Shown here: piece after piece, positions 1 through 64,000 of the stretch
How the letters are laid out: every line of letters begins with the position of its first letter
Position numbering within the stretch: position 1 is the stretch's first letter
Source of the DNA: Bryobacteraceae bacterium
GTDB lineage: Bacteria > Acidobacteriota > Terriglobia > Bryobacterales > Bryobacteraceae
Length of the DNA: 64,000 nucleotides
Direction of reading: 5' to 3'
NCBI GenBank assembly: GCA_029975915.1
Contig: JARKOC010000125.1
Span: forward strand, 1 to 64,000
The notes under the pieces: generated by a model
Database searches by the model: none
Told to the model about the DNA's origin: nothing
Seen by the model: the letters and a program-made list of their open reading frames with translations, nothing else
Translations under genes and position numbers: made by a program

Positions 1-231
1 GTGCTGCGGCTGATGGAGACGTTTTCGATAGGTGAAGTGAGCGCGGCCGTGAGGCAGGCGCAATTACTGCAGGCGATCAGCTTCGATGCGGTGAAGCACC
101 TGGTGCTGTGCGCCATCGACAAACGGCCGCCGAAGCTGGATTTGGAGAATTATCCGCACCTGCCTGTGGCCGAGGTGGCGCTGACGCGTGCCGCTGATTA
201 CCAGATGCTGCTCGAAGCGGGAGGGCGGTGA
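1..231 (+). CDS. istA: IS21 transposase IstA, C-terminal fragment (cut by window edge)
   Basis: The frame is open from base 1 to a TGA at 229-231 and gives the last 76 residues of an IS21 transposase. The tail has the usual form of IstA C-termini: a helical stretch, then PPKLDLENYPHLP, then VALTRAADYQMLL. The catalytic DDE core would lie upstream, outside the window. The stop overlaps the istB start (GTGA at 228-231), the normal translational coupling of istA and istB. Whether the full transposase is intact cannot be judged here. Confidence 0.85.
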   Translation: MLRLMETFSIGEVSAAVRQAQLLQAISFDAVKHLVLCAIDKRPPKLDLENYPHLPVAEVALTRAADYQMLLEAGGR

Positions 232-995
232 TGGAGGCGCCGCAGGTGCTGTTGGAGCATTATCTGAAGCAGTTGAAGCTGCCGACGATTCTGCGCGAGT
301 ACGCCAAGCTGGCCGAGCAGTGCGCCAAGGAGCGGGTGGACTTTCAGCGCTTTCTGCTGCGGTTGGTGGAAGCCGAGATGCTGGAGCGGGACCGCAAGGC
401 GACCGAGCGGCGGATCCGGGCGGCGAAGTTCACGGTGGTGAAGAGCCTGGAGACGTTCGATTTCCTGGCGATGCCGTCGCTGAACAAGAAGCTGGTGCTG
501 GAACTGGCGCGGTGCGAGTGGATCACGCGGCGCGAGAATGTGCTGGCGCTGGGCAATTCCGGCACAGGCAAGACGCACATCGCGCTGGCGCTGGGGCTGG
601 CGGCATGCCAGCGCGGCATGAGGGTGCGGTTCACCACGGCGGCGGCGCTGGTGCATGAGCTGAATGAGGCGCGGGATGAAAAGCGGCTGCTGCGCTTCCA
701 GAAACACCTGCTGCGACAGGAACTGTTGATTGTCGATGAACTGGGTTTCGTGCCGATATCGAAGACCGGGGCCGAGATGCTGTTTGAGGTTTTCAGCCAG
801 CGCTATGAGCGGGGCTCGACGCTGGTGACCAGCAACTTGCCGTTTGCCGAATGGACCGAGGTGCTGGGTTCGGAGCGGCTGACCGGGGCGCTGCTGGACC
901 GGCTGACGCACCACGTCCACATCCTGGAGATGAACGGCGACAGCTACCGGCTCAAAGACAGCAAACGGAAGCGGGCGGCAGAACGGGCCAAGTAA
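228..995 (+). CDS. istB: IS21 helper ATPase IstB
   Basis: IstB is the AAA+ ATPase that assists IstA in target choice and strand transfer. The 255-residue product has the usual family length. A Walker A motif, GNSGTGKT, lies near residue 110, a Walker B stretch, LLIVDELGF, near residue 165, and the sensor-like TSNLPFAEW near residue 205. Translation can begin at GTG 228, overlapping the istA stop, or at ATG 231. The reading frame is full length, so the helper looks functional. Confidence 0.95.
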   Translation: MMEAPQVLLEHYLKQLKLPTILREYAKLAEQCAKERVDFQRFLLRLVEAEMLERDRKATERRIRAAKFTVVKSLETFDFLAMPSLNKKLVLELARCEWITRRENVLALGNSGTGKTHIALALGLAACQRGMRVRFTTAAALVHELNEARDEKRLLRFQKHLLRQELLIVDELGFVPISKTGAEMLFEVFSQRYERGSTLVTSNLPFAEWTEVLGSERLTGALLDRLTHHVHILEMNGDSYRLKDSKRKRAAERAK

Positions 996-1020
996 GCGCA
1001 TAGGCCGCCAGAGGCTCGCG

Positions 1021-1106
1021 TGCGTTTTGGGGCCGGCTTGCGCTTCGCCCTAAACGCTCGGCCTCCGGCCTCGCAGGGCTGAAGCTCCAGCCGGCCCCAA
1101 AACGCA
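1021..1106. repeat. Long stem-loop downstream of istB
   Basis: The arms at 1021-1038 and 1089-1106 are exact inverted copies of 18 bp (TGCGTTTTGGGGCCGGCT and its complement) around a 50-nt loop, which itself contains GGCCTCCGGCC. No T-run follows, so it is not a classical intrinsic terminator. It may end or shield istB transcription or be a structural part of the IS. The structure is seen directly; the role is inferred. Confidence 0.75.
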
Positions 1107-1137
1107 GATCACCCGACCCCACAGAACGGCCCGAAGT

Positions 1138-1187
1138 GGTCCCCTTTTGCTCCGCCCTGGTGGTAACTTTTTACTTCGCCCTTGACA
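1138..1187. repeat. IS21 right-end tandem terminal repeats
   Basis: Read on the minus strand, two related 20-mers occur in direct orientation: GGGCGAAGTAAAAAGTTACC (1162-1181) and GGGCGGAGCAAAAGGGGACC (1138-1157), matching at about 15 of 20 positions. The outer copy is followed by the terminal CTTGACA at 1181-1187. Multiple internal repeats at the ends are typical IS21-family transposase binding sites. Confidence 0.7.
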
Positions 1188-2699
1188 GCGTGCGCGCCAC
1201 TGATCCAGAAGTTGCTGGCGATGCACAACCACTAGGGTGTTCACCTTCCGATGCGCAATGAGCCATGCTCCCACGGCCGTCTTTCCGAACGCGGTCGGCG
1301 CGCAGATCACGCCGATGTCATGGGCCTAGGCCTGCGTCACAGCTTCGTTTTGCGCAGGCAGCAACGTTCCACGAAATTCGACGTCGATTGGATGCCCGAG
1401 TGTGCGCTCATCCTGGATCTCCGGGTCAATCCCGTTAGCTCTGAGAAGATCCAGCGCTTCCTGCCCGCATCCTCGCGGCAGCCCGATGTGCTCCGGGAAG
1501 TTCTCGCCACAGGAGATGATGCGCGGCTTGCCGTAAGTGGAAAGGCGCATCGCCTGCGCCTTATAGAACTCAGGATTCTGGAATGCCGCCAGCCGGCAGA
1601 GACGATCCAGCATTGCGGTTGGCAGATCTTTCTTTTCGATGTAGGCCAAGTTCGAAAAGACAAACCGGACTCTCGCCGGAAGCGGACCGGCAATCGGCCT
1701 TTCACGTCTGGACTTGGATGGTGGCAACAACCACGGATCTACACCAGCTTCTTCTTCCGTCACTGCGAACCGAACTCCTACGAAGTTCCCCTCGGGGGCC
1801 AGTTCGTGGATGAGGGTCGGCAGCATGTCGGCCGGAATGCGTTCGACCCTGGACAAGTACTGCCACTGGTTCGGATACGGCTCCAACCACTCATCGACAA
1901 AGACGCTGTTGCCTGACTTCCTCGGGACCTTTTGGAGGGGCAGCGCGATCAGGTTGCCGAATCCTCCCTTGGGCATCGTGTCCTGGTTGGGGAAGAGCCG
2001 GTCATAGGAATCCAAACCAATCTCGTGGCGCGATTCGGTGGCCCTGGTCAGGAGCGCAGGGCCCAATCTGCGCGCGTCGGCCGCCCGCACTGGCCAGTCG
2101 AAGTAGAGCCAGATGTGTCCGCCGTTTCCAGACCTTGACCTTTCCAGCGAGGCCGGCACGTTGAAACGGCGGCATGTCGCCAGGAACACGACGGCGTCCT
2201 CGCGCCAGCCCGATTTGTCAAAGTCGACGGCAAGGAACCAACAAGTCTCGTCCGCCAGGAGGGGGTAGATCCCGATGGTCGCTTTGCCTTCGAGGTGATC
2301 TCGAATTGCCGCGTCGGTAAGCGGCCGTAGGATCCTCGTTTTTCGCGCGACCAGTTTCCGCTTGTCTGGTGGCGCCGCATGGATGGCATTCCAGTCCATA
2401 TCGGCAGCGGGTGAGTAGCCGTGTTTCTCCCCTCTCTCCCAGCGCAACGCGTAGATGTCTTCCCGCCCGCGGAACAGGCTCTTGAAAAGCTGCAGCTTCT
2501 CGCTGGGCGGCGATCCGTGATGGATGCTGGTACTGCTCTCCAATGATTTGACACCAGGTTGCTCCTCTGCCGGATTGGGCAGCAGGTCATGAGCGGCAAG
2601 GATCGAGCGAAAGTGCGCATTCTCCGCGTTGAGGCGAGCGCACTCAGCCAACGCCGCCTTCAGTTGCTCTTCCGACACACTCACCCGAGTCGCTTCCAT
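1188..2699 (-). pseudogene. TOTE-type archaeo-eukaryotic primase-helicase, interrupted
   Basis: The 457-codon open part starts with a coiled coil (about residues 8-38), then an archaeo-eukaryotic primase domain with catalytic VDFD (D159/D161), SGNGGHIW (190-197) and GFGNLIALPLQ (246-256), and ends where a superfamily 2 helicase begins (LLPAQNEAV). An in-frame TAG at 1326-1328 stops it. The same frame then continues as AHDIGV..APTAFGKT..WLIA..VNTLVVVHRQQLLDQW, that is, helicase motifs I and Ia, until the IS21 end at 1187. The gene is therefore broken twice. Its ATG (2699) overlaps the end of the AbiEii gene. Proteins of this make-up are known as TOTE conflict-system primase-helicases. The primase half could still be made. 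Confidence 0.85.
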
Positions 2700-3511
2700 G
2701 GTTCGCCTGGAAGCATCGAGAGGAACGAATCGTGGACGGATTCCGCTGCCCGGACGACATTGAACTGGCCCTTGGCAGTGTCGCTCAGCACCAACAGTGG
2801 TGCGACGTCGGCGCTGAAGACCGGATCGGAGAGCTTCTCTGCGAGGTTTGCTTCGAATTCGGCACGCGAAACACGGGCTCCGTTCACCTCCATGTAGTGC
2901 TGAAAGCAGCGAATTACCTTTTTGGCGTCCAGGTTAGGGAATCGATCGAGCGCTGTTGACAAGTCGAACAGATCACGACCTTTCTTCCGCTGATAGAAGG
3001 CTCGCAGCTTCGTGGCCAGCAGTTCTTCCAACTCATACGTTGTCACTTCGGCGGCACCGTCGAACCACGGGTTGCCGACGAACACCCGCTTCCTCGCCAA
3101 GCCCAGAACGGAGAAATGCTCGCGCGTGGTAACCTCGATCTTCAGCCGGAGAGGTGTGACGGGCGGGACCTCCGATTCAAATCGATACAGAAGCGTCATT
3201 CTTCCCTCCGACTGCTTGCGCCGAGGTTCGCCCAACCAGTGATCCAGTCTGTTCCGAAGCCCAGTGATCACCGAGCCGATGGCGCCGGCCTCGATTTGTA
3301 CGAGATCGATGTCTTCTGAATACCGCGATGCTGGACTTAGATACAGCTTGTGGAGTGCAGTCCCACCACGGAAGGCCAACGAAGACGAGAGCACTGAATC
3401 CGAGTAGATCTCGACCAGAGCCCGGGAGATTACCAGATCCTGCTCCACCTGTGCATCGCTGGACCAAGGCGCCGTGCGCCGCCATGCCGTGATGTGCGCG
3501 CGTGGGATCAT
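2681..3511 (-). CDS. AbiEii-family nucleotidyltransferase toxin
   Basis: The 276-residue product is a DUF1814/AbiEii-type nucleotidyltransferase, the toxin of type IV toxin-antitoxin pairs that act in phage abortive infection. Visible motifs are FRGGTALHKL (47-56), SEDIDLV (65-71, with the metal-binding aspartates D67 and D69) and KLRAFYQRKKGRDLFDL (168-184). Length and motif order fit the family, so the toxin looks intact. ATG 3511 overlaps the AbiEi stop by four bases (ATGA). Its 3' end overlaps the TOTE gene start by 19 bp, so the three genes form one tightly packed transcription unit. Known homologues transfer nucleotides to RNA targets; the substrate here is unknown. Confidence 0.9.
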   Translation of the reverse strand: MIPRAHITAWRRTAPWSSDAQVEQDLVISRALVEIYSDSVLSSSLAFRGGTALHKLYLSPASRYSEDIDLVQIEAGAIGSVITGLRNRLDHWLGEPRRKQSEGRMTLLYRFESEVPPVTPLRLKIEVTTREHFSVLGLARKRVFVGNPWFDGAAEVTTYELEELLATKLRAFYQRKKGRDLFDLSTALDRFPNLDAKKVIRCFQHYMEVNGARVSRAEFEANLAEKLSDPVFSADVAPLLVLSDTAKGQFNVVRAAESVHDSFLSMLPGEPWKRLG

Positions 3512-4323
3512 TCCTCCACCTCGATCCTCTCGTTCAGCAGCACTCGCCAGCGTTGGCTCCTCACTGCTCCCTGAGCGTCGCGATCCGCCCGCAGCGGAAT
3601 GGTACGAGGCTTCCGATCAGCGATCCAATTCGCCAACTGGCCAACCTTGTCCCCAGCGCCCGCGAGTTCCAGGAGGAGACCGCACCGTTGCACCGCCGCG
3701 AGTTCGGCCTCGGTTTCGGCCGCTCTCAACAATCGTTCCGGGTCGAACTTTTCCGCAAGTTCCGTGAACACGGAGACGATATTCCCAAAGCCCCCCGCTG
3801 CGAGGGCATAGCGAACAAGATCGAAAGCAGTCGCCTCTGGAGACGACACCAGCATCGTACCCGTCTCAACTTTCAGCGCGACGGTCGGGGTCTGGGCTTG
3901 ATGCCGTTTGTGGAAGAACCGCAGCTGAGTTCTGCCAGCGATGGCCGGCCGCAGGGCCCGATCGGTAATTACCTGGAACTCCTGGGCCTGCTGATGAGCG
4001 GCGCCATGTAGCGCAGCGGCGGAAAGGAGACCAACGTAATAAGGTCTGCCGTGGAACCGCATGAGCGCATCGATGTACCATGCCGGCGGCGGCGCGCCGG
4101 CCGACCGGTATTCAATCGGCACAATCACAAAGAAGCCCCGTCGCGGCGCGACGAGGCGGGTTTGCTTATGCAGACGCAAGGCAGCATGCCGGAAGGCGAT
4201 GTCCGACAGGCCACACGAGTCGGCCGCTTCCTCCCGAGTGAAAGTGTAGCGTCCAGACTCCTGAAGCCCGTCCACGAACCGGCTCAACGGTACGAGTTCC
4301 CGGGATGGCTGTTTCGTTCGCAC
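3508..4323 (-). CDS. AbiEi-family antitoxin/transcriptional regulator
   Basis: The 271-residue protein begins with a winged-helix segment (about residues 25-70, FTREEAADSCGLSDIAFRHA) followed by the AbiEi core (PAWYIDALMRFHGRPYYVGLLSAAALHGA) and a C-terminal helical part. AbiEi proteins neutralise AbiEii toxins and repress their own promoter. The start is GTG 4323. A near-consensus -10 (TATAGT) lies only eight bases upstream, so the message may be almost leaderless. It is first gene of the abiEi-abiEii-TOTE unit, with a four-base overlap to the toxin gene. No lesion is visible. Confidence 0.9.
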   Translation of the reverse strand: MRTKQPSRELVPLSRFVDGLQESGRYTFTREEAADSCGLSDIAFRHAALRLHKQTRLVAPRRGFFVIVPIEYRSAGAPPPAWYIDALMRFHGRPYYVGLLSAAALHGAAHQQAQEFQVITDRALRPAIAGRTQLRFFHKRHQAQTPTVALKVETGTMLVSSPEATAFDLVRYALAAGGFGNIVSVFTELAEKFDPERLLRAAETEAELAAVQRCGLLLELAGAGDKVGQLANWIADRKPRTIPLRADRDAQGAVRSQRWRVLLNERIEVEE

Positions 4324-4331
4324 AACAAACC

Positions 4332-4337
4332 ACTATA
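4332..4337 (-). promoter_or_regulatory. Candidate -10 box of the abiEi operon
   Basis: TATAGT on the minus strand lies eight bases before the GTG start of abiEi. No good -35 is seen at 16-18 bp. If used, transcription would start within two or three bases of the start codon and the mRNA would be nearly leaderless, which agrees with the lack of a Shine-Dalgarno sequence. Confidence 0.4.
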
Positions 4338-4771
4338 CGCTACGTTACGAGAAGGAAACCGCACATTGAGAACGCCATCGGCATTAAGAAACCTTTCGAG
4401 AACGGGTTGGAAAGCACGATTGCCGGGGAGCCACACCCAAATTCCGCAACTTCCCGCCACCCCGTTTTGCTTGACGCCATCGCCATCTGCGGTCCCCGTT
4501 ATCTCAAACATTCGCCAGTATTTGTGTTTCCGCGCGGTTCTCCGGTTGGAAACGCCTCCGACCGGGCCACGCGCTCCACCGCCATGGTTCGGTTCGTTGG
4601 CCTCTCTCAACCCTTCAAACTCTCCGTTTTCTCCGTTGACAGGTCCGCGTTTGTTGACAGGCCGGTTGAGCGCGTAGGCCGGTCTGGCGATTTTCGAACT
4701 GCTGCCCAAGGCGCTTGACAGGGTCTGTTCCGTTACACCGTTGTAGTAACATTGGATTTACGGAGGTGGCC
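4338..4771. other. Intergenic region, abiEi to abrB remnant
   Basis: No convincing gene is seen here. The stretch contains two copies of GTTGACAGG (near 4635 and 4653), a TTGACA at 4715-4720 that could be a -35 for the AbrB-like gene, and GTTAC/GTAAC inverted arms at 4732-4736 and 4746-4750 just before that gene, a possible autoregulatory operator. Confidence 0.4.
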
Positions 4772-4954
4772 ATGGTTAAGAAGCTGACCAAACATGGGAA
4801 CAGTTTGGCACTGGTGATCGACCGGCCGATCCTCGACCTGCTGAAAATCGACGTCGAGACCCCACTGGAAATCAGCACGGACGGCCAGCGTCTCATCGTG
4901 ACGCCCACTGTGCCCTCCGCGCGTCGCGCATGCCGATGGTCTTTGCCGGAATGA
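4772..4954 (+). pseudogene. AbrB/MazE-like antitoxin, truncated
   Basis: ATG 4772 follows a good ribosome site (CGGAGG at 4761-4766). The first 48 residues are a normal SpoVT/AbrB swapped-hairpin domain (MVKKLTKHGNSLALVID..., ending RLIVTPT). After that the expected acidic toxin-binding tail is missing: the frame runs through an unrelated 12-residue end and stops. The 3' part overlaps antisense a small ORF (4893-5075), so a recombination junction near 4920 probably replaced the tail. Intact relatives are usually followed by a Doc or PIN toxin gene; none is present here. Antitoxin binding is probably lost; DNA binding may remain. Confidence 0.65.
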
Positions 4955-5075
4955 TTACCTCGACCACCTCGTCGCAGGGGACTCCGTCCCTGACCAGTAC
5001 GTGGACCGTCGATCGCTGTCGCGGGATGCGGATCCTGGCCGGTAATCCGTGGCTGGTGGGAGGCTTGATCGGCAT
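4893..5075 (-). CDS. Small hypothetical protein (60 aa)
   Basis: Not recognised. Starting at ATG 5075, the product is basic at the N-terminus and then has a strand-like segment, TVHVLVRDGVPCDEVVEVIIPAK, that looks like a folded small domain rather than chance sequence. It begins five bases after the stop of the upstream ORF on the same strand, so the two could be co-transcribed. Its last ten or so codons are antisense to the truncated AbrB-like gene and may not be original. No strong ribosome site is visible. A chance ORF cannot be excluded. Confidence 0.35.
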   Translation of the reverse strand: MPIKPPTSHGLPARIRIPRQRSTVHVLVRDGVPCDEVVEVIIPAKTIGMRDARRAQWASR

Positions 5076-5080
5076 GGGCC

Positions 5081-5407
5081 TTACAGGCCCCGGTTCGCCA
5101 GGAACGTGTGCCGGCTGGCGCCCTTCCTCTTGCCAAGGCCCAAGAGCACGCCGGGCGTGACCATCGGCAGGTTGGCCAGTTCCGAAAGCTGCGCTAGGCC
5201 GGCGTGGGCGGCCCGCTCGTACCCGTAACGCGTGGTATCCACCGAGACTTGTGCTGCGCGATGCCGGTGGTCCGCGGCGATGAACCGGATGGAGATGCCG
5301 GGCTCGACCCAGATCGCCCGTCCCTGCGCGACGAAGCGTTTGGCCCGGTTCTTGTTCGTAAACCGGCAATCGGAAACCGGATTCTCGATCCGGATGCTCT
5401 TGAGCAT
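5081..5407 (-). CDS. Hypothetical protein (108 aa)
   Basis: Not recognised, but the composition looks protein-like: RFTNKNRAKRFVAQGRAIWV near the N-terminus, then SIRFIAADHRHRAAQ and a leucine-rich middle, with a basic tail. ATG 5407 is the first start. A perfect short hairpin (5433-5450) lies 26 bp upstream. It is followed closely by the 60-residue ORF on the same strand. The two small genes sit between the truncated antitoxin and the ThuA-TIR gene, in mobile surroundings. They could be a fragment of a mobile element or a small accessory module. Confidence 0.45.
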   Translation of the reverse strand: MLKSIRIENPVSDCRFTNKNRAKRFVAQGRAIWVEPGISIRFIAADHRHRAAQVSVDTTRYGYERAAHAGLAQLSELANLPMVTPGVLLGLGKRKGASRHTFLANRGL

Positions 5408-5432
5408 AGTTCTGGTGTCTGCCCGGGTGGGA

Positions 5433-5450
5433 TTGCGGGTATGCCCGCAA
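5433..5450. repeat. Short hairpin TTGCGGG-TATG-CCCGCAA
   Basis: Perfect 7-bp arms (5433-5439 and 5444-5450) around a 4-nt loop, upstream of the 108-residue ORF. It could be an operator or a transcript hairpin; no T-run follows on either strand. Confidence 0.6.
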
Positions 5451-5766
5451 GAGAGCCGAAGGCTCGTTAGGAGGGATGCGGGATTTGCGAGAGGCCCCGC
5501 GCGCCTCTGGGGAACGCCGTGCGAGCGTTCAATTCCTGAGTATCATCACGGTGCCTCAGTCGTCAACAGAGAACCGCTAATCCAAAACAACAGCCGCCTC
5601 CTGCGGGTATAGCTTCCGCACCGCGTCACACCGGAGCTGTAGCCGAGGAAGCCGTTTGGGCGGGACGGCGATCATAAGCTCATGTGCGCTCTGTGACGGG
5701 TGTCCGTCCATGGATGCGGTTCAGATCCAACGGCATCAACGATGACCATGGGATCTCGGCATCCGA
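5451..5766. other. Intergenic region without recognised features
   Basis: About 316 bases between the small ORFs and the 3' end of the ThuA-TIR gene. No coding sequence with plausible composition, RNA gene or repeat was recognised on either strand. Confidence 0.5.
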
Positions 5767-6849
5767 TTAGCCGCGGCCCTGTAAGGCTTGGAGAAATTCC
5801 TCAAACCGGTGGTAGTCGATCCATTGCCGCTGTCTCAGCCGGTCAGGCAAGGCCCGAGGGTCCAGCCGCAGGATGATGGGCGTGATTGTCCGGCCCAACA
5901 CCCATGCCGCACCCCACTCGGTCTTTACCCATTCGCTTTCGAGGCTCTCTGGCGTTGCAAGCACCGCCAGTTCCCGGCTGTTCAGAAGTCCCTGCCGGAT
6001 CACTGCCTCCCAAACCGCCCCGGGCCCTATTGCTTTCTCGTCGAGGAACACCCGTATCCCCAGCGCCTCCGCTCGTCGTTCAATCGCCCGTGCCTCATCT
6101 CGATTTGTCGATGAAAAGCTCAGGAACAGATCGTATTCGAAGGTCCGCTCGTTTGTTTCCTTGGCTACCCATCGCGCCGCGTTTGCTGCCACTCTCAAGA
6201 AATTCGAGTCAGCGTACATCGCTGCAAAGTGGCCTAACGAGAACCAAGCCAAACGCCCCGCACCAAGCGTTCTGCAAGCCGCTACAGGAATCGGACCGTC
6301 GCGGAACCGCTGCGGCGCAAATACACGATCACTTACATCCGCCGAGAGCAGCGGTCGAACGCCCGGAGCAAGATTCTGCGCCCACACCTCTTCGGCCAGC
6401 TCGAATGTCTCGACTCCTTCGAGGATTGGGTGACCGGCTCCGGCCGGCATAGGATCAACGGGAAACCGCGAGAGTGGGTCGCCCGGTACCGGGACTGCCA
6501 GATTGACCTGCACGAAGCTGCGATTCGGCTCAACGACCAGTTGCATCGCACCATACGCGGCCCGGATTCCGCACGCCGCGATGAAATCCTTGTTGTGGGC
6601 GTAAGGATATACCGAGTCATGGATCGCGAAGACGCCTCCGCCAGCCTCAGCAAAGCGCAGAATCTGATCTTCCGGTATTGATCCTTCCGCGCTCGGTATG
6701 CTGTTTAGAATCAGGACCTCGGCCGCATCCAATTGGTCCGGTACCGCTGTCACCGTCCGAACAGTGAAGCCCTCAACCTCAGCCAATCGGCCTTGGAGAG
6801 TCCCCGGAGCAGGATGGCCCTGTGTTTCGACAACGCAAACTCTCGGCAT
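5767..6849 (-). CDS. ThuA-like domain fused to a TIR domain
   Basis: The 360-residue protein has two parts. Residues 1-230 follow the ThuA/glutamine-amidotransferase-like fold: strand VLILNSIPS, then GGGVFAIHDSVYPYAHNKDFIAACG (71-94), HPILEGVETFEL (140-151) and GRLAWFSLGHF (198-208). Residues 238-360 are a TIR domain: YDLFLSFSSTNRDEA at the start, a BB-loop region near GIRVFLDEKAI, and a SxWxxxE motif (S305, W307, E311) that matches the catalytic glutamate position of NAD-cleaving TIR enzymes. There is no signal peptide, so it should act in the cytoplasm. ATG 6849 follows a TATAAT box inside a palindrome. It lies among abortive-infection genes. I infer a NAD-consuming or nucleotide-signalling effector with ThuA as sensor or substrate-binding part. 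The domain calls are firm; the role is not. Confidence 0.85.
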   Translation of the reverse strand: MPRVCVVETQGHPAPGTLQGRLAEVEGFTVRTVTAVPDQLDAAEVLILNSIPSAEGSIPEDQILRFAEAGGGVFAIHDSVYPYAHNKDFIAACGIRAAYGAMQLVVEPNRSFVQVNLAVPVPGDPLSRFPVDPMPAGAGHPILEGVETFELAEEVWAQNLAPGVRPLLSADVSDRVFAPQRFRDGPIPVAACRTLGAGRLAWFSLGHFAAMYADSNFLRVAANAARWVAKETNERTFEYDLFLSFSSTNRDEARAIERRAEALGIRVFLDEKAIGPGAVWEAVIRQGLLNSRELAVLATPESLESEWVKTEWGAAWVLGRTITPIILRLDPRALPDRLRQRQWIDYHRFEEFLQALQGRG

Positions 6850-6861
6850 GACAGAATTGAT

Positions 6862-6876
6862 CGGCTATTATAGCCG
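6862..6876 (-). promoter_or_regulatory. -10 box within a perfect palindrome before the ThuA-TIR gene
   Basis: CGGCTATTATAGCCG has 6-bp arms around a TTA centre and contains the consensus TATAAT (6867-6872) on the minus strand. The predicted start of transcription is about ten bases before ATG 6849. No clear -35 is seen. A repressor bound at the palindrome would block this promoter. The regulator is not identified. Confidence 0.5.
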
Positions 6877-7031
6877 CTCCGAACAACTGCCGCTCGCGCG
6901 CCGCCATGGGCAACGTGGGCGCTCTGTATAAGAGAGGAAAAATCTGTCAGGTTTCGGGAACGTGCAATGCTGCCCATCCGACCCATTCCTCCCAAGCCGT
7001 TGGGAACAGATCACGAGTCGCGGGCGGCATT

Positions 7032-7148
7032 CTGGGACGGATCATCGCACGCTACCCAGGCGGCAGCGAATCGAGTTTGGACGCCAATTGGACTCCAAAT
7101 GGACTCCAGAGAGGGGTTTCGAAGGAGGGAAGGTCTGTAACTCATTGA
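7032..7148 (+). pseudogene. Possible remnant of a tyrosine recombinase C-terminus
   Basis: The plus-strand reading ...ARYPGGSESSLDANWTPNGLQ... up to a TGA at 7146-7148 resembles the ends of many phage-type integrases (YxHLxPGG..xxVxxLD, followed by a variable tail). It points at, and ends six bases before, the tRNA-Pro 3' end, where the integrase gene of a tRNA-targeting element would normally sit. The catalytic core is absent. The similarity is short and judged by eye; the call is tentative. The rest of 6850-7154 shows nothing else. Confidence 0.3.
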
Positions 7149-7154
7149 GTTATT

Positions 7155-7232
7155 TGGTCGGGCCGCCGGGATTTGAACCCGGGACCTCTTGCACCCCAAG
7201 CAAGCGCGCTAGCCAGGCTGCGCCACGGCCCG
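7155..7232 (-). tRNA. tRNA-Pro (GGG anticodon)
   Basis: Reading the minus strand, the acceptor arms CGGGCCG/CGGCCCG pair fully; a D arm (GCGC/GCGC), an anticodon arm CTTGC-TTGGGGT-GCAAG with anticodon GGG, a T arm CCGGG-TTCAAAT-CCCGG, discriminator A and an encoded CCA follow. Length is 78 nt. It lies 97 bp downstream of the sulfatase gene on the same strand. Its 3' end faces the accessory region at 1-7150, so it may have served as an attachment site. Confidence 0.97.
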
Positions 7233-7329
7233 ATCCATCAACGACGTTTCCATTCTCGCACGTTTGCGGCGGACTTGCCTATCGCGTTGAGAGCAAAGCC
7301 ACGATCCGGCGCGTATTCAAATGGACGGT

Positions 7330-10341
<3,012 letters not shown>

Positions 10342-10524
10342 GAACTAAGGCGCCACTCCAGGTTTCGGATGAGTGTGCTGTGATACTCCGGGTGGTGTGG
10401 CGTTTCCAATGCGATCGGGATACGGACGGCGGGGCGGACTCCTGCCCTCCTCGTATCCCGGATCCTGCGCGTTTCGGGCTAGTATCCGTACTCAGATTCA
10501 TGGGACAACGGTCGAAGAGAACTG

Positions 10525-13494
10525 ATGAAGCCGACCGATCTGCGTGACCAGCTCCGGTATGCCTACGATCCGCAGTTCAGGGGTCTGCACCAGCTCATGG
10601 CGCGCCGCGTACGCACTATCCTCATGGTGTCAAACCCCTATGAGTCGTTCAGCCTCGCGCGGGACTATTCCCTGACCCAGGATATCTACGGGGCATCACA
10701 ACTCCTCCATCTTCAGAATGTGCCGCAGATCGTCACCGCTCTTTCGGGCAAAGAGGGCCTGAGCATCCTTGACAGAGAGCATTTCGATCTTGTGCTCGTC
10801 TCGAGCAACCTGCCCGATGTGGAGACGCCCGAGTTCGGCTGTGGAGTCAAACAAGCCCAGCCTGGTTTGCCCGTGGTTATGGTTGTGTTCGACGGCTCGT
10901 GGTTCGACCAGGCTTATCAGGGCGGCGAACCCGAGGGTATCGACTGGATCTTCGCCTGGCGAGGCAGCGCCAACGTGCTCCTCTCCATCATGAAACTTGT
11001 CGAGGATAGTCAGAACGTCGACCGGGACCTCTCCATCGCTTCCATTGGGACCATCCTCGTGGTCGAGGACTCCGTCGAGCATTACTCCCTCATCCTGCCT
11101 CACCTGTACTCGCTTCTCATGCAACGCACCTTCATGCTCGTGCCTGAGGGCATCAATGAAAGCGATCGTCAGATTAGGACCCGTGTCCGCCCCAAGGTTC
11201 TGCTCGCCAGAACGTTTGGCTGGGCGAGACAGCTCTTCGACAAGTACGAGGCTTCGCTTGTAGGCATCATCTCCGATCTGCATACCTTCCACGACGACCG
11301 CCTTGATCCTGCAACAGGCGCAAGGTTCCTGCGCGACGTCGCCGAACGGGCCCCGGGAGTCCCAATCCTGGTGCACTCCTCCGAGCCAAACGCCGCTGAC
11401 GTCGCCGAGATGGTCGGCGCACGCTGTCTTAGCAAGCGCGGGGCCAATGTACGCGCCGGCATTGAACAATTCGTCCTAGAGGACATCGGCTTCGGCGACT
11501 TCGAGTTCCGCACGCCCGATGGCACGGTCGTTGCCCGGGCGGCGAACCTCTGGGAGATGGAAAAGGCGATCGAGACCGTTCCATTCGATTCACTTGTCTA
11601 CCACGTCGAGCGTCGTGACTTCTCCCAGTGGTTCCGTGCGCGTGGCGAAACCACGCTGGCCTCGGTCCTGCGGCCTATCCTCGTCTCCGATTTCGCCTCG
11701 ATGGGTTCCTTGCGGGATTTTCTGATCAACGCAGTCTCGATCGCCCGGAAAGAGAAATACAGAGGAGCGATCGCCGATTTCCGTCCGCCGGAATTCGACC
11801 CTGAGTATCCCTTCCTCGTGCTGGGCAAGGGCTCCCTCGGCGGGAAGGGCCGTGGTTTAGCATTCGTATTCCGGCAACTCAGCCAATGGTCAACAGACGA
11901 CCGCATCCAGGGCGTCAAGGTGCGCCTGCCGCGCACGCTCGTCATCGGCGCGAACGAATCCGACTCATTCCTTGCTGGCAACAAGATCGATGGCGCCTCG
12001 CTCGGCGCGCTCAGTGACGCCGAGATCTGCCGGCGCTTCACCGCTGGGCAATTCGAACGCGGTCTGCGTGACTGCCTGGAACTGTACGTCCAGCGGGTCA
12101 ATGTCCCGCTGGCCGTCCGTTCCTCGGGTTTGCTCGAGGACTCGCACCGCCAACCCTTGGCCGGTCTCTACTCTACCTACATGCTCCCCAACAACCACCC
12201 CGATCCGGCGGTGAGGTTGCAGCATCTCGCGACGGCGGTAAAACTCGTCTTCGCTTCGGCCCTCCTTTCGCGCCCGCGTAAATACCTGGACTCGATCGGA
12301 CACGATCTAACCGAGGCGCGCATGGCGGTGATCATTCAGGAGGTTGCAGGCCGGCGCTACGGCCGCTACTTCTACCCGGCCATCTCGGGTGTCGCACAAT
12401 CCCACAACTACTATCCTGTCTTCCAAATGAAGCCCGAGGATGGCGTGGCGACAATCGCTCTGGGCCTCGGCAAGCAGGTTGTCGAAGGCGGCGATGCGGT
12501 TCGCTTTTGCCCCCGCTATCCGCAGGTCTTGCCGCAGTTCCGTTCCCCTGCGGAGGTCATGAAAGTCGCGCAGCGGGAGTTCTTCGCCCTCGACCTCGAA
12601 CGGACCGATGTCGACCTCCTTGCCGGCACTGACGCCACTCTTTCCAGGCTGGACCTTTCACATGCCGAGCTCCACGGCACGCTCGAGTTGGCTGGCAGCG
12701 TCGTGGCCATGGACGAAGACCGCATCTACGACAGCCTTTCCCGCCGCGGCAGCCGCGTCGTTACGTTCGCCCGCATTCTCAAGCACAATGCCTTTCCGCT
12801 CTGCGCCATTCTGACCGAGATCTTTCAGGCCTGCCGCCGGGATCTCGGTTTCGCTGTTGAAATCGAGTTTGCCATCGACCTGGATGCTGACCGCTCGCGC
12901 GAACCCGAGTTTCATTTTCTCCAGATGCGCCCGCTCGTCGCCACCCGCGAGCGGTGCGACATACTCCTGGACACAATCCCGCAAGACAAGCTGCTTTGCC
13001 GCTCGCAACGTGTCCTGGGGAACGGATCCATCGAAGGCATCCGCGACATCGTGTACATCGATGCCGCCGAGTTCGATCGCGCTAGAAGTGCTGACGTTGC
13101 CGCTGCGGTCGCGCAAGTCAATGAGAAGTTGGCGCGGGAGCGCCGGCCATACATACTCTTAGGTCCCGGCCGGTGGGGATCGTTCGACCCTTGGATCGGA
13201 ATCCCCGTCGCTTGGCACCAGATTTCCTTCGCGCGTGTCATTATTGAAGTCCCCGCGAAGGATTTGCCGATGGAGCCCTCCCAGGGCACGCACTTCTTCC
13301 ACAACATGACTTCGGCGGGCATCGGCTACTTCTCGCTCAGCGGCTCCGGTGGCGGTGAGTTCGTTCATTGGGACCTGCTCCGGTCGTTGCCGGGCAGGCA
13401 ACTCCCCATTGGCCTGCGGCACGTCCGCCTTCCCCAAGCCTTGACTATCAGGATGGACGGCGAGCGGCAGGAAGGCATCATCGCAATCGCGTAA
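10525..13494 (+). CDS. Receiver-like protein with a PEP-synthase-type nucleotide/pyruvate-binding domain
   Basis: A 989-residue protein. The N-terminal third looks like one or two response-regulator-like modules (LDREHFDLVLVSSNLPDVE around residue 90; TILVVEDSVEHYSLILPHL around 175). The middle to C-terminal part has the ATP-grasp-like PPDK/PEP-synthase N-terminal domain: GKGSLGGKGRGLAFV, LAVRSSGLLEDS..LAGLYSTY and FHFLQMRPL. The phosphohistidine swivel and the PEP-barrel of true PEP synthase are not present; instead there is a unique end with LGPGRWGSFDPW and GTHFFHNMTSAGIGY. I infer a regulatory or atypical phosphotransfer protein. Downstream genes are likely separate, since 287 bp follow. 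Confidence 0.75.
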   Translation: MKPTDLRDQLRYAYDPQFRGLHQLMARRVRTILMVSNPYESFSLARDYSLTQDIYGASQLLHLQNVPQIVTALSGKEGLSILDREHFDLVLVSSNLPDVETPEFGCGVKQAQPGLPVVMVVFDGSWFDQAYQGGEPEGIDWIFAWRGSANVLLSIMKLVEDSQNVDRDLSIASIGTILVVEDSVEHYSLILPHLYSLLMQRTFMLVPEGINESDRQIRTRVRPKVLLARTFGWARQLFDKYEASLVGIISDLHTFHDDRLDPATGARFLRDVAERAPGVPILVHSSEPNAADVAEMVGARCLSKRGANVRAGIEQFVLEDIGFGDFEFRTPDGTVVARAANLWEMEKAIETVPFDSLVYHVERRDFSQWFRARGETTLASVLRPILVSDFASMGSLRDFLINAVSIARKEKYRGAIADFRPPEFDPEYPFLVLGKGSLGGKGRGLAFVFRQLSQWSTDDRIQGVKVRLPRTLVIGANESDSFLAGNKIDGASLGALSDAEICRRFTAGQFERGLRDCLELYVQRVNVPLAVRSSGLLEDSHRQPLAGLYSTYMLPNNHPDPAVRLQHLATAVKLVFASALLSRPRKYLDSIGHDLTEARMAVIIQEVAGRRYGRYFYPAISGVAQSHNYYPVFQMKPEDGVATIALGLGKQVVEGGDAVRFCPRYPQVLPQFRSPAEVMKVAQREFFALDLERTDVDLLAGTDATLSRLDLSHAELHGTLELAGSVVAMDEDRIYDSLSRRGSRVVTFARILKHNAFPLCAILTEIFQACRRDLGFAVEIEFAIDLDADRSREPEFHFLQMRPLVATRERCDILLDTIPQDKLLCRSQRVLGNGSIEGIRDIVYIDAAEFDRARSADVAAAVAQVNEKLARERRPYILLGPGRWGSFDPWIGIPVAWHQISFARVIIEVPAKDLPMEPSQGTHFFHNMTSAGIGYFSLSGSGGGEFVHWDLLRSLPGRQLPIGLRHVRLPQALTIRMDGERQEGIIAIA

Positions 13495-13781
13495 TTACAC
13501 CAGGCTCCTCCGCTCTTTGGCCCTCGGCTTCGCTAGCGGGGCGCATGATCATTGGCGCGGCCAGCCGAGCCGCCGGTTGGCCATCTCCAGAGGACGCCCT
13601 GTGTTGCACGCCACTTGATCGCGCACCCCTCCAATGTGCATGCTGGTTCATTGCCCATGCTGATAGGATGAGTTCGTGATTCTCCGGTTGGGCACGGTCT
13701 TCTAGCACCGATTGGGGAATTCTTGCGTGGGCTGCGGCCAGTTCGAAGTTCCATCGTCCATAAGGTAAGGAATACGCAGGC

Positions 13782-15818
13782 ATGGCGGTTGAACATCCCA
13801 GGCGGCCCGAATCAATGCCTGCGAACTTCCCGATCTTGGGCAATGATCCGGCCACTGGTTCCGGCACGGACCAAGCCCATGCGCCAGCGATCCTCAATTC
13901 CACGCCCCGGCGCCTGCTGGCTTCACTCGTGCTGATCGCTGGGACGGTTCTTCCGCCCTGGCTCGCTGGAATGGCTACCCATCAGCCCCAGACTCGCGAT
14001 ATCCACATCGAGGCATATCGCTATGGATTCAACCCCTCAAGAATCCACGCCAACCGCGGCGACCGGCTCCGGCTGACGTTCTCAACGCGAGACACCGGAC
14101 AGAGTTTCTTCCTCCAGGAGTACGACCTCCATGTCTCGATCACCCCAGGCAACAAACAGGTCCTGGTCCAGCGTCTGTCCCGTCCTCACGATCCCGCCGT
14201 GCTTATGGAATCTGTGGAGATCGTCGCGGGACTGCCTGGATGGCACGGCTGGCTCGGCTCTAAGGCCCATTTCCGCAACCACACCTACAACGGGCCTTTG
14301 CATGGCACTGAGAGAGGAGATCTGATTGTCGCCCCCAACTTCTTGCTCTACGGCGGACTGGGGCTCCTGACAGCCATCCCCCTGGCTTCGCTTATTCGGG
14401 GTCATCGCCGCTCGCCGGGCGGCGAACGGCGCCTGAACTTGTTCCAACGCCTTCCCTGGCTGAAGCGCGCAATGAAGGCCCCGTCGTTTCAATCCAGCTT
14501 GACCGTCCCGATGCTGGGCGTCTTCTGGTTCATCATCCTGGCCGGATTGTTCGGCACGAAGGTCGCAGGACGTAATGCCGGCACGATGATCATCTGGGTC
14601 CTCTGGATGTCGGCCCTGATTATTGTGCTTGTCCCAATCGGCGGCAGGATCTGGTGCACGGTTTGTCCATTGCCTGTTATCGGCGAGTGGTGGCAGCGCG
14701 CCAGGCTCTCCTCGAATCCGGCGCCCGCAGGCGGCCGGGCAGTCCTCCGGTTCTTTAGCGTCCCGTTGATCTGGCCTGAGTGGCTCAGCAACGCCTGGCC
14801 CCGAGTCATCCTCTTCCTGCTTCTCGGAACCTTCAGCACCGCGCTAGTCGCCCTGCCTCCTGCCACGAGTTGGATGCTCGTCGCTCTTGTCCTCATGGCC
14901 ACCCTGGTGTCATTGTTCCCGGAGCAGCGGCTCTTCTGCCGGTATCTGTGTCCGATCAACAGTTACATCAGCCTCTACTCGACGGCTGGCAGAGTCATTG
15001 TGCGCGCCGTCTCGCCTGAGCCCTGCGCGGCATGCACGGAGAAGTTCTGCCTGACGGGGAGCGCAAAAGGGTGGGGATGCCCCTATGGACTCTGCATGGG
15101 GGAGATCAGTCGGAATAATGATTGCGGGGCATGTATGGAGTGCGTCAAAACTTGCGCGTATGACAATGTCGCGGTCTTCTGGCGAAAATCCGGGAGAGAC
15201 ACATCAATAGCCAGCTATGGGGAAGCCTGGCAGTCCATTGTTATGTTCGCCCTCGCCTGCTTGTACTGCTACATTAACCTTGGCGCGTGGGACAACATCC
15301 GGAATTGGATCGACATCGTGGATAACGGGAATTGGGGATCGTTTGGTGTGTACGCTTTGCTCGTGTGGGCCTTCTGCCTCGGCGTTCTGCCGCTAGTATG
15401 GTTCTTGTTGACTAAGGCGGGGATCTCCGCCGGCGGATTGGCTCTGAGTGCCGGCGGCCAGTTCAGAGCCACTGCGGCGGCCCTGATTCCCATCGGGTTG
15501 GCCTGCTGGATCGCCTTTGCTATCGAGTCGTTCCTCTCCATGCTGACGTTCCTGCTCCAAAGTCTTTCGGACCCGTTCAACTGGGGATGGAACCTGCTCG
15601 GCATGGCGGGCAGCGCTTGGCACATTCCTTTTGCGCCTGCCATCCCGTGGCTTCAGGTTGCATGTGTGCTTATTGGCTCCGCCTATTCGATACGGACGCT
15701 GTACGGGTGCTGGCGCCAGGACGCCCTGCCCCAACGCCGATCCTTGCTCTCCACCCTGCCCATGGGCTCGTTCGTTTGGGCGGCTGGGGCGGGAATGATT
15801 TTGTTCTTCGCTGGTTGA
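13782..15818 (+). CDS. Cupredoxin-like/polyferredoxin membrane protein (NapH/NosR-type core)
   Basis: The 678-residue protein has a first hydrophobic segment (about 44-64), an extracytoplasmic cupredoxin-like part (IHIEAYRYGFNPSRIHANRGD..., residues 75-125) and then a multi-pass membrane core with iron-sulfur motifs: WCTVCPLP, RYLCPINSY, CAACTEKFC and CGACMECVKTC. These are arranged as in NapH/NosR/CcoG-like membrane ferredoxins. The start may be ATG 13782 or the ATG at 13815. Fourteen bases later a VCBS protein gene follows, and then a TPR gene overlapping it, so the three are probably one operon. I infer membrane electron transfer, perhaps to a copper or periplasmic protein; the partner enzyme is not in the window. 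Confidence 0.75.
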   Translation: MAVEHPRRPESMPANFPILGNDPATGSGTDQAHAPAILNSTPRRLLASLVLIAGTVLPPWLAGMATHQPQTRDIHIEAYRYGFNPSRIHANRGDRLRLTFSTRDTGQSFFLQEYDLHVSITPGNKQVLVQRLSRPHDPAVLMESVEIVAGLPGWHGWLGSKAHFRNHTYNGPLHGTERGDLIVAPNFLLYGGLGLLTAIPLASLIRGHRRSPGGERRLNLFQRLPWLKRAMKAPSFQSSLTVPMLGVFWFIILAGLFGTKVAGRNAGTMIIWVLWMSALIIVLVPIGGRIWCTVCPLPVIGEWWQRARLSSNPAPAGGRAVLRFFSVPLIWPEWLSNAWPRVILFLLLGTFSTALVALPPATSWMLVALVLMATLVSLFPEQRLFCRYLCPINSYISLYSTAGRVIVRAVSPEPCAACTEKFCLTGSAKGWGCPYGLCMGEISRNNDCGACMECVKTCAYDNVAVFWRKSGRDTSIASYGEAWQSIVMFALACLYCYINLGAWDNIRNWIDIVDNGNWGSFGVYALLVWAFCLGVLPLVWFLLTKAGISAGGLALSAGGQFRATAAALIPIGLACWIAFAIESFLSMLTFLLQSLSDPFNWGWNLLGMAGSAWHIPFAPAIPWLQVACVLIGSAYSIRTLYGCWRQDALPQRRSLLSTLPMGSFVWAAGAGMILFFAG

Positions 15819-15831
15819 GGAGGAATCTGGA

Positions 15832-17292
15832 ATGCCGAAAGGGGTGAACCGGCCCACGTCGCCGGCCCGGAAAAGCTCTCCACTGGTGACAGGGGTCATC
15901 ATCGCCGCCGTTCTGATTGGGGTGCCTCTGGCGGTCCTGCTTTATCAGGCACAGCGTTCGGGCCTCTCCTTCGGGCAACTGCTCGCGCATCTGTTTAAGC
16001 GGGCCCGCGTCGAAAGTGGCGCCGGGAGTGCGTTGAAGGCGGCGAGGGGGGAAAAGATCGAGTTCTTGACTCCTGTCCCGATTGGATTCGCCTCCGCCGA
16101 GCCGCCTCGAATAGGCAGCCTCGAGATTGTCGATCTTGATAAGGACGGTGTGCTGGATGTCCTGGTGGCTGACATGCTCGCCGGCCGCATCGGCTGGATT
16201 CGCCAATCACCTGCGGGCGCGTTCACGGAGCGATGGATCAGCCCCGCGCTGCCTGCCCCAGCACACGTCAGCGCGGCCGACATCGACAAGGACGGCGATC
16301 TGGACGTTCTCGTGGCCTGCATGGGCCTGCTGTTCCCGTCGAACGACAAAATCGGCTCGGTCGTCATCCTGGAAAACGATGGACGGCAGAACTTCACTCC
16401 GCGGACCGTGATCAGCCGTATCGCCAGAGTCACTGACGTTCGTGGCGCTGATTTGAATGGCGATGACCGGATGGATCTGGTGGTCGGCCAGTTCGGCTAT
16501 GACGACGGCGAAACACGCTGGATGGAAAACCTCGGCAACGGACAGTTCCGGTCGCATATTCTCCAAAGCCTCTCCGGAGTGATTCATACGATTCCCGCGG
16601 ATGTGGACAAGGACGGCGACATGGATGTCGTCAGCCTCGTGACACAGGAATGGGAAGAGGTCTACGTATTTGAGAATGACGGACGCGGCAATTTCAAATC
16701 CCACCTGATTTGGGGCAGCACCAACGAAGACTACGGCAGCAGCGGTATCAGGCTGACTGATCTCAATCAGGATGGCGCCTTGGACATCCTGCTGACGAAC
16801 GGGGATGCCTTCGATTACCTTCCACCACGCCCGCGCCCCTGGCACAGCGTCCAGTGGCTTGAAAACCGGGGCGGCTTCAAGTATCAACACCGCTCCATCG
16901 GACAATTCCCGGGGGCCAGCGGCGCTGTCGCGGCCGACCTCGATGGTGATGGAGATCTGGACGTTGCGGCAGTCACCTGTTATAACCTCTGGGAGCGCCC
17001 TGACGCGCAGAGCATCGTCTGGTTTGAAAACGATGGCAAAATGAACTTCACCCAGCGTGACATCAGTGGCACGCCGACCCATCTCATCAGCCTCGAATCC
17101 GCCGACATGAACAAAGATGGCAAGCCTGATCTGGTCTCCGTGCGGATGAATGTCTACCAGCCTTTCACTAAAGACGGGCGAGTCATTCTCTGGCTGAACC
17201 ATTGGGGCCTTTCCCAGCACGCGGCCGGCCGGTCCAACCCTCATCGGGCGTTGCCACTCCTCGGCCGCCTCCTGTCACGAGGCAATCCATGA
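15832..17292 (+). CDS. VCBS/FG-GAP repeat beta-propeller protein, membrane anchored
   Basis: The 486-residue product has one N-terminal membrane segment (about 19-40, LVTGVIIAAVLIGVPLAVLLY) followed by seven calcium-loop repeats of the type DxDKDGDLDVLVA, for example DLDKDGVLDVLVA, DIDKDGDLDVLVA, DLNGDDRMDLVVG, DVDKDGDMDVVS, DLNQDGALDILL, DLDGDGDLDVAAV and DMNKDGKPDLVS. This predicts a seven-bladed integrin-like propeller outside the cytoplasmic membrane. It lies between the polyferredoxin gene and the TPR gene and its TGA overlaps the next ATG. The role in the three-gene set is unknown; binding of a partner protein or glycan is an inference. Confidence 0.8.
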   Translation: MPKGVNRPTSPARKSSPLVTGVIIAAVLIGVPLAVLLYQAQRSGLSFGQLLAHLFKRARVESGAGSALKAARGEKIEFLTPVPIGFASAEPPRIGSLEIVDLDKDGVLDVLVADMLAGRIGWIRQSPAGAFTERWISPALPAPAHVSAADIDKDGDLDVLVACMGLLFPSNDKIGSVVILENDGRQNFTPRTVISRIARVTDVRGADLNGDDRMDLVVGQFGYDDGETRWMENLGNGQFRSHILQSLSGVIHTIPADVDKDGDMDVVSLVTQEWEEVYVFENDGRGNFKSHLIWGSTNEDYGSSGIRLTDLNQDGALDILLTNGDAFDYLPPRPRPWHSVQWLENRGGFKYQHRSIGQFPGASGAVAADLDGDGDLDVAAVTCYNLWERPDAQSIVWFENDGKMNFTQRDISGTPTHLISLESADMNKDGKPDLVSVRMNVYQPFTKDGRVILWLNHWGLSQHAAGRSNPHRALPLLGRLLSRGNP

Positions 17293-18959
17293 AGACGGAA
17301 TCCCTGTCTGGCCGCGCCGGCTATTCAAAAGCTGCCATCGCTGGCATCGCCGCGCTCGCCGCAGGTCTGGGTGTTGCCGCTTGGCTGCTTGCACCTTCTC
17401 TTCTGCCTGTGACCGTTCCGGCGGACTTCCCGGATCTGCCCAACCTGGATTCTCTGAATCCACCCTTGCGCAACGCATTGCGCGAGGCGGATCAGGAAGC
17501 GCGGCAGAAGCCGGCATCGGCCGAAGCAGTCGGCAAGCTCGGCATGGTCTATCATGCGAACCTGATGTTCCAGCAAGCGGCCGCCGCCTACCGGATCGCC
17601 GCCCGGCAAGCCCCCCAGGATTACCGATGGATCTACTGCCAGGCAGTCCTCCAAGAGGAGAGCGGGAACGAGAATGACCAAATAGCGCTGCTTCGTGAGA
17701 CTCTGAGACTAAAACCGGATCATGCGCCAGCTCTGCTCAAGCTGGCTGATTGGTCATTCAAAACCGACCATCTGGACGAGGCGCAGCGCTTGTACGAACT
17801 AGCGGCCAGCGCGCCTGATGGCGCCGCCACGTTGCAGGCTTCTTTCGGACTCGGCCGGGTTGCCGGCCGGCGGCATGAGTGGGCGAAAGTCGTCGAGTCA
17901 ATCACCCCGCTCACCCGTTCCTACCCGCACGCGGCCCCGCTGTACGAACTACTGAGAGAAGCCCATGCCGCGCTGGGGCAGGCGGAGCGGGCCGAGCAGG
18001 CGAGGAACGTGAGTGGTTGGGCGAAATGGAAAGCCATACCGCCTATCGAAGACCCGCTGACCACTCAACTCATCAACCTCTGTTATTCCTCCACGCGTTT
18101 GCTGAAGCAGGCAGGCCTGCTGAGCCGCGTCGGACAGGCCGACCGCGCGATTGAGGTTGGCAGGCGCGCAGTTCAAGCCGACCCCGCCGACCCGGATGTC
18201 AGAAACTTCCTGGCCCGTACGCTGCTGTCGTTCTATGGGAGCACGCCAGAGGCGATCGACGAGGCAATGACGCATCTTGCGGAGTGCCTGAAACTCAGGC
18301 CTAAAGATCCGATACCGCTCGGAGGGTTCGCCGATGAGTTCTTCAAGTCCCCGAAGCCGCCGGCGGCCATCGCTCGCCTCCGCACGCTTCTGCTTTCCCG
18401 TCCTGATATCCCTGGCGTCCATTTCTTTCTGGGTCAGGCGGCCGATGAGTTGGGCGAAACCGGCAATGCCGTCGCCGAATACACGGCCGCGCTCCGGGAG
18501 AATCCAAAGAACTCGGCGGCCCACAACAAGCTCGGCTTGCTTTCGGAAAGAGCCGGCAACCACGAAGAAGCGGTTGCACACTTCCGGCAAGCGATTCAAC
18601 TGAATCCGGCCAACACCGCCGCGCGCTTGAACCTGGCGATTTCCTCGATTCAACAGGGCAACTACAAGCAAGGGCTGAGCGAACTCGATGAACTCCTTCG
18701 AATCGATCCCCACGACGCATCTGCCCGCTTCTGCCTGGGCTTCGCGCTCCTGTCGCTCAAGCGGATTGATGGAGCGGTTACCGAATTCCGCAAGGGATTG
18801 CTCTACAAACCAGACGACGCCGAGGCCCGCTTCGGCCTGGGCTCGGCATTGGCTATGCTTGGCCGGCGTGACGAGGCGCTCGCTGAACTGCGCGAGGCCG
18901 TACGGCTCCGCCCGGATCATTCACAGGCGCGGGGACTCATCTCCCAACTCGAAAAGTAA
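17289..18959 (+). CDS. TPR repeat protein with N-terminal membrane anchor
   Basis: I choose ATG 17289, which overlaps the stop of the VCBS gene (ATGA); the frame is open further upstream but inside that gene. The 556 residues start with a hydrophobic segment (about 17-39) and then consist of tetratricopeptide units throughout, with typical stretches such as NSAAHNKLGLLSERAGNHEE, AVAHFRQAIQLNPANTAARLNL and ARFGLGSALAMLGRRDEALAE. It is expected to sit on the outer face of the cytoplasmic membrane as a scaffold. It completes the unit of polyferredoxin, propeller and TPR proteins. Confidence 0.85.
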   Translation: MKTESLSGRAGYSKAAIAGIAALAAGLGVAAWLLAPSLLPVTVPADFPDLPNLDSLNPPLRNALREADQEARQKPASAEAVGKLGMVYHANLMFQQAAAAYRIAARQAPQDYRWIYCQAVLQEESGNENDQIALLRETLRLKPDHAPALLKLADWSFKTDHLDEAQRLYELAASAPDGAATLQASFGLGRVAGRRHEWAKVVESITPLTRSYPHAAPLYELLREAHAALGQAERAEQARNVSGWAKWKAIPPIEDPLTTQLINLCYSSTRLLKQAGLLSRVGQADRAIEVGRRAVQADPADPDVRNFLARTLLSFYGSTPEAIDEAMTHLAECLKLRPKDPIPLGGFADEFFKSPKPPAAIARLRTLLLSRPDIPGVHFFLGQAADELGETGNAVAEYTAALRENPKNSAAHNKLGLLSERAGNHEEAVAHFRQAIQLNPANTAARLNLAISSIQQGNYKQGLSELDELLRIDPHDASARFCLGFALLSLKRIDGAVTEFRKGLLYKPDDAEARFGLGSALAMLGRRDEALAELREAVRLRPDHSQARGLISQLEK

Positions 18960-19120
18960 CTGGCGTGGAGTCGGAACTGCTCCATGGCGCAGTTTGTTCC
19001 TTCGCCTGCCTGGCTCACTCCCTGTTTCTGGCTTCCCAGGTCATCCGCCCTCCAGAGCCACGTGCGGTCACTCAAAACCGAGGGTTGCGCCGCTAGGAGC
19101 CGGATCCCGGAACCCGCCTC

Positions 19121-20830
19121 TTAAGGCTTCAGATCAGGAGGAGCCACCTTGTTCGTATGAACGTTCTCCGCATGGTAGATCCTGACAAGTTCGGCGAATG
19201 CCTCCCTTAACGCCGGGCTCTGCCTGCCTCCAGACCTGTTCAGTTCATCGTCGATCAAGGCCCTCAAATAGAGAATCCGCCACCGCCAGCCGAGGCGCGC
19301 CTGCGCCGCGAGTTTCCCGTCGGCCCGGCGCATCAGATCGAACGCTTCAGCGGTCCGCTGTGGCGCCTTCTCGAAGCGGCCTTGCCTTCGCCTGTGGTTG
19401 GCTTCCATGATGTCCACGGCGCCGAGGACATCTTCCACCACGCCCGGCGAAAACTCCGATGCGATGTATTCCCTCACCGTCTCCCGCGCCGTTTTGTTCG
19501 CATCCCAATAGAACTGGCTCGAAATCACCTTGTTCAAATCCTCGTAGATGCCTTCGGAATATGGCAGCCCGCCCGTCACTTTCCCGGCTACCTGGTTCCA
19601 CAGGCTCTGCAAATGTCCCGGCAGCGGATTGGCGCCGAAGCCGCCCCAAGGGGACATGCCCCACATGCTGATTTCCGGAAAATTGATCAACGGCAGGCCG
19701 CCCGGCACGCCCCGGTCGAGTGGGTAGCGCGGAAAATCCTCATGGGCGTCGGCCATGATGTAATCCACCCAGCTCTTGTCCTCCTCCAGCGCTTTGGCCA
19801 GACCTGCCCACTCGCCCGCCGGCGGCGAGTCGAACATCCAGGTGGACAGCACTACCTTTGTTTTCGGATTCCGCAAACGGGCCAGGCGCGCCAGTTCCCG
19901 GCTGATGCTGACGAAGCCGCGCGAACCCCATGGCCAGCACTGGTCGCATCCGCAGCCGCCCTCGTCATAGGGCCAGTAAACGACGAAATCCAGGCCCACA
20001 TCGCGGTATTGGTCAAGCAGTCCTTCAAAAGCCTTCACGATATAGGCTCGCCCCGCAGGCTGGCTTGGACACAGGTTCACGCCGAGATCGCCCCGGCGGC
20101 GCCAATCGTCCGGATAACGCTTCGCTCGAAGCTCAACGGGCGCCGTCTTGAAAACCTGGTTCGGGGCGATGAGCGCGCCCACCTGCATCCCGGCCCGCCT
20201 GGCCGCCTTCATCATGGCCCGGATACGTTCCAGGTTGCTTCGCGCGGCCGGGTCGTCATAGGAATCGTACTGCCAGGCTGGGAAGGCGAAACCGGCGGCG
20301 TTGACCCCCCACAGCGCCAGGTCCTCCACATAGGTCTGAAGCTCGCCGATGGGCGCGGCCTCATAGAAGTTGCCGAAGTGCGAGGCCAAATACACGCCGC
20401 GCAACGTCCCCGCCGGGCGCGACGTGCCGCGCCACGCGCCGGGCGAGAACACCCCTGCTTCGCAGTTCGAGTCGCGGAAGAGCTTGCCCAACCCGTAAAG
20501 GACGCCGCGCTCATCGTTGCCAGTGACCACAACCCTGCCGCGCACGCCATTGGATATCGTGAACCCCTCGGCGCCGATACCGGCTTTGACGCGCAACTCG
20601 ATCGTCGTGGTCCTGCGTCCAGGCGTTGTGGTTTGCACGCCGCACTTCTGTTCCACGCGGCGTGTGAAGATTGCCGAAGCTGCGTCGAGCGCCTCCCCAT
20701 TCCTTGTCGGGAGAACCATTCGGACCGGCGGCGCCGCCAGCGCAGGCAGCACGCCTAGGAGCAGCGCGAGGCCGCCCATCACGCCTTGGCTGCTTGTTCG
20801 GGCGTTCGAAATGCAATCTCTGTGCATCAC
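19121..20830 (-). CDS. Secreted glycoside-hydrolase-like protein (GH20/GH67-like architecture)
   Basis: The 569-residue protein has a signal-like N-terminus (VMGGLALLLGVLPALAAPP). Residues about 40-130 resemble the small alpha/beta domain that precedes the barrel in hexosaminidases and glucuronidases, with GFTISNG, VVVTGNDERGVLYGLGKLFRD. A barrel-like region follows: LRGVYLASHFGN, LALWGVNAAGFAFPAWQYDSY, DFVVYWPYDEGGCGCDQCWPW. The catalytic residues cannot be fixed by eye; the DEGGC stretch is a candidate. It stands alone on the minus strand. The substrate is unknown, probably a plant or microbial glycan. Confidence 0.65.
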   Translation of the reverse strand: MMHRDCISNARTSSQGVMGGLALLLGVLPALAAPPVRMVLPTRNGEALDAASAIFTRRVEQKCGVQTTTPGRRTTTIELRVKAGIGAEGFTISNGVRGRVVVTGNDERGVLYGLGKLFRDSNCEAGVFSPGAWRGTSRPAGTLRGVYLASHFGNFYEAAPIGELQTYVEDLALWGVNAAGFAFPAWQYDSYDDPAARSNLERIRAMMKAARRAGMQVGALIAPNQVFKTAPVELRAKRYPDDWRRRGDLGVNLCPSQPAGRAYIVKAFEGLLDQYRDVGLDFVVYWPYDEGGCGCDQCWPWGSRGFVSISRELARLARLRNPKTKVVLSTWMFDSPPAGEWAGLAKALEEDKSWVDYIMADAHEDFPRYPLDRGVPGGLPLINFPEISMWGMSPWGGFGANPLPGHLQSLWNQVAGKVTGGLPYSEGIYEDLNKVISSQFYWDANKTARETVREYIASEFSPGVVEDVLGAVDIMEANHRRRQGRFEKAPQRTAEAFDLMRRADGKLAAQARLGWRWRILYLRALIDDELNRSGGRQSPALREAFAELVRIYHAENVHTNKVAPPDLKP

Positions 20831-21123
20831 CGGGTTCCTCTATGTCGAACTGATTCTCAACATCGCAAACGCCTGCCTCTCTCAACAACCGTCCAAGGCT
20901 CCGTAGAATGCCGGCAGCCGTCCAAGATTCACCATCACACCGGAGCCACGCTTCGCCACCGCCCTGGCGGCTTGCGCAGTATTCACAGGAGCAGCACTTG
21001 GCGATCGGGCCTCTAAACCCGCCATCTTGCGAGTGCGGACAGAAAGTTGCGTTATCGGCCTACTCGACTGGCGAGGCGCGCGCACAACGCTTTCCATTCA
21101 CGGGGCGTAGCGCCAGTCTCTTC

Positions 21124-22263
21124 TTAGTCCGCCGTATCTTCCTGATACTCGCCGATGCCCTGGATCACATCCACGGCGGCGAAAAAGATGGCCGCGCCCA
21201 CCGCCAGCCTCGACCCGGCCCCCATGGCCGCGCGGCCCTGCTGCATATTGCGCGCCGCCGCGTTCACCTCGTCGCCCGCCTTCGCCATCGCCCTTAACGA
21301 ATGCGCCCGGCTCTTGTGCCTCACCGCGCTCATGAACCCATTGCGGGCCAACGTCATCTTTTCGGCGGCGGCAATCATCGCCTCCTGGTTGGCCGCCACC
21401 ATCGCCGCCCCCTGCTTGAACATGTTCTCGCCCGCGTCGCCTGCCAGTTTTCCGCCCACCGCCTTGGCACCCTCGATGGTTACGCCAACCACCTTCGCCG
21501 AGGCCGCCTTGTGCCAGTTGCTGATCAGGCTGCCGGTCACACTGTAGGCCGTGTTGATCATCCCGGCGGTCGCCGCTACCGCCGCGGCACTCGCCGCGCC
21601 GGCTGTGCCAAGCAACCCAACGGCGTAGATCGACGCTCCGCCGCTAAGCGCAGCGATCGCAATCGTACTGCCCAGTTTGATCGCCGCGAGGGTATTGATC
21701 GCTGACGTCAATTCTCCAACCACCTGGGCGTTGATCTCGCGCACATCTTGCGCCACTTGCTCAATGTGCGCCGCGTCTCTGGCCTTGCGGCTCTCCACCC
21801 TGTCCAGGAACGTCTTTGTCGCCACCGCCCCGTGGAACATGGCTGTTGTCCAGCCCGAGACCAACTGCCTGAGATGGTACCCGTACCGCTTTCCAAGTTC
21901 ATCGCCGCGCGCCATCTTCATCTCCACGCTGCCCGGCTTCTCCTTCCACGGCAGTAGCGTGTAAATGGCGTTGAGCACGGTGCTCTCGTCATAGCTCTTC
22001 CATTCGAGCGTGCACGATTCCGCCATCGCCCGGCCCAGAGCCGCCGAGCGCAAGTACTTCATCGTTCTCTCGAATCCCAGAAGCAGGACGGGTACCGGTT
22101 CAGGTGTCCTGCGCGGCGCCAGCGGCGATGGAATCGGGCCGGGCCTCCGGTTCAAGTGTGATCCGGGCGGCGGGAACTGTAGCATAATCAGGCCTCGAAC
22201 TCTTTTTGTATCTGTATTCCATAATCGGCGCAAGTCGAACAGTTCTATACATTGCTCTGTCAC
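21124..22263 (-). CDS. Hypothetical protein with long Gly/Ala-rich hydrophobic core
   Basis: Not recognised. With GTG 22263 (preceded by a strong GGGAGGG site five bases upstream) the product is 379 residues; ATG 22185 is an alternative giving 353. A soluble helical part is followed by a hydrophobic, glycine/alanine-rich segment (about residues 190-250, with IAIAALSGGASIYAVGLLG and AAAVAATAGMINTAYSV), then a second helical part rich in Ala and a final hydrophobic stretch (VGAAIFFAAVDVIQGI). No signal peptide is seen. Such a layout occurs in pore-forming effectors and in some phage or polymorphic-toxin proteins, but no toxin motif can be named. Confidence 0.6.
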   Translation of the reverse strand: MTEQCIELFDLRRLWNTDTKRVRGLIMLQFPPPGSHLNRRPGPIPSPLAPRRTPEPVPVLLLGFERTMKYLRSAALGRAMAESCTLEWKSYDESTVLNAIYTLLPWKEKPGSVEMKMARGDELGKRYGYHLRQLVSGWTTAMFHGAVATKTFLDRVESRKARDAAHIEQVAQDVREINAQVVGELTSAINTLAAIKLGSTIAIAALSGGASIYAVGLLGTAGAASAAAVAATAGMINTAYSVTGSLISNWHKAASAKVVGVTIEGAKAVGGKLAGDAGENMFKQGAAMVAANQEAMIAAAEKMTLARNGFMSAVRHKSRAHSLRAMAKAGDEVNAAARNMQQGRAAMGAGSRLAVGAAIFFAAVDVIQGIGEYQEDTAD

Positions 22264-22340
22264 TCATGCCCTCCCGCCTTCATCCGCTACCATGGAGTGA
22301 GTTCTTCCTGGCCTTCTGCAAGTGTCTCCGGTCAGGATGT

Positions 22341-22369
22341 TTGACTCTCTTTGTCCGGAATGCTATACA
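22341..22369 (+). promoter_or_regulatory. Sigma-70-type promoter for icd
   Basis: TTGACT (22341-22346) and TATACA (22364-22369) are separated by exactly 17 bp and point toward icd, 82 bp before its ATG. Confidence 0.65.
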
Positions 22370-22450
22370 AAAACGGAAGGTATCGTCCGGCCCCTGGGAG
22401 TGTTCAGGCTGAGCGCGGCCTTCGCCAAGTCAGAGTAGAGGAAGTCGAAG

Positions 22451-23686
<1,236 letters not shown>

Positions 23687-23768
23687 ACGGCCAGCCCATC
23701 ACAGCCCCCATCGAGCCCCCTGGCGCCTCCCGCCAGGGGTTTCTCCATCTGCATAATCCCACCCCCTC

Positions 23769-24452
23769 GTGGCGCAGGCTTCAGCCTGCCGCGTCGAGAC
23801 TCGTCTCGACGCCCGGAAGGCGGACCCCCTGGTCCGCGCGGGGTCCCCCGACCCCGCCCTGTTAGCCTCCGTCCCCGAACACAGCGAGCGGGTACCTTCC
23901 GCCACCGGCCCCCGCACCCCCGCCGGCAAAGCCCGCTCTTCCCGCAACGCCCTCAAACACGGCCTCCGGGCAAAGAAGCTCGACAACGCCGTCGCCCCCG
24001 AACTCCGCGCCGCCTACGATGCCCTCCGCGAACAGTACCGCGACGAATTCCGACCCTCCGGCGCCATCCAATCGCCCCTGCTCGACATGGTCATCTTCGC
24101 CGCCTGGCAGCTTTACAAAATCCGCGAAATGGAGCTCTTCTCGGACCTCGACCTCGGCGCGCCCGGTTCGTTTGGTCGCAGCGAAAAACTCGCCCGCTAC
24201 CGCGGCTCCCACGAGCGGCTGATGTTCCGTAGCCTCAATCAACTCAAGCAGATACAGCAAGAACGGCTCCTCCGAGAGACTGACTTGAAAGCCGCCCTCC
24301 CCGCCCACCTCCCGCCCGCCGTCAAGGTGAAGCCACTGCTGAACCACGTTCAATTGCTGGCAAAGCGCCCGAAGACGGCCGTCGCCTGTTCCAGCACTCA
24401 CAATCCGCCCCCTGGCCCAGCCGTCTCGCCGCGTCCCTCCCCGATCGGGTGA
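23769..24452 (+). CDS. Hypothetical protein with TGPRTP-KARSSRNALKHGL signature
   Basis: The function is not known. The conserved part begins at about residue 45 (SATGPRTPAGKARSSRNALKHGL) and is followed by a helical region (AYDALREQYRDEF, MVIFAAWQLYKIREME). I recall this signature as abundant in Acidobacteria genomes. The first 30 codons are encoded by a chain of four hairpins (23774-23856), so the N-terminus looks replaced by a repeat element. No ribosome site precedes GTG 23769 and no later canonical start leaves the signature intact. The copy may be damaged or expressed from an unusual start. Confidence 0.5.
   Translation: MAQASACRVETRLDARKADPLVRAGSPDPALLASVPEHSERVPSATGPRTPAGKARSSRNALKHGLRAKKLDNAVAPELRAAYDALREQYRDEFRPSGAIQSPLLDMVIFAAWQLYKIREMELFSDLDLGAPGSFGRSEKLARYRGSHERLMFRSLNQLKQIQQERLLRETDLKAALPAHLPPAVKVKPLLNHVQLLAKRPKTAVACSSTHNPPPGPAVSPRPSPIG
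23774..23856. repeat. Array of four consecutive hairpins (REP-like element)
   Basis: Four perfect inverted repeats follow one another: GCAGGCT/AGCCTGC (23774-23789), CGTCGAGAC/GTCTCGACG (23792-23811), GCGGACC/GGTCCGC (23820-23837) and CGGGGTC/GACCCCG (23839-23856), with loops of 2, 2, 4 and 4 nt. The composition and tight packing suggest a dispersed palindromic element. The structure is seen; its genome-wide repetition is an inference. Confidence 0.8.
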
Positions 24453-24751
24453 GGAAAACGCCGCTCTTCCTCAAAGGCAATGCTGTGCAAAGTCGAGTTG
24501 AGTCAGGCCGGCCGCGCCGCTTCGCAGATGAGCGCCCTGCATTGAGATTTCGGATGGCCCCGTTGGAGCCACCAGGGTGGGTGCAGATTCGCCCATTGAC
24601 AAGCACCTATCGCGAAAGGAGGAAGAGGAATGCGGCCTAATCTTCGACATGGCAAGTCTGCTGGTCATTCTCGGCCGTGATCATCTCCCGAACCATGCCT
24701 TGAAGTCTTCCATTCGCTAAACTGAAATGTCATCACCAGTCAGCCAAGTAA

Positions 24752-25237
24752 ATGAGCGAAATGAAAGACCTTCTCGATCGATTCCGCCGAGGGGCGGAGT
24801 TGGTGGCGGTTGTGAGCACGGGTTCAGCAGGCGCCGAATGGGATTTTGTTCCTGGGCCGGGCAAGTGGTCCATACGCCAGATCATCTGCCACCTCGCCGA
24901 TTCCGAAATGATCGGCCGTTATCGCCTGGCCAGCGTTATCGCCGAAGATAACCCAACTTTAATGTGGTATGACCAAGACGCTTGGGCGGTGAACCTCGAC
25001 TACTCGAAACGTAAGTTCTCGCAGGCGCTCGAAACATTCCGGCGCGTCCGTGGCGAGAACTACGAGTTGCTCAAAGACCTGCCGGAGGAAGCCTTCGTCC
25101 GCACTGGCGTGCACTCGAAGAACGGACCAATGACGCTGAAGGACCTGTTGTTGATGTATGCCGAGCACGCGGAAGGTCACGCCCGGCAGATCAAGGAAGC
25201 TCGTGAAGCCTATAAGGCTGCCAAAGCCGCCAGGTAA
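24752..25237 (+). CDS. DinB/YfiT-like four-helix metalloprotein
   Basis: A 161-residue protein of the DinB superfamily. The three metal-ligand positions can be seen in ICHLADSE (near residue 50) and in the paired histidines of YAEHAEGHARQI (near 135-145). The family includes thiol transferases such as bacillithiol transferase and many uncharacterised stress proteins. The length is usual. ATG 24752 lies in a long upstream gap (24453-24751) in which I see no other gene. Confidence 0.85.
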   Translation: MSEMKDLLDRFRRGAELVAVVSTGSAGAEWDFVPGPGKWSIRQIICHLADSEMIGRYRLASVIAEDNPTLMWYDQDAWAVNLDYSKRKFSQALETFRRVRGENYELLKDLPEEAFVRTGVHSKNGPMTLKDLLLMYAEHAEGHARQIKEAREAYKAAKAAR

Positions 25238-25382
25238 GCATTGCGCGTCCCCGCAGCAAAAAACCGGCCGGTCCTCGACTGAACTGGTATGATTGGGCGA
25301 CAGGCCAAAGCGCACCGTTACGATTCATGACATTGGATTCTGAACTTGTGCTGCCTGCGTGAAGACCGGGAGGTACATCACG

Positions 25383-26921
25383 TTGAGAGTCCATATCGTG
25401 AATCCGAGTGACGATGCGTTCGGCGTCGGCGTCATCACGCCGCGCTGGGTCTATGTCCTGGCCGCGGCGACGCCGCCGCGGTTCGGCAACCCCATCATCA
25501 CCGACGAAACACTCGAAAAGCTCGACCTGGAGACCGTCCAGGCCGGCGATGTCGTGGGTATTGGTATCCACACGGCAAACGCTTACCGCGGCTACGAAAT
25601 CGGCAAGGCGGCGCGCGCGCGCGGCGCATGGGTTGTCTATGGCGGCATCCACGCCACCCTTTACCCAGAGGAAGCCCATGAGTTGGGCGCGGCTCACGCC
25701 GCCGTTAAAGGCGACGGCGACATCGCTTGGGGCGAGGTGCTCGGCGACATCGAGAAGGGCGCTCCCGAACGCATTTATGAAGGGGGCCGCGTCGGCGCCA
25801 ATGAATTCCTCAAAGCCCGCTGGGATCTGCTACCCCCCAGCAGCTACATGTGGGCTTCGGTGCAAACGGTTCGCGGCTGCCCGAAGCACTGCTCGTTTTG
25901 TTCGGTCTGGCGGACCGACGGGCAGAAGCCGCGCCAGCGCGGGACCGATGCGGTTGTCGCCGAAATCGTCCAGCTCCGCCGCCTCGGCTACCGGTTCATT
26001 GCCCTGGCCGACGACAATTTCTACACCGTCACGTTGACCGACATCGAACTCGCCGAAAAGCAGGGCAATCCGGAGCGTATCGCGGAACTCAAGGCCATGC
26101 GCGCCGAACGCTTCGAGTTGATGGAGAAACTCGCCATGTTGCCCAAGGATCTGGTCTTCTACACCCAGATCACCATGGAAGCCGCCGAAGATCCCGCGTT
26201 CCTTGAAGCGATGAATAAGGCTCATATCAAGGGCGCCCTGGTCGGAGTCGAAGCCGTGACCGAGGAAGGACTGAAGGCCGTCTTCAAGGATTTCAATTGC
26301 TCCGGAGACACGCTTGTGTCCCGCCTGAAGACTTTCCGCAAGCACGATGTCCATGTCCTCGGCTCGTTCATCTTTGGCCTTCCCACGGACCGCGAGGACA
26401 CCTTCCGCGCCACCGCCGAACTGGCGAAAAAATCCGACCTCACCTTTGCCCAGTTCGTCGTCATGACCCCTTTCCCTGGCACCGTCGATTTCAAGAAGTG
26501 GGAGACCGAACTCGGCGAGAACGCGGAGAAGGTCCATGGGGTGCCCGTCACCCGCTACTGGCAACTGCCTTCGCACATCCGGCCGAAGCGCTATTCGCCG
26601 CATCCCACGATGACGGTTGACGAGATCCGCGCCAACACGCAGAAGGTCTGGGACAGCTTCTATGAGATCAAGGCGATCTGGAAGCGCTCTAACTGCGTCA
26701 AGTCGATCCGGGCCCGGCTGGCCTTCGTCCTGATCTCGAAACTCTACCGCCAGATGTATGCCAATACCGGCATCACGACCGATAGCGCCCGCCGGAAGAG
26801 CGCCACCCAGTGGTCGCGCTGGATCGCGAAGCCTTGCCTGAAATTGTTCCGCACCACGCCGATGCCGGAACTCGCAATGCCTTCCACCGTGCCCGAGGCG
26901 TTCCCAATTCTGGGCGACTAA
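25383..26921 (+). CDS. B12-binding-domain radical SAM protein, function unassigned
   Basis: I choose TTG 25383 because GGGAGG lies nine bases upstream; an in-frame GTG at 25359 lacks a site. The 512-residue protein has an N-terminal cobalamin-binding-like Rossmann part (RVHIVNPSDDAFGVGVITPRW, GIGIHTANAYRGYEIGK, VVYGGIHATLYPEEA) and the radical SAM core with CPKHCSFC, the CxxxCxxC cluster motif, near residue 170. The C-terminal 120 residues are helical. It lies just before the convergent hopanoid genes, so a lipid-modifying role such as methylation is possible, but it does not match HpnJ and no hopanoid methylase can be claimed. Confidence 0.75.
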   Translation: MRVHIVNPSDDAFGVGVITPRWVYVLAAATPPRFGNPIITDETLEKLDLETVQAGDVVGIGIHTANAYRGYEIGKAARARGAWVVYGGIHATLYPEEAHELGAAHAAVKGDGDIAWGEVLGDIEKGAPERIYEGGRVGANEFLKARWDLLPPSSYMWASVQTVRGCPKHCSFCSVWRTDGQKPRQRGTDAVVAEIVQLRRLGYRFIALADDNFYTVTLTDIELAEKQGNPERIAELKAMRAERFELMEKLAMLPKDLVFYTQITMEAAEDPAFLEAMNKAHIKGALVGVEAVTEEGLKAVFKDFNCSGDTLVSRLKTFRKHDVHVLGSFIFGLPTDREDTFRATAELAKKSDLTFAQFVVMTPFPGTVDFKKWETELGENAEKVHGVPVTRYWQLPSHIRPKRYSPHPTMTVDEIRANTQKVWDSFYEIKAIWKRSNCVKSIRARLAFVLISKLYRQMYANTGITTDSARRKSATQWSRWIAKPCLKLFRTTPMPELAMPSTVPEAFPILGD

Positions 26922-27034
26922 GCGCCCAACGTGCGCTTGTCCTCCGAGCTAATTCGAGCACAATGCGCAGCAGACAGCTTACGCGCGCGAGGCGGATCCG
27001 CTCCGCCCGTTGGGTCATGGCGTCCAGACCTGCT

Positions 27035-28141
27035 TCAGACCCTCTCCAGCTTCCCTTCCCTCGTCAACCTGAACTTTCGCCCCCGCCATTCAATCCGGTT
27101 GCCTACCCAACCGCCCGCCCACATCACGAACGACCAGACATCCCACAAAGGCGCCGCCCAGCAGAACGCCATCGCCGGCGTCTGCTTCAACGCTGCTCCC
27201 GCCGCCAATGCCGCCATCGCCCGCGCCCCCCATACCGCCGCCGCGATCCACGGCTGGCCCGTTAGCAGAAACGCAATCATCCACACGCCCGCATGTGTCA
27301 CTGGCAGGCCGGCGTAGCCGTCCATGCGCGACACCCGGATCGTCCGCATCCAGCGCTGCTGGTGCCGCCACACCGCCGCGAACGACGGATCGGACAGATG
27401 CGTCTCAACTACCACCTCGCTGATATGCGCCTGCTTGCCGTCGGTCACAATTCGCTTCGAAAGTTGATAGTCGTCAGCGACGTAGTCCGCGATCGCCTCG
27501 AACCCGCCAATCGCCTCCAGATCCGCCCGCCTGAAACACAGCGTCGATCCGAATCCGAACTCCCGCACGCCCACCAGCGGCGCCACCAGCGCCGAAGGAA
27601 TGTAGTCCACCCCTATGCCGAACGCCTCCCACTTGCCCGCCGGTGACGACGCCACGGGCCGGAACACGCACGTAACCATGCCAACGGCCGCATCGGCTTC
27701 AATCGGCGCAACCACGCGCTTAAGGTAATCCCGCGGCACTGTCACGTCACTGTCGTTCACCACCAGAACTGGATACCGCGCTTGCCGCGCCAATTCGATC
27801 AGCGTGCCCACCTTGGCGTTAGGCGTCTCAATTTTTGAATGGATGAGCCGGATCGGAACATCCGGGTGCGCAGCGATCAATCGCTCGATCGCCGGCACGG
27901 CTGCGTCGTCCATCGAATGCACGCCGAACAGAATCTCGTACTCCGGGTAGTCCATTGTCGCGTGCGACTCGATGGCCTCCTCGAAACTCTCGTCCAGCCC
28001 GCAGACCGGTTTTAGAATCGACACCGGCGCGCCCGGCGGCGGCTCCGGTACGCGGCGGAACAGAAAGCGGAGCGACGCGGCGCACGACACCAATTGATAT
28101 CCGAGTGGAATGATCGCGGCGATGAGGGTCGGCAACGTCAT
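27035..28141 (-). CDS. hpnI: Hopanoid glycosyltransferase HpnI
   Basis: HpnI adds N-acetylglucosamine to bacteriohopanetetrol in hopanoid side-chain synthesis. The 368-residue protein resembles ceramide glucosyltransferases (GT21): an N-terminal membrane segment, VSILKPVCGLDESFEEAIES, VVNDSDVTVPRDYL (the D-x-D region), EFGFGSTLCFRRADLEAIGGF, DDYQLSKRI and HQQRWMRTIR (the QxxRW motif), and C-terminal membrane helices. ATG 28141 overlaps the stop of the upstream EmrE-like gene (ATGA). It is last gene of hpnJ-emrE-emrE-hpnI. An HpnK deacetylase gene is not seen in the window. Confidence 0.88.
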   Translation of the reverse strand: MTLPTLIAAIIPLGYQLVSCAASLRFLFRRVPEPPPGAPVSILKPVCGLDESFEEAIESHATMDYPEYEILFGVHSMDDAAVPAIERLIAAHPDVPIRLIHSKIETPNAKVGTLIELARQARYPVLVVNDSDVTVPRDYLKRVVAPIEADAAVGMVTCVFRPVASSPAGKWEAFGIGVDYIPSALVAPLVGVREFGFGSTLCFRRADLEAIGGFEAIADYVADDYQLSKRIVTDGKQAHISEVVVETHLSDPSFAAVWRHQQRWMRTIRVSRMDGYAGLPVTHAGVWMIAFLLTGQPWIAAAVWGARAMAALAAGAALKQTPAMAFCWAAPLWDVWSFVMWAGGWVGNRIEWRGRKFRLTREGKLERV

Positions 28142-28446
28142 CGCGATATCAGGAAGACCCCGGCCAGCACCAGCAACGCCCCCGCCCATCGTTTCGCCGT
28201 CACCGTTTCATGGAGAACCGCCCGCGCCAGCAAGGTTTCGATCGCAAGGCTCAGCGCCGTCGCCGGCACGGCAAAACTTAGATCGGCGATCTTCAGCAAC
28301 TGCGTGAACGCGAAAAACGATGTCGCCATGAAAGCGACCGATAACGGCAGCTTCCACAACCGCCCGCCCCGTCTCATGCCGTGGCTCTGAAGCAGGTCGC
28401 AACAAACGGTCGCCATGACGACGCAGCCGACAAGCAGCCATTTCAC
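28138..28446 (-). CDS. Small EmrE/EamA-type membrane protein, second of a pair
   Basis: The 102-residue product has four predicted membrane helices and the half-size EamA/SMR layout (LSFAVPATALSLAIETLLARAVLHETV, RWAGALLVLAGVFLISR). It overlaps both neighbours by four bases: the preceding EmrE-like gene and hpnI. Two such half-size proteins encoded together recall ArnE/ArnF, the flippase for a lipid-linked amino sugar. In this hopanoid context I infer transport of a hopanoid or its donor across the membrane. Confidence 0.8.
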   Translation of the reverse strand: MKWLLVGCVVMATVCCDLLQSHGMRRGGRLWKLPLSVAFMATSFFAFTQLLKIADLSFAVPATALSLAIETLLARAVLHETVTAKRWAGALLVLAGVFLISR

Positions 28447-28811
28447 GGCTTGGGCTCCTCGCTGGCCGGCGGCGTCATCGACGTCAGCGCCGCGCCCGCC
28501 GCAATTAGCAACGCGCCCGCCCAGCGCGCCGCGCTCACCTGTTCGCCAAGCAGGAGAGCGCCCGCCGCGACGTTCAGGGCATAGCCAATGCTGGTGATGG
28601 GCAGGACAAAGCTCAAGTCGGCCACGCCAAGCAGTTTCATCCTGAGCAGCGTCCAGGCGATCAGCATGGCGATGCCGGCGATCACAGCCGGATGCGCCAG
28701 CGCGGCAATCGGCGAAATGCCAGCCGGCGCCGCCTTCATGCCCAGACTGAGCGCGAAGTTGCCCGCCACGTTGCTGGCGATCACCAGCACCAGCAGCACG
28801 AATGTCCGCAT
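28443..28811 (-). CDS. Small EmrE/EamA-type membrane protein, first of a pair
   Basis: A 122-residue four-helix membrane protein with the EamA/SMR pattern (LLGVADLSFVLPITSIGYALNVAAGALLLGEQV, then RWAGALLIAAGAALTSM). It starts nine bases after the hpnJ stop and overlaps the next gene by ATGA. It differs in sequence from its partner, as expected for a heterodimer rather than a recent duplication. It has an unusual proline/glutamate-rich tail of about twelve residues. Confidence 0.8.
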   Translation of the reverse strand: MRTFVLLVLVIASNVAGNFALSLGMKAAPAGISPIAALAHPAVIAGIAMLIAWTLLRMKLLGVADLSFVLPITSIGYALNVAAGALLLGEQVSAARWAGALLIAAGAALTSMTPPASEEPKP

Positions 28812-28820
28812 CCGCGCCGC

Positions 28821-30281
28821 CTAGTCGCCGGCCGCGACGCCCGCCGACGCCTGGCGCTGGTCGGCGACGAACTTCTTGCGCTTGCTGCGCAATGCGAGGT
28901 ACTCCCGCGCTTCCTTGTACAGACGGCGGCGTTCCTCATTGTTGAAGATCGCCTTGCGGACCACGCGCCAGGCGGCCTTCGGGCGGAAGTAGTATTCGCC
29001 GTAGAACCGCTCCACCCAGTCCACCAGTTCGGCCCGGTCCAGGCCCGGATAGACGACGTTTGGCAGTTGATGACCTGTCTCGTCAGTCATCGAGGCGTCG
29101 ATTTGAATCAGGTCGTTCTTCTCGGCGTACTCGTAAAACTCAGTGCCCGGATAGGGATGCGCGATCGAAACCTGGATCGTCTCGGTGTCGAGCGACTTCG
29201 CGAAATCGATCGTGTTGCGCAGAGACTCGCGCGTCTCGCCCGGAAGCCCGACGATGAAATCGCCGTGAATCGTCAGGCCGAGCTTATGAGCGTTCTCGGT
29301 GAAGCGCCGCGCCATCTCAAGGGTGGCGCCCTTCTTGATGTTCTTCAGGATCTGCGCGTCGCCCGATTCATAGCCGACAATCATCAGCCGCGCGCCGGAC
29401 TCCTTCATCGCCTTCAGCGTGTCGTAGTCGGTCGTCACGCGCGATGTGCAGGACCAAGTCACGCCCAGCGGCGCCAGTTTCTCGCAAAGCTCAATGGTGC
29501 GCTTGCCCTTGTAGTTGAACGTATCGTCGTCGAAGAAGATCTCTTTGAGGCCCGGGAAGTTCTCCTTCGCCCAGGCGACCTCGTTCACGACATCGTCGGC
29601 CGAGCGCAGCCGCCAGCGGTGGCCCGAATGCGTCTGCGGCCACAGGCAGAAAGTGCATAGCGCCGGGCATCCGCGCGACGTGTACAGCGAGATGAACGGG
29701 TTCTTCAGGAACGGGACGTTGTAGCGCCGGAAATCCAGATCCCGCTTGTAGATTTTCGTGACCCAGGGCAGCGAATCAAGATCTTCGATGTAGGCCCCTT
29801 CCGGGTTGTGGACGAAGCCGCCGTTTTCGCGGTAGCTGACACCTGGAATCTCGCTCAACGGTTTCCCGTTGGCGTAATCGACGATCTGGTGGTCGAACTC
29901 GCGCCGGACCACGAAATCGATAGCCGTGGTCGACTTGAGAATCTTCTCGGGTTCCACCGTCACCGGCGGGCCGACGAAACAGACCTTCAGCTTCGGATTG
30001 ACGTCCTTCATCAACCCGGCCATGCGAATGTCCACGGCTAATCCAGGCGTCGAGGTGAACAGAACCAGGAGTTCGAAGTCCTTGGCCATGTCCACGGTCT
30101 GCTGGATGGAAATCTTGTGCGGCGGCGCGTCGACGACCTTCGAGTCCTTCAACATTCCGGCGGGATAGCAGAGCCAGACCGGATACCAGTAGGATTCGAT
30201 TTCGCGGGTCGCGGGCCAGCGCGAACTGGCTCCGCCGTCGAAGCCTTCAAACGATGGTGGATTGAGAAAGAGAGTGCGCAT
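28821..30281 (-). CDS. hpnJ: Hopanoid radical SAM protein HpnJ
   Basis: HpnJ converts glucosaminyl bacteriohopanetetrol to the cyclitol ether by ring contraction. The 486-residue protein begins with the typical HpnJ start RTLFLNPPSFEGFDGGASSRWPATREIESYWYP, followed by a B12-binding-like domain and the radical SAM core with SRGCPALCTFC (CxxxCxxC) near residue 200 and GDFIVGLPGET further on. It heads the four-gene unit with two EmrE-like genes and hpnI. A TACAAT box 36-41 bp upstream of its ATG is a possible -10. Confidence 0.92.
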   Translation of the reverse strand: MRTLFLNPPSFEGFDGGASSRWPATREIESYWYPVWLCYPAGMLKDSKVVDAPPHKISIQQTVDMAKDFELLVLFTSTPGLAVDIRMAGLMKDVNPKLKVCFVGPPVTVEPEKILKSTTAIDFVVRREFDHQIVDYANGKPLSEIPGVSYRENGGFVHNPEGAYIEDLDSLPWVTKIYKRDLDFRRYNVPFLKNPFISLYTSRGCPALCTFCLWPQTHSGHRWRLRSADDVVNEVAWAKENFPGLKEIFFDDDTFNYKGKRTIELCEKLAPLGVTWSCTSRVTTDYDTLKAMKESGARLMIVGYESGDAQILKNIKKGATLEMARRFTENAHKLGLTIHGDFIVGLPGETRESLRNTIDFAKSLDTETIQVSIAHPYPGTEFYEYAEKNDLIQIDASMTDETGHQLPNVVYPGLDRAELVDWVERFYGEYYFRPKAAWRVVRKAIFNNEERRRLYKEAREYLALRSKRKKFVADQRQASAGVAAGD

Positions 30282-30316
30282 TCCCAGCTTTCGGGCGCTC
30301 CTTCGAGCTGACTACC

Positions 30317-30322
30317 ATTGTA
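30317..30322 (-). promoter_or_regulatory. Candidate -10 box of the hpnJ operon
   Basis: TACAAT on the minus strand lies 35 bp before ATG 30281, with an AAGGAG ribosome site between. No good -35 partner is visible at 17 bp. Confidence 0.35.
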
Positions 30323-30337
30323 GCAACGAGCGCCCGA

Positions 30338-31009
30338 CTAGCCTTCTTTCTCCGTCACCGTATGGAGCCCGCATTCCAGCTTCCGCCCGCCCCACCGCCC
30401 CGACCGGGCGTGCTCGGCCGGGTCAGGGATCGCCGTGCAAGGCTGGCAGCCGATGCTCGTATAACCGGCATCGTACAAGGGAAGCCGGGGAATGTCGTTG
30501 GCCGCCAAGTAGGCTTCAACATCGCGCATCGTCCAGTCAAACAGCGGGCTGACCTTCGTCAGAGCAAGCCCGTTCGGGAACTTGTGCGACTCCACCGGCT
30601 GCAAACCCGCCCTGGTCGGCGACTGCTCCCGCCGCAACCCCGTGAACCAAACCTTGTACCGGTCCAGTCCCGCCATCAGCGGCTCCACCTTGCGCAAATG
30701 GCAACACCTCGACGGGTCGGTTTGATACAGGATGCCGGACTGCGATTCCTGTTCGCCCACCGATTGATCCGGCTTCAGATTCCTGACCTCAATGCCGAAC
30801 TGCACGGCGATCCGATCGCGGTAGGCGTAGACCTCAGCGAAGTGATACCCGGTATCGAGAAACAGGACGTCAATTGACGGCCGCTGAGCCAGCAACAGGT
30901 GCACCAGGGCCACGTCCTCGGATTGAAAGCTGCAAGTGACGCACGCTGGCGATGCGTCTGCAAGCGCTGCGGCGATGATTGATTGGGCGGAACCGAGAAC
31001 GTCGGACAT
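30338..31009 (-). CDS. cysH: Adenylyl-sulfate (APS) reductase, iron-sulfur type
   Basis: Reduces adenylyl sulfate to sulfite in assimilatory sulfate reduction. The 223-residue protein carries the two cysteine pairs of the 4Fe-4S type, C102-C103 in SRCCHLRK and C188/C191 in GCQPC, and the catalytic ECGLH cysteine (C213) near the C-terminus. The cysteine pairs indicate APS rather than PAPS as substrate. This agrees with the absence of a working APS kinase in the cluster. It is the third gene of cysD-cysN-cysH, starting three bases after cysN. Confidence 0.93.
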   Translation of the reverse strand: MSDVLGSAQSIIAAALADASPACVTCSFQSEDVALVHLLLAQRPSIDVLFLDTGYHFAEVYAYRDRIAVQFGIEVRNLKPDQSVGEQESQSGILYQTDPSRCCHLRKVEPLMAGLDRYKVWFTGLRREQSPTRAGLQPVESHKFPNGLALTKVSPLFDWTMRDVEAYLAANDIPRLPLYDAGYTSIGCQPCTAIPDPAEHARSGRWGGRKLECGLHTVTEKEG

Positions 31010-31012
31010 GGC

Positions 31013-32659
31013 TTAAATTCCCTCCCCTGGTTGAACGGCATCCTGGTCAAGAAAGACCCCGGCGCGGCGGAGCCTCTCGATCAACTCGAGCACAGCCTCC
31101 TCGGCGTCTTCTGAGAGCCCCGCGGCAGAGATCGCGCTGGCAGATGCGGGCTGCGTATCGAGAACAATGAATCCCGCTTCGAGCAAAGCCCGCGCAGGCA
31201 CGTCCGGCCTGAACCGGGCGAACACGTGCGCGCCCTGTTCGAGCAGCGCCCGTTCGGCGAAATGGGCCAATTCCGGGCGTCCCGACAGATCAACCACCGC
31301 CGCCTGGTGCCCGTAGAGTGACGCCCTTTCGGCTAGGGTGATCGCCGTTGGCCGGAAAGCCAGCTTCGACTTGCGGCGGCCCGTTTCGCGCGCGGCCTGT
31401 TCCACCAGCCCGGCCGCCATGGTCAGGTTCGTGATTGGGTCGATCAGGATGAATCCGCCGGTTGAGCGGTTGTCATGGTAGGAGTCGAAAACCAGAGGTT
31501 CGGCGGTCTCGATCTCCACCTGCCCGATGTCGTTCAAATGAAGCGAGCCGGCGCCGTCCGGAGACAGGCGTTCGATGTCCCAGCGGTGAGCGATCCGTGT
31601 GACCCGCGCCGGCACGGTGCGCGGCCCCTGCTGCAGGAGCCAGGTCGCCCCTGCCGTGAGCGGATGTTCATTCATCCAAACGACATTCGCCACGATCCGG
31701 CGGGCCAGATGCGGCGCGGCCGAAACATGGGCGATCATGTCGCCGCGGGCAATGTCGAGTTCCCGGTCGAGTTCAAGCGTGACCGAGAGCGGCGCGAAGG
31801 CCTCGTCGAGATCGCCATCGAAAGTAACGATGCGTTTCACCTTGGCTGTACGGCCCGACGGCAGTGCAACCACTTCATCGCCCGGCCGGACGCGGCCACT
31901 AGCCACCTGCCCGGCATAGCCCCGGAAATCGAGATGGGGCCGGATGACCATCTGGACCGGGAACCTGAACTGGCCTGAGGGAGCAGGCGGCTGGAGCGTC
32001 TCGATCAGTTCGAGCAGGCACGCGCCCGTATACCAGGGTGTTCGCGGCGAGAGTTCCACGACGTTGTCGCCGTCGAGTGCGCTCACTGGGATGAAGTCCG
32101 CCTGCGCCCCTTGAAGATGCGCAAGCAGCGGGGCCGCCTGGGCCATGATGGATTCGTAGACATCCTTCGAGAAGTCGACCAGGTCCATCTTGTTAATGGC
32201 AAAGATCAGCCGCCGGACACCCAGCATCCAGGCGATGAACGCATGGCGATGCGATTGAGCCAGCACACCCTTCCTCGCGTCGATCAGGATGATCGCCGCC
32301 TCGGCTGTCGAGGCGCCCGTGGCCATGTTCCGCGTGTACTGCTCGTGGCCCGGCGTGTCGGCGACGATGAACTTGCGCCGCGGCGTCGAGAAATAGCGGT
32401 AGGCCACATCAATGGTGATGCCCTGTTCGCGCTCGGCGCGCAGGCCGTCGGTCAACAGCGAAAGATCAGGGCCACGGGAGGCGCGGTTGACCGTGGAGCG
32501 TCCGATCTCGTCGAGATGGTCCTCCCAGACCTGCTTGGAATCGAGCAACAGCCGGCCGATGAGCGTCGACTTGCCGTCGTCTACCGAGCCGGCGGTGGAA
32601 ATGCGCAGCAACGGTTTCTCGCCATCCGGCGCCGCGAAGTGGGACAAGGAGAGAGCCAT
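31013..32659 (-). CDS. cysN: Sulfate adenylyltransferase GTPase subunit with a degenerate APS-kinase-like tail
   Basis: CysN is the GTPase that drives ATP sulfurylase with CysD. Motifs are GSVDDGKST (24-32), DTPGHEQYTRNM and NKMDLVD. After the elongation-factor-like domains, residues 444-548 align in order with a CysC domain: ERASLYGHQAAVVDLSG at its start, ERALLEQGAHVFARF, EAGFIVLD and IERLRRAGV at its end. The P-loop (GxxGxGKST) is lost, only LSGRPE remains, and most of the kinase core is deleted. It looks like a CysNC fusion whose kinase decayed. ATG overlaps the cysD stop by one base (TAATG). Confidence 0.92.
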   Translation of the reverse strand: MALSLSHFAAPDGEKPLLRISTAGSVDDGKSTLIGRLLLDSKQVWEDHLDEIGRSTVNRASRGPDLSLLTDGLRAEREQGITIDVAYRYFSTPRRKFIVADTPGHEQYTRNMATGASTAEAAIILIDARKGVLAQSHRHAFIAWMLGVRRLIFAINKMDLVDFSKDVYESIMAQAAPLLAHLQGAQADFIPVSALDGDNVVELSPRTPWYTGACLLELIETLQPPAPSGQFRFPVQMVIRPHLDFRGYAGQVASGRVRPGDEVVALPSGRTAKVKRIVTFDGDLDEAFAPLSVTLELDRELDIARGDMIAHVSAAPHLARRIVANVVWMNEHPLTAGATWLLQQGPRTVPARVTRIAHRWDIERLSPDGAGSLHLNDIGQVEIETAEPLVFDSYHDNRSTGGFILIDPITNLTMAAGLVEQAARETGRRKSKLAFRPTAITLAERASLYGHQAAVVDLSGRPELAHFAERALLEQGAHVFARFRPDVPARALLEAGFIVLDTQPASASAISAAGLSEDAEEAVLELIERLRRAGVFLDQDAVQPGEGI

Positions 32660-33564
32660 TAGAAGTAGCCCTCCCGCTTCTTCAACTCCATGGACCCTTC
32701 CTGGTCGTGATCGATAACACGGTTTTCGCGTTCAGAGCGGCGCATGGCGGCCAGCTCATCGATGATCTTGCCGATGGTATCCGCTTCCGAGCGGATAGCC
32801 CCCGAGCACGGCGTACAGCCCAGCGTCCTCATCCTGCACATGACGGTTTGCGGCTCCTCGCCCGGCAGAAGTTTCACATTGGATTCCAAGGGGATGATTG
32901 TCGCGCCCCGGACCAGGACCTGGCGCGGTTTGGCGAAATACAGCGGAACGATGGGGATCGATTCAAGTTCGATGTAGCGCCAAACGTCCATCTCGGTCCA
33001 GTTCGACAACGGAAAGACGCGGATGCTTTCTCCCGGATCCACCTTGCCGTTGTAGACATTCCAGATTTCGGGGCGCTGATTACGAGGATCCCACCGGCCA
33101 TCGCGGTCGCGGAAAGAGAAGACGCGCTCCTTGGCGCGGGATTTCTCCTCGTCGCGGCGGGCGCCGCCGAGTGCGGCATCATAACCGCCGGCGGCGAGCC
33201 CTTCGACGAGCGCGCGAGTGCGAAGAAGGCTGCAACACTTGGAAGTACCCAGGGAGTAAGGGTTTGCGCCCTGCTCTATCGCCCGGTTATTGGTGTAAAC
33301 CCGGAGTTCGGCGCCGATCTCCGCCGTGAACCTGTCACGGAACTCGATCATCTCCGGGTACTCGTAGGTTGTATCTATGTGCAACAGCGGGAAGGGGATA
33401 CTCCCAGGGTGAAACGCCTTCCGGGCGAGGTGAACCAGGACCGAGGAGTCCTTGCCAATGGAGTAGAGCAGGACCGGCTTCCGGAACTGCGCGGCAGTCT
33501 CACGGAGGATGTGCAGGCTTTCGGCTTCAAGGGCGCGAAGGTGGGCAAGGGTGAAGTCAGGCAT
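32659..33564 (-). CDS. cysD: Sulfate adenylyltransferase catalytic subunit CysD
   Basis: CysD forms APS from ATP and sulfate together with CysN. The 301-residue product has the PP-loop motif SIGKDSSVL near residue 40, [51 protein letters not shown], and the family C-terminus [13 protein letters not shown] 33564 is chosen; a TTG one codon earlier also exists. A promoter with near-consensus boxes lies 20-49 bp upstream. First gene of cysD-cysN-cysH. Confidence 0.96.
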
Positions 33565-33583
33565 CAAGGAAACTATGCCCGAC

Positions 33584-33613
33584 AGTATAGTCTATCTACC
33601 CATTCTCTATCAA
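33584..33613 (-). promoter_or_regulatory. Sigma-70-type promoter for cysDNH
   Basis: On the minus strand, TTGATA (33608-33613) and TATACT (33584-33589) are spaced by 18 bp, 19 bp before the cysD start codon. No riboswitch-like structure was recognised. Confidence 0.55.
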
Positions 33614-33665
33614 GAATACGCAGATTATAGACGGGGTGATGGGAGCTGAGCTAGCGGGAAGAGGT

Positions 33666-33980
33666 CTATTGGACCTCGGTGGTTTCGCGGGTGCGGCGGG
33701 AATCGCGGACGGTTTCGTCGACTTCGCGCCGGGCATCACGGGTTGCCTTACGGACGTCCCGCGCGGCCTCGCGGGCAGCGTCGCGGGCTTCGGCTGCGGC
33801 GTCTCGCGCTTCCTTGCGAACTTCCCGGGCCGCCTCGCGGGCAGCTTCGCGCGCTTCGCGGGCCGCCCGCTGCGCGGCTTCGCGAGCCTCACGCGCGGCT
33901 TCCCTGGCTTCCGGCGAGCCTGGGTGGGTGCACGCGGAGCCAGCCAGGAGACAGAAAATCAGGGCGATTCGTGTCGTCAT
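33666..33980 (-). CDS. Probable small lipoprotein with Ala/Arg/Glu helical repeats
   Basis: The 104-residue product begins with a lipoprotein-type signal (TRIALIFCLLAGSAC, Cys17; the lipobox is not fully canonical). The rest is almost only Ala, Arg, Glu and Asp in an imperfect repeat around EAAREAR/DAAREAARD, which predicts one long charged alpha helix. It could be a periplasmic spacer or envelope-bridging helix. A GGAGGAT site lies before the ATG at 33980. The opposite strand also shows long open frames because of the repeat composition; those are shadows. Confidence 0.65.
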   Translation of the reverse strand: MTTRIALIFCLLAGSACTHPGSPEAREAAREAREAAQRAAREAREAAREAAREVRKEARDAAAEARDAAREAARDVRKATRDARREVDETVRDSRRTRETTEVQ

Positions 33981-34153
33981 GGGGGATCCTCCCTATTCTG
34001 CGCTGAATTCGACACAAACGGAAGGCCTGAAGTGCAGCCGCAAATTCGCCGGGACGACGACAAGCCGCCATCAGCCCGACCACGCCCGGGGCTGCAGCAG
34101 ACGCCGGACACGGCACTCTGTCGCCGCGGCTGACACGGCATCGTACGCTCCGG

Positions 34154-34981
34154 CTAACGCTGCCATTGGCCGGCAGCCCGAGGCTTCGAAGGGTGAGGTG
34201 TGCTGCCGCCCAGCGATTCAGCAATGGATCGGGCCACATCAAGAACCTGTGTCCCAAGCCCCGCTAGCGAATCCTCATTGATCCTGCTGACCGGACCTGA
34301 GATGCTGATGGCGGCGACCAGCCGGCCCTGAGGGTCGGGGATGCTGGCGGCGACGCAAGCAACCCCTGCTTCGTTCTCCTCCCAGTCAATCGCATACCCA
34401 CGCGTCCGGATACGCCGGACTTCCGCTTCAAGCGATGCCAGGCTAGTGATCGTTCTCGCGGTAAAAGGCGCCAAGCCCTGATGGGCAACAATCTCCCGGA
34501 TCTCGCTGTCGGGCAGGGATGCGAGCATCGCCTTGCCCAGGCTGGTGCAATGCACCGGTGCCCTCCGGCCGACATCGCCGCGCGTGTGGAGTTGGAACGG
34601 GGACTCCGCCGCCGCCAGGATCAGCACTTCCCCGCTGGAAAGAGTGGCTAGTTTTACGGTTTCCCTGGTCTGCTCGGCCAGGCGGCGGAGACGCGGATGC
34701 GCTACCGCCACCAGTTGCGTGATGTGCGAGAATACGAGCCCAAGTTCAAATACCCTGGGGCCGAGCCGGAATTGTTTGTCCACAGGATCCTGTGCCAGGA
34801 AGTCCAGTGACTGCAAGGTGCGCAGCAGGTTGTGCGCTGTACTCTTCGGAATTGCCAGACGGCGGCTCAACTCGCTGACAGTGAGGCTGGGCGATTCCCG
34901 GTTGAACGCGCAGAGGATTTCCAGGGCCTTGCGTACCGAGGCCACCTCAACGGACCGGGACGGCGCCATGGGGTCGTTCAC
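34154..34981 (-). CDS. IclR-family transcriptional regulator
   Basis: The 275-residue protein has the N-terminal winged helix of IclR regulators (SVRKALEILCAFNRESPSLTVSELSRRLAIPKSTAHNLLRTL) and the effector-binding domain (GDVGRRAPVHCTSLGKAMLASL, YAIDWEENEAGVACVAASIPD). Such proteins usually control a neighbouring catabolic operon, but none is adjacent: the flanks are a lipoprotein gene and the PurF-like gene. The target and ligand are unknown. Confidence 0.92.
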   Translation of the reverse strand: MNDPMAPSRSVEVASVRKALEILCAFNRESPSLTVSELSRRLAIPKSTAHNLLRTLQSLDFLAQDPVDKQFRLGPRVFELGLVFSHITQLVAVAHPRLRRLAEQTRETVKLATLSSGEVLILAAAESPFQLHTRGDVGRRAPVHCTSLGKAMLASLPDSEIREIVAHQGLAPFTARTITSLASLEAEVRRIRTRGYAIDWEENEAGVACVAASIPDPQGRLVAAISISGPVSRINEDSLAGLGTQVLDVARSIAESLGGSTPHPSKPRAAGQWQR

Positions 34982-35043
34982 TATAGCTGAGAGTATTGCG
35001 TCCTTGTCTGAACACAGTCAAGCTGTTCCAGGCGGCCGACTGC

Positions 35044-36390
35044 TTATTGGCTCAAACTGCAGCCGACACAAAGGCTCTCCAGCGGCCGCCCGATGGCGAC
35101 GGCCAAGTCCTGGATCGTGTTGTATTCAACGTCCTCGACGCCAAGGTAGCGGGCGCGGTCAGCCGCGTTCGGGACCCGGTCGGCCAGCAGTTCTCCCTGC
35201 TTCGTCGTTTTGCCCCACTTGCAATAGGACCGCAACTCCGGGTTGGAGATCCTGAAATGGATCTCGACCACGCCCAACCGGCGCAGTTTCGGCACCAGAT
35301 CCATCTGGGCTTGCGTTCCCCTGACGATCGAATCGTCGCAAACCACCACCTTTTTGCCGGAGCAATCCTCGCCGCTTGGGAGGAGCTTAATGCGCGCCTC
35401 CCGGGCGCGCTGCGCCTGGTCCCTTGGAATGAAACTCCGGCCGGCGTAAGGGTACTTCAGCAGGAGTTCGTCATAGGCGGGAATTCTGTCCACCGTGCCC
35501 GCCATCATCTGGCGGCAGAATTCCTGGTGGTAACCGATGGCGTGGAACCGTCCCGAATCGGGCACGGGGATGACGACATCCGGGATGAATCCCCGTTCGA
35601 TGTCCCTGGCCGCCAGGGCCGCTCCAAGCCGCTTTCGCACCAGTGAATTGGGTACACCCTCGAAGACGCCATTGGGGAATCCGGTGTAGACCCAATGGAA
35701 ACTGCAAACCTGAGTTTGCGCCGGTTCCAGCCGGGCGACCGACTCCCACCGGCCCCGATGCAAGCGGATGATCTCACCCGGTTCGATCTCTCTGACGCGC
35801 CGGTATCCGAGATTCACGAACCCGCCGGATTCGGAGGCCGCGACCACGGAGCCCTGCTTCTCGCCGAGCACCAGCGGCCAATGCCCGGCTGCCGAACGAA
35901 CCGCATAGATGCCCTGCGAAGTCAGGATCAGCAGCGAGAAAGCGCCCTCGACCTCCTTGGCCATCTTCTGAATCCCGTCGGCGGCGCCTGCGCCCTGTGC
36001 GATGAGCATTGTGATGATTTCGATGTCGTCTCCGCGGGTCAACAGATGTCCGTTCGCCTTGAAACGCTCCAGCAGATCGTGGGAGTTCCTCAAGTTACCT
36101 GAGAAGCAGGCGGAGAATTTGCCGAGTCTCGATTCGGCGAAAAATGGCTCCCGGTCGGGACCGCAGTACCCTATTCCTTCGGATCCCTCGAGACCTTCCA
36201 TATCGGCCGTAAATGTGGCGCGGAACCTCCCCCGGTGCGTCCGGATGTGGAACTCTCCATTCCTGCACGTCGACAGGCCGGCATAGGCCTCTCCGAGGTG
36301 CTGATGGTAAAAGGTTCCCCAGAAAAGATCTTCCAGAAAATCGGCGTCGCCCGATGAGGGGTCGACGCTCAGCGCGAACAGTCCTGGCAT
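35044..36390 (-). CDS. PurF-like amidophosphoribosyltransferase homologue lacking the glutaminase cysteine
   Basis: I choose ATG 36390 (TTTGGAGGTT site upstream); the frame is open for 108 more codons without similarity. The 448 residues align with PurF, but the chain starts MPGLFAL, with proline where the nucleophile Cys stands in PurF. The glutaminase residues of HVRYPT and NGN are replaced by GYCGPDR and SGN. The PRPP site is kept (VVVCDDSIVRGTQ, 348-360). Four cysteines match the 4Fe-4S ligands of Bacillus-type PurF (C229, C390, C441, C444). Thus it probably keeps a phosphoribosyltransferase-like fold and cluster but cannot use glutamine in the normal way. It is divergent from a GuaA-like gene. 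Confidence 0.85.
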   Translation of the reverse strand: MPGLFALSVDPSSGDADFLEDLFWGTFYHQHLGEAYAGLSTCRNGEFHIRTHRGRFRATFTADMEGLEGSEGIGYCGPDREPFFAESRLGKFSACFSGNLRNSHDLLERFKANGHLLTRGDDIEIITMLIAQGAGAADGIQKMAKEVEGAFSLLILTSQGIYAVRSAAGHWPLVLGEKQGSVVAASESGGFVNLGYRRVREIEPGEIIRLHRGRWESVARLEPAQTQVCSFHWVYTGFPNGVFEGVPNSLVRKRLGAALAARDIERGFIPDVVIPVPDSGRFHAIGYHQEFCRQMMAGTVDRIPAYDELLLKYPYAGRSFIPRDQAQRAREARIKLLPSGEDCSGKKVVVCDDSIVRGTQAQMDLVPKLRRLGVVEIHFRISNPELRSYCKWGKTTKQGELLADRVPNAADRARYLGVEDVEYNTIQDLAVAIGRPLESLCVGCSLSQ

Positions 36391-36547
36391 GATGGCGTAA
36401 CCTCCAAAGAATCTGAAACACGCAGCATACCGGAATGGGCAGCCTGGGCGCTGGCAGGTCCGGCGGGATGTATACTGGCAGCGGTCCGGCGGGCCGCGAA
36501 ACAGGTCGCGGGCCCAAGGCGACAAACCACATTTCAGGAGTACACCA

Positions 36548-37513
36548 ATGGGAATCGTGGAGATTACAGCCGCGAAGTTGAACACGAGGGAGTTTATCCG
36601 CCAGCAATCCGAGCAGATCTCCAGCACGGTCGGCGCCGGCACAGCAATCACCGCTTTGTCCGGCGGGGTCGATTCAGCGGTGGTCACAGTGCTCGGACAT
36701 AGGGCGCTGGGCAAGAGGCTGGCTGCCTATTTCATCGAGAATGGCCTGATGAGAAAGGACGAGGCGCGCAACGTAGTCCGCACCTTCCGCGAGTTGGGCA
36801 TCAAGGTTCACGTTCTCGATGCCAAGGAGGCTTTCTTTGAGGCGCTGAAGGGACTCCGCGATCCCGAAGAGAAACGTGAAGCGATCACCCGGACTTTCTA
36901 CAAGGATGTTTTTGGGACGCTCTTCCGGCAGAGCGGCGCGCGTTTCCTTTTGCAGGGAACAATTCTCACAGATGTTGAGGAGACAGTCGCCGGGGTGAAG
37001 AGGCAGCATAACGTCCTGTCGCAACTGGGCATCGATCCGGAACAGGCCTACGGGTACGGGGTCATCGAACCCTTGCTGCAACTGCGCAAGGATGGAGTCA
37101 GAAAACTGGCCAAGGCGCTGGGAATGCCTGAATCGTCCTACAAACGGATGCCGTTCCCAGGTCCGGCGCTCGCCGCGCGAGTGGTGGGCGAAGCGACGCC
37201 TGAATCGATTGCTCTGGTACGGCAGGCGACGGCAATCATGGAGGAGGAACTGAAGAATGTCCGCAAGTTTCAGTGTATGGCGATCCTCCACGAAGACCGC
37301 TTCCCTGGCATGAGAAAGGGCAAGCGTGAATACGGGCGGCAGATTGAAGTGCGGTGCTGGAAGAGCGTGGACGCAAGGACCGCCACACCCGTTTGGCTGT
37401 CGGCGGGGATCCTTGAACGTCTTGCGTCACGTCTCACGAAGGAGATCCCCGGCGTCGTAAGCGTGACCTATAACATCGCGTCCAAGCCGCCATCAACCAT
37501 GGAGGCGGTTTAG
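36548..37513 (+). CDS. GuaA-like ATP pyrophosphatase without glutaminase domain
   Basis: The 321-residue protein corresponds to the C-terminal two thirds of GMP synthase: the PP-loop SGGVDS (38-43), QGTILTDVEE, KRQHNV, the LEPL-like block IEPLLQLRKDGVRKLAKALGMP, FPGPALAARVVGE, and the dimerisation end VVSVTYNIASKPPSTMEAV. The class I glutaminase domain is missing. Similar proteins are often misnamed ExsB regulators. ATG 36548 follows an AGGAG site. The divergent PurF-like partner has lost its glutaminase centre too. The substrate may be XMP with free ammonia, but a different nucleotide reaction is equally possible. Confidence 0.85.
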   Translation: MGIVEITAAKLNTREFIRQQSEQISSTVGAGTAITALSGGVDSAVVTVLGHRALGKRLAAYFIENGLMRKDEARNVVRTFRELGIKVHVLDAKEAFFEALKGLRDPEEKREAITRTFYKDVFGTLFRQSGARFLLQGTILTDVEETVAGVKRQHNVLSQLGIDPEQAYGYGVIEPLLQLRKDGVRKLAKALGMPESSYKRMPFPGPALAARVVGEATPESIALVRQATAIMEEELKNVRKFQCMAILHEDRFPGMRKGKREYGRQIEVRCWKSVDARTATPVWLSAGILERLASRLTKEIPGVVSVTYNIASKPPSTMEAV

Positions 37514-38121
37514 CGGATGCGCTTGCGCCCGCGGGTGCAAAGAGCGGATCTTCCGGATGATTCGCCACTGGCTTCTCGTAGGCGATTGGCAGCAAAAGCA
37601 CACGAACGCCGCATCGAAATGACCGCGCGCATCACGCGCATCACGCGTGAGCGGGAGCAGGATCGTTCCGTCCCACATCTGAATCAGCGCGATCCTCTGA
37701 GGATGCGGCCTGGCATACCGGGCGCCAGCGCGCACGGCAAGGGTACCCGGCAAGCGATGCACGGGCAGCACGCCGGCCTCAAGCGCCGTCCTGCTGGGCA
37801 TCGACTACCCGGCGAGCAAAAATGCAGCGATATCTATCCTGGCGTGTTTCCCATATTAATGAACAACTTAGGCGCTTAGCCCGCTGTGCCGGCAGTTCGT
37901 TCGGTCGGCCTTTCCCCGGCTTGGCAGGGCCGGTTCGCGCAAGGCACCTGAGCCTGGCGCCGCCGGTGATCCCCTCGATTTGCCATTCCGGGCCTGATCG
38001 TGTAGGATGAGAAGTTGCGACACCCTCGCGTGGGGAAATTGTGCGCTCACGCCATTCGGTGAACCCTTCCGGTAGGCCGTCGTTGATGGCAACACCCGGT
38101 TAAAAGCAAGAGGATCGAACC
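37514..38121. other. Intergenic region containing the rplU leader
   Basis: Roughly 600 bases between the GuaA-like gene and rplU. Open frames here (for example on the minus strand at 37493-37801) have no convincing composition or ribosome site. The right part contains the promoter at 37980-38008 and a leader of about 105 nt before rplU; no ribosomal-protein leader motif was recognised in it. Confidence 0.5.
37980..38008 (+). promoter_or_regulatory. Sigma-70-type promoter for rplU-rpmA
   Basis: TTGCCA (37980-37985) and TAGGAT (38003-38008) are spaced by 17 bp and lie 113 bp before the rplU ATG. Confidence 0.55.
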
Positions 38122-38433
38122 ATGTACGCAGTGATCGAGACCGGCGGAAAACAGTATCGCGTCTGCCCAGGCGACTCCATCGTCGTTGAAACGCTGGCTG
38201 GCGAAGTCGGCTCAACCATCGAGTTTGATAAAGTCCTGGCGGTTGGCAAGGATTCTGGCGAATTGCTCGCCGGCGCCGATGCCGCCTCCGCCAAGGTGAC
38301 CGCTTCAATCGAAGCTCACGACCGCGCGAAGAAGATCATCGTCTTCAAGTTCAAGCGCAAGAAGCAGTACCGCCGCACCAACGGCCACCGGCAGAACCAG
38401 ACCCGGGTGAAGATCGGCGAGATCCTGGCGTAA
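38122..38433 (+). CDS. rplU: 50S ribosomal protein L21
   Basis: The 103-residue product has the L21 start [13 protein letters not shown] and the C-terminal RNA-binding signature [23 protein letters not shown]. It binds 23S rRNA in the large subunit. An AAGAGGA site precedes the ATG. It is followed after 18 bases by rpmA, the standard order. Confidence 0.98.
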
Positions 38434-38451
38434 CGGGAGAGGCAAAGCGAT

Positions 38452-38712
38452 ATGGCACATAAAAAAGGACTTGGCAGTTCCAAGAACGGGCGCGACTCGC
38501 AGTCCAAGCGCCTCGGCGTGAAGGTCTTCTCCGGCCAGGTGGTCACCGGCGGTTCGATTATCGTCCGCCAGCGCGGCACCCGATACAAGGCGGGCGAAAA
38601 TGTCGGTCTGGGCAAGGACGACACCCTGTTTGCCACCATTGACGGCCGTGTCGAGTGGCGCGACCGCGGGCGCATGGGCAAGTATGTCAGCGTCTCGCCG
38701 GTGGAAGCTTAA
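38452..38712 (+). CDS. rpmA: 50S ribosomal protein L27
   Basis: The 86-residue product shows the L27 N-terminus [16 protein letters not shown], which reaches the peptidyl-transferase centre, and [23 protein letters not shown]. Length is normal and there is no Firmicutes-type N-terminal extension. A GGGAGAGG site precedes the start. A hairpin-plus-T-run follows before obgE. Confidence 0.98.
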
Positions 38713-38739
38713 TCCGGTCGAAGGCTCTAGAAAGATCCT

Positions 38740-38779
38740 GGGCCGCCTGAGCCATCGCGCTCGCGGCCCTTTCTTTTTA
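38740..38779 (+). terminator. Intrinsic terminator between rpmA and obgE
   Basis: Arms GGGCCGC (38740-38746) and GCGGCCC (38763-38769) are perfectly complementary and are followed by TTTCTTTTTAT. The loop is 16 nt. It should end or attenuate transcription from rplU-rpmA. Confidence 0.75.
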
Positions 38780-38783
38780 TAAA
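38778..38783 (+). promoter_or_regulatory. Candidate -10 box for leaderless obgE transcript
   Basis: TATAAA overlaps the end of the terminator T-run and lies five bases before the obgE ATG (38789). There is no Shine-Dalgarno sequence before this ATG. A transcript from here would begin at or next to the start codon. No -35 of quality is visible. Confidence 0.35.
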
Positions 38784-38788
38784 CAAAG

Positions 38789-39790
38789 ATGTTTGTCGAC
38801 GAAGTCATCATCAGGGTCAAGGCGGGCGACGGCGGCAACGGCTGCATGGCGTTCCGGAGGGAGAAATTCGTCCCGAAGGGCGGTCCCAGCGGCGGCGATG
38901 GCGGACGCGGCGGCGACGTTGTCTTCTACGCCAGCACCCACTACAACACGCTTCTCCACTTCCGCTTCAATCCGGAACATACGGCAGAACGCGGCCGCCA
39001 CGGGGAGGGCAGCAACCGCAGCGGGCGTAACGGGGAGTCAATTGAGGTCCCCGTCCCAGTGGGCACGATCGCATATGATGCCGAAACCGGCGACATCATC
39101 CACGACTTCGCAGTTGAAGGTGAACGTTTCACTATAGCCAAGGGCGGACGCGGCGGACGCGGCAATCAGCACTTCGCCACGTCCACCAACCAAGCTCCGA
39201 CACGGCACGAGCCTGGGCGTCCCGGCGATGAACTCCGTATCCGGCTGGAATTGAAACTGCTTGCCGATGTAGGACTTGTCGGCTTCCCCAACGCCGGCAA
39301 ATCGACTCTCATCTCGCGCATTTCGGCTGCCCGGCCAAAGATTGCGGACTATCCTTTCACTACCCTTGAACCAAACCTGGGCGTGGTCAAAGCCGACGAT
39401 TTGCGGACCTTCGTCGTCGCCGACATTCCAGGGCTGATCGAAGGCGCCCACCTTGGCCATGGCTTAGGAATCCAGTTCCTGCGGCACATCGAGCGAACCC
39501 GGCTGCTCCTGCATCTTGTAGACGTCTCTGACGCTTCAGGCCGCGACCCGGTTCATGATTTCAACGTCATAATGGAAGAACTGGCCAGCTACAGCGAGGA
39601 ACTGCCCGGCAAGCCGATGTTCGTTGTGGCCACCAAACTTGACGCGGCGCAGGATCCGGACCGCTGTTCCGCGTTGAAAACGGCGGCCGGCCAGGCGCGA
39701 ATGCCATTCTTCGAAATCTCAGCCGTTACCGGCCAGGGTATTCCGGAACTGATCCGCGCCGTTGCCCGCGCGGTTCTGCCCGCGGCCTGA
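38789..39790 (+). CDS. obgE: Obg family ribosome-assembly GTPase
   Basis: A conserved GTPase for late 50S maturation. The 333-residue protein has the glycine-rich Obg fold ([33 protein letters not shown]), then the G domain with GFPNAGKST (G1), [11 protein letters not shown] (switch region), [10 protein letters not shown] (G3) and VATKLDAA (G4). It lacks the long C-terminal extensions found in some species. A terminator separates it from rpmA, and no ribosome site is seen, so it may have its own leaderless start. Confidence 0.97.
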
Positions 39791-39799
39791 GCATTGGGG

Positions 39800-40039
39800 T
39801 CAGATGCCAGTCCGTGCCGCGGACAGGCGCCGTTCCAGTTCTTCTGTCCGGCGCAGGAGTTTCCCCAGTGCCGCCTCCTGAACTTCAAGTGTCGACTGTA
39901 GTTCCTGGATGAGGACATCCTTCAGGCTGGACTCGGTCCGAAGCTGCGCCAGTTCGGCGTCCTTGCGGGCCACGCTCGATTCAAGCCGGTCTAGATGGCT
40001 GATCAGAGTCTCGTCGCTTTGGCTTGCGTCATGGTGCAT
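39800..40039 (-). CDS. Small coiled-coil protein
   Basis: Not recognised. The 79-residue product is acidic and helical with heptad-like spacing over almost its full length (LISHLDRLESSVARKDAELAQL, IQELQSTLEVQEAALGKLLRRTEELERRL). It ends nine bases after and convergent to obgE. Composition and codon use look real; the function is unknown. Confidence 0.6.
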   Translation of the reverse strand: MHHDASQSDETLISHLDRLESSVARKDAELAQLRTESSLKDVLIQELQSTLEVQEAALGKLLRRTEELERRLSAARTGI

Positions 40040-40111
40040 CGTGGGTGCGCGCGGCTCCTGTGGAACTAGTGCCTGATCCGGTCCAGTCTCTCACCCGGCC
40101 TTGACTGTGAA

Positions 40112-40393
40112 TCAGCGCTTCGGCCCGCCCTCGTACTGGAGGCCCACGCGGAAGCCCATCCCCTTGGCGTGGCAGTAACGCACGACGGCAAGACCTGCGG
40201 TCTTCAGTTCCGGGGCTTCGATTTGGACCGTCGTTCCCGCACTAATGCGGCGGTCCAGTTGAACGCAGAATCCGTTTGTCGAGGAGTTTGTGATCCGTCC
40301 GACACTGCCGTAACTGGACCCGGCATCGTCACGCCAATTGATTCGGATTTTGGCTTGAGCAAGTTGTCTGGCGGATTGCCGGAGGTTGAGCAT
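40112..40393 (-). CDS. PilZ domain protein
   Basis: I choose ATG 40393 because GGGAG lies eight bases upstream; an earlier ATG at 40435 has no site. The 93 residues are a single PilZ-like beta barrel: RQLAQAKIRINWRDDAG at the start (the RxxxR region is weak), then the NSSTNGFCVQLDR turn that corresponds to D/NxSxxG, and GMGFRVGLQYEG at the end. PilZ domains bind cyclic di-GMP, but here the first arginine motif is incomplete, so binding is uncertain. Confidence 0.75.
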   Translation of the reverse strand: MLNLRQSARQLAQAKIRINWRDDAGSSYGSVGRITNSSTNGFCVQLDRRISAGTTVQIEAPELKTAGLAVVRYCHAKGMGFRVGLQYEGGPKR

Positions 40394-40575
40394 AATCCTG
40401 CTCCCGATTGTATTGAACACCGGATATTGCTCCATTCGCCATCAGGCGTTTCCCCTATTCTCGGAGCGGGTCTTGACCGGCACCAAACGGTGTAATCCAA
40501 TTTCGACGGCACTCGTCAAGATTGATGTCGATGAGGCATGAAAGACACTATCTAAAGATCAAAGGAGAAGACGCG

Positions 40576-41160
40576 ATGCGTAACACATTAATTTGTTTGG
40601 CTGTATTCGGCGGTTTGCTGTCGGCTCAAGGCCCTGGAGCTTGGCGGCGCGGCCCCGCGCCAAATGGACTGGCGCCTCAGCAGGCGGCGATGGCGCAGAG
40701 GCTGGGCGGCGCGGGTTTGGGAGGGATGCAGGCGTTGAAAGATCATTTGGGATTGACCGACGCCCAAATGGAGCAGATCCGGAACGTGCGCCAGCAGGAG
40801 GCGGCCAACATGCAGACGCAGGCGGCCGCGGTGAGGGCCAAGGCGTTGGAGCTAAGGCAACTGGTTCAGTCCGCTTCGCCGGACGCGGCGAAGGTCGGCG
40901 CGCTGACGCTGGAGTTGAAGCAACTGAGAGAGAAGATGGCCGCATCCCGAGGCGATCTGAACGACAAAGTGAAAGCGGTCCTCAGCCCGGATCAGCAAGC
41001 CAAGCTGAAGGAGCTTGAGGCGGCAGCGAAACTGGGTCCCGCGGCGAGACAGGCGATGGGACTTGGGCTGATCGAGGCCCCGCAGATTGATGGCCGATTA
41101 GCCGGTAGGGGTGTGGCTGGAGCCGGCGGCCCGCGAGGCAGGCTTGGAGCGCGTTTCTAG
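40576..41160 (+). CDS. Spy/CpxP-like periplasmic protein
   Basis: ATG 40576 follows AAAGGAG. The 194-residue product has a signal peptide (RNTLICLAVFGGLLSAQ), a Gly/Pro-rich segment, then helical LTDAQMEQIRNVRQQ and LSPDQQAKLKELE, the two LTxxQ-type repeats of the Spy/CpxP family. These proteins are periplasmic chaperones or metal-stress sensors. The C-terminal glycine/arginine tail is unusual. No two-component genes are adjacent. Confidence 0.75.
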   Translation: MRNTLICLAVFGGLLSAQGPGAWRRGPAPNGLAPQQAAMAQRLGGAGLGGMQALKDHLGLTDAQMEQIRNVRQQEAANMQTQAAAVRAKALELRQLVQSASPDAAKVGALTLELKQLREKMAASRGDLNDKVKAVLSPDQQAKLKELEAAAKLGPAARQAMGLGLIEAPQIDGRLAGRGVAGAGGPRGRLGARF

Positions 41161-41221
41161 GCGGAAATCCCAGACCGATCGTTCCTACTTGGACACGGGG
41201 CGGGGGCCGCTGGCTCCCGCC

Positions 41222-42859
41222 TTATTTTTCGAGCACGGGCGCCCAATCCGGCATGACATAAGCGTAGAAGAGAACCACCAGACCAATCAGGGACGCAAGC
41301 AGGACGCTGTGCCGAAGGGTGAAACGGAAAAGCCGGGATTCGTCGGATGAACTCATTGCGGTGGCAGCGGCAGCGACGGCAATGCTCTGCAGGCTGATCA
41401 TCTTGCCCATGACGCCGCCACTCGAATTGGATGCCGCCATGAGGACGGGATTCAGTCCGAGCTTGTTCGCCGTGACCACCTGGAGGTTTCCGAACAGGGC
41501 ATTGGCGGACGTATCGCTGCCCGTGAGGAAGACGCCCAACCAGCCAAGCAGCGCGCTGAAGAACGGAAACGCCGCGCCAGTGGCGGCGAAGGCGAGTCCA
41601 AGAGTCCCCGTAGCCCCGGAGTAATTCATCAGGAAGGCGAGCCCCAGGACCGAGCAGACAGTCAAAGTGGGCTTGCCCATTTGTTTGCAAGTGGTCCAGA
41701 AGATCTCACCGGCTTTGGCCAAAGGGATACGCAGCAGGATGATGGATAGCAGCGCCGCCAGGACGCAAGCGGAACCAGAAGCCGAGAGGTAGTTGAAAGT
41801 GTACCTGGCCGGATACGCCATTTCTCCGCCGGTGACCGGCGGTGTTTGTATCACAAGGTTGTGCAACGCCGGCCATTCAAAGACCCGCGTGACCGTGTTC
41901 AACACTTTCTTAAACTCCGGCATGCTCCAGGCGAGGACACAAACGACCAGCAACCCGAACGGCAACCAAGCGCGAAAGATGTCGCCGGCGGTGTGGTGGG
42001 TGGCGAAAGTGGAGTCAGCGGTGGCCTCCGCGAACCGGAAATGATCTGTCGGCTTCCAGACCTTCAGAACAACCAGCATGGCGGCGATGGCAGACAGCGA
42101 ACTGAGGATGTCCGTCATTTCCGGGCCAATCGAATTCGATACGAGCAGTTGGGTACCGGCGAAGGCGGCGCCGCAGGCAGCGGCGGCCGGAAGCACCCCT
42201 TTGAGGCCCTTCCAGCCGCCCATGACCAGCACGAGGTAGGCCGGCACGAAAAGCGAGATGGGGGCGCAGATCCGTCCGACGGCCGAACTGAGCAAGGGCT
42301 GGGGAAGGTTGGTGATGCCCGCAAGGGTCACAACAGGTATGCCGAGGGAGCCAAAGGCAACCGGCGCGGTGTTGGCGAGCAGGCAGATGCCGGCAGCGTA
42401 GAACGGCGAGAAGCCCAGACCGGTCAGCATCGCCGCGGCGACGGCGACGGGCGTGCCGAATCCGGCGGCGCCTTCAACGAAAGCCCCGAATGCGAAGGCG
42501 ATGAGGAGCGCCTGCAGCCGGCGGTCGTGGGTCAGGCTGCCGACGGAGTCCTTGACCACCTCGAAGCGGCCCGTGTCGACCACCAAGCGGTAAAGGAAGA
42601 TGGCCCAGAAGACGATCCAGGTGATCGGCAGCAGGCCGAAGGCGGCGCCCAAAGCCGACGCGCTCAAGGCCATGGATGCCGGCATGTTGTAGACGGCCAG
42701 AGCCACCACCATGGCTGCGCCCAACCCGGAGAGGCCCGCCACCCAGGACGCAGTCCGCTTAATGCCTAACAGGTAGAGCAGAACAAACAGCGGCAGAGCC
42801 GCCGCCAGTGCCGAGAGGCCGAGATGGCCGGCGATGGGTTCGTAGGTCTGGCGCCACAT
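41222..42859 (-). CDS. lldP: L-lactate permease
   Basis: A 545-residue member of the LctP family that imports lactate or glycolate with protons. It shows about twelve membrane segments and family signatures FGAFVEGAAGFGTPVAVAAAMLTGLGF, LLANTAPVAFGSLGIPV, FFSALLGWLGVFLTGSDTSANALFGNLQ and SNSSGGVMGKMISLQSIAVA. No lactate dehydrogenase or regulator gene is adjacent. The ATG at 42859 gives a full-length protein. Confidence 0.95.
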   Translation of the reverse strand: MWRQTYEPIAGHLGLSALAAALPLFVLLYLLGIKRTASWVAGLSGLGAAMVVALAVYNMPASMALSASALGAAFGLLPITWIVFWAIFLYRLVVDTGRFEVVKDSVGSLTHDRRLQALLIAFAFGAFVEGAAGFGTPVAVAAAMLTGLGFSPFYAAGICLLANTAPVAFGSLGIPVVTLAGITNLPQPLLSSAVGRICAPISLFVPAYLVLVMGGWKGLKGVLPAAAACGAAFAGTQLLVSNSIGPEMTDILSSLSAIAAMLVVLKVWKPTDHFRFAEATADSTFATHHTAGDIFRAWLPFGLLVVCVLAWSMPEFKKVLNTVTRVFEWPALHNLVIQTPPVTGGEMAYPARYTFNYLSASGSACVLAALLSIILLRIPLAKAGEIFWTTCKQMGKPTLTVCSVLGLAFLMNYSGATGTLGLAFAATGAAFPFFSALLGWLGVFLTGSDTSANALFGNLQVVTANKLGLNPVLMAASNSSGGVMGKMISLQSIAVAAAATAMSSSDESRLFRFTLRHSVLLASLIGLVVLFYAYVMPDWAPVLEK

Positions 42860-42921
42860 GATTGGGGTCTATTGTATTTGAACCCGCCCGTGGCGCGCTT
42901 GTTCTCAGAGGCCCAGCCGGA

Positions 42922-43626
42922 TCAGAGGTGGTTCCAGAGCGACTTTTCTTCTTCGCTTGCCCGCTCACCGGCCCGCGTGTCAAGGTAGCGCCGGACAGCG
43001 TCACGGCCCCCGAGGCCGATCGCCAGACTGGCGGCAAGCACCATGCCACTGGCCAGAATGACAAACGCGGCGAAGAAGACGTGTGGAGCGAATCCCAACA
43101 CCTCGCTGGCGGCAACCACTGCCACCATCATCACCAGGACTTTCACCACCGCCGCCCATCTCCTTGGGGCCGGAATGGTCTCGTTGTGAGCCCAGACAAG
43201 CACCGACCGGCTGAGGAACTGGGCGAGCCACACGCCGGCAAGCAGAATCAAGCCGGCGGTCACAATCTTCGGGAAAAGAAAGACGACGGACTCAACCATA
43301 CGAGTGGTGATTTGAGTGTTGAACAAGCTCAGGCCGATCAAGGCGCCGGCCAGCAGGATCAACCAGAATGCGGCTCCAGCCACGAGTGGGGTTGTATGAA
43401 CGTCGCCGCGGTCCGCGAACATGTTCGACAATCCTGCTTCTCTCAGGAACCGGTCCAAGCGCGCGCCTTTCACTACCTTGGTGAGCACCCACCTGGCAGC
43501 GACGGCTATGAGCACAAAGATGCCGAAGAGAAATACGGCCACGATCAGAGGCGGCAAGAGACTGTTCAACTGGGCCAGGATTCCGCTGACTACGCCTTCC
43601 AGCAACTGTTCGAGGGTTTTTACCAT
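42922..43626 (-). CDS. MscS-like membrane protein (conserved TM-helix type)
   Basis: The 234-residue protein has four or more membrane segments (LPPLIVAVFLFGIFVLIAVAARW, VAGAAFWLILLAGALIGL, FPKIVTAGLILLAGVWLAQF, VVKVLVMMVAVVAASEVLGF) and ends with a glycine-containing pore-like helix (GMVLAASLAIGLGGRDAVRRYL) as in small mechanosensitive-channel relatives, but lacks the cytoplasmic beta domain of MscS. Its start lies three bases after the glycosyltransferase stop, with an AGGAGGTG site inside that gene, so both are co-expressed. Confidence 0.75.
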   Translation of the reverse strand: MVKTLEQLLEGVVSGILAQLNSLLPPLIVAVFLFGIFVLIAVAARWVLTKVVKGARLDRFLREAGLSNMFADRGDVHTTPLVAGAAFWLILLAGALIGLSLFNTQITTRMVESVVFLFPKIVTAGLILLAGVWLAQFLSRSVLVWAHNETIPAPRRWAAVVKVLVMMVAVVAASEVLGFAPHVFFAAFVILASGMVLAASLAIGLGGRDAVRRYLDTRAGERASEEEKSLWNHL

Positions 43627-43629
43627 GTC

Positions 43630-44982
43630 TTACACCTCCTGACGCTCGGCAAGCTCCGTCCTTGTGAGTGGAGGAGGCGCCGTTTGGGTTGCGGATCCGC
43701 CAAACCAGATCTCGATCAGGTAAGGCTTCATCTGTTCAAAGGTGAGGCAGAGCCGCTCAATCCGGCTCTCCACTTCCGCCGCCCCCATCTCCGCGGTTTC
43801 GATGACGAATGAGGCTACCCGTCCAAGGTAGAGCGGCGTAATTGATTTCAAAAGCGTGGTACGCTCCAGCCGGTTGCTTTTCGCCGTGCAGGCGAACTCA
43901 TACACGATCCTGACCCAGAGCTCGTCGTCGAGATGGAAATCGTCCGGCTTGGCGGATTTGGCCAGAGTGGTGATGGAAGAAAGGGTCTCGGGACGCAAAG
44001 CGAGTCTCCAGACGCCCGCAAGGTCGGCCGCGCCGTTGCGGAATGCGTCCAGCATCCGGGCGAGATTGACGTTGATGGGATCCAGTCCGACGTCGTAGCG
44101 GAATCCGAACAGTGGAGCCGGCTCGCTGCCCTGGCGGAGACGCCAGGTGTCCTGGTACTCACGCATGAGCAGAAAGACGCTGGAGGTGACCTGCTGGAGC
44201 ATGGCGCTGAGGTCGGCGCCAGGATCCTTGGCATCGTGTAATTTGGCGCCGAGGAAGCTTTGGCAAACCTTGAAGCCCTCGGCGACAGCGATGGTGGTCA
44301 TCCAGATGTCGATGCCGAAGCGGGCAACGTCGGTTTCCCAGTCGTCACGCTCGAGATAGCGGTTGAACAGGGCGCGCGACACGCCGAAGTCGCCGCCGAT
44401 CGGTTGGCGGAGCCGCTGGCCGTAGAGGCAGCGTGTGAGGGGGTACACGATGGAATTCGTGATGGTCCCGTCGTACTTGTGACGATGGTAGTAAGGGGCG
44501 ACAAAGTCGAAGCCGCCGTCGATCACCGGACGGATGAGGAGGTCGAACCACTCCGGCGTGATGGAACGCAAATCGGAATCCACGACGACACAGGCCCTGG
44601 CGTCGAGCAGGGCGGCCATCTGGAAGATCATGCGGAATGCGCTCCCCTTGCCGGGAATGCCGTGGTAGGGAAACGACAGCCGGTGGACGGGCTTCAATGG
44701 CGTACTGAGCATCAAGAGCTGGGCATCCGGGAGGTTGGCCCTGGTCACGACGTCCGGCGTGCCGTCCTTGGATCCGCCGTCCGAGTTCACGATGATACTG
44801 TTGTATCCGGGGAAATACTTGGTCAATCCCGCATGTGCGGCCTGGACGACATGGCCGATCGTCTTCGAGTTGTTGTAACTAGGGATGCCCACGACGATGT
44901 CGGCATGGCGAATCTCGTCCACCGCCGCGCGCGCTTCAGCCGGCATGGATTGGATCTGTTTGGTTTGTTTGGAAGCCGCCAC
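43630..44982 (-). CDS. Glycosyltransferase, glucosyl/mannosyl-glycerate-synthase-like
   Basis: The 450-residue protein has a GT-A fold start (ADIVVGIPSYNNSKTIGHVVQAA), NSDGGSKDGTPDVV, PGKGSAFRMIF and VVVDSDLRSITPEWF (the D-x-D metal site), then IGGDFGVSRAL and WMTTIAVAEGF. These features and the helical C-terminal part resemble retaining glycosyltransferases that make glucosylglycerate or mannosylglycerate, compatible solutes. The following gene encodes an MscS-like channel, which supports an osmotic role. The sugar and acceptor are inferred. Confidence 0.75.
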   Translation of the reverse strand: MAASKQTKQIQSMPAEARAAVDEIRHADIVVGIPSYNNSKTIGHVVQAAHAGLTKYFPGYNSIIVNSDGGSKDGTPDVVTRANLPDAQLLMLSTPLKPVHRLSFPYHGIPGKGSAFRMIFQMAALLDARACVVVDSDLRSITPEWFDLLIRPVIDGGFDFVAPYYHRHKYDGTITNSIVYPLTRCLYGQRLRQPIGGDFGVSRALFNRYLERDDWETDVARFGIDIWMTTIAVAEGFKVCQSFLGAKLHDAKDPGADLSAMLQQVTSSVFLLMREYQDTWRLRQGSEPAPLFGFRYDVGLDPINVNLARMLDAFRNGAADLAGVWRLALRPETLSSITTLAKSAKPDDFHLDDELWVRIVYEFACTAKSNRLERTTLLKSITPLYLGRVASFVIETAEMGAAEVESRIERLCLTFEQMKPYLIEIWFGGSATQTAPPPLTRTELAERQEV

Positions 44983-45056
44983 TCACTTCAGTTTGAGTCC
45001 GGGGGCTGCCTGAGCGGTATCCCAACAACAGGTGAGGCAGACAGGAGAAACACTGT

Positions 45057-47609
45057 ATGCTTGGACTTCCGGCCATGTCCTCTCCTCTCAACAACTTGAA
45101 CCCGGAACAGAGAGCTATCGTCGAGACGACGCTGTACCCGGTTCTAGTGATGGCGCCGGTGGGGACAGGCAAGACCAATGTACTCGCATTGCGGGCCGGG
45201 CGAGCCATCGAATCCGGTCTGCCAGCCCGATCATTGCTCTGCCTGTCGTTCACCAACAAGGCCGCCCGGGAGATGAAGGACCGGCTGACATCGCTCTGCG
45301 GCAAGCTGGCCTCCGAGATCACAATCTCGACATTCCATGGGCTTTGCGCGACCATCCTTCGGGCCGAGGCGTCAACGGCCGGGCTGGACGCCGATTTCGT
45401 CATCTATGACGAGGAGGATTCCACCCAGCTCATCTCACGCCTGCTGGCGGCTTCAGGACACCACCTTGGCCGCAAGGATGCCGATGCGGTGAACTTTTTT
45501 TTGTACGAAGCGGCGGGCAGAGCACGTCTGGCCCGCTACGAAGAGTCCGGTGAGACGCCGAACGAGGTCTACCGGCGCCTGCTCGCACAGGCTGGCTTCG
45601 AGGCGAGTCTGTTACGCCAACTGAAGTTTCCGCAGTGGCTGGCCTCGTATGTTCATGAGCTTCGAGAGAACCATGCCGTCGATTTCACGGATCTCCAACT
45701 CGGCGTCCTGCACCTGTTTAATGAGCACCCGAACGTACTCGAAAGATGGCGGAGGCGATTCTCCTGGATCCAGGTGGACGAAGTGCAGGACACGAGTCTA
45801 TCCGAATACTCGATCTTGAGAAACCTGGCGGCTGAGCACCGGCAGTTGTCGTTTTTCGGCGATATCGACCAAACGATTTACGAGTGGCGCGGTTCGGCCC
45901 CGCAGGCGATTCTGGAACGGTACAAAGCCGAGTTCGAGCCGGCCGAGATTGGACTGATCCTCAATTACCGTTCCACGGGAGCGATTCTGGAGGCCTGCGG
46001 CGCAGTGGTCCGGAGTTGTCCGGGCGCTGTGACGAAGAGCATCGAGGCCAAAAGCGCCGAAACAGGCGATCCGGTGCGTATCGTGCAGGCCCCGGCGCTG
46101 GAGGTGGAGGCCGAATGGATCGCCAGCCAGATCCACCAACTTAAAGCAGCCGAGGGCAAGCGCTGGAGCGACTACGCCGTTCTGACGCGGACGAACTTCA
46201 AGGGCCGGGACATCTCGGCCGTGTTCTCGCGACTGAAGGTCCCGCACCTGCAGGTGGATCAGCAGAAGTTCTTTCAGCGGGCCGAGGTGAAGGCGGCGAT
46301 CTCGATTCTGAAGCTGATCCTGACGCCTCACGACGGCAACAGCCTGGTCCGTTATCTGAAGACGCCGCCCAAAGGGATTGGCGAGGCGACCTACAATGCT
46401 CTGCGCGGTGAGCCGAGACTGGCTGGTTTAAAGGTGGGGGACCTGCTGGATGAGAGGGCGCTCGACGCCGGCGACCCGTTTGCGCCGCTGCTGGAGGCGT
46501 TCGGCCGGAACAGAGTGGTCGTCTTCGACACCGAGACGACGGGTCTGGATCCGTACTCGGACGAGATCGTCGAAATCGCGGCGGCGCGTTGCGGCGAGTC
46601 CGGCACGGCTGAGAGGTTTCACGAGTTCCTGCGTCCGTCGCGGCCAGTGGGCGATTCCGAGGCCATCCACGGCTGGTCGGACGAGTACCTGGCGGCCAAC
46701 GGGAGGCCGCCGGATGATGTCTTGGGGCGTTTCATGGAGTTCTGCGAAGGATCGGTTCTTTGCGGACACAACAGCCAGGCTTACGATATTCCGATTCTGC
46801 GTTCGAGTCTTGACCGGGCCGGTCTGTTCCCGGATGGCGATTTCGGTCCGACGTACGACACGCTCGATATCACGCGCCGTTTCCACCGCCTGCCGAGATA
46901 CCGGTTGTCACAGATCGCCGAATCGCTGGGGCTGAAGTCCGTGCCGACACACCAGGCGATGGACGACGTCGTGACAACTGTTGAGCTGCTGGAACGCCTT
47001 GTCCAGAATCTCAAGGATGGCGCTGTTGTGCGCCGCCGGGCCGTCGAGTCTCACCGGAAGCTGTTTGCGCCGCTGGCTCGGATGTTCACGAAATGGCGCG
47101 CGCGGCTCGCATTCGAGCGTCCACATGAGTTGCTGGCGCGGGTTGTCCAGGAGTCGGGCCTTGGAAGGCACTTCGAGAACGAAGCTGACGGCGAGAAGCG
47201 GCTCATGAACCTCGAAGAACTCTGCCGGCTGCTGGCGCGGTACGACAACCCGGATCTGGCGCCGCAAGCGGCGTTGGTGGCGGCGTTGAACCTGGCGTCG
47301 CTTTCCGGCGACATTGAGCGCCAGATGCAGGCCGAGGACCGGGTGCCGATACTGACTGTCCATCAATCCAAGGGCCTTGAGTTCGACACGGTCTTCGTTG
47401 CGTCGGCCACCGACAACGACTTTCCCAGCGTCCGCAGCCGCCGCGAAGGGCGCCTCAATGAGGAACACCGGCTTTTCTATGTCGCCATCAGCCGCGCCAA
47501 GCGGCGACTGTACGTGACATGGCACACGCGGAATGATTACGGGCGGGAGCAGTCGCCCAGCCGCTATATCTCGCTGCTGCCCCGGACTGCGGTGTACGAG
47601 CGGGTGTGA
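45057..47609 (+). CDS. UvrD-family helicase with an inserted DEDDh exonuclease domain
   Basis: The 850-residue protein is a superfamily 1A helicase: Walker A APVGTGKT (33-40), FTNKAAREM, STFHGLC, VDEVQDT (240-246), GDIDQTIYEWRG, then, near the end, ILTVHQSKGLEFDTVFV and RLFYVAISRAKRRLYV. Between motif IV and motif V, residues 486-655, a complete DnaQ-type exonuclease is inserted: FDTETTGLD (D491, E493), HNSQAYDIPIL (D577) and THQAMDD (H632, D637). All DEDDh residues are present. ATG 45057 follows AGGAG. I infer a repair or recombination enzyme that unwinds and degrades 3' ends. It stands alone between unrelated genes. Confidence 0.9.
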   Translation: MLGLPAMSSPLNNLNPEQRAIVETTLYPVLVMAPVGTGKTNVLALRAGRAIESGLPARSLLCLSFTNKAAREMKDRLTSLCGKLASEITISTFHGLCATILRAEASTAGLDADFVIYDEEDSTQLISRLLAASGHHLGRKDADAVNFFLYEAAGRARLARYEESGETPNEVYRRLLAQAGFEASLLRQLKFPQWLASYVHELRENHAVDFTDLQLGVLHLFNEHPNVLERWRRRFSWIQVDEVQDTSLSEYSILRNLAAEHRQLSFFGDIDQTIYEWRGSAPQAILERYKAEFEPAEIGLILNYRSTGAILEACGAVVRSCPGAVTKSIEAKSAETGDPVRIVQAPALEVEAEWIASQIHQLKAAEGKRWSDYAVLTRTNFKGRDISAVFSRLKVPHLQVDQQKFFQRAEVKAAISILKLILTPHDGNSLVRYLKTPPKGIGEATYNALRGEPRLAGLKVGDLLDERALDAGDPFAPLLEAFGRNRVVVFDTETTGLDPYSDEIVEIAAARCGESGTAERFHEFLRPSRPVGDSEAIHGWSDEYLAANGRPPDDVLGRFMEFCEGSVLCGHNSQAYDIPILRSSLDRAGLFPDGDFGPTYDTLDITRRFHRLPRYRLSQIAESLGLKSVPTHQAMDDVVTTVELLERLVQNLKDGAVVRRRAVESHRKLFAPLARMFTKWRARLAFERPHELLARVVQESGLGRHFENEADGEKRLMNLEELCRLLARYDNPDLAPQAALVAALNLASLSGDIERQMQAEDRVPILTVHQSKGLEFDTVFVASATDNDFPSVRSRREGRLNEEHRLFYVAISRAKRRLYVTWHTRNDYGREQSPSRYISLLPRTAVYERV

Positions 47610-47659
47610 GTTCGTTTGGTTGCTGCGCCGTCGAGCCGCTCAACGCTACCATGTGATCC

Positions 47660-49321
47660 ATGGAACGCAGGCAGTGGATCCAACTCATGACGGTGCTGGC
47701 GGCAGCGCGGCCAGCAGGAGCGCAGCAGGATGCAGCGAAGCCAAAACCGGGTCCCCTGGCCAAGGAGCACCTGGCGGCGGCGCTCAAGGTGATGGACCTG
47801 ACCTTCACCGATGCCCAACTGGATCTGATGCTGCCCGAGGTGAACGAGGGCTTCCAGCAGTTCTCGAAACTGCGAGCGATCGAGATCGGCAACGAGGTGG
47901 AGACGGCGTTTTCTTTCCGCGCCGAGTTGCCGGGACGGCAGCCCAAGGCGGGACTATCGCGGTTTGTCCCGGCAGTCAGACGCGTGGCGAAGCCGGCCAG
48001 GCCCGAGGACATCGCTTTTCTACCGGTGACGCACCTATCTGGGCTGATCAGAACCAAACGAATCACATCGTTGGAGCTTACCCGTCTCTATCTGGAGCGT
48101 TTGAAGACCTACGGGCCGAAGTTGCTCTGCGTCGTTAATCTGACCGAAGAGCTGGCAATGGAGCAGGCCGCGAAGGCCGACAAGGAGGCCGCGCAAGGCA
48201 AGTATCGCGGACCGCTGCACGGGATACCGTATGGCCTGAAGGACTTGTTTGCGGTGAAGGGGACGAAAACCACCTGGGGCGCCGAGCCATTCCGGGACCA
48301 AACAATCGATGTGGATTCGACTGTCTACCTTCGATTGCGTGAAGCCGGCGCCGTACTGGTGGCGAAGTTGTCGATGGGCGCGCTGGCGATGGGCGGACTG
48401 TGGTTCGGCGGGATGACGAAGACGCCCTGGGATCTGGAACGGACTTCCAGCGGGTCGTCGGCTGGTTCAGCATCGGCAACGGCGGCCGGACTGGTCGGGT
48501 TCGCGATTGGAACTGAGACTTTGGGTTCAATCGTCTCGCCCAGCATCCGGTGCGGCGTGACAGGGTTGAGGCCGACGTTTGGCCGCGTGAGCCGACACGG
48601 GGCGATGGCGCTTTGCTGGACGATGGACAAGATCGGGCCGATCTGCCGGTCGGTTGAGGATTGCGCTCTTGTGCTGAGGGCGATCGCGGGGACCGACGGC
48701 AAGGACTTAACGGCCTTCGACGCGCCGCTGCATTTCGAGCCGGCCAAGGCGCTGAGGAGCCTGCGAATCGGCGTTTCGCAGAAGGCATTCGACAAGATGG
48801 AGGGGGATGCGAAGACGGTCTATGAGCAGGCGATTGAGGATCTCAAACGAGCCGGATTCAAGATGACCCCTGTGGACTTGCCGGACTCGACCGCCGGCGC
48901 GATCGTTCACTTTGTCCTTGGTCCGGAGGCGGCTGCTGCGTTTGACGACATCACCCGCGATGGCCGCGTCAACGAACTCGCGGGCCAGAAGCGCGGCGAT
49001 TGGCCCAATCAATTCCGCTCGGCGCGGCTGGTCCCGGCGGTCGAGTATATCCAGGCGCAGCGGGCACGGAGGAAACTGATGCGGGACCTGGATGATTTTT
49101 TCAAGAATTGGGACGTGGTCGTCTGCCCGCCTTACGCGCATCTGTCCTCGACGAATTTGACCGGCCATCCGCAGATCGTCGTGCCCTGCGGGTTCGTGAA
49201 GGGGATGCCACAGGGCCTGAGTTTCATTGGTCCGTGGTGGCGCGAGGACACGGTCCTGCGCGCGGCGCTGGCGTACCAGTCAGCTACGGATTGGCATACG
49301 AAGCGGCCGCCGCTCGCCTGA
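47660..49321 (+). CDS. Amidase-signature family hydrolase, probably exported
   Basis: The 553-residue protein has a short signal-like start (RRQWIQLMTVLAAARPAGAQ), an N-terminal helical part and the amidase signature domain: catalytic lysine in GIPYGLKDLF, and the glycine/serine-rich block RTSSGSSAGSASATAAGLVGFAIGTETLGSIVSPS with both catalytic serines, then GVTGLRPTFGRVSRHGAM. It is not GatA, which is shorter and cytoplasmic. The substrate (amide or peptide ester) is unknown. It is convergent with the next gene. Confidence 0.88.
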   Translation: MERRQWIQLMTVLAAARPAGAQQDAAKPKPGPLAKEHLAAALKVMDLTFTDAQLDLMLPEVNEGFQQFSKLRAIEIGNEVETAFSFRAELPGRQPKAGLSRFVPAVRRVAKPARPEDIAFLPVTHLSGLIRTKRITSLELTRLYLERLKTYGPKLLCVVNLTEELAMEQAAKADKEAAQGKYRGPLHGIPYGLKDLFAVKGTKTTWGAEPFRDQTIDVDSTVYLRLREAGAVLVAKLSMGALAMGGLWFGGMTKTPWDLERTSSGSSAGSASATAAGLVGFAIGTETLGSIVSPSIRCGVTGLRPTFGRVSRHGAMALCWTMDKIGPICRSVEDCALVLRAIAGTDGKDLTAFDAPLHFEPAKALRSLRIGVSQKAFDKMEGDAKTVYEQAIEDLKRAGFKMTPVDLPDSTAGAIVHFVLGPEAAAAFDDITRDGRVNELAGQKRGDWPNQFRSARLVPAVEYIQAQRARRKLMRDLDDFFKNWDVVVCPPYAHLSSTNLTGHPQIVVPCGFVKGMPQGLSFIGPWWREDTVLRAALAYQSATDWHTKRPPLA

Positions 49322-51331
49322 TCACCGGCTGGCGAGCCATGGTGTGTAAAAGGCTGCCGCCGTCTGTCCCTCGACACGCTCTGCGAACATGGCGCCACCG
49401 TACTGTTTCGTCCAGTCGGGGATCTGATTGGGAGGCATGGCTCCGCCCATGGGCGTGACCGGGCTGGCGACCAGAAGCCGGTCCTTCGTCAACCGCGCAA
49501 TGTCGGGGAGGTCGAAGTCCTTCAGCACGCCTGGGATGGCAAGTTCAGCCAGACCCGTGTGGATGATCGCGCGGCAGTAGTCCATGTAACTCAGGGGAGA
49601 GCCTTCCATGGCAACACCGGCGAGAGCGGGTTCGAGAGCGGACGCCAGCAGTGCGATAACTCCAGAGCCGCCGCGGCCGATCACTACGATTTTGCCCGCA
49701 TTCTGAAGCGTCCGGGCGGCGGCGATGGCGGTGCGCATGTCGGCGGCGGCCCACACGGGGACGTTCTCGCCAAGCAACCAGCCTCGCGCGGCAAATTGAT
49801 AGATGGGCGAGTAGCCCGACTGTCCGGGCGGGACAGGACGGGTGAATCCTCGGAGTTTCACCGACATCACACGCCAGCCGGCTTCAGCGAGGCTCTGCGC
49901 ATCGGCGGCAGGACCGGAATAGATAATTGTGCCGAGAGGCGTCCGAGGCGGCTCGTACAGGGTCGCTGCGACCGGCTCTCCACCCTCGGTTTGAGCAATA
50001 CCCTCAGTCGCATTCCAGGCCGGGCTTGGATTGGTTGTCCCAGGTTGCCAGGAAGCGGGGGCAACTGCCATCGGCAGACCGAGCCGTTTGGCGACAACCG
50101 GAGCGAGTTGCTCGATCACCGCAGCCTTGGCGCCCGCGCTCTTGCCGTGCAATTCCCTGGCCAGGCGAAGGTTGATGGATGTGACAGTCTCTGAACCAAA
50201 CGAAGTCTGGAGTTGGCCTGTCGGGGTGGCGTAAAGCCGCGATTCCGGTTCGGGCGAAAGAGGCGGCTCCGCGACGGCGGATTCACGATTCATGAGGAAC
50301 TTGTCGAAGAAGCGCGCGGCGGCTTGACGCCTCGGTTGAGACCAGCCGTGGGTATCGTCATATTCGAAAAACCCCGCGGCCTGCGAAACGCCGAGGCGTT
50401 CATAGTGGCGGAGCACTTCCTGGTATGTTGCGCGCGCGCCAGCGATCGGGAAGTAATCCCGTATCGCAGAAGTGATCATGAACGGCTTAGGCGAGGAAGC
50501 GAGCGCGAAGTCAGCAAAGTCAATCCCCGAGGCGACCATGCCAGGCATAATCTGTTCGGCGTCCTGGGGTCCGGGGCCGGACCAGAGTTCTCGCCAGCGG
50601 GTCATGTAGCAGGAGGAGACCGCCGCCGCGAGGCGGGGTTCCATTGCGGCGAGGTAGGCGGCCTGGGTGCCGCCTCCGGAGTTGCCGGCGACGGCGATGC
50701 GGCTGGGGTCGATCTCAGGCCGAGTGAGAAGGTAGTCGATGGCGCGGACGCCGTCGTGGACGAAGTAGCGGGCGATGGTCGTCCCGGTGAGCAGGCATTG
50801 CAGTCCGGCTTGGATGTGCTCGGCCGTTCCGACGCCGGCGCGGGAACGCAGCGTTTGCGGATCGAGCGTTTCCAGCCGTTCTCCCTGGCCCGGCGGATCG
50901 TAGGCGAGCACGGCGTAACCGCGCTTGACGAATCCGATCCAGGCCAGTTGATAGGTGGCCGAGGCCTTGCCGTTCGTGCTGTGTCCGGCAACGCCGAGGA
51001 TGGCAGGAAACGGGCCGGGACCTGTTGTGGGCAGGTATAGATTCGCAGTGACCCGGAATCCGGGCAGACTCTCGAAAACGACATTCTCGACTCGATAGCC
51101 ATCGCGCAGAAAGGCGCCGGTGACGCGGGCGTTCAGCGGGGTTTTGGCGTCAGGCAAGCCGCCGATCGAGGCCAGCATCCAGGACCGGGCGCGGGCCGCA
51201 CGCTGGCGTATCTGCTCGGGAGTTCGCAACTCGGCTACGGCCAGTTCCCGCGCCGCCCAAAGCGTCTCGGCACGCTGGGTCAGCTTGACGTCGAAGTCGT
51301 CGGCAAACAAGAGCAGAAATGCCAGCCACAT
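49322..51331 (-). CDS. Secreted protein with two alpha/beta-hydrolase domains
   Basis: The 669-residue protein starts with a short hydrophobic stretch (MWLAFLLLFADD). Residues about 75-350 form an acetyl-xylan-esterase/dienelactone-like hydrolase: FPAILGVAGHSTNGK, AVLAYDPPGQGERLETLD, IAVAGNSGGGTQAAYLAAM (nucleophile Ser) and a late DDTHGW (His). A second half (about 440-669) repeats the fold in weaker form (GTIIYSGPAAD, VVIGRGGSGVIALLASAL). The second site has GRGGSG in place of GxSxG, so only the first is clearly catalytic. The stop abuts the amidase stop. Confidence 0.75.
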   Translation of the reverse strand: MWLAFLLLFADDFDVKLTQRAETLWAARELAVAELRTPEQIRQRAARARSWMLASIGGLPDAKTPLNARVTGAFLRDGYRVENVVFESLPGFRVTANLYLPTTGPGPFPAILGVAGHSTNGKASATYQLAWIGFVKRGYAVLAYDPPGQGERLETLDPQTLRSRAGVGTAEHIQAGLQCLLTGTTIARYFVHDGVRAIDYLLTRPEIDPSRIAVAGNSGGGTQAAYLAAMEPRLAAAVSSCYMTRWRELWSGPGPQDAEQIMPGMVASGIDFADFALASSPKPFMITSAIRDYFPIAGARATYQEVLRHYERLGVSQAAGFFEYDDTHGWSQPRRQAAARFFDKFLMNRESAVAEPPLSPEPESRLYATPTGQLQTSFGSETVTSINLRLARELHGKSAGAKAAVIEQLAPVVAKRLGLPMAVAPASWQPGTTNPSPAWNATEGIAQTEGGEPVAATLYEPPRTPLGTIIYSGPAADAQSLAEAGWRVMSVKLRGFTRPVPPGQSGYSPIYQFAARGWLLGENVPVWAAADMRTAIAAARTLQNAGKIVVIGRGGSGVIALLASALEPALAGVAMEGSPLSYMDYCRAIIHTGLAELAIPGVLKDFDLPDIARLTKDRLLVASPVTPMGGAMPPNQIPDWTKQYGGAMFAERVEGQTAAAFYTPWLASR

Positions 51332-51399
51332 AGTTGAGTCCTCTGATAGGCGATCTTATCCGAGATCCTGACCGGATGGTTGGTTGGAGGCGCGGCGGC

Positions 51400-52776
51400 T
51401 CAGCCGGCTGCTCCGTCGGGCGCCTCTGGATGGACGGACTCAACACGAGCCCCAAGTGTTCCTTTCGCCAAACGAACTCCCAGCGCATCTCCGCGCCGGA
51501 CACAGGAGGCGTCGCGAACAATGCCGGACGGCCCCGTGACGATGGCGTAGCCCCGCCCCAGAACCGCCAGTGGGCTCAATGCTTCCAGGTGCGCTTCCGA
51601 CCTGTCCAGGCGTGACAGACCGGCCTTCACGCAGAGCGCGACGGCCGCGCGCATGCGGCCCACGAGATCTGACGCCCGCAGCCGGGATTGCGAGAGTTTC
51701 AGCCTGGCGTCCTGGCTGCGCAATCGCCGGTCCAGGACATCCAGGCGCACCGACACTGCACTGATCTGCCGGGTCCCAGCCAGCCGCAACGCGTGGTCAA
51801 GTTCGTCAGTTCGCTGCTGGGCGCGCCCGATCATTCTCTGCACGAGCCGCGCGGGCCGCGACGCGCCGCGCTCGGCGAGAAGACGCCCAAGATGCGCCAG
51901 CTTGTAGGTGATCGAGCGTTCGATCCGGCTCCTCAACGAACCGATGCGCTCCAGCAGCGCTTCCAGGTCCGGCGCGACCAGTTCGGCGGCGGCCGAAGGG
52001 GTAGGCGCACGCAAGTCTGCCACGAAATCGGCAATGGTGAAATCGGTTTCGTGGCCGACGCCGCTGATCACAGGCACAGGGCAACTGGCAATGGTCCTTG
52101 CGACAGCTTCCTCGTTGAATGTCCACAGGTCCTCGATGGACCCTCCGCCGCGCGCCAGTATGATCAGTTCGGGCCAACCCGACCCGCCAAGGCGATCCAG
52201 CGCGGTGCACACGGATTCCACAGCCCCCTCGCCTTGCACTTTGGCCGGGCAGAGCCTGACGTGGGCCAACGGCCACCGCCGCCCCAAAACTGAAATGATG
52301 TCCCGAATCACGGCGCCCCGCGGCGAGGTCACGACGCCGATTCGCACCGGGTACGCGGGCAGCGGGCGCTTGCGGTCCTCGCTAAAAAGCCCCTCTTCCA
52401 GGAGCTTCCGCTTGAGCCTTTCAAACGCCAGCTGTAGTTCGCCTTCACCCTGGGGCTCAATGCCGGAGATGACAAGTTGGTATTCGCCCCGCTCCTGCCG
52501 TACTTCGACTGAGCCTCGAGCGCGCACCAGCATCCCATCGGCCGGCTTCACCTTCAGATAACGCGCGACATTCCGGAACAGGACGCAGCGGATCTGCGCG
52601 GCGCCGTCTTTCAACGTGAAATAAGCGTGCCCCGAGGTCCAGACCTTGTAACCCGAAACCTCGCCCGTCACCCTCACGTCGTCGAAGTTCAACGAAAGAA
52701 GGCGGTGGATGGCCGTGGTGAGTTCAGTGACGGTAAAGGCCACCGGTCCCGCGCCTTCAAGGTTCATCTGATCCAT
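51400..52776 (-). CDS. xseA: Exodeoxyribonuclease VII large subunit
   Basis: ATG 52776, with a GGAGA site upstream, is preferred over GTG 52815. The 458-residue protein has the N-terminal OB fold (FTVTELTTAIHRLL, VRVTGEVSGYKVWTSGHAYFTLKD), the catalytic domain (IGVVTSPRGAVIRDI, LARGGGSIEDLWTFNEE, SGVGHETDFTIADFVADLRAPTPSAAAEL) and a coiled-coil tail. It degrades single-stranded DNA with XseB. No xseB gene is seen next to it. Confidence 0.96.
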   Translation of the reverse strand: MDQMNLEGAGPVAFTVTELTTAIHRLLSLNFDDVRVTGEVSGYKVWTSGHAYFTLKDGAAQIRCVLFRNVARYLKVKPADGMLVRARGSVEVRQERGEYQLVISGIEPQGEGELQLAFERLKRKLLEEGLFSEDRKRPLPAYPVRIGVVTSPRGAVIRDIISVLGRRWPLAHVRLCPAKVQGEGAVESVCTALDRLGGSGWPELIILARGGGSIEDLWTFNEEAVARTIASCPVPVISGVGHETDFTIADFVADLRAPTPSAAAELVAPDLEALLERIGSLRSRIERSITYKLAHLGRLLAERGASRPARLVQRMIGRAQQRTDELDHALRLAGTRQISAVSVRLDVLDRRLRSQDARLKLSQSRLRASDLVGRMRAAVALCVKAGLSRLDRSEAHLEALSPLAVLGRGYAIVTGPSGIVRDASCVRRGDALGVRLAKGTLGARVESVHPEAPDGAAG

Positions 52777-52895
52777 AGCCTTCTCCGCCGGTCGCCCATT
52801 CCCATAGCCTGACACACCCTGCCGCAGAGCGGATGCGCGAACGCCCCGGATGCCACAAAGGCGTCCGGGGCGTCGAGGGATTCAAATGGCCGGCG

Positions 52896-54326
52896 CTAGA
52901 ACATGTTCCAGAGGAACTGATTGTAGACTTCGTGATGGAACTGCACTTCCGGGGCCTTGACAAAGCTGCCCAGGAGGCGCGGGCAGCGGTCCGCCGACGC
53001 TTTCTTCAAATCCGCATAGCGCGCCTTAACGTCGTCGCCGAGCAGCTTACCGGTCCACTCGGCGTTACTAAAGAAATCCATTGCGTCATAGATATTGTCG
53101 GGCAGGTAGCGCTTCGCTTGGCGAAGATTCTTGATCTTCGCCGTGCTGCCTTCCAGTCCGGTTTTGAAGACTGCCAGAAGGACCATGTACGGGTTGGCAT
53201 CGGGTCCGACCGAGCGAACCTCCACCCTCATGCTGCGTTCATTGCCAATTGGGATCCTGACCATGGACCCCCGGTCAACCGCGGATGCAATGATCTGGTT
53301 CGGCGCTTCGAAGTGAGGATCCAAACGGCGATAGGCATTCACGCTAGCGTTCAACATCAGGCAAATGTCGTTGCCGTGAGTCAGGAGACGGTCGACGAAC
53401 TGCCAGCCGAACTTGCTCAGTTTCTCTTCACCCTTCGGATCCCAAAAGATGTTCCTTCCGCCCTTGGTGATCGACACGTTGGTGTGCATGCCGCTTCCGT
53501 TGACGCCGACAACCGGTTTGGGCAGGAAGCAGGCGGTCAGTCCCATTTTGGTCGCCACCTGGCGGCAAACAAGCTTGTACAACTGAATCTGGTCGGCCGC
53601 CGTCACCACGTCGGCATAGCTATAGTTGATTTCGAACTGCGACGGCGCGACCTCGGGGTGGTCCTTCTCGTTCTCGAAGCCCATGGCGCGCTGCGCTTCG
53701 GCCACGCGGTCGATGAACTCGCGCAATGGATCGCCTGGCAACGAGTGATAATACCCGCCGGTATTGACATATTCAAAAGTCGTGGTTTCGTGATAGCGCC
53801 GCTCAGCGTCGGCGCCCTTGAACAGGAAGCCTTCAATCTCATTGGCAGCGTTCAGTGTATAGCCGTTCTTGTCAAACTGCGTATCCGCGTAGGCCTTGAG
53901 GACGCTGCGCAGATCGGCGGTATAGGGCGATCCATCCTTGTCGATCACCTCGCCGAAAACCAGCACCTTGCCCGGCCCAAAGATGTCGGACGGCGCCCAG
54001 TAAAAGGAAGACCAGTCGATGCCCAGCCGGAGATCGCTCTCACGCTGGGCTGTGAATCCCCGGATGGAGGACCCGTCGAAGGTCAAATTGTCCCAGCTCT
54101 TGAGCAAGAACTTCTTGTCGTAGTCCAGCATGTGCAGGCGGCCCTCAAGGTCGCTGAACATGACAGTGACAGCCTTGATCCGCCTCTCGTCGGTCAAGTA
54201 TTTTAGACGCTCTTCCTGTATCTGGTGGACCGGGACGCGCTTCTTCCTTTGTTCTTTTGCCTGAAGGTTCAGGTCCTCCAACTCTGCGTAAGAAAGCGTC
54301 AGGAATTCCTGCAATTGCATGGACAT
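52896..54326 (-). CDS. Glutamine synthetase paralogue without the adenylylation-site motif
   Basis: ATG 54326 follows AGGAG; the 476-residue product has type I landmarks: FDGSSIRGFT, NEIEGFLF, HPEVAPSQFEINY, NGSGMHTN and NQIIASAVDRGSMVRIP. The region that carries the adenylylated tyrosine in enterobacterial-type enzymes is here KRYLPDNIYDAMDFF, without the KDLYDLPPEE pattern, and the C-terminus ends FLWNMF. It has a long N-terminal helical extension (QAKEQRKKRVPVHQIQEERL). It is divergent from a second, canonical glutamine synthetase. It may be unregulated, ammonia-inducible, or act on another amine. Confidence 0.88.
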   Translation of the reverse strand: MSMQLQEFLTLSYAELEDLNLQAKEQRKKRVPVHQIQEERLKYLTDERRIKAVTVMFSDLEGRLHMLDYDKKFLLKSWDNLTFDGSSIRGFTAQRESDLRLGIDWSSFYWAPSDIFGPGKVLVFGEVIDKDGSPYTADLRSVLKAYADTQFDKNGYTLNAANEIEGFLFKGADAERRYHETTTFEYVNTGGYYHSLPGDPLREFIDRVAEAQRAMGFENEKDHPEVAPSQFEINYSYADVVTAADQIQLYKLVCRQVATKMGLTACFLPKPVVGVNGSGMHTNVSITKGGRNIFWDPKGEEKLSKFGWQFVDRLLTHGNDICLMLNASVNAYRRLDPHFEAPNQIIASAVDRGSMVRIPIGNERSMRVEVRSVGPDANPYMVLLAVFKTGLEGSTAKIKNLRQAKRYLPDNIYDAMDFFSNAEWTGKLLGDDVKARYADLKKASADRCPRLLGSFVKAPEVQFHHEVYNQFLWNMF

Positions 54327-54704
54327 CAAAACTCCTAGATTGTTGGCTCGGTTTCTGAACTCTCAGCGTGGAGAGCGGCGGATCACTCAACGGGCGTGCC
54401 TGGGTGTCAACCCTGGTCCGGGCTGCGACGCTGCAGATCCAGGAAAACACCGGTTTGCTTCATGCCCATTATCGGGCACCTACCGAGGGCCCCCGCAATA
54501 GTTCCGGGCCGCTCGCGCCATCGTATTTTTTTATGGGTCCGGTTTGAGGAATTGATCGACTATGGGTCATGCATCGTAAGTTCTTCACGACGAATGAGTT
54601 GCAGGCCGACAAATACAATTGAAATCCGATTTGATCGGGAGTCTGATGAACCGGGTTCTGCTAAACTCAGGATCACAAATCAACGTGCGGAGGCGCACCT
54701 CACC
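54327..54704. promoter_or_regulatory. Shared control region of two divergent glutamine synthetase genes
   Basis: This 378-bp region has no gene of its own. Toward glnA there are TTGAAA and TCTGAT boxes spaced by 17 bp (near 54621-54649). A short inverted repeat TGCCC-ATTATC-GGGCA lies near 54464-54479. No clear sigma-54 -24/-12 sequence or NtrC site was recognised. Confidence 0.4.
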
Positions 54705-56114
54705 ATGTCACCTTCAGAAGTTCTTGAGTTTGCCAAGGCTCAAAACGCCCGCCAGATCGACATTCGCTTCACGGACTTGCCCGGACTCTCCCAGCACATC
54801 TCATACCCCATATCCCAACTCACCGAAGACTCATTCGAAGAAGGCTTCGGCATCGACGGTTCAAGCATCCGTGGATGGGCGGCGATCAACGAGAGCGACA
54901 TGCTTCTGATCCCCGATCCGGCGACCTGCTACATGGATCCGTTCTTCGAGACGCCTACTCTGTGCATGGTTGGCGACATCATCGATCCCATCACACGCCA
55001 GCGCTACGACCGCGATCCGCGCTGGATCGCCAAGAAAGCGGAAATGTTCCTCCAGAACAGCGGCCTCGCCGACACGGCCTTCTTCGGCGCCGAAGCCGAG
55101 TTTTTCATCTTCGACAACATCCGGTTCGATCAGAACCAGCATTCAGGGTTCTATTTCATCGATGCCGAAGAGGGGCGCTGGAACTCCAGCCGCGCCGAAA
55201 ACAACCTGGGCTATCGCCCGCGCTACAAGGAGGGCTACTTCCCGCTTCCGCCGACCGACCACTATCAGGATCTTCGAGCCGAGATGGTGGAGGTCATGCT
55301 CTCGGTCGGGTTACAGATTGAATGCCACCACCATGAAGTCGCCACCGGCGGCCAATGCGAAATCGACCAGCGCTTCGACACCCTGGTCAAGTCGGCCGAC
55401 AACATGATGCTGTTTAAGTACTGTGTCCGCAACGTCGCCTACCGGTACGGCAAGACGGTCACCTTTATGCCGAAGCCTCTGTTCGGTGACAACGGCAGCG
55501 GGATGCATGTCCACCAGTCGCTCTGGAGAGCAGGTACCCCCCTGTTCGCCGGTGACGGCTATGCGGGCCTCAGCCAGATGGCTTTGTGGTACATCGGGGG
55601 GTTGCTGAGGCACTCACGCGCGCTGTCGGCAATCATCGCCCCCACCACCAATAGCTATAAGCGCCTCGTCCCCGGCTATGAGGCACCCGTCAATCTAGCG
55701 TACTCGCGCCGCAACCGTTCGGCAGCAGTTCGTATTCCCATGTACTCGGCAAGCCCTAAATCCAAGCGCATCGAGTACCGTCCGCCGGATCCTTCGGCGA
55801 ATCCTTATCTTGCATTCTCGGCCCTGCTGATGGCCGGCATCGACGGCATTCTGAACAAGATCGATCCAGGGGAGTCGCTCGACAAGGATATTTATGACCT
55901 GTCGCCTGAGGAACTGCGCAAAGTTCCATCCATGCCCGGCTCGCTCGACGAAGCCCTCGATTGCCTCGACGCCGATCATGACTTTCTGCTCAAGGGCGAC
56001 GTCTACACGGACGAACTAATCGAAGCGTTCATCAACTACAAGCGGAAAGCCGAAGCCGAAGCTGTCCGCCTCCGGCCACACCCTTACGAGTTCGCGCTGT
56101 ACTACGACATCTGA
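54705..56114 (+). CDS. glnA: Glutamine synthetase type I (adenylylation-site type)
   Basis: ATG 54705 follows CGGAGG; the frame is open further upstream but the 469-residue product from here has the exact usual length. Landmarks: [81 protein letters not shown] and the adenylylation loop [13 protein letters not shown] with the tyrosine present. It should be the main ammonia-assimilating enzyme and be controlled by GlnE-type modification. Confidence 0.97.
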
Positions 56115-56126
56115 AATCGATTCAGC

Positions 56127-56852
56127 TCACTTCGCCGCCAGCCGCCAACGCCGCTGTCCGGGGGGCTGGAGGCCCTGAACGATGCTGGGGAATCCGAAGT
56201 TGACATGCTGTCGCATCGCCTCGTCGGCCTTTTGAACATCGCCCGAGGCGAGCGCGGCGGCCAGATCGGAATGGAAGCGCGGCGGCAGAGAGCGCTGTTG
56301 CGCGGCCACATCGAGCAGGGCGTTGTAGATCAACACCTGTTCCTTTTCCAAAGCGACCTTCAGCAGATGGCAGCGGCTTAGTTCGGCCACTCTGGAATGA
56401 AACGCCATGTGCTCGCTCTGGAATGCAAGCTGCGCGGCGCCGTCTCCGGATGTGGCGAGGTACTGAGCGTAGAGCTTGTCGAGACGTTTAGCCTGGCGCC
56501 GGATCTCCGCCCGTTCACTTTTGGTGGCGTGCGCGGCAAACAGCCGCGCCGACTGCGTCTCGAGCGCTTCGCGCAATTGGTAGCGCTCGCGGATTTCATC
56601 GACTGCGGGAACGCGGACTCGCGTCCCCGCCCGCGGGCGGCTCTCCACCAATCCATCGTGTTCCAGTCGCTGAAGCGCCTCCGACACAGGCAGAAAACTC
56701 ATGCCAAATTCAAGCGCCAGCGTGCGGCGGGACAAGGCTGCCCCGAGCGGATAGCGGCCGCTCAGAATCCTTGACCGGACCTCGGTGTATGCCTGATCGG
56801 CGAGTGTCTGGGCCGAGGCGCGTCCCCGTTGACGAGCCCTTCGTAAAGCCAT
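56127..56852 (-). CDS. GntR-family regulator with FCD domain
   Basis: ATG 56852 is chosen (a TTG four codons earlier is possible). The 241-residue product has the GntR winged helix (QAYTEVRSRILSGRYPLGAALSRRTLALEFGMSFLPVSEALQRLEHDGLVESRPRAGTRV, read in parts) and an FCD ligand domain (YQLREALETQSARLFAAHA, FHSRVAELSRCHLL, HSDLAAALASGDVQKADEAMRQHV). It is convergent to glnA. Its target and ligand are not visible. Confidence 0.9.
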   Translation of the reverse strand: MALRRARQRGRASAQTLADQAYTEVRSRILSGRYPLGAALSRRTLALEFGMSFLPVSEALQRLEHDGLVESRPRAGTRVRVPAVDEIRERYQLREALETQSARLFAAHATKSERAEIRRQAKRLDKLYAQYLATSGDGAAQLAFQSEHMAFHSRVAELSRCHLLKVALEKEQVLIYNALLDVAAQQRSLPPRFHSDLAAALASGDVQKADEAMRQHVNFGFPSIVQGLQPPGQRRWRLAAK

Positions 56853-57034
56853 ATGGACGCTCAAAATATATCAGGTCCGGCGTGCGGAATGGCAAGCCGG
56901 GCTACTTAGTACGCCGTGCCCGCGCCACGGATCTAAGGTGGGCTTTCTAGTGCTTGAAATAGGAGGTACGCCCAATTCAGCCTGACAGCCGGGCCAAGTT
57001 AAGATCCCATTTGAGAGCATCCCAGTTGGAGCCA

Positions 57035-57259
57035 ATGAGCAGCATGAACACCAGGCGGCCGCCGAAAGGCTTCTATTCCGAGATGGAAGTAGCCGCCACG
57101 ATAGGCGTCAGCGTGGAGCAGTTGCGCACGTTGGTACGCAGTCACATCGTCCAGGCTGAAGAGGATGTCGATAAGATCCCGAAGGCTTGGTACCAGCCCT
57201 CCGATGTGGTTCTGCTGCGGATGCTGGTCGCCGGAGTATCCGGTTCCTCAGCCCACTGA
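57035..57259 (+). CDS. Small MerR-like helix-turn-helix protein
   Basis: From ATG 57035 the 74-residue product reads MSSMNTRRPPKGFYSEMEVAATIGVSVEQLRTLVRSHI in parts, a single MerR/excisionase-like helix-turn-helix, then DVDKIPKAWYQPSDVVLLRML, where the last segment looks like the wing or dimer strand. I recall similar short proteins as common in Acidobacteria, function unknown. It precedes the dehydrogenase gene by 108 bp in the same direction. Confidence 0.6.
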   Translation: MSSMNTRRPPKGFYSEMEVAATIGVSVEQLRTLVRSHIVQAEEDVDKIPKAWYQPSDVVLLRMLVAGVSGSSAH

Positions 57260-57367
57260 TCGCGCCTGGTCCTTCTCCCCGCAGCATCCCTGCCGCGTTT
57301 GTCCAGTGGCGCGCCGTCATCGTACAATCAGGCTTCCACCGAATGGAACAAGGAAGGAGTGTGCAGG

Positions 57368-58264
57368 ATGAAACTGGGATTCCTTGGCCTCGGGATCATG
57401 GGATACCCGATGGCCCGACATCTGTTGGAGGCTGGTCACGAGGTTGCCCTTTGGTCTCACACCTCCGCAAAGGCGCAAAGGTTGGCCGCCGAGCACGCGG
57501 GGGCGCGTGCTTGCGCCACTCCCGCGGAGGTGGCCAGAGGGGCCGAAATCGTCTTTCTGTGCGTCGGCGATACAGCCATGTCTGAACAAGTCACCTTTGG
57601 GCAGGACGGCCTGATTGAAGCTCTGGCGCCCGGCTCAATCGTCGCCGATTGTTCCACCGTCGCGCCAAGCTACGCCCGCAGCGCTGCCGCCAGGCTGGCC
57701 GAAAAAGGAATCAGTTTCGTCGATGCACCGTGCACGGGATCCAAGGCTGGCGCTGAGGGTGGGGTGCTGACGTTTATGGTCGGCGCAGATCCAGAAATAT
57801 ATGAAAAAGTGAAGCCGGCCTTAGAGGCGATGGGGAAACTGCTCTATTACTGCGGCGGGATCGGGATGGGCCTGAGCGCCAAGCTCTCGCAGAACCTTAT
57901 TCTTTGCAATCTGTTACAGGGGTTCAATGAGGGCATGGTGCTGGCTACAAAGGCCGGGGTCGACGCCAATCTCATGCTCGACATCCTGAACAACTCCGCC
58001 GCCAAGAGCGGACTGATCACAGTGAAAGGCCCCAACGTCCTCAAAAGAGACTTTAGTACCAATTTTTCAGTGAGATGGATGCACAAGGACATCGGCTTGA
58101 TGCTGGATTCAGCCACAGAACTGGGCGTCCCCATGCCCCTAACGGCAGTCACGCGGCAGATGTTTCAGGCAGCCATCACCGAAGGTCACGCGGACGAGGA
58201 TATCATCGCTACTATCAAGGTGTTAGAGCGGATGGTGGGGGTCGAGGTCAAGGGGACCGACTAG
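57368..58264 (+). CDS. 3-hydroxyisobutyrate dehydrogenase-like oxidoreductase
   Basis: ATG 57368 follows GGAAGGAG; 298 residues. The NAD(P)-binding start KLGFLGLGIMGYPMARHLLEAGHEV is diagnostic of the beta-hydroxyacid dehydrogenase family. The substrate signature FVDAPCTGSKAGAEGG and the catalytic lysine region GIGMGLSAKLSQNLI are present. Substrates may be hydroxyisobutyrate, tartronate semialdehyde or succinic semialdehyde; the sequence alone does not decide. Confidence 0.9.
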   Translation: MKLGFLGLGIMGYPMARHLLEAGHEVALWSHTSAKAQRLAAEHAGARACATPAEVARGAEIVFLCVGDTAMSEQVTFGQDGLIEALAPGSIVADCSTVAPSYARSAAARLAEKGISFVDAPCTGSKAGAEGGVLTFMVGADPEIYEKVKPALEAMGKLLYYCGGIGMGLSAKLSQNLILCNLLQGFNEGMVLATKAGVDANLMLDILNNSAAKSGLITVKGPNVLKRDFSTNFSVRWMHKDIGLMLDSATELGVPMPLTAVTRQMFQAAITEGHADEDIIATIKVLERMVGVEVKGTD

Positions 58265-58269
58265 AAAAA

Positions 58270-58283
58270 TACAAAATTTTGTA
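58270..58283. repeat. 14-bp perfect palindrome TACAAAATTTTGTA
   Basis: The palindrome lies five bases after the dehydrogenase stop codon and nine bases before the -35 box of a predicted promoter. Such AT-rich dyads are typical operators. No T-run makes it a standard terminator. Confidence 0.55.
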
Positions 58284-58291
58284 GAAACCTC

Positions 58292-58320
58292 TTGCAATCC
58301 CAGAAACAGTAGGGTACTCT
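58292..58320 (+). promoter_or_regulatory. Sigma-70-type promoter candidate upstream of dxr
   Basis: TTGCAA (58292-58297) and TACTCT (58315-58320) are spaced by 17 bp. The next gene, dxr, starts 231 bp downstream; the leader between shows no recognised structure. Confidence 0.45.
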
Positions 58321-58551
58321 TAAATCAAGCCAGGGAGGCAACTCCCACCAAAGCGAGACTAACCTCAAAAGACCCCTGAAGCATAGGTCCTCCCTGGCGC
58401 CCTCTGGGTTTCGCAATTCCCCTCCAAAAGGTCGACACCTGTTGAAATGCCTGGAGTCTCAACGTCGGCACATGACTCTCCACTCTGATAATCCGTCGAT
58501 GTCACAGTTGGCTGGCCGCCCGAATGGTAAGATGGCGGACAGTTGCCTCCA

Positions 58552-59733
58552 ATGAAGGTTACCGTCCTAGGCTCAACAGGGAGCATCGGCCAAAGCACAC
58601 TCGACGTGGTCCGGATGAACCGCGACCGCTTCGAGGTGTATGCATTGGTTGCGGGACGCAATATCGGTTCGCTTTGCGAACAAATCAGGGAATTCCGTCC
58701 TGCGGTTGCCGTTGTTGCGAATCAGGAAGATCTTCCGCGGCTCCGCGAATTGCTCAGGGAGGCCAGTATCCCCGAGCCGGAGTTAGCCTGGGGGCCAAAG
58801 GCGTATGTCGATGCAGCCACTGCGCCGGAATCGGGATTCCTGATGTCTTCCATCGTGGGAGTCGCCGGTCTGGAGGCGACGTTTGAAGCGATTCGAGCCG
58901 GAAAACGGATCGGCCTGGCCAACAAAGAAACCCTGGTCGCCGCGGGGAGTTTGGTCATGGGAGAGGTCAAGCAGCGAGGCGTTGAACTGATTCCGGTCGA
59001 TAGCGAACATAACGGAGCGCATCAATGCCTCCGCGCCGGACGGCGGGCCGAAGCCACAAAACTGATTCTGACCGCGTCGGGCGGTCCTTTCCGGAAAACT
59101 CCACTGGCCGGCATGGCGAATGTGACGCCGGAACAGGCGTTGAATCATCCAACCTGGAAGATGGGTCCCCGCATCACGGTGGATTCCGCGACTCTCATGA
59201 ACAAGGGATTCGAGGTGATCGAGGCCTGCTGGCTGTTCGATTTTCCCGTTGAACATGTGGAGGTCGTCGTACACCCCCAGAGCACTGTACATGCAATGGT
59301 CGAATACAACGATGGCAGCGTCATCGCCCAGGTGTGCGCGACCGATATGCGAATGCCTATTCAGTACGCCATGACGTGGCCCGACCGTGCGCCCGCCCCG
59401 GTCCCCCGCTTGAAGTGGGCCGAAAGCCGCACATGGGAGTTCGAACCGCCCAGCTTCGACCGTTTCCCTCTGCTGAAATTGGCCTATCAGGCCCAATCCG
59501 GAGGCGGAAGCCTGACGGCGACGCTGAATGCCGCCGATGAGATAGCAGTGGAGGAGTTTCTGGGCGGGCGGATACCTTTTCTGGCGATTGCTGATGTCGT
59601 GGAGGAGACTCTTTCCCGTGTCGGACGTCTGGAACCGAAGACGATTGCAGACGTGCTAGAAATCGACAGGCGTTCCCGCGAAGTTGCGCGAACCGTTGCA
59701 TCCGGGCTTGGGACCCGCGCCACGGCCCATTGA
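58552..59733 (+). CDS. dxr: 1-deoxy-D-xylulose 5-phosphate reductoisomerase
   Basis: Second enzyme of the MEP isoprenoid pathway, which also feeds hopanoid synthesis. ATG 58552 gives 393 residues with KVTVLGSTGSIGQSTLDVV (NADPH site), LANKETLVAAGSLVM, PVDSEHNGAHQCL (metal ligands and substrate) and LTASGGPFRKTPL, NHPTWKMGPRITVDSATLMNKG. The length is normal. rseP follows after 23 bases, a common linkage. Confidence 0.97.
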   Translation: MKVTVLGSTGSIGQSTLDVVRMNRDRFEVYALVAGRNIGSLCEQIREFRPAVAVVANQEDLPRLRELLREASIPEPELAWGPKAYVDAATAPESGFLMSSIVGVAGLEATFEAIRAGKRIGLANKETLVAAGSLVMGEVKQRGVELIPVDSEHNGAHQCLRAGRRAEATKLILTASGGPFRKTPLAGMANVTPEQALNHPTWKMGPRITVDSATLMNKGFEVIEACWLFDFPVEHVEVVVHPQSTVHAMVEYNDGSVIAQVCATDMRMPIQYAMTWPDRAPAPVPRLKWAESRTWEFEPPSFDRFPLLKLAYQAQSGGGSLTATLNAADEIAVEEFLGGRIPFLAIADVVEETLSRVGRLEPKTIADVLEIDRRSREVARTVASGLGTRATAH

Positions 59734-59756
59734 GATAGATTAGGAAATCACGAACG

Positions 59757-61067
59757 ATGACATTCTTTGGCAACATCTGGTGGTTGCTTGTACTGCTCGG
59801 GGTGATGATTATCATCCATGAACTCGGGCACTACCTTGCGGCACGATTCTTCGACATCCGTGTGGACACGTTCAGCATCGGCTTCGGCCCGCGCATGTTC
59901 GGTTTCCGCCGGGGTGAGACCGATTTCCGCTTCTCCTGGATCCTGTTTGGCGGGTATGTCCGCATGGCAGGCGAGCATCCTGGAGATGAGGAGGACCCCC
60001 GCGGGTTCCAGGCCAAGCCGCGATGGCAACGCCTGATTGTGGTCCTTGCCGGTCCAGTGATGAACATGGTGCTGGCCGTGGCGATCCTGACGGGTCTGTA
60101 CATGGTCGAGTTTCCGAAGATGGCCAGCGCCGTCGAGAAGCCGCGAATCGGCTACGTCAAACCAGATTCTCCAGCAGACCGGGCCGGCCTTCAGGAAGGC
60201 GACACGATTCTGTCGATCGCGAACAAGCAGGCGGCAACCTGGGAGGACGTTGTTCTCAAAGAATATGTCAGTGCCGGAGTGCCGCTTCCAGTTTTGTACG
60301 AGCGCAACGGCGAAGCGCGCAATGTCCTGGTGACACCCCTGCTGGATGAGCGTGCGGGAGTTGGTTTGGCCGGCTGGTCCGCCTGGACCGAGATCGAAGT
60401 CGGGGGCCTCCTTGCAGGCATGGACGCCGAAAAGAAGGGGCTCCGAAAAGGCGACAAGCTGGTCTCCATTAACGGCAAGCCGATCCGCACCATTTACACT
60501 ATTCACGACGAGGTGCGGTCTTCCGGGGGAAAGCCCGTCCAGATTGTGGCCGAGCGCGATGGCCGCCGGATGGAATTATCAGTCCAACCGAAACAGTCCG
60601 ACGCCGATGGCGCGAGACGCTGGATGGTAGGTATCGAGTTGGCGCCGAAGATGGTCTACCTCCAACTGCCCTTCCCGGAAGCCGTATCCCAGTCCGTTCA
60701 GCACAACATCAAAGGGGCAACGCTGATCTTCCAGTTCCTGCAAGCCATTATCGAACGCCGTTCCTCGCCTAAGTCGCTCGAAGGGCCCATCCGGATCGCT
60801 CAGCTTTCAGGCGACGCCGCGCGTGAGGGAACCACCAGTTTCCTCAGTCTGATGGCCACGGTCAGCCTCAACCTGGCTGTGTTCAACCTGCTGCCTATCC
60901 CCATCCTCGATGGCGGCATGATCCTGCTTTTGCTCATCGAGATGCTCATCCGCCGCGACATGAGTCTCGCGCTCAAGGAGAATATCCTCAAGCTCGGATT
61001 CGTGTTCCTGATGGTGATGGTGGTTTTCGTTCTCTACAACGACATCAGCAAACTTCTGCCTGGCTGA
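59757..61067 (+). CDS. rseP: RseP-like site-2 zinc metalloprotease
   Basis: The 436-residue inner-membrane protease has the zinc motif HELGH in an N-terminal membrane segment (IIIHELGHYLAARFF), FGGYVRMAG, two PDZ-like domains (VKPDSPADRAGLQEGDTILSI and KGLRKGDKLVSINGKPI) and the C-terminal NLLPIPILDGG motif, where the aspartate is the third zinc ligand. It cleaves membrane proteins such as anti-sigma factors. It is coupled to dxr. Confidence 0.96.
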   Translation: MTFFGNIWWLLVLLGVMIIIHELGHYLAARFFDIRVDTFSIGFGPRMFGFRRGETDFRFSWILFGGYVRMAGEHPGDEEDPRGFQAKPRWQRLIVVLAGPVMNMVLAVAILTGLYMVEFPKMASAVEKPRIGYVKPDSPADRAGLQEGDTILSIANKQAATWEDVVLKEYVSAGVPLPVLYERNGEARNVLVTPLLDERAGVGLAGWSAWTEIEVGGLLAGMDAEKKGLRKGDKLVSINGKPIRTIYTIHDEVRSSGGKPVQIVAERDGRRMELSVQPKQSDADGARRWMVGIELAPKMVYLQLPFPEAVSQSVQHNIKGATLIFQFLQAIIERRSSPKSLEGPIRIAQLSGDAAREGTTSFLSLMATVSLNLAVFNLLPIPILDGGMILLLLIEMLIRRDMSLALKENILKLGFVFLMVMVVFVLYNDISKLLPG

Positions 61068-61176
61068 GTTATATTGCCTTCGACACCTCACTGAGCGCCC
61101 ATGGGCCGCTGGTCCACAACCGCGGCCGCAGAGAGCGGATTGCGGGGGCGCTTCTCGATGGTGAGAGGAGAAGGCA

Positions 61177-62400
61177 ATGAACGGTTCTAGCCAAACAAAA
61201 CCTGATCCGGCCCGCCGGGGCTTCCTGAAGGCTTCAGGAGCGGTGGGCCTTTTGATCGTCCGGCCTGAAACGGCTTTCGGCTCCCAGGCTAATTCAACCG
61301 TCGAGGTTGGGCTGGTTGGTTGCGGCGGACGCGGCAACTGGATCGCGCCGTTCTTTCCCGAGTTCACCGGTGCGCGTATCGTCGCCCTGGCCGACGTCGT
61401 GAGAGCGAATCTGGACTCCACCGTTGCGAAGTTCAAACTCGACTCCAGCCGCGCATACTACGGCCCTGACGCCTATAAACAACTCGCCCATTCAAAGGTT
61501 GACGCCGTGGCGATCGAAACGCCGCCCTACTTCCATCCCGAGCAGGCCGCCGCCGCCGTCGACGCCGGAAAGCACGTCTTCTGCGCCAAGCCCATCGCCG
61601 TCGATGTTCCTGGATGCCGTTCCTTCCAGGCCACCGGCAAACTGGCTGCCTCGAAGAACCTCTCCTTCTGGGTCGATTTCCAGAGCCGAGCCATGCCCGT
61701 CTTCCAGGAACTCGTCCAGCGCATACGCCGCGGCGACATCGGCGCGCCCGTCATGGCGCAGGTCTTCTACTACGCCGGACGCCCGGCCAAGGACAAGGGA
61801 ACGCCCGGCATGGACCCTGGCCACCGCCGCGTGGCCAACTTCTACATGGACAAGGTGACGGGCGGCGACATCATCGTCGAACAGAACATCCACGTCATCG
61901 ACATGGCCAACTGGTATCTTAACGGCCATCCCTTGAAAGCCACTGGCACCGGCGGCCGTACCAATTGGGCTGGCACCGGCTACGAGGGAAGCGACGCCTG
62001 GGACCATTTTCTTGTCCACTACGACTATCCCGGCAACGTCCACGCCGATTTCAGTTCCCACCAGTTGACCCGACACTTCTCGGATCTCTGCGTCCGCGTT
62101 TTTGGGCTCAAAGGCGCCGCCGACACCCACTACGGCGGAATGGTTCGGATCAACGGCGACAACGCCTGGCTGGGCGCCGAGAAGGACGACACCTTCCGTC
62201 AGGGCGCCATAAACAACGTTAAGAGCTTTATCGCCGCCATTCGCGACAACAAGCCCATCAACAACGCGGATGTCTCGGTGGAAAGCAACCTGACCGCCAT
62301 CCTGGGCCGCATGTCCGCCTACAATCACACCACAGTGACCTGGGACGAGATGATTGCGTCGACCGAAAGGCTGACTCTCGACCTGAAACTGCGCTGGTAA
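61177..62400 (+). CDS. Gfo/Idh/MocA-family oxidoreductase, Tat-exported
   Basis: A GAGAGGAG site precedes ATG 61177. The 407-residue protein begins with a twin-arginine-like signal (ARRGFLKASGAVGLL). The dinucleotide-binding VGLVGCGGRGNWIAPFF and the EKP-like motif (GKHVFCAKPIAVD) follow, then GGDIIVEQNIHVIDMANWYL. Members oxidise or reduce sugars. The next gene encodes a DUF1080 protein 19 bases later, a frequent partner in sugar degradation in this kind of organism. Confidence 0.92.
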   Translation: MNGSSQTKPDPARRGFLKASGAVGLLIVRPETAFGSQANSTVEVGLVGCGGRGNWIAPFFPEFTGARIVALADVVRANLDSTVAKFKLDSSRAYYGPDAYKQLAHSKVDAVAIETPPYFHPEQAAAAVDAGKHVFCAKPIAVDVPGCRSFQATGKLAASKNLSFWVDFQSRAMPVFQELVQRIRRGDIGAPVMAQVFYYAGRPAKDKGTPGMDPGHRRVANFYMDKVTGGDIIVEQNIHVIDMANWYLNGHPLKATGTGGRTNWAGTGYEGSDAWDHFLVHYDYPGNVHADFSSHQLTRHFSDLCVRVFGLKGAADTHYGGMVRINGDNAWLGAEKDDTFRQGAINNVKSFIAAIRDNKPINNADVSVESNLTAILGRMSAYNHTTVTWDEMIASTERLTLDLKLRW

Positions 62401-62419
62401 TCAAGGAGTGCCAAAACAA

Positions 62420-63244
62420 ATGAACAAGCCGATTCTGTTTCTGCTGGCTTCCACCCTCGTCCTCAGCGTCTGCGCGCAACCTCCCGAGGACCGCAAGACG
62501 CGCGGCTGCTCTGACCCGCCCGGCTACTCCGACACACCCGTCATCCCGGGCCAGACCTGGAAAGTTCATGACATCACCCGTCCGCATCCGCCGAAGGTCC
62601 CAGGCGCCGTTGTCACCACGCCTCCGCCGGCCGACGCGGCCGTCCTCTTTAATGGCAAGGACCTGTCGCAGTGGAAAAGCTACATCCGGGGACGCGAATC
62701 CGCGCCGCAGTGGAAGGTGGCCAACGGCTATGTTGAAGTCGCCGGCCGCGGCGACCTGGTAACCAAACAGCAGTTCGGTGACATCCAACTGCACCTTGAA
62801 TGGCAGGTCCCTACGCCGGTGGAAGGCTGCGGGCAGTGGGCGGCGAACTCGGGCGTCATCCTGATGGGCCGTTACGAGATCCAGGTGCTCGAATCCTTCA
62901 ATAGCGTCACCTACGCCGACGGCCAGGCCTCGGCGATGTACGGCCAGTTTCCGCCGCGCGTCAACGCTTCATTGCCGCCGGGCCAATGGCAGAGCTACGA
63001 CATCCTGTTCGAAGCTCCCCGCTGGGAGGGCTCGAAAATGGTGAAAGCGCCGGCCGTTACAGTATTCCATAACGGCGTCATGGTCCACCACCGCCAGGAG
63101 TTCGTCGGCCAGATGGCCCACCGCATTCATAAGCCGTTCGAAGTCCACGGTCCCGAAGCGCCGCTGGTCCTCCAGAATCACGACGCCACCGTCCGCTACC
63201 GCAACATATGGATCAGGCCTTTGAAAGGTTACGACGCCAAGTAG
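62420..63244 (+). CDS. Secreted DUF1080 (3-keto-glycoside hydrolase-like) protein
   Basis: ATG 62420 follows AAGGAG at 62403-62408; a GTG at 62408 overlaps that site. The 274-residue protein has a signal peptide (KPILFLLASTLVLSVCAQ) and the DUF1080 jelly-roll: VLFNGKDLSQWK, GDLVTKQQFGDIQLHLEWQVP, NSGVILMGRYEIQVLESF, and the C-terminal VRYRNIWIRPL. Some family members hydrolyse 3-keto-disaccharides made by Gfo/Idh/MocA enzymes, which fits the adjacent gene. Confidence 0.9.
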   Translation: MNKPILFLLASTLVLSVCAQPPEDRKTRGCSDPPGYSDTPVIPGQTWKVHDITRPHPPKVPGAVVTTPPPADAAVLFNGKDLSQWKSYIRGRESAPQWKVANGYVEVAGRGDLVTKQQFGDIQLHLEWQVPTPVEGCGQWAANSGVILMGRYEIQVLESFNSVTYADGQASAMYGQFPPRVNASLPPGQWQSYDILFEAPRWEGSKMVKAPAVTVFHNGVMVHHRQEFVGQMAHRIHKPFEVHGPEAPLVLQNHDATVRYRNIWIRPLKGYDAK

Positions 63245-63404
63245 GATAGTCCTCCTGGCATTTCCCCGAGGCAACCTTCATCCGGCAGATAAGAGATACC
63301 GCGCAGTCTGACCGGCAGACATCCCGCACGCCCTCTGTTGCAGGGAGATCTTATGGGTCAATCCCGTGTGACGTGAAGTGGATTTCGCGCTCGAACAGAC
63401 GCGG

Positions 63405-64000
63405 CTAATAGAATGAGAGCGGATTCCGCCGAACTTCGAGGGGGAACCGGACCACGCATCCTCGGCGCTGGGATTCGAAAGCCGCCACCACCATCTCGGT
63501 TGCGATTCTTGCTTCCCGGAGATTCGCCACCGGCTGCCGATCTTCTTCAACCGCGGAGATCAGATCCTTCACGGCCAGTATGTTGCCGCCGGCCAAACCA
63601 TCATTCTTCAGGGGTTCCGGCACTCCTACCCCGGCCGAACTGATGGGGATCCAGGGCTTGCCGGTCCGTCCGGGCACCCATAGCGGATCGGGCAGAAAGA
63701 ACATCTCTGGGAGGTGCCCTGTATCGAATGCTTGCACGATACCTTCCGTTCCGAAGATCTGGAAACCAAAGCGTGATGGCGGTTTTGCCGCATTCTTCAA
63801 TGAATCCCAGTACGCCATGGCTCCACCAGTCAGCCGGTACATGGCATGGATCTCGTCGCCGGCGAGAAGATCTATGCCCTCGGCCCCTTCAGCGATGTCG
63901 TCTTGCCGGATCGGTCTTCCCTCCTTGAACACGCGCGCGAAGCACCACTCAGGCGCCCCGCCAAGCACCGTGATGAGGTTGAACATGTGGGGACCGAGAA
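63405..64000 (-). CDS. Gfo/Idh/MocA-family oxidoreductase, C-terminal part (cut by window edge)
   Basis: The frame runs off the right end of the window; the internal Met at 63986 is not the start, because the in-frame codons before it (SVPH) fit the family's PHMFNL turn. The visible part is the C-terminal substrate domain: MYRLTGGAMAYWDSL, FGFQIFGTEGIVQAFDTGH, DLISAVEEDRQPVANLREARIATEMVVAAFES. The N-terminal Rossmann domain lies outside. It is convergent with the DUF1080 gene. Confidence 0.85.
   Translation of the reverse strand, partial: LGPHMFNLITVLGGAPEWCFARVFKEGRPIRQDDIAEGAEGIDLLAGDEIHAMYRLTGGAMAYWDSLKNAAKPPSRFGFQIFGTEGIVQAFDTGHLPEMFFLPDPLWVPGRTGKPWIPISSAGVGVPEPLKNDGLAGGNILAVKDLISAVEEDRQPVANLREARIATEMVVAAFESQRRGCVVRFPLEVRRNPLSFY

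Follow-up and report, generated by a model that had tools for sequence, protein, structure and literature searches.

A ThuA-TIR fusion gene of Bryobacterales as a candidate one-gene phage-defence effector

Why would a ThuA-like domain be joined to a TIR domain in a single bacterial protein? We examined a gene of this kind in a window of 64,000 nucleotides (positions 1 to 64,000 of contig JARKOC010000125.1 from a Bryobacteraceae bacterium of soil type). To our knowledge, how bacterial TIR enzymes sense infection has been worked out for a few systems only. SpbK and Thoeris are among these (for SpbK, in the available part of PMC12847820). With even confidence, we read the fusion as a TIR NADase effector complete in one gene. 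It probably serves abortive defence against phages and travels on mobile DNA in Bryobacterales (Acidobacteriota).

Architecture, conservation and distribution of the fusion

The gene occupies positions 5767..6849 of the minus strand, with its ATG at 6849 and its stop codon at 5767-5769, and encodes 360 residues; the earlier note had placed it correctly and was silent on the strand. Pfam detected ThuA (PF06283) at residues 21-228 (E-value 7.9e-15, 56.1 bits, cut-off 33.4) and TIR_2 (PF13676) at residues 242-352 (1.3e-20, 74.5 bits, cut-off 28), and we delimited a ThuA-like domain at residues 1-232 (6154..6849, minus strand) and a TIR domain at residues 237-352 (5794..6141, minus strand). Sequence matches in the PDB assigned the C-terminal half to AbTIR-type TIRs and the N-terminal half to the ThuA-like protein 1t0b, the latter at E 0.017-0.02 with the single sequence and 9.3e-5 with a profile. 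The earlier note had described an N-terminal ThuA-like part followed by a complete TIR domain and proposed a structure prediction as a check. In the predicted structure (loop 274-279 with pLDDT < 50) the N-terminal half is ThuA-like, so that membership in PF06283 is given by a curated cut-off exceeded and an agreeing fold, and the TIR fold by Pfam and the PDB TIR matches. The architecture as a whole had no match in NCBIfam or PADLOC, and the matches of P0001 in PADLOC, PHROGs and NCBIfam covered TIR stretches only, far below the NCBIfam cut-offs.

By eye, a TATAAT hexamer (6867..6872, minus strand) stands 17 nt before the ATG; of three related loci, L001 has TATAAT at the same spacing, L002 has CATAAT 18 nt before and L012 has TATGAT 11 nt before. 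This suggests a possible promoter of the gene's own with a very short leader; the TATAAT was not reported by a consensus promoter scan.

A family search, which scored only the 7998 candidates sharing most words and is not a census, returned 58 proteins, 52 of which carry both Pfam domains (P0002 being the window's own protein). A search with the ThuA half yielded P0066, a more divergent fusion (42% in ThuA). The resulting 60-row alignment comprised P0001-P0058, P0065 and P0066, with P0059 excluded for having no ThuA, and 40 of its rows cover at least 90% of both domains. The fusion thus recurs on many contigs, and on these two counts we ruled out a chance ORF or an assembly artefact, the latter a possibility that the earlier note had raised: the pairing is real and is conserved in relatives.

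TIR is missing in five of the 60 rows (P0043, P0047, P0052, P0054 and P0065), and in P0042, on a 491 kb contig, it runs out of frame part-way. We considered whether these are ThuA-only relatives existing as free-standing genes and rejected this; because they are 56-78% identical to fusion ThuA, they look like truncated fusions. P0042 shows that the gene can be lost by disruption. Domain swapping within the family was likewise rejected, as the pairwise identities of the two domains correlate (r 0.70 over 780 pairs of 40 rows; Mantel 0 of 2000). The halves appear mostly to travel together, and shared ancestry alone yields such a correlation. Between the window and L001, dN/dS was 0.107 for ThuA and 0.077 for TIR, and the fusion is under purifying selection; for pairs further apart the synonymous sites approach saturation, and the values are rough or undefined.

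Of 237 genomes in the family of the centre genome (G002), three were found to carry the fusion (G001, G002 and G210); the same three were the only ones among 257 of its order, and in a sample of 396 genomes from the phylum the centre genome itself was the only match. In these counts just the few best candidates of each genome were scored, and two of the three genomes had been known beforehand. A scan of genome contigs gave two loci, in Bryobacterales SJ154 and Candidatus Sulfopaludibacter, and P0044, named uncultured Paludibaculum, has the same sequence as the G210 gene. On this distribution the gene is rare and accessory, with its known carriers in Bryobacterales; the matches from metagenomes carry no taxonomy. 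No relative was found in phage and plasmid records by tblastn, and none was confirmed in a scan of viral contigs.

Mobile, defence and metabolic genes in four loci

The earlier note had placed the gene in an anti-phage-type region, and this is borne out by three minus-strand genes 1.4-4.4 kb downstream of it: an AbiEi antitoxin (3508..4323; PF09407 1.9e-30; PADLOC AbiEi), an AbiEii nucleotidyltransferase toxin (2681..3511; PF08843 1.8e-34; PADLOC AbiEii) and a TOTE-conflict primase (AEP) domain protein (1326..2699; PF22548 9.3e-89). An IS21 IstB ATPase follows on the plus strand (228..995; PF01695 4.8e-78). The arrangement at 1326-4323 (minus strand), an AbiEi/AbiEii pair and then a lone TOTE-conflict primase beside IS21 IstB, is an observation in its own right; no other TOTE parts were found among the ORFs scanned around it. 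A small ORF at 4715-4954 (plus strand), taken by eye for an AbrB/MazE-type antitoxin, was dropped, having no Pfam match at E<=0.01.

On the upstream side lie a sulfatase, a glutamate dehydrogenase, a PPDK-type protein and, about 305 nt from the gene, a tRNA-Pro(GGG) (7155..7232, minus strand; ARAGORN). Integration at this tRNA was considered and rejected: there is no second copy of its 3' end in the window, and in the relatives G167/G168, which carry copies of the tRNA-Pro 3' half and some 67 nt more, we found no simple empty site for the ThuA-TIR segment. Separately, the 3' half with about 67 nt downstream (window 7088-7201, minus strand) recurs in G168 at L062:13153-13267 and L063:10187-10279; ARAGORN finds no tRNA at either copy, and these are possible remnants of tRNA-Pro integration.

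In L001 we found the nuclease domain of a phage terminase gpA (2.6e-52), a ParB-like protein (PHROG 2.2e-23, with Pfam under its cut-off) and a weak sigma-factor match. Two ORFs at L001:4736-5538 have no Pfam match; to us they resemble the C-terminus of a large serine recombinase and the companion that usually goes with it. L002 has an aminotransferase and other metabolic genes on its left side. On its right, at L002:12922-14680, is a BbrUII/HgiDII-like restriction gene (HATPase and nuclease) split over two adjacent frames, whose pieces reach 126 and 46 bits, far below the NCBIfam cut-off of 550. In L012, ParA, a RecQ fragment and a Mutator-family transposase lie within 2.5 kb; farther away, within about 8 kb, come a BNR-repeat/lectin-like protein and an FAD oxidoreductase. 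Judged from these four neighbourhoods, taken without a background rate, the fusion is probably carried on mobile DNA.

We then compared all frames of 80 or more residues across window 1-17000, L001, L002 and L012. Once the gene and the frames that shadow it were set aside, a single cross-locus match remained, two large receptor-like frames of L002 and L012 (26%). No notable neighbour recurs in the four loci, and this lack of a recurrent neighbour fits a one-gene unit.

These neighbourhoods also bear on whether the protein serves defence at all. It might instead be a stress or programmed-death protein, or its TIR might be a scaffold without enzyme activity, tied to sugar metabolism. ThuA proteins otherwise serve metabolism, they are numerous (each related genome has 9-13 family matches, counting the fusion and double domains), and a sulfatase in the window and the BNR-repeat protein in L012 lie nearby. 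Against such a role stand the patchy distribution, the mobile and defence neighbours, the intact TIR motif and the lack of any sugar gene recurring beside the fusion in the four loci, and we regard it as the least probable of the explanations weighed here.

A putative TIR effector module beside a re-tuned ThuA domain

Residues S305, W307 and E311, in which the earlier note had recognised the motif of NAD-cleaving TIRs, are where it put them and are invariant in 19/19 aligned full-length fusions. E311 (codon 5917..5919, minus strand) aligns with the Glu of AbTIR 'DWTNYE' and SARM1 'DWVHKE', which we take to be their catalytic Glu, and by conservation and this alignment it is the putative catalytic glutamate of the fusion. 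In the 60-row alignment it is Glu in 52 of the 53 rows with a residue there and Arg in P0049.

A search with the TIR half reduced 340 candidates to 19 proteins, 14 of them ThuA-TIR and five with other partners (P0060-P0064; 43-52% identity in TIR), giving five partner types besides ThuA. The N-terminal parts of P0060-P0063 had no Pfam family above cut-off; that of P0061 is resembled by the N-terminal part of P0059 (39%, 1e-32). In P0064 (511 aa) the TIR comes first with a HAD hydrolase behind it (Hydrolase_3 2.2e-10), whose sequence weakly matches phosphomannomutase and sucrose- and trehalose-phosphatase. The other partner domains showed no BLASTP similarity to each other or to ThuA (best E 0.21), and S305, W307, E311 and G277 were invariant in a mixed alignment of ten. 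Because the partners change while the motif stays, this TIR looks like an effector module. P0064 is a second case of a TIR joined to a sugar-enzyme-like fold, in a close TIR relative, and the SJ154 genome has two tandem TIR stretches (G001:C648:19149-19902, loci L006 and L008, scoring 46 and 43 bits against the fusion profile).

Such a module could, rather than draining NAD itself, make a signal of the cyclic ADP-ribose type for an effector whose gene lies elsewhere, as Thoeris TIRs do (available parts of PMC12578639 and PMC11204291). PADLOC ThsB models do match the fusion weakly (best 2.6e-5, 21.8 bits), but the ORFs scanned in window 1-13494, L001, L002 and L012 showed no SIR2/SLOG, macro or other obvious effector, and no notable neighbour is common to the four loci. 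An effector may lie in another part of the genome; we consider a signalling role very unlikely.

We next set 20 fusion ThuA domains (P0066 and the 19 aligned full-length ones) against 25 non-fused ThuA frames taken from three related genomes. The 25 remained from 32 family matches once we had put aside three that are the fusions, three that are the second domain of a frame already included, and one that has no locus; none of the 25 gave a TIR profile match at E<=1, and the control matched. In a tree the fusion domains grouped together, separated by a branch 2.29 changes per column long (support 100/100). Several of the non-fused rows have long branches in it, and the program warns that L027 joins the fusions by one.

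Fusions and non-fused frames have in common G70, H77, H140-P141, E154, G198-R199, G206-H207 and W227 (88-100% of the 25). All 20 fusions, and at most 8% of the non-fused frames, have E8, H12, P13, T32, D78, E153, W156, Q158, N159, F182 and Y212, together with some hydrophobic positions. H12, in the loop that follows the first strand, is probably the counterpart of a same-loop His in the non-fused frames, offset by a few residues, and is therefore not counted as new; position 153 is Asp in 84% of the non-fused frames. R181 and D174, also fixed in the fusions, occur in 28% and 16% of them, and W156, Q158, N159, D174, R181 and F182 are identical in 60/60 rows. Judging by the ThuA fold, the conserved residues would form a pocket. 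The motif residues H77, H140, E154, R199 and H207 are kept, whereas the His at position 124, found in 92% of the 25 non-fused frames, is replaced in the fusion family by Asp (53 of 56 rows) or Asn (3 of 56). By eye, many non-fused proteins have a hydrophobic leader and the fusion ThuA begins directly at its first strand, for which reason the fusions look cytosolic. We propose that the ThuA half is a specialised relative of the sugar-metabolism ThuA proteins.

ThuA could alternatively be a protein receptor or scaffold that recognises a phage protein or just oligomerises, with an incidental pocket and the TIR still an NADase effector. A scaffold would not need the ThuA motif and the many polar residues that are invariant over divergent fusions, and we consider it unlikely. 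The ThuA half may also be catalytic instead of a sensor: the protein would then be bifunctional, with an active isomerase or hydrolase working on a sugar or ADP-ribose-like compound, either its own substrate or the TIR product. Most motif residues are kept, including the loop His H12, but the loss of His124 speaks against an enzyme, and the literature searched gave nothing usable on a ThuA ligand or enzyme mechanism; we hold a bifunctional enzyme to be quite unlikely. The conserved motif counts against the scaffold and the lost His124 against the plain enzyme, and neither is decisive. A ThuA domain sensing a sugar or nucleotide and gating NAD cleavage, as the earlier note had supposed, fits motif residues that are retained but re-tuned.

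Comparison with known TIR systems and a proposed working

AbTIR and BtTIR share with the fusion the TIR fold and the catalytic-Glu column; we know of no ThuA domain in them. ThuA-like proteins (PF06283; PDB 1t0b, 4e5v and 4jqs) share the other fold and most motif residues. Thoeris ThsB has a TIR domain and weak PADLOC similarity to the fusion, and needs a ThsA partner; a scan of ORFs that covered window 1-13494, L001 and parts of L002 and L012 showed no ThsA-type partner, and the scanned neighbours included no pAgo gene next to the TIR gene as in SPARTA. Cat1 (CARF-TIR), TIR-SAVED and TIR-STING each combine a ligand-binding domain with a TIR NADase, as the fusion would. The ligands of TIR-SAVED and TIR-STING are cyclic nucleotides from a partner. 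Cat1 is also a ligand-driven TIR effector whose cyclic nucleotide is made by a partner (available part of PMC12162218). All three need a partner synthase, whereas none was seen among the scanned ThuA-TIR neighbours.

The closest model is SpbK of ICEBs1 in Bacillus subtilis, like the fusion a single protein with an N-terminal recognition domain and a C-terminal TIR on a mobile element, and an NADase, as the fusion is predicted to be. According to the available part of PMC12847820, its N-terminal part is a 4-helix bundle that binds the phage portal YonE, upon which the TIRs cluster and NAD is lost; in the fusion a ThuA-like domain of about 230 residues takes the place of the bundle. By analogy with SpbK, a TIR NADase gated by the ThuA half is the best reading. 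Against it, ordinary chromosomal or carbohydrate-type genes also lie nearby (the sulfatase and glutamate dehydrogenase of the window, the aminotransferase of L002, the BNR-repeat protein and FAD oxidoreductase of L012), and sulfatases like that of the window are frequent in the family, with 90 of 237 genomes having them. Counting against it too are the low scores of the BbrUII-like pieces of L002, the confinement of the PADLOC, PHROGs and NCBIfam matches to TIR stretches, the lack of relatives in the phage, plasmid and viral searches, and the low pLDDT of loop 274-279.

From the architecture, the predicted fold, the conserved TIR motif with most ThuA motif residues, purifying selection, the patchy distribution and the mobile and defence neighbours, we infer NADase activity, assembly, ligand, trigger and anti-phage effect as follows. 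At rest the C-terminal TIR domains would be held inactive. The ThuA domain would bind an infection cue, most likely a small sugar- or nucleotide-like ligand and possibly a phage component, and once bound would let the TIR domains assemble; E311 would then cleave NAD+, and its loss would stop the cell before phage release. Read in this way from its sequence, the fusion is probably a self-contained suicide switch against phages. A more specific version is doubtful but worth stating: a new one-gene immune switch in which a carbohydrate-metabolism domain has been turned into a metabolite sensor, ThuA reading an infection-altered sugar- or nucleotide-sugar-like compound (or a phage DNA or glycan mark) and directly firing the TIR NADase. 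With P0064 there is a hint that sugar-enzyme-type folds have been taken up as sensors by this TIR lineage more than once.

The earlier note knew of no described system with this architecture, and we too found no description of ThuA-TIR in the literature searched, a scope outside which subscription papers and most preprints fall. The available parts of the conflict-system surveys PMC9503650 and PMC7159879 do not contain ThuA as a term, and the same literature gave no paper on TIR-domain antiphage work in Acidobacteria. If true, the reading would, as far as the literature searched shows, connect TIR suicide with a carbohydrate-type domain for the first time. With conserved, re-tuned residues of a metabolic enzyme standing beside a TIR, the ligand of the putative pocket would reveal the trigger.
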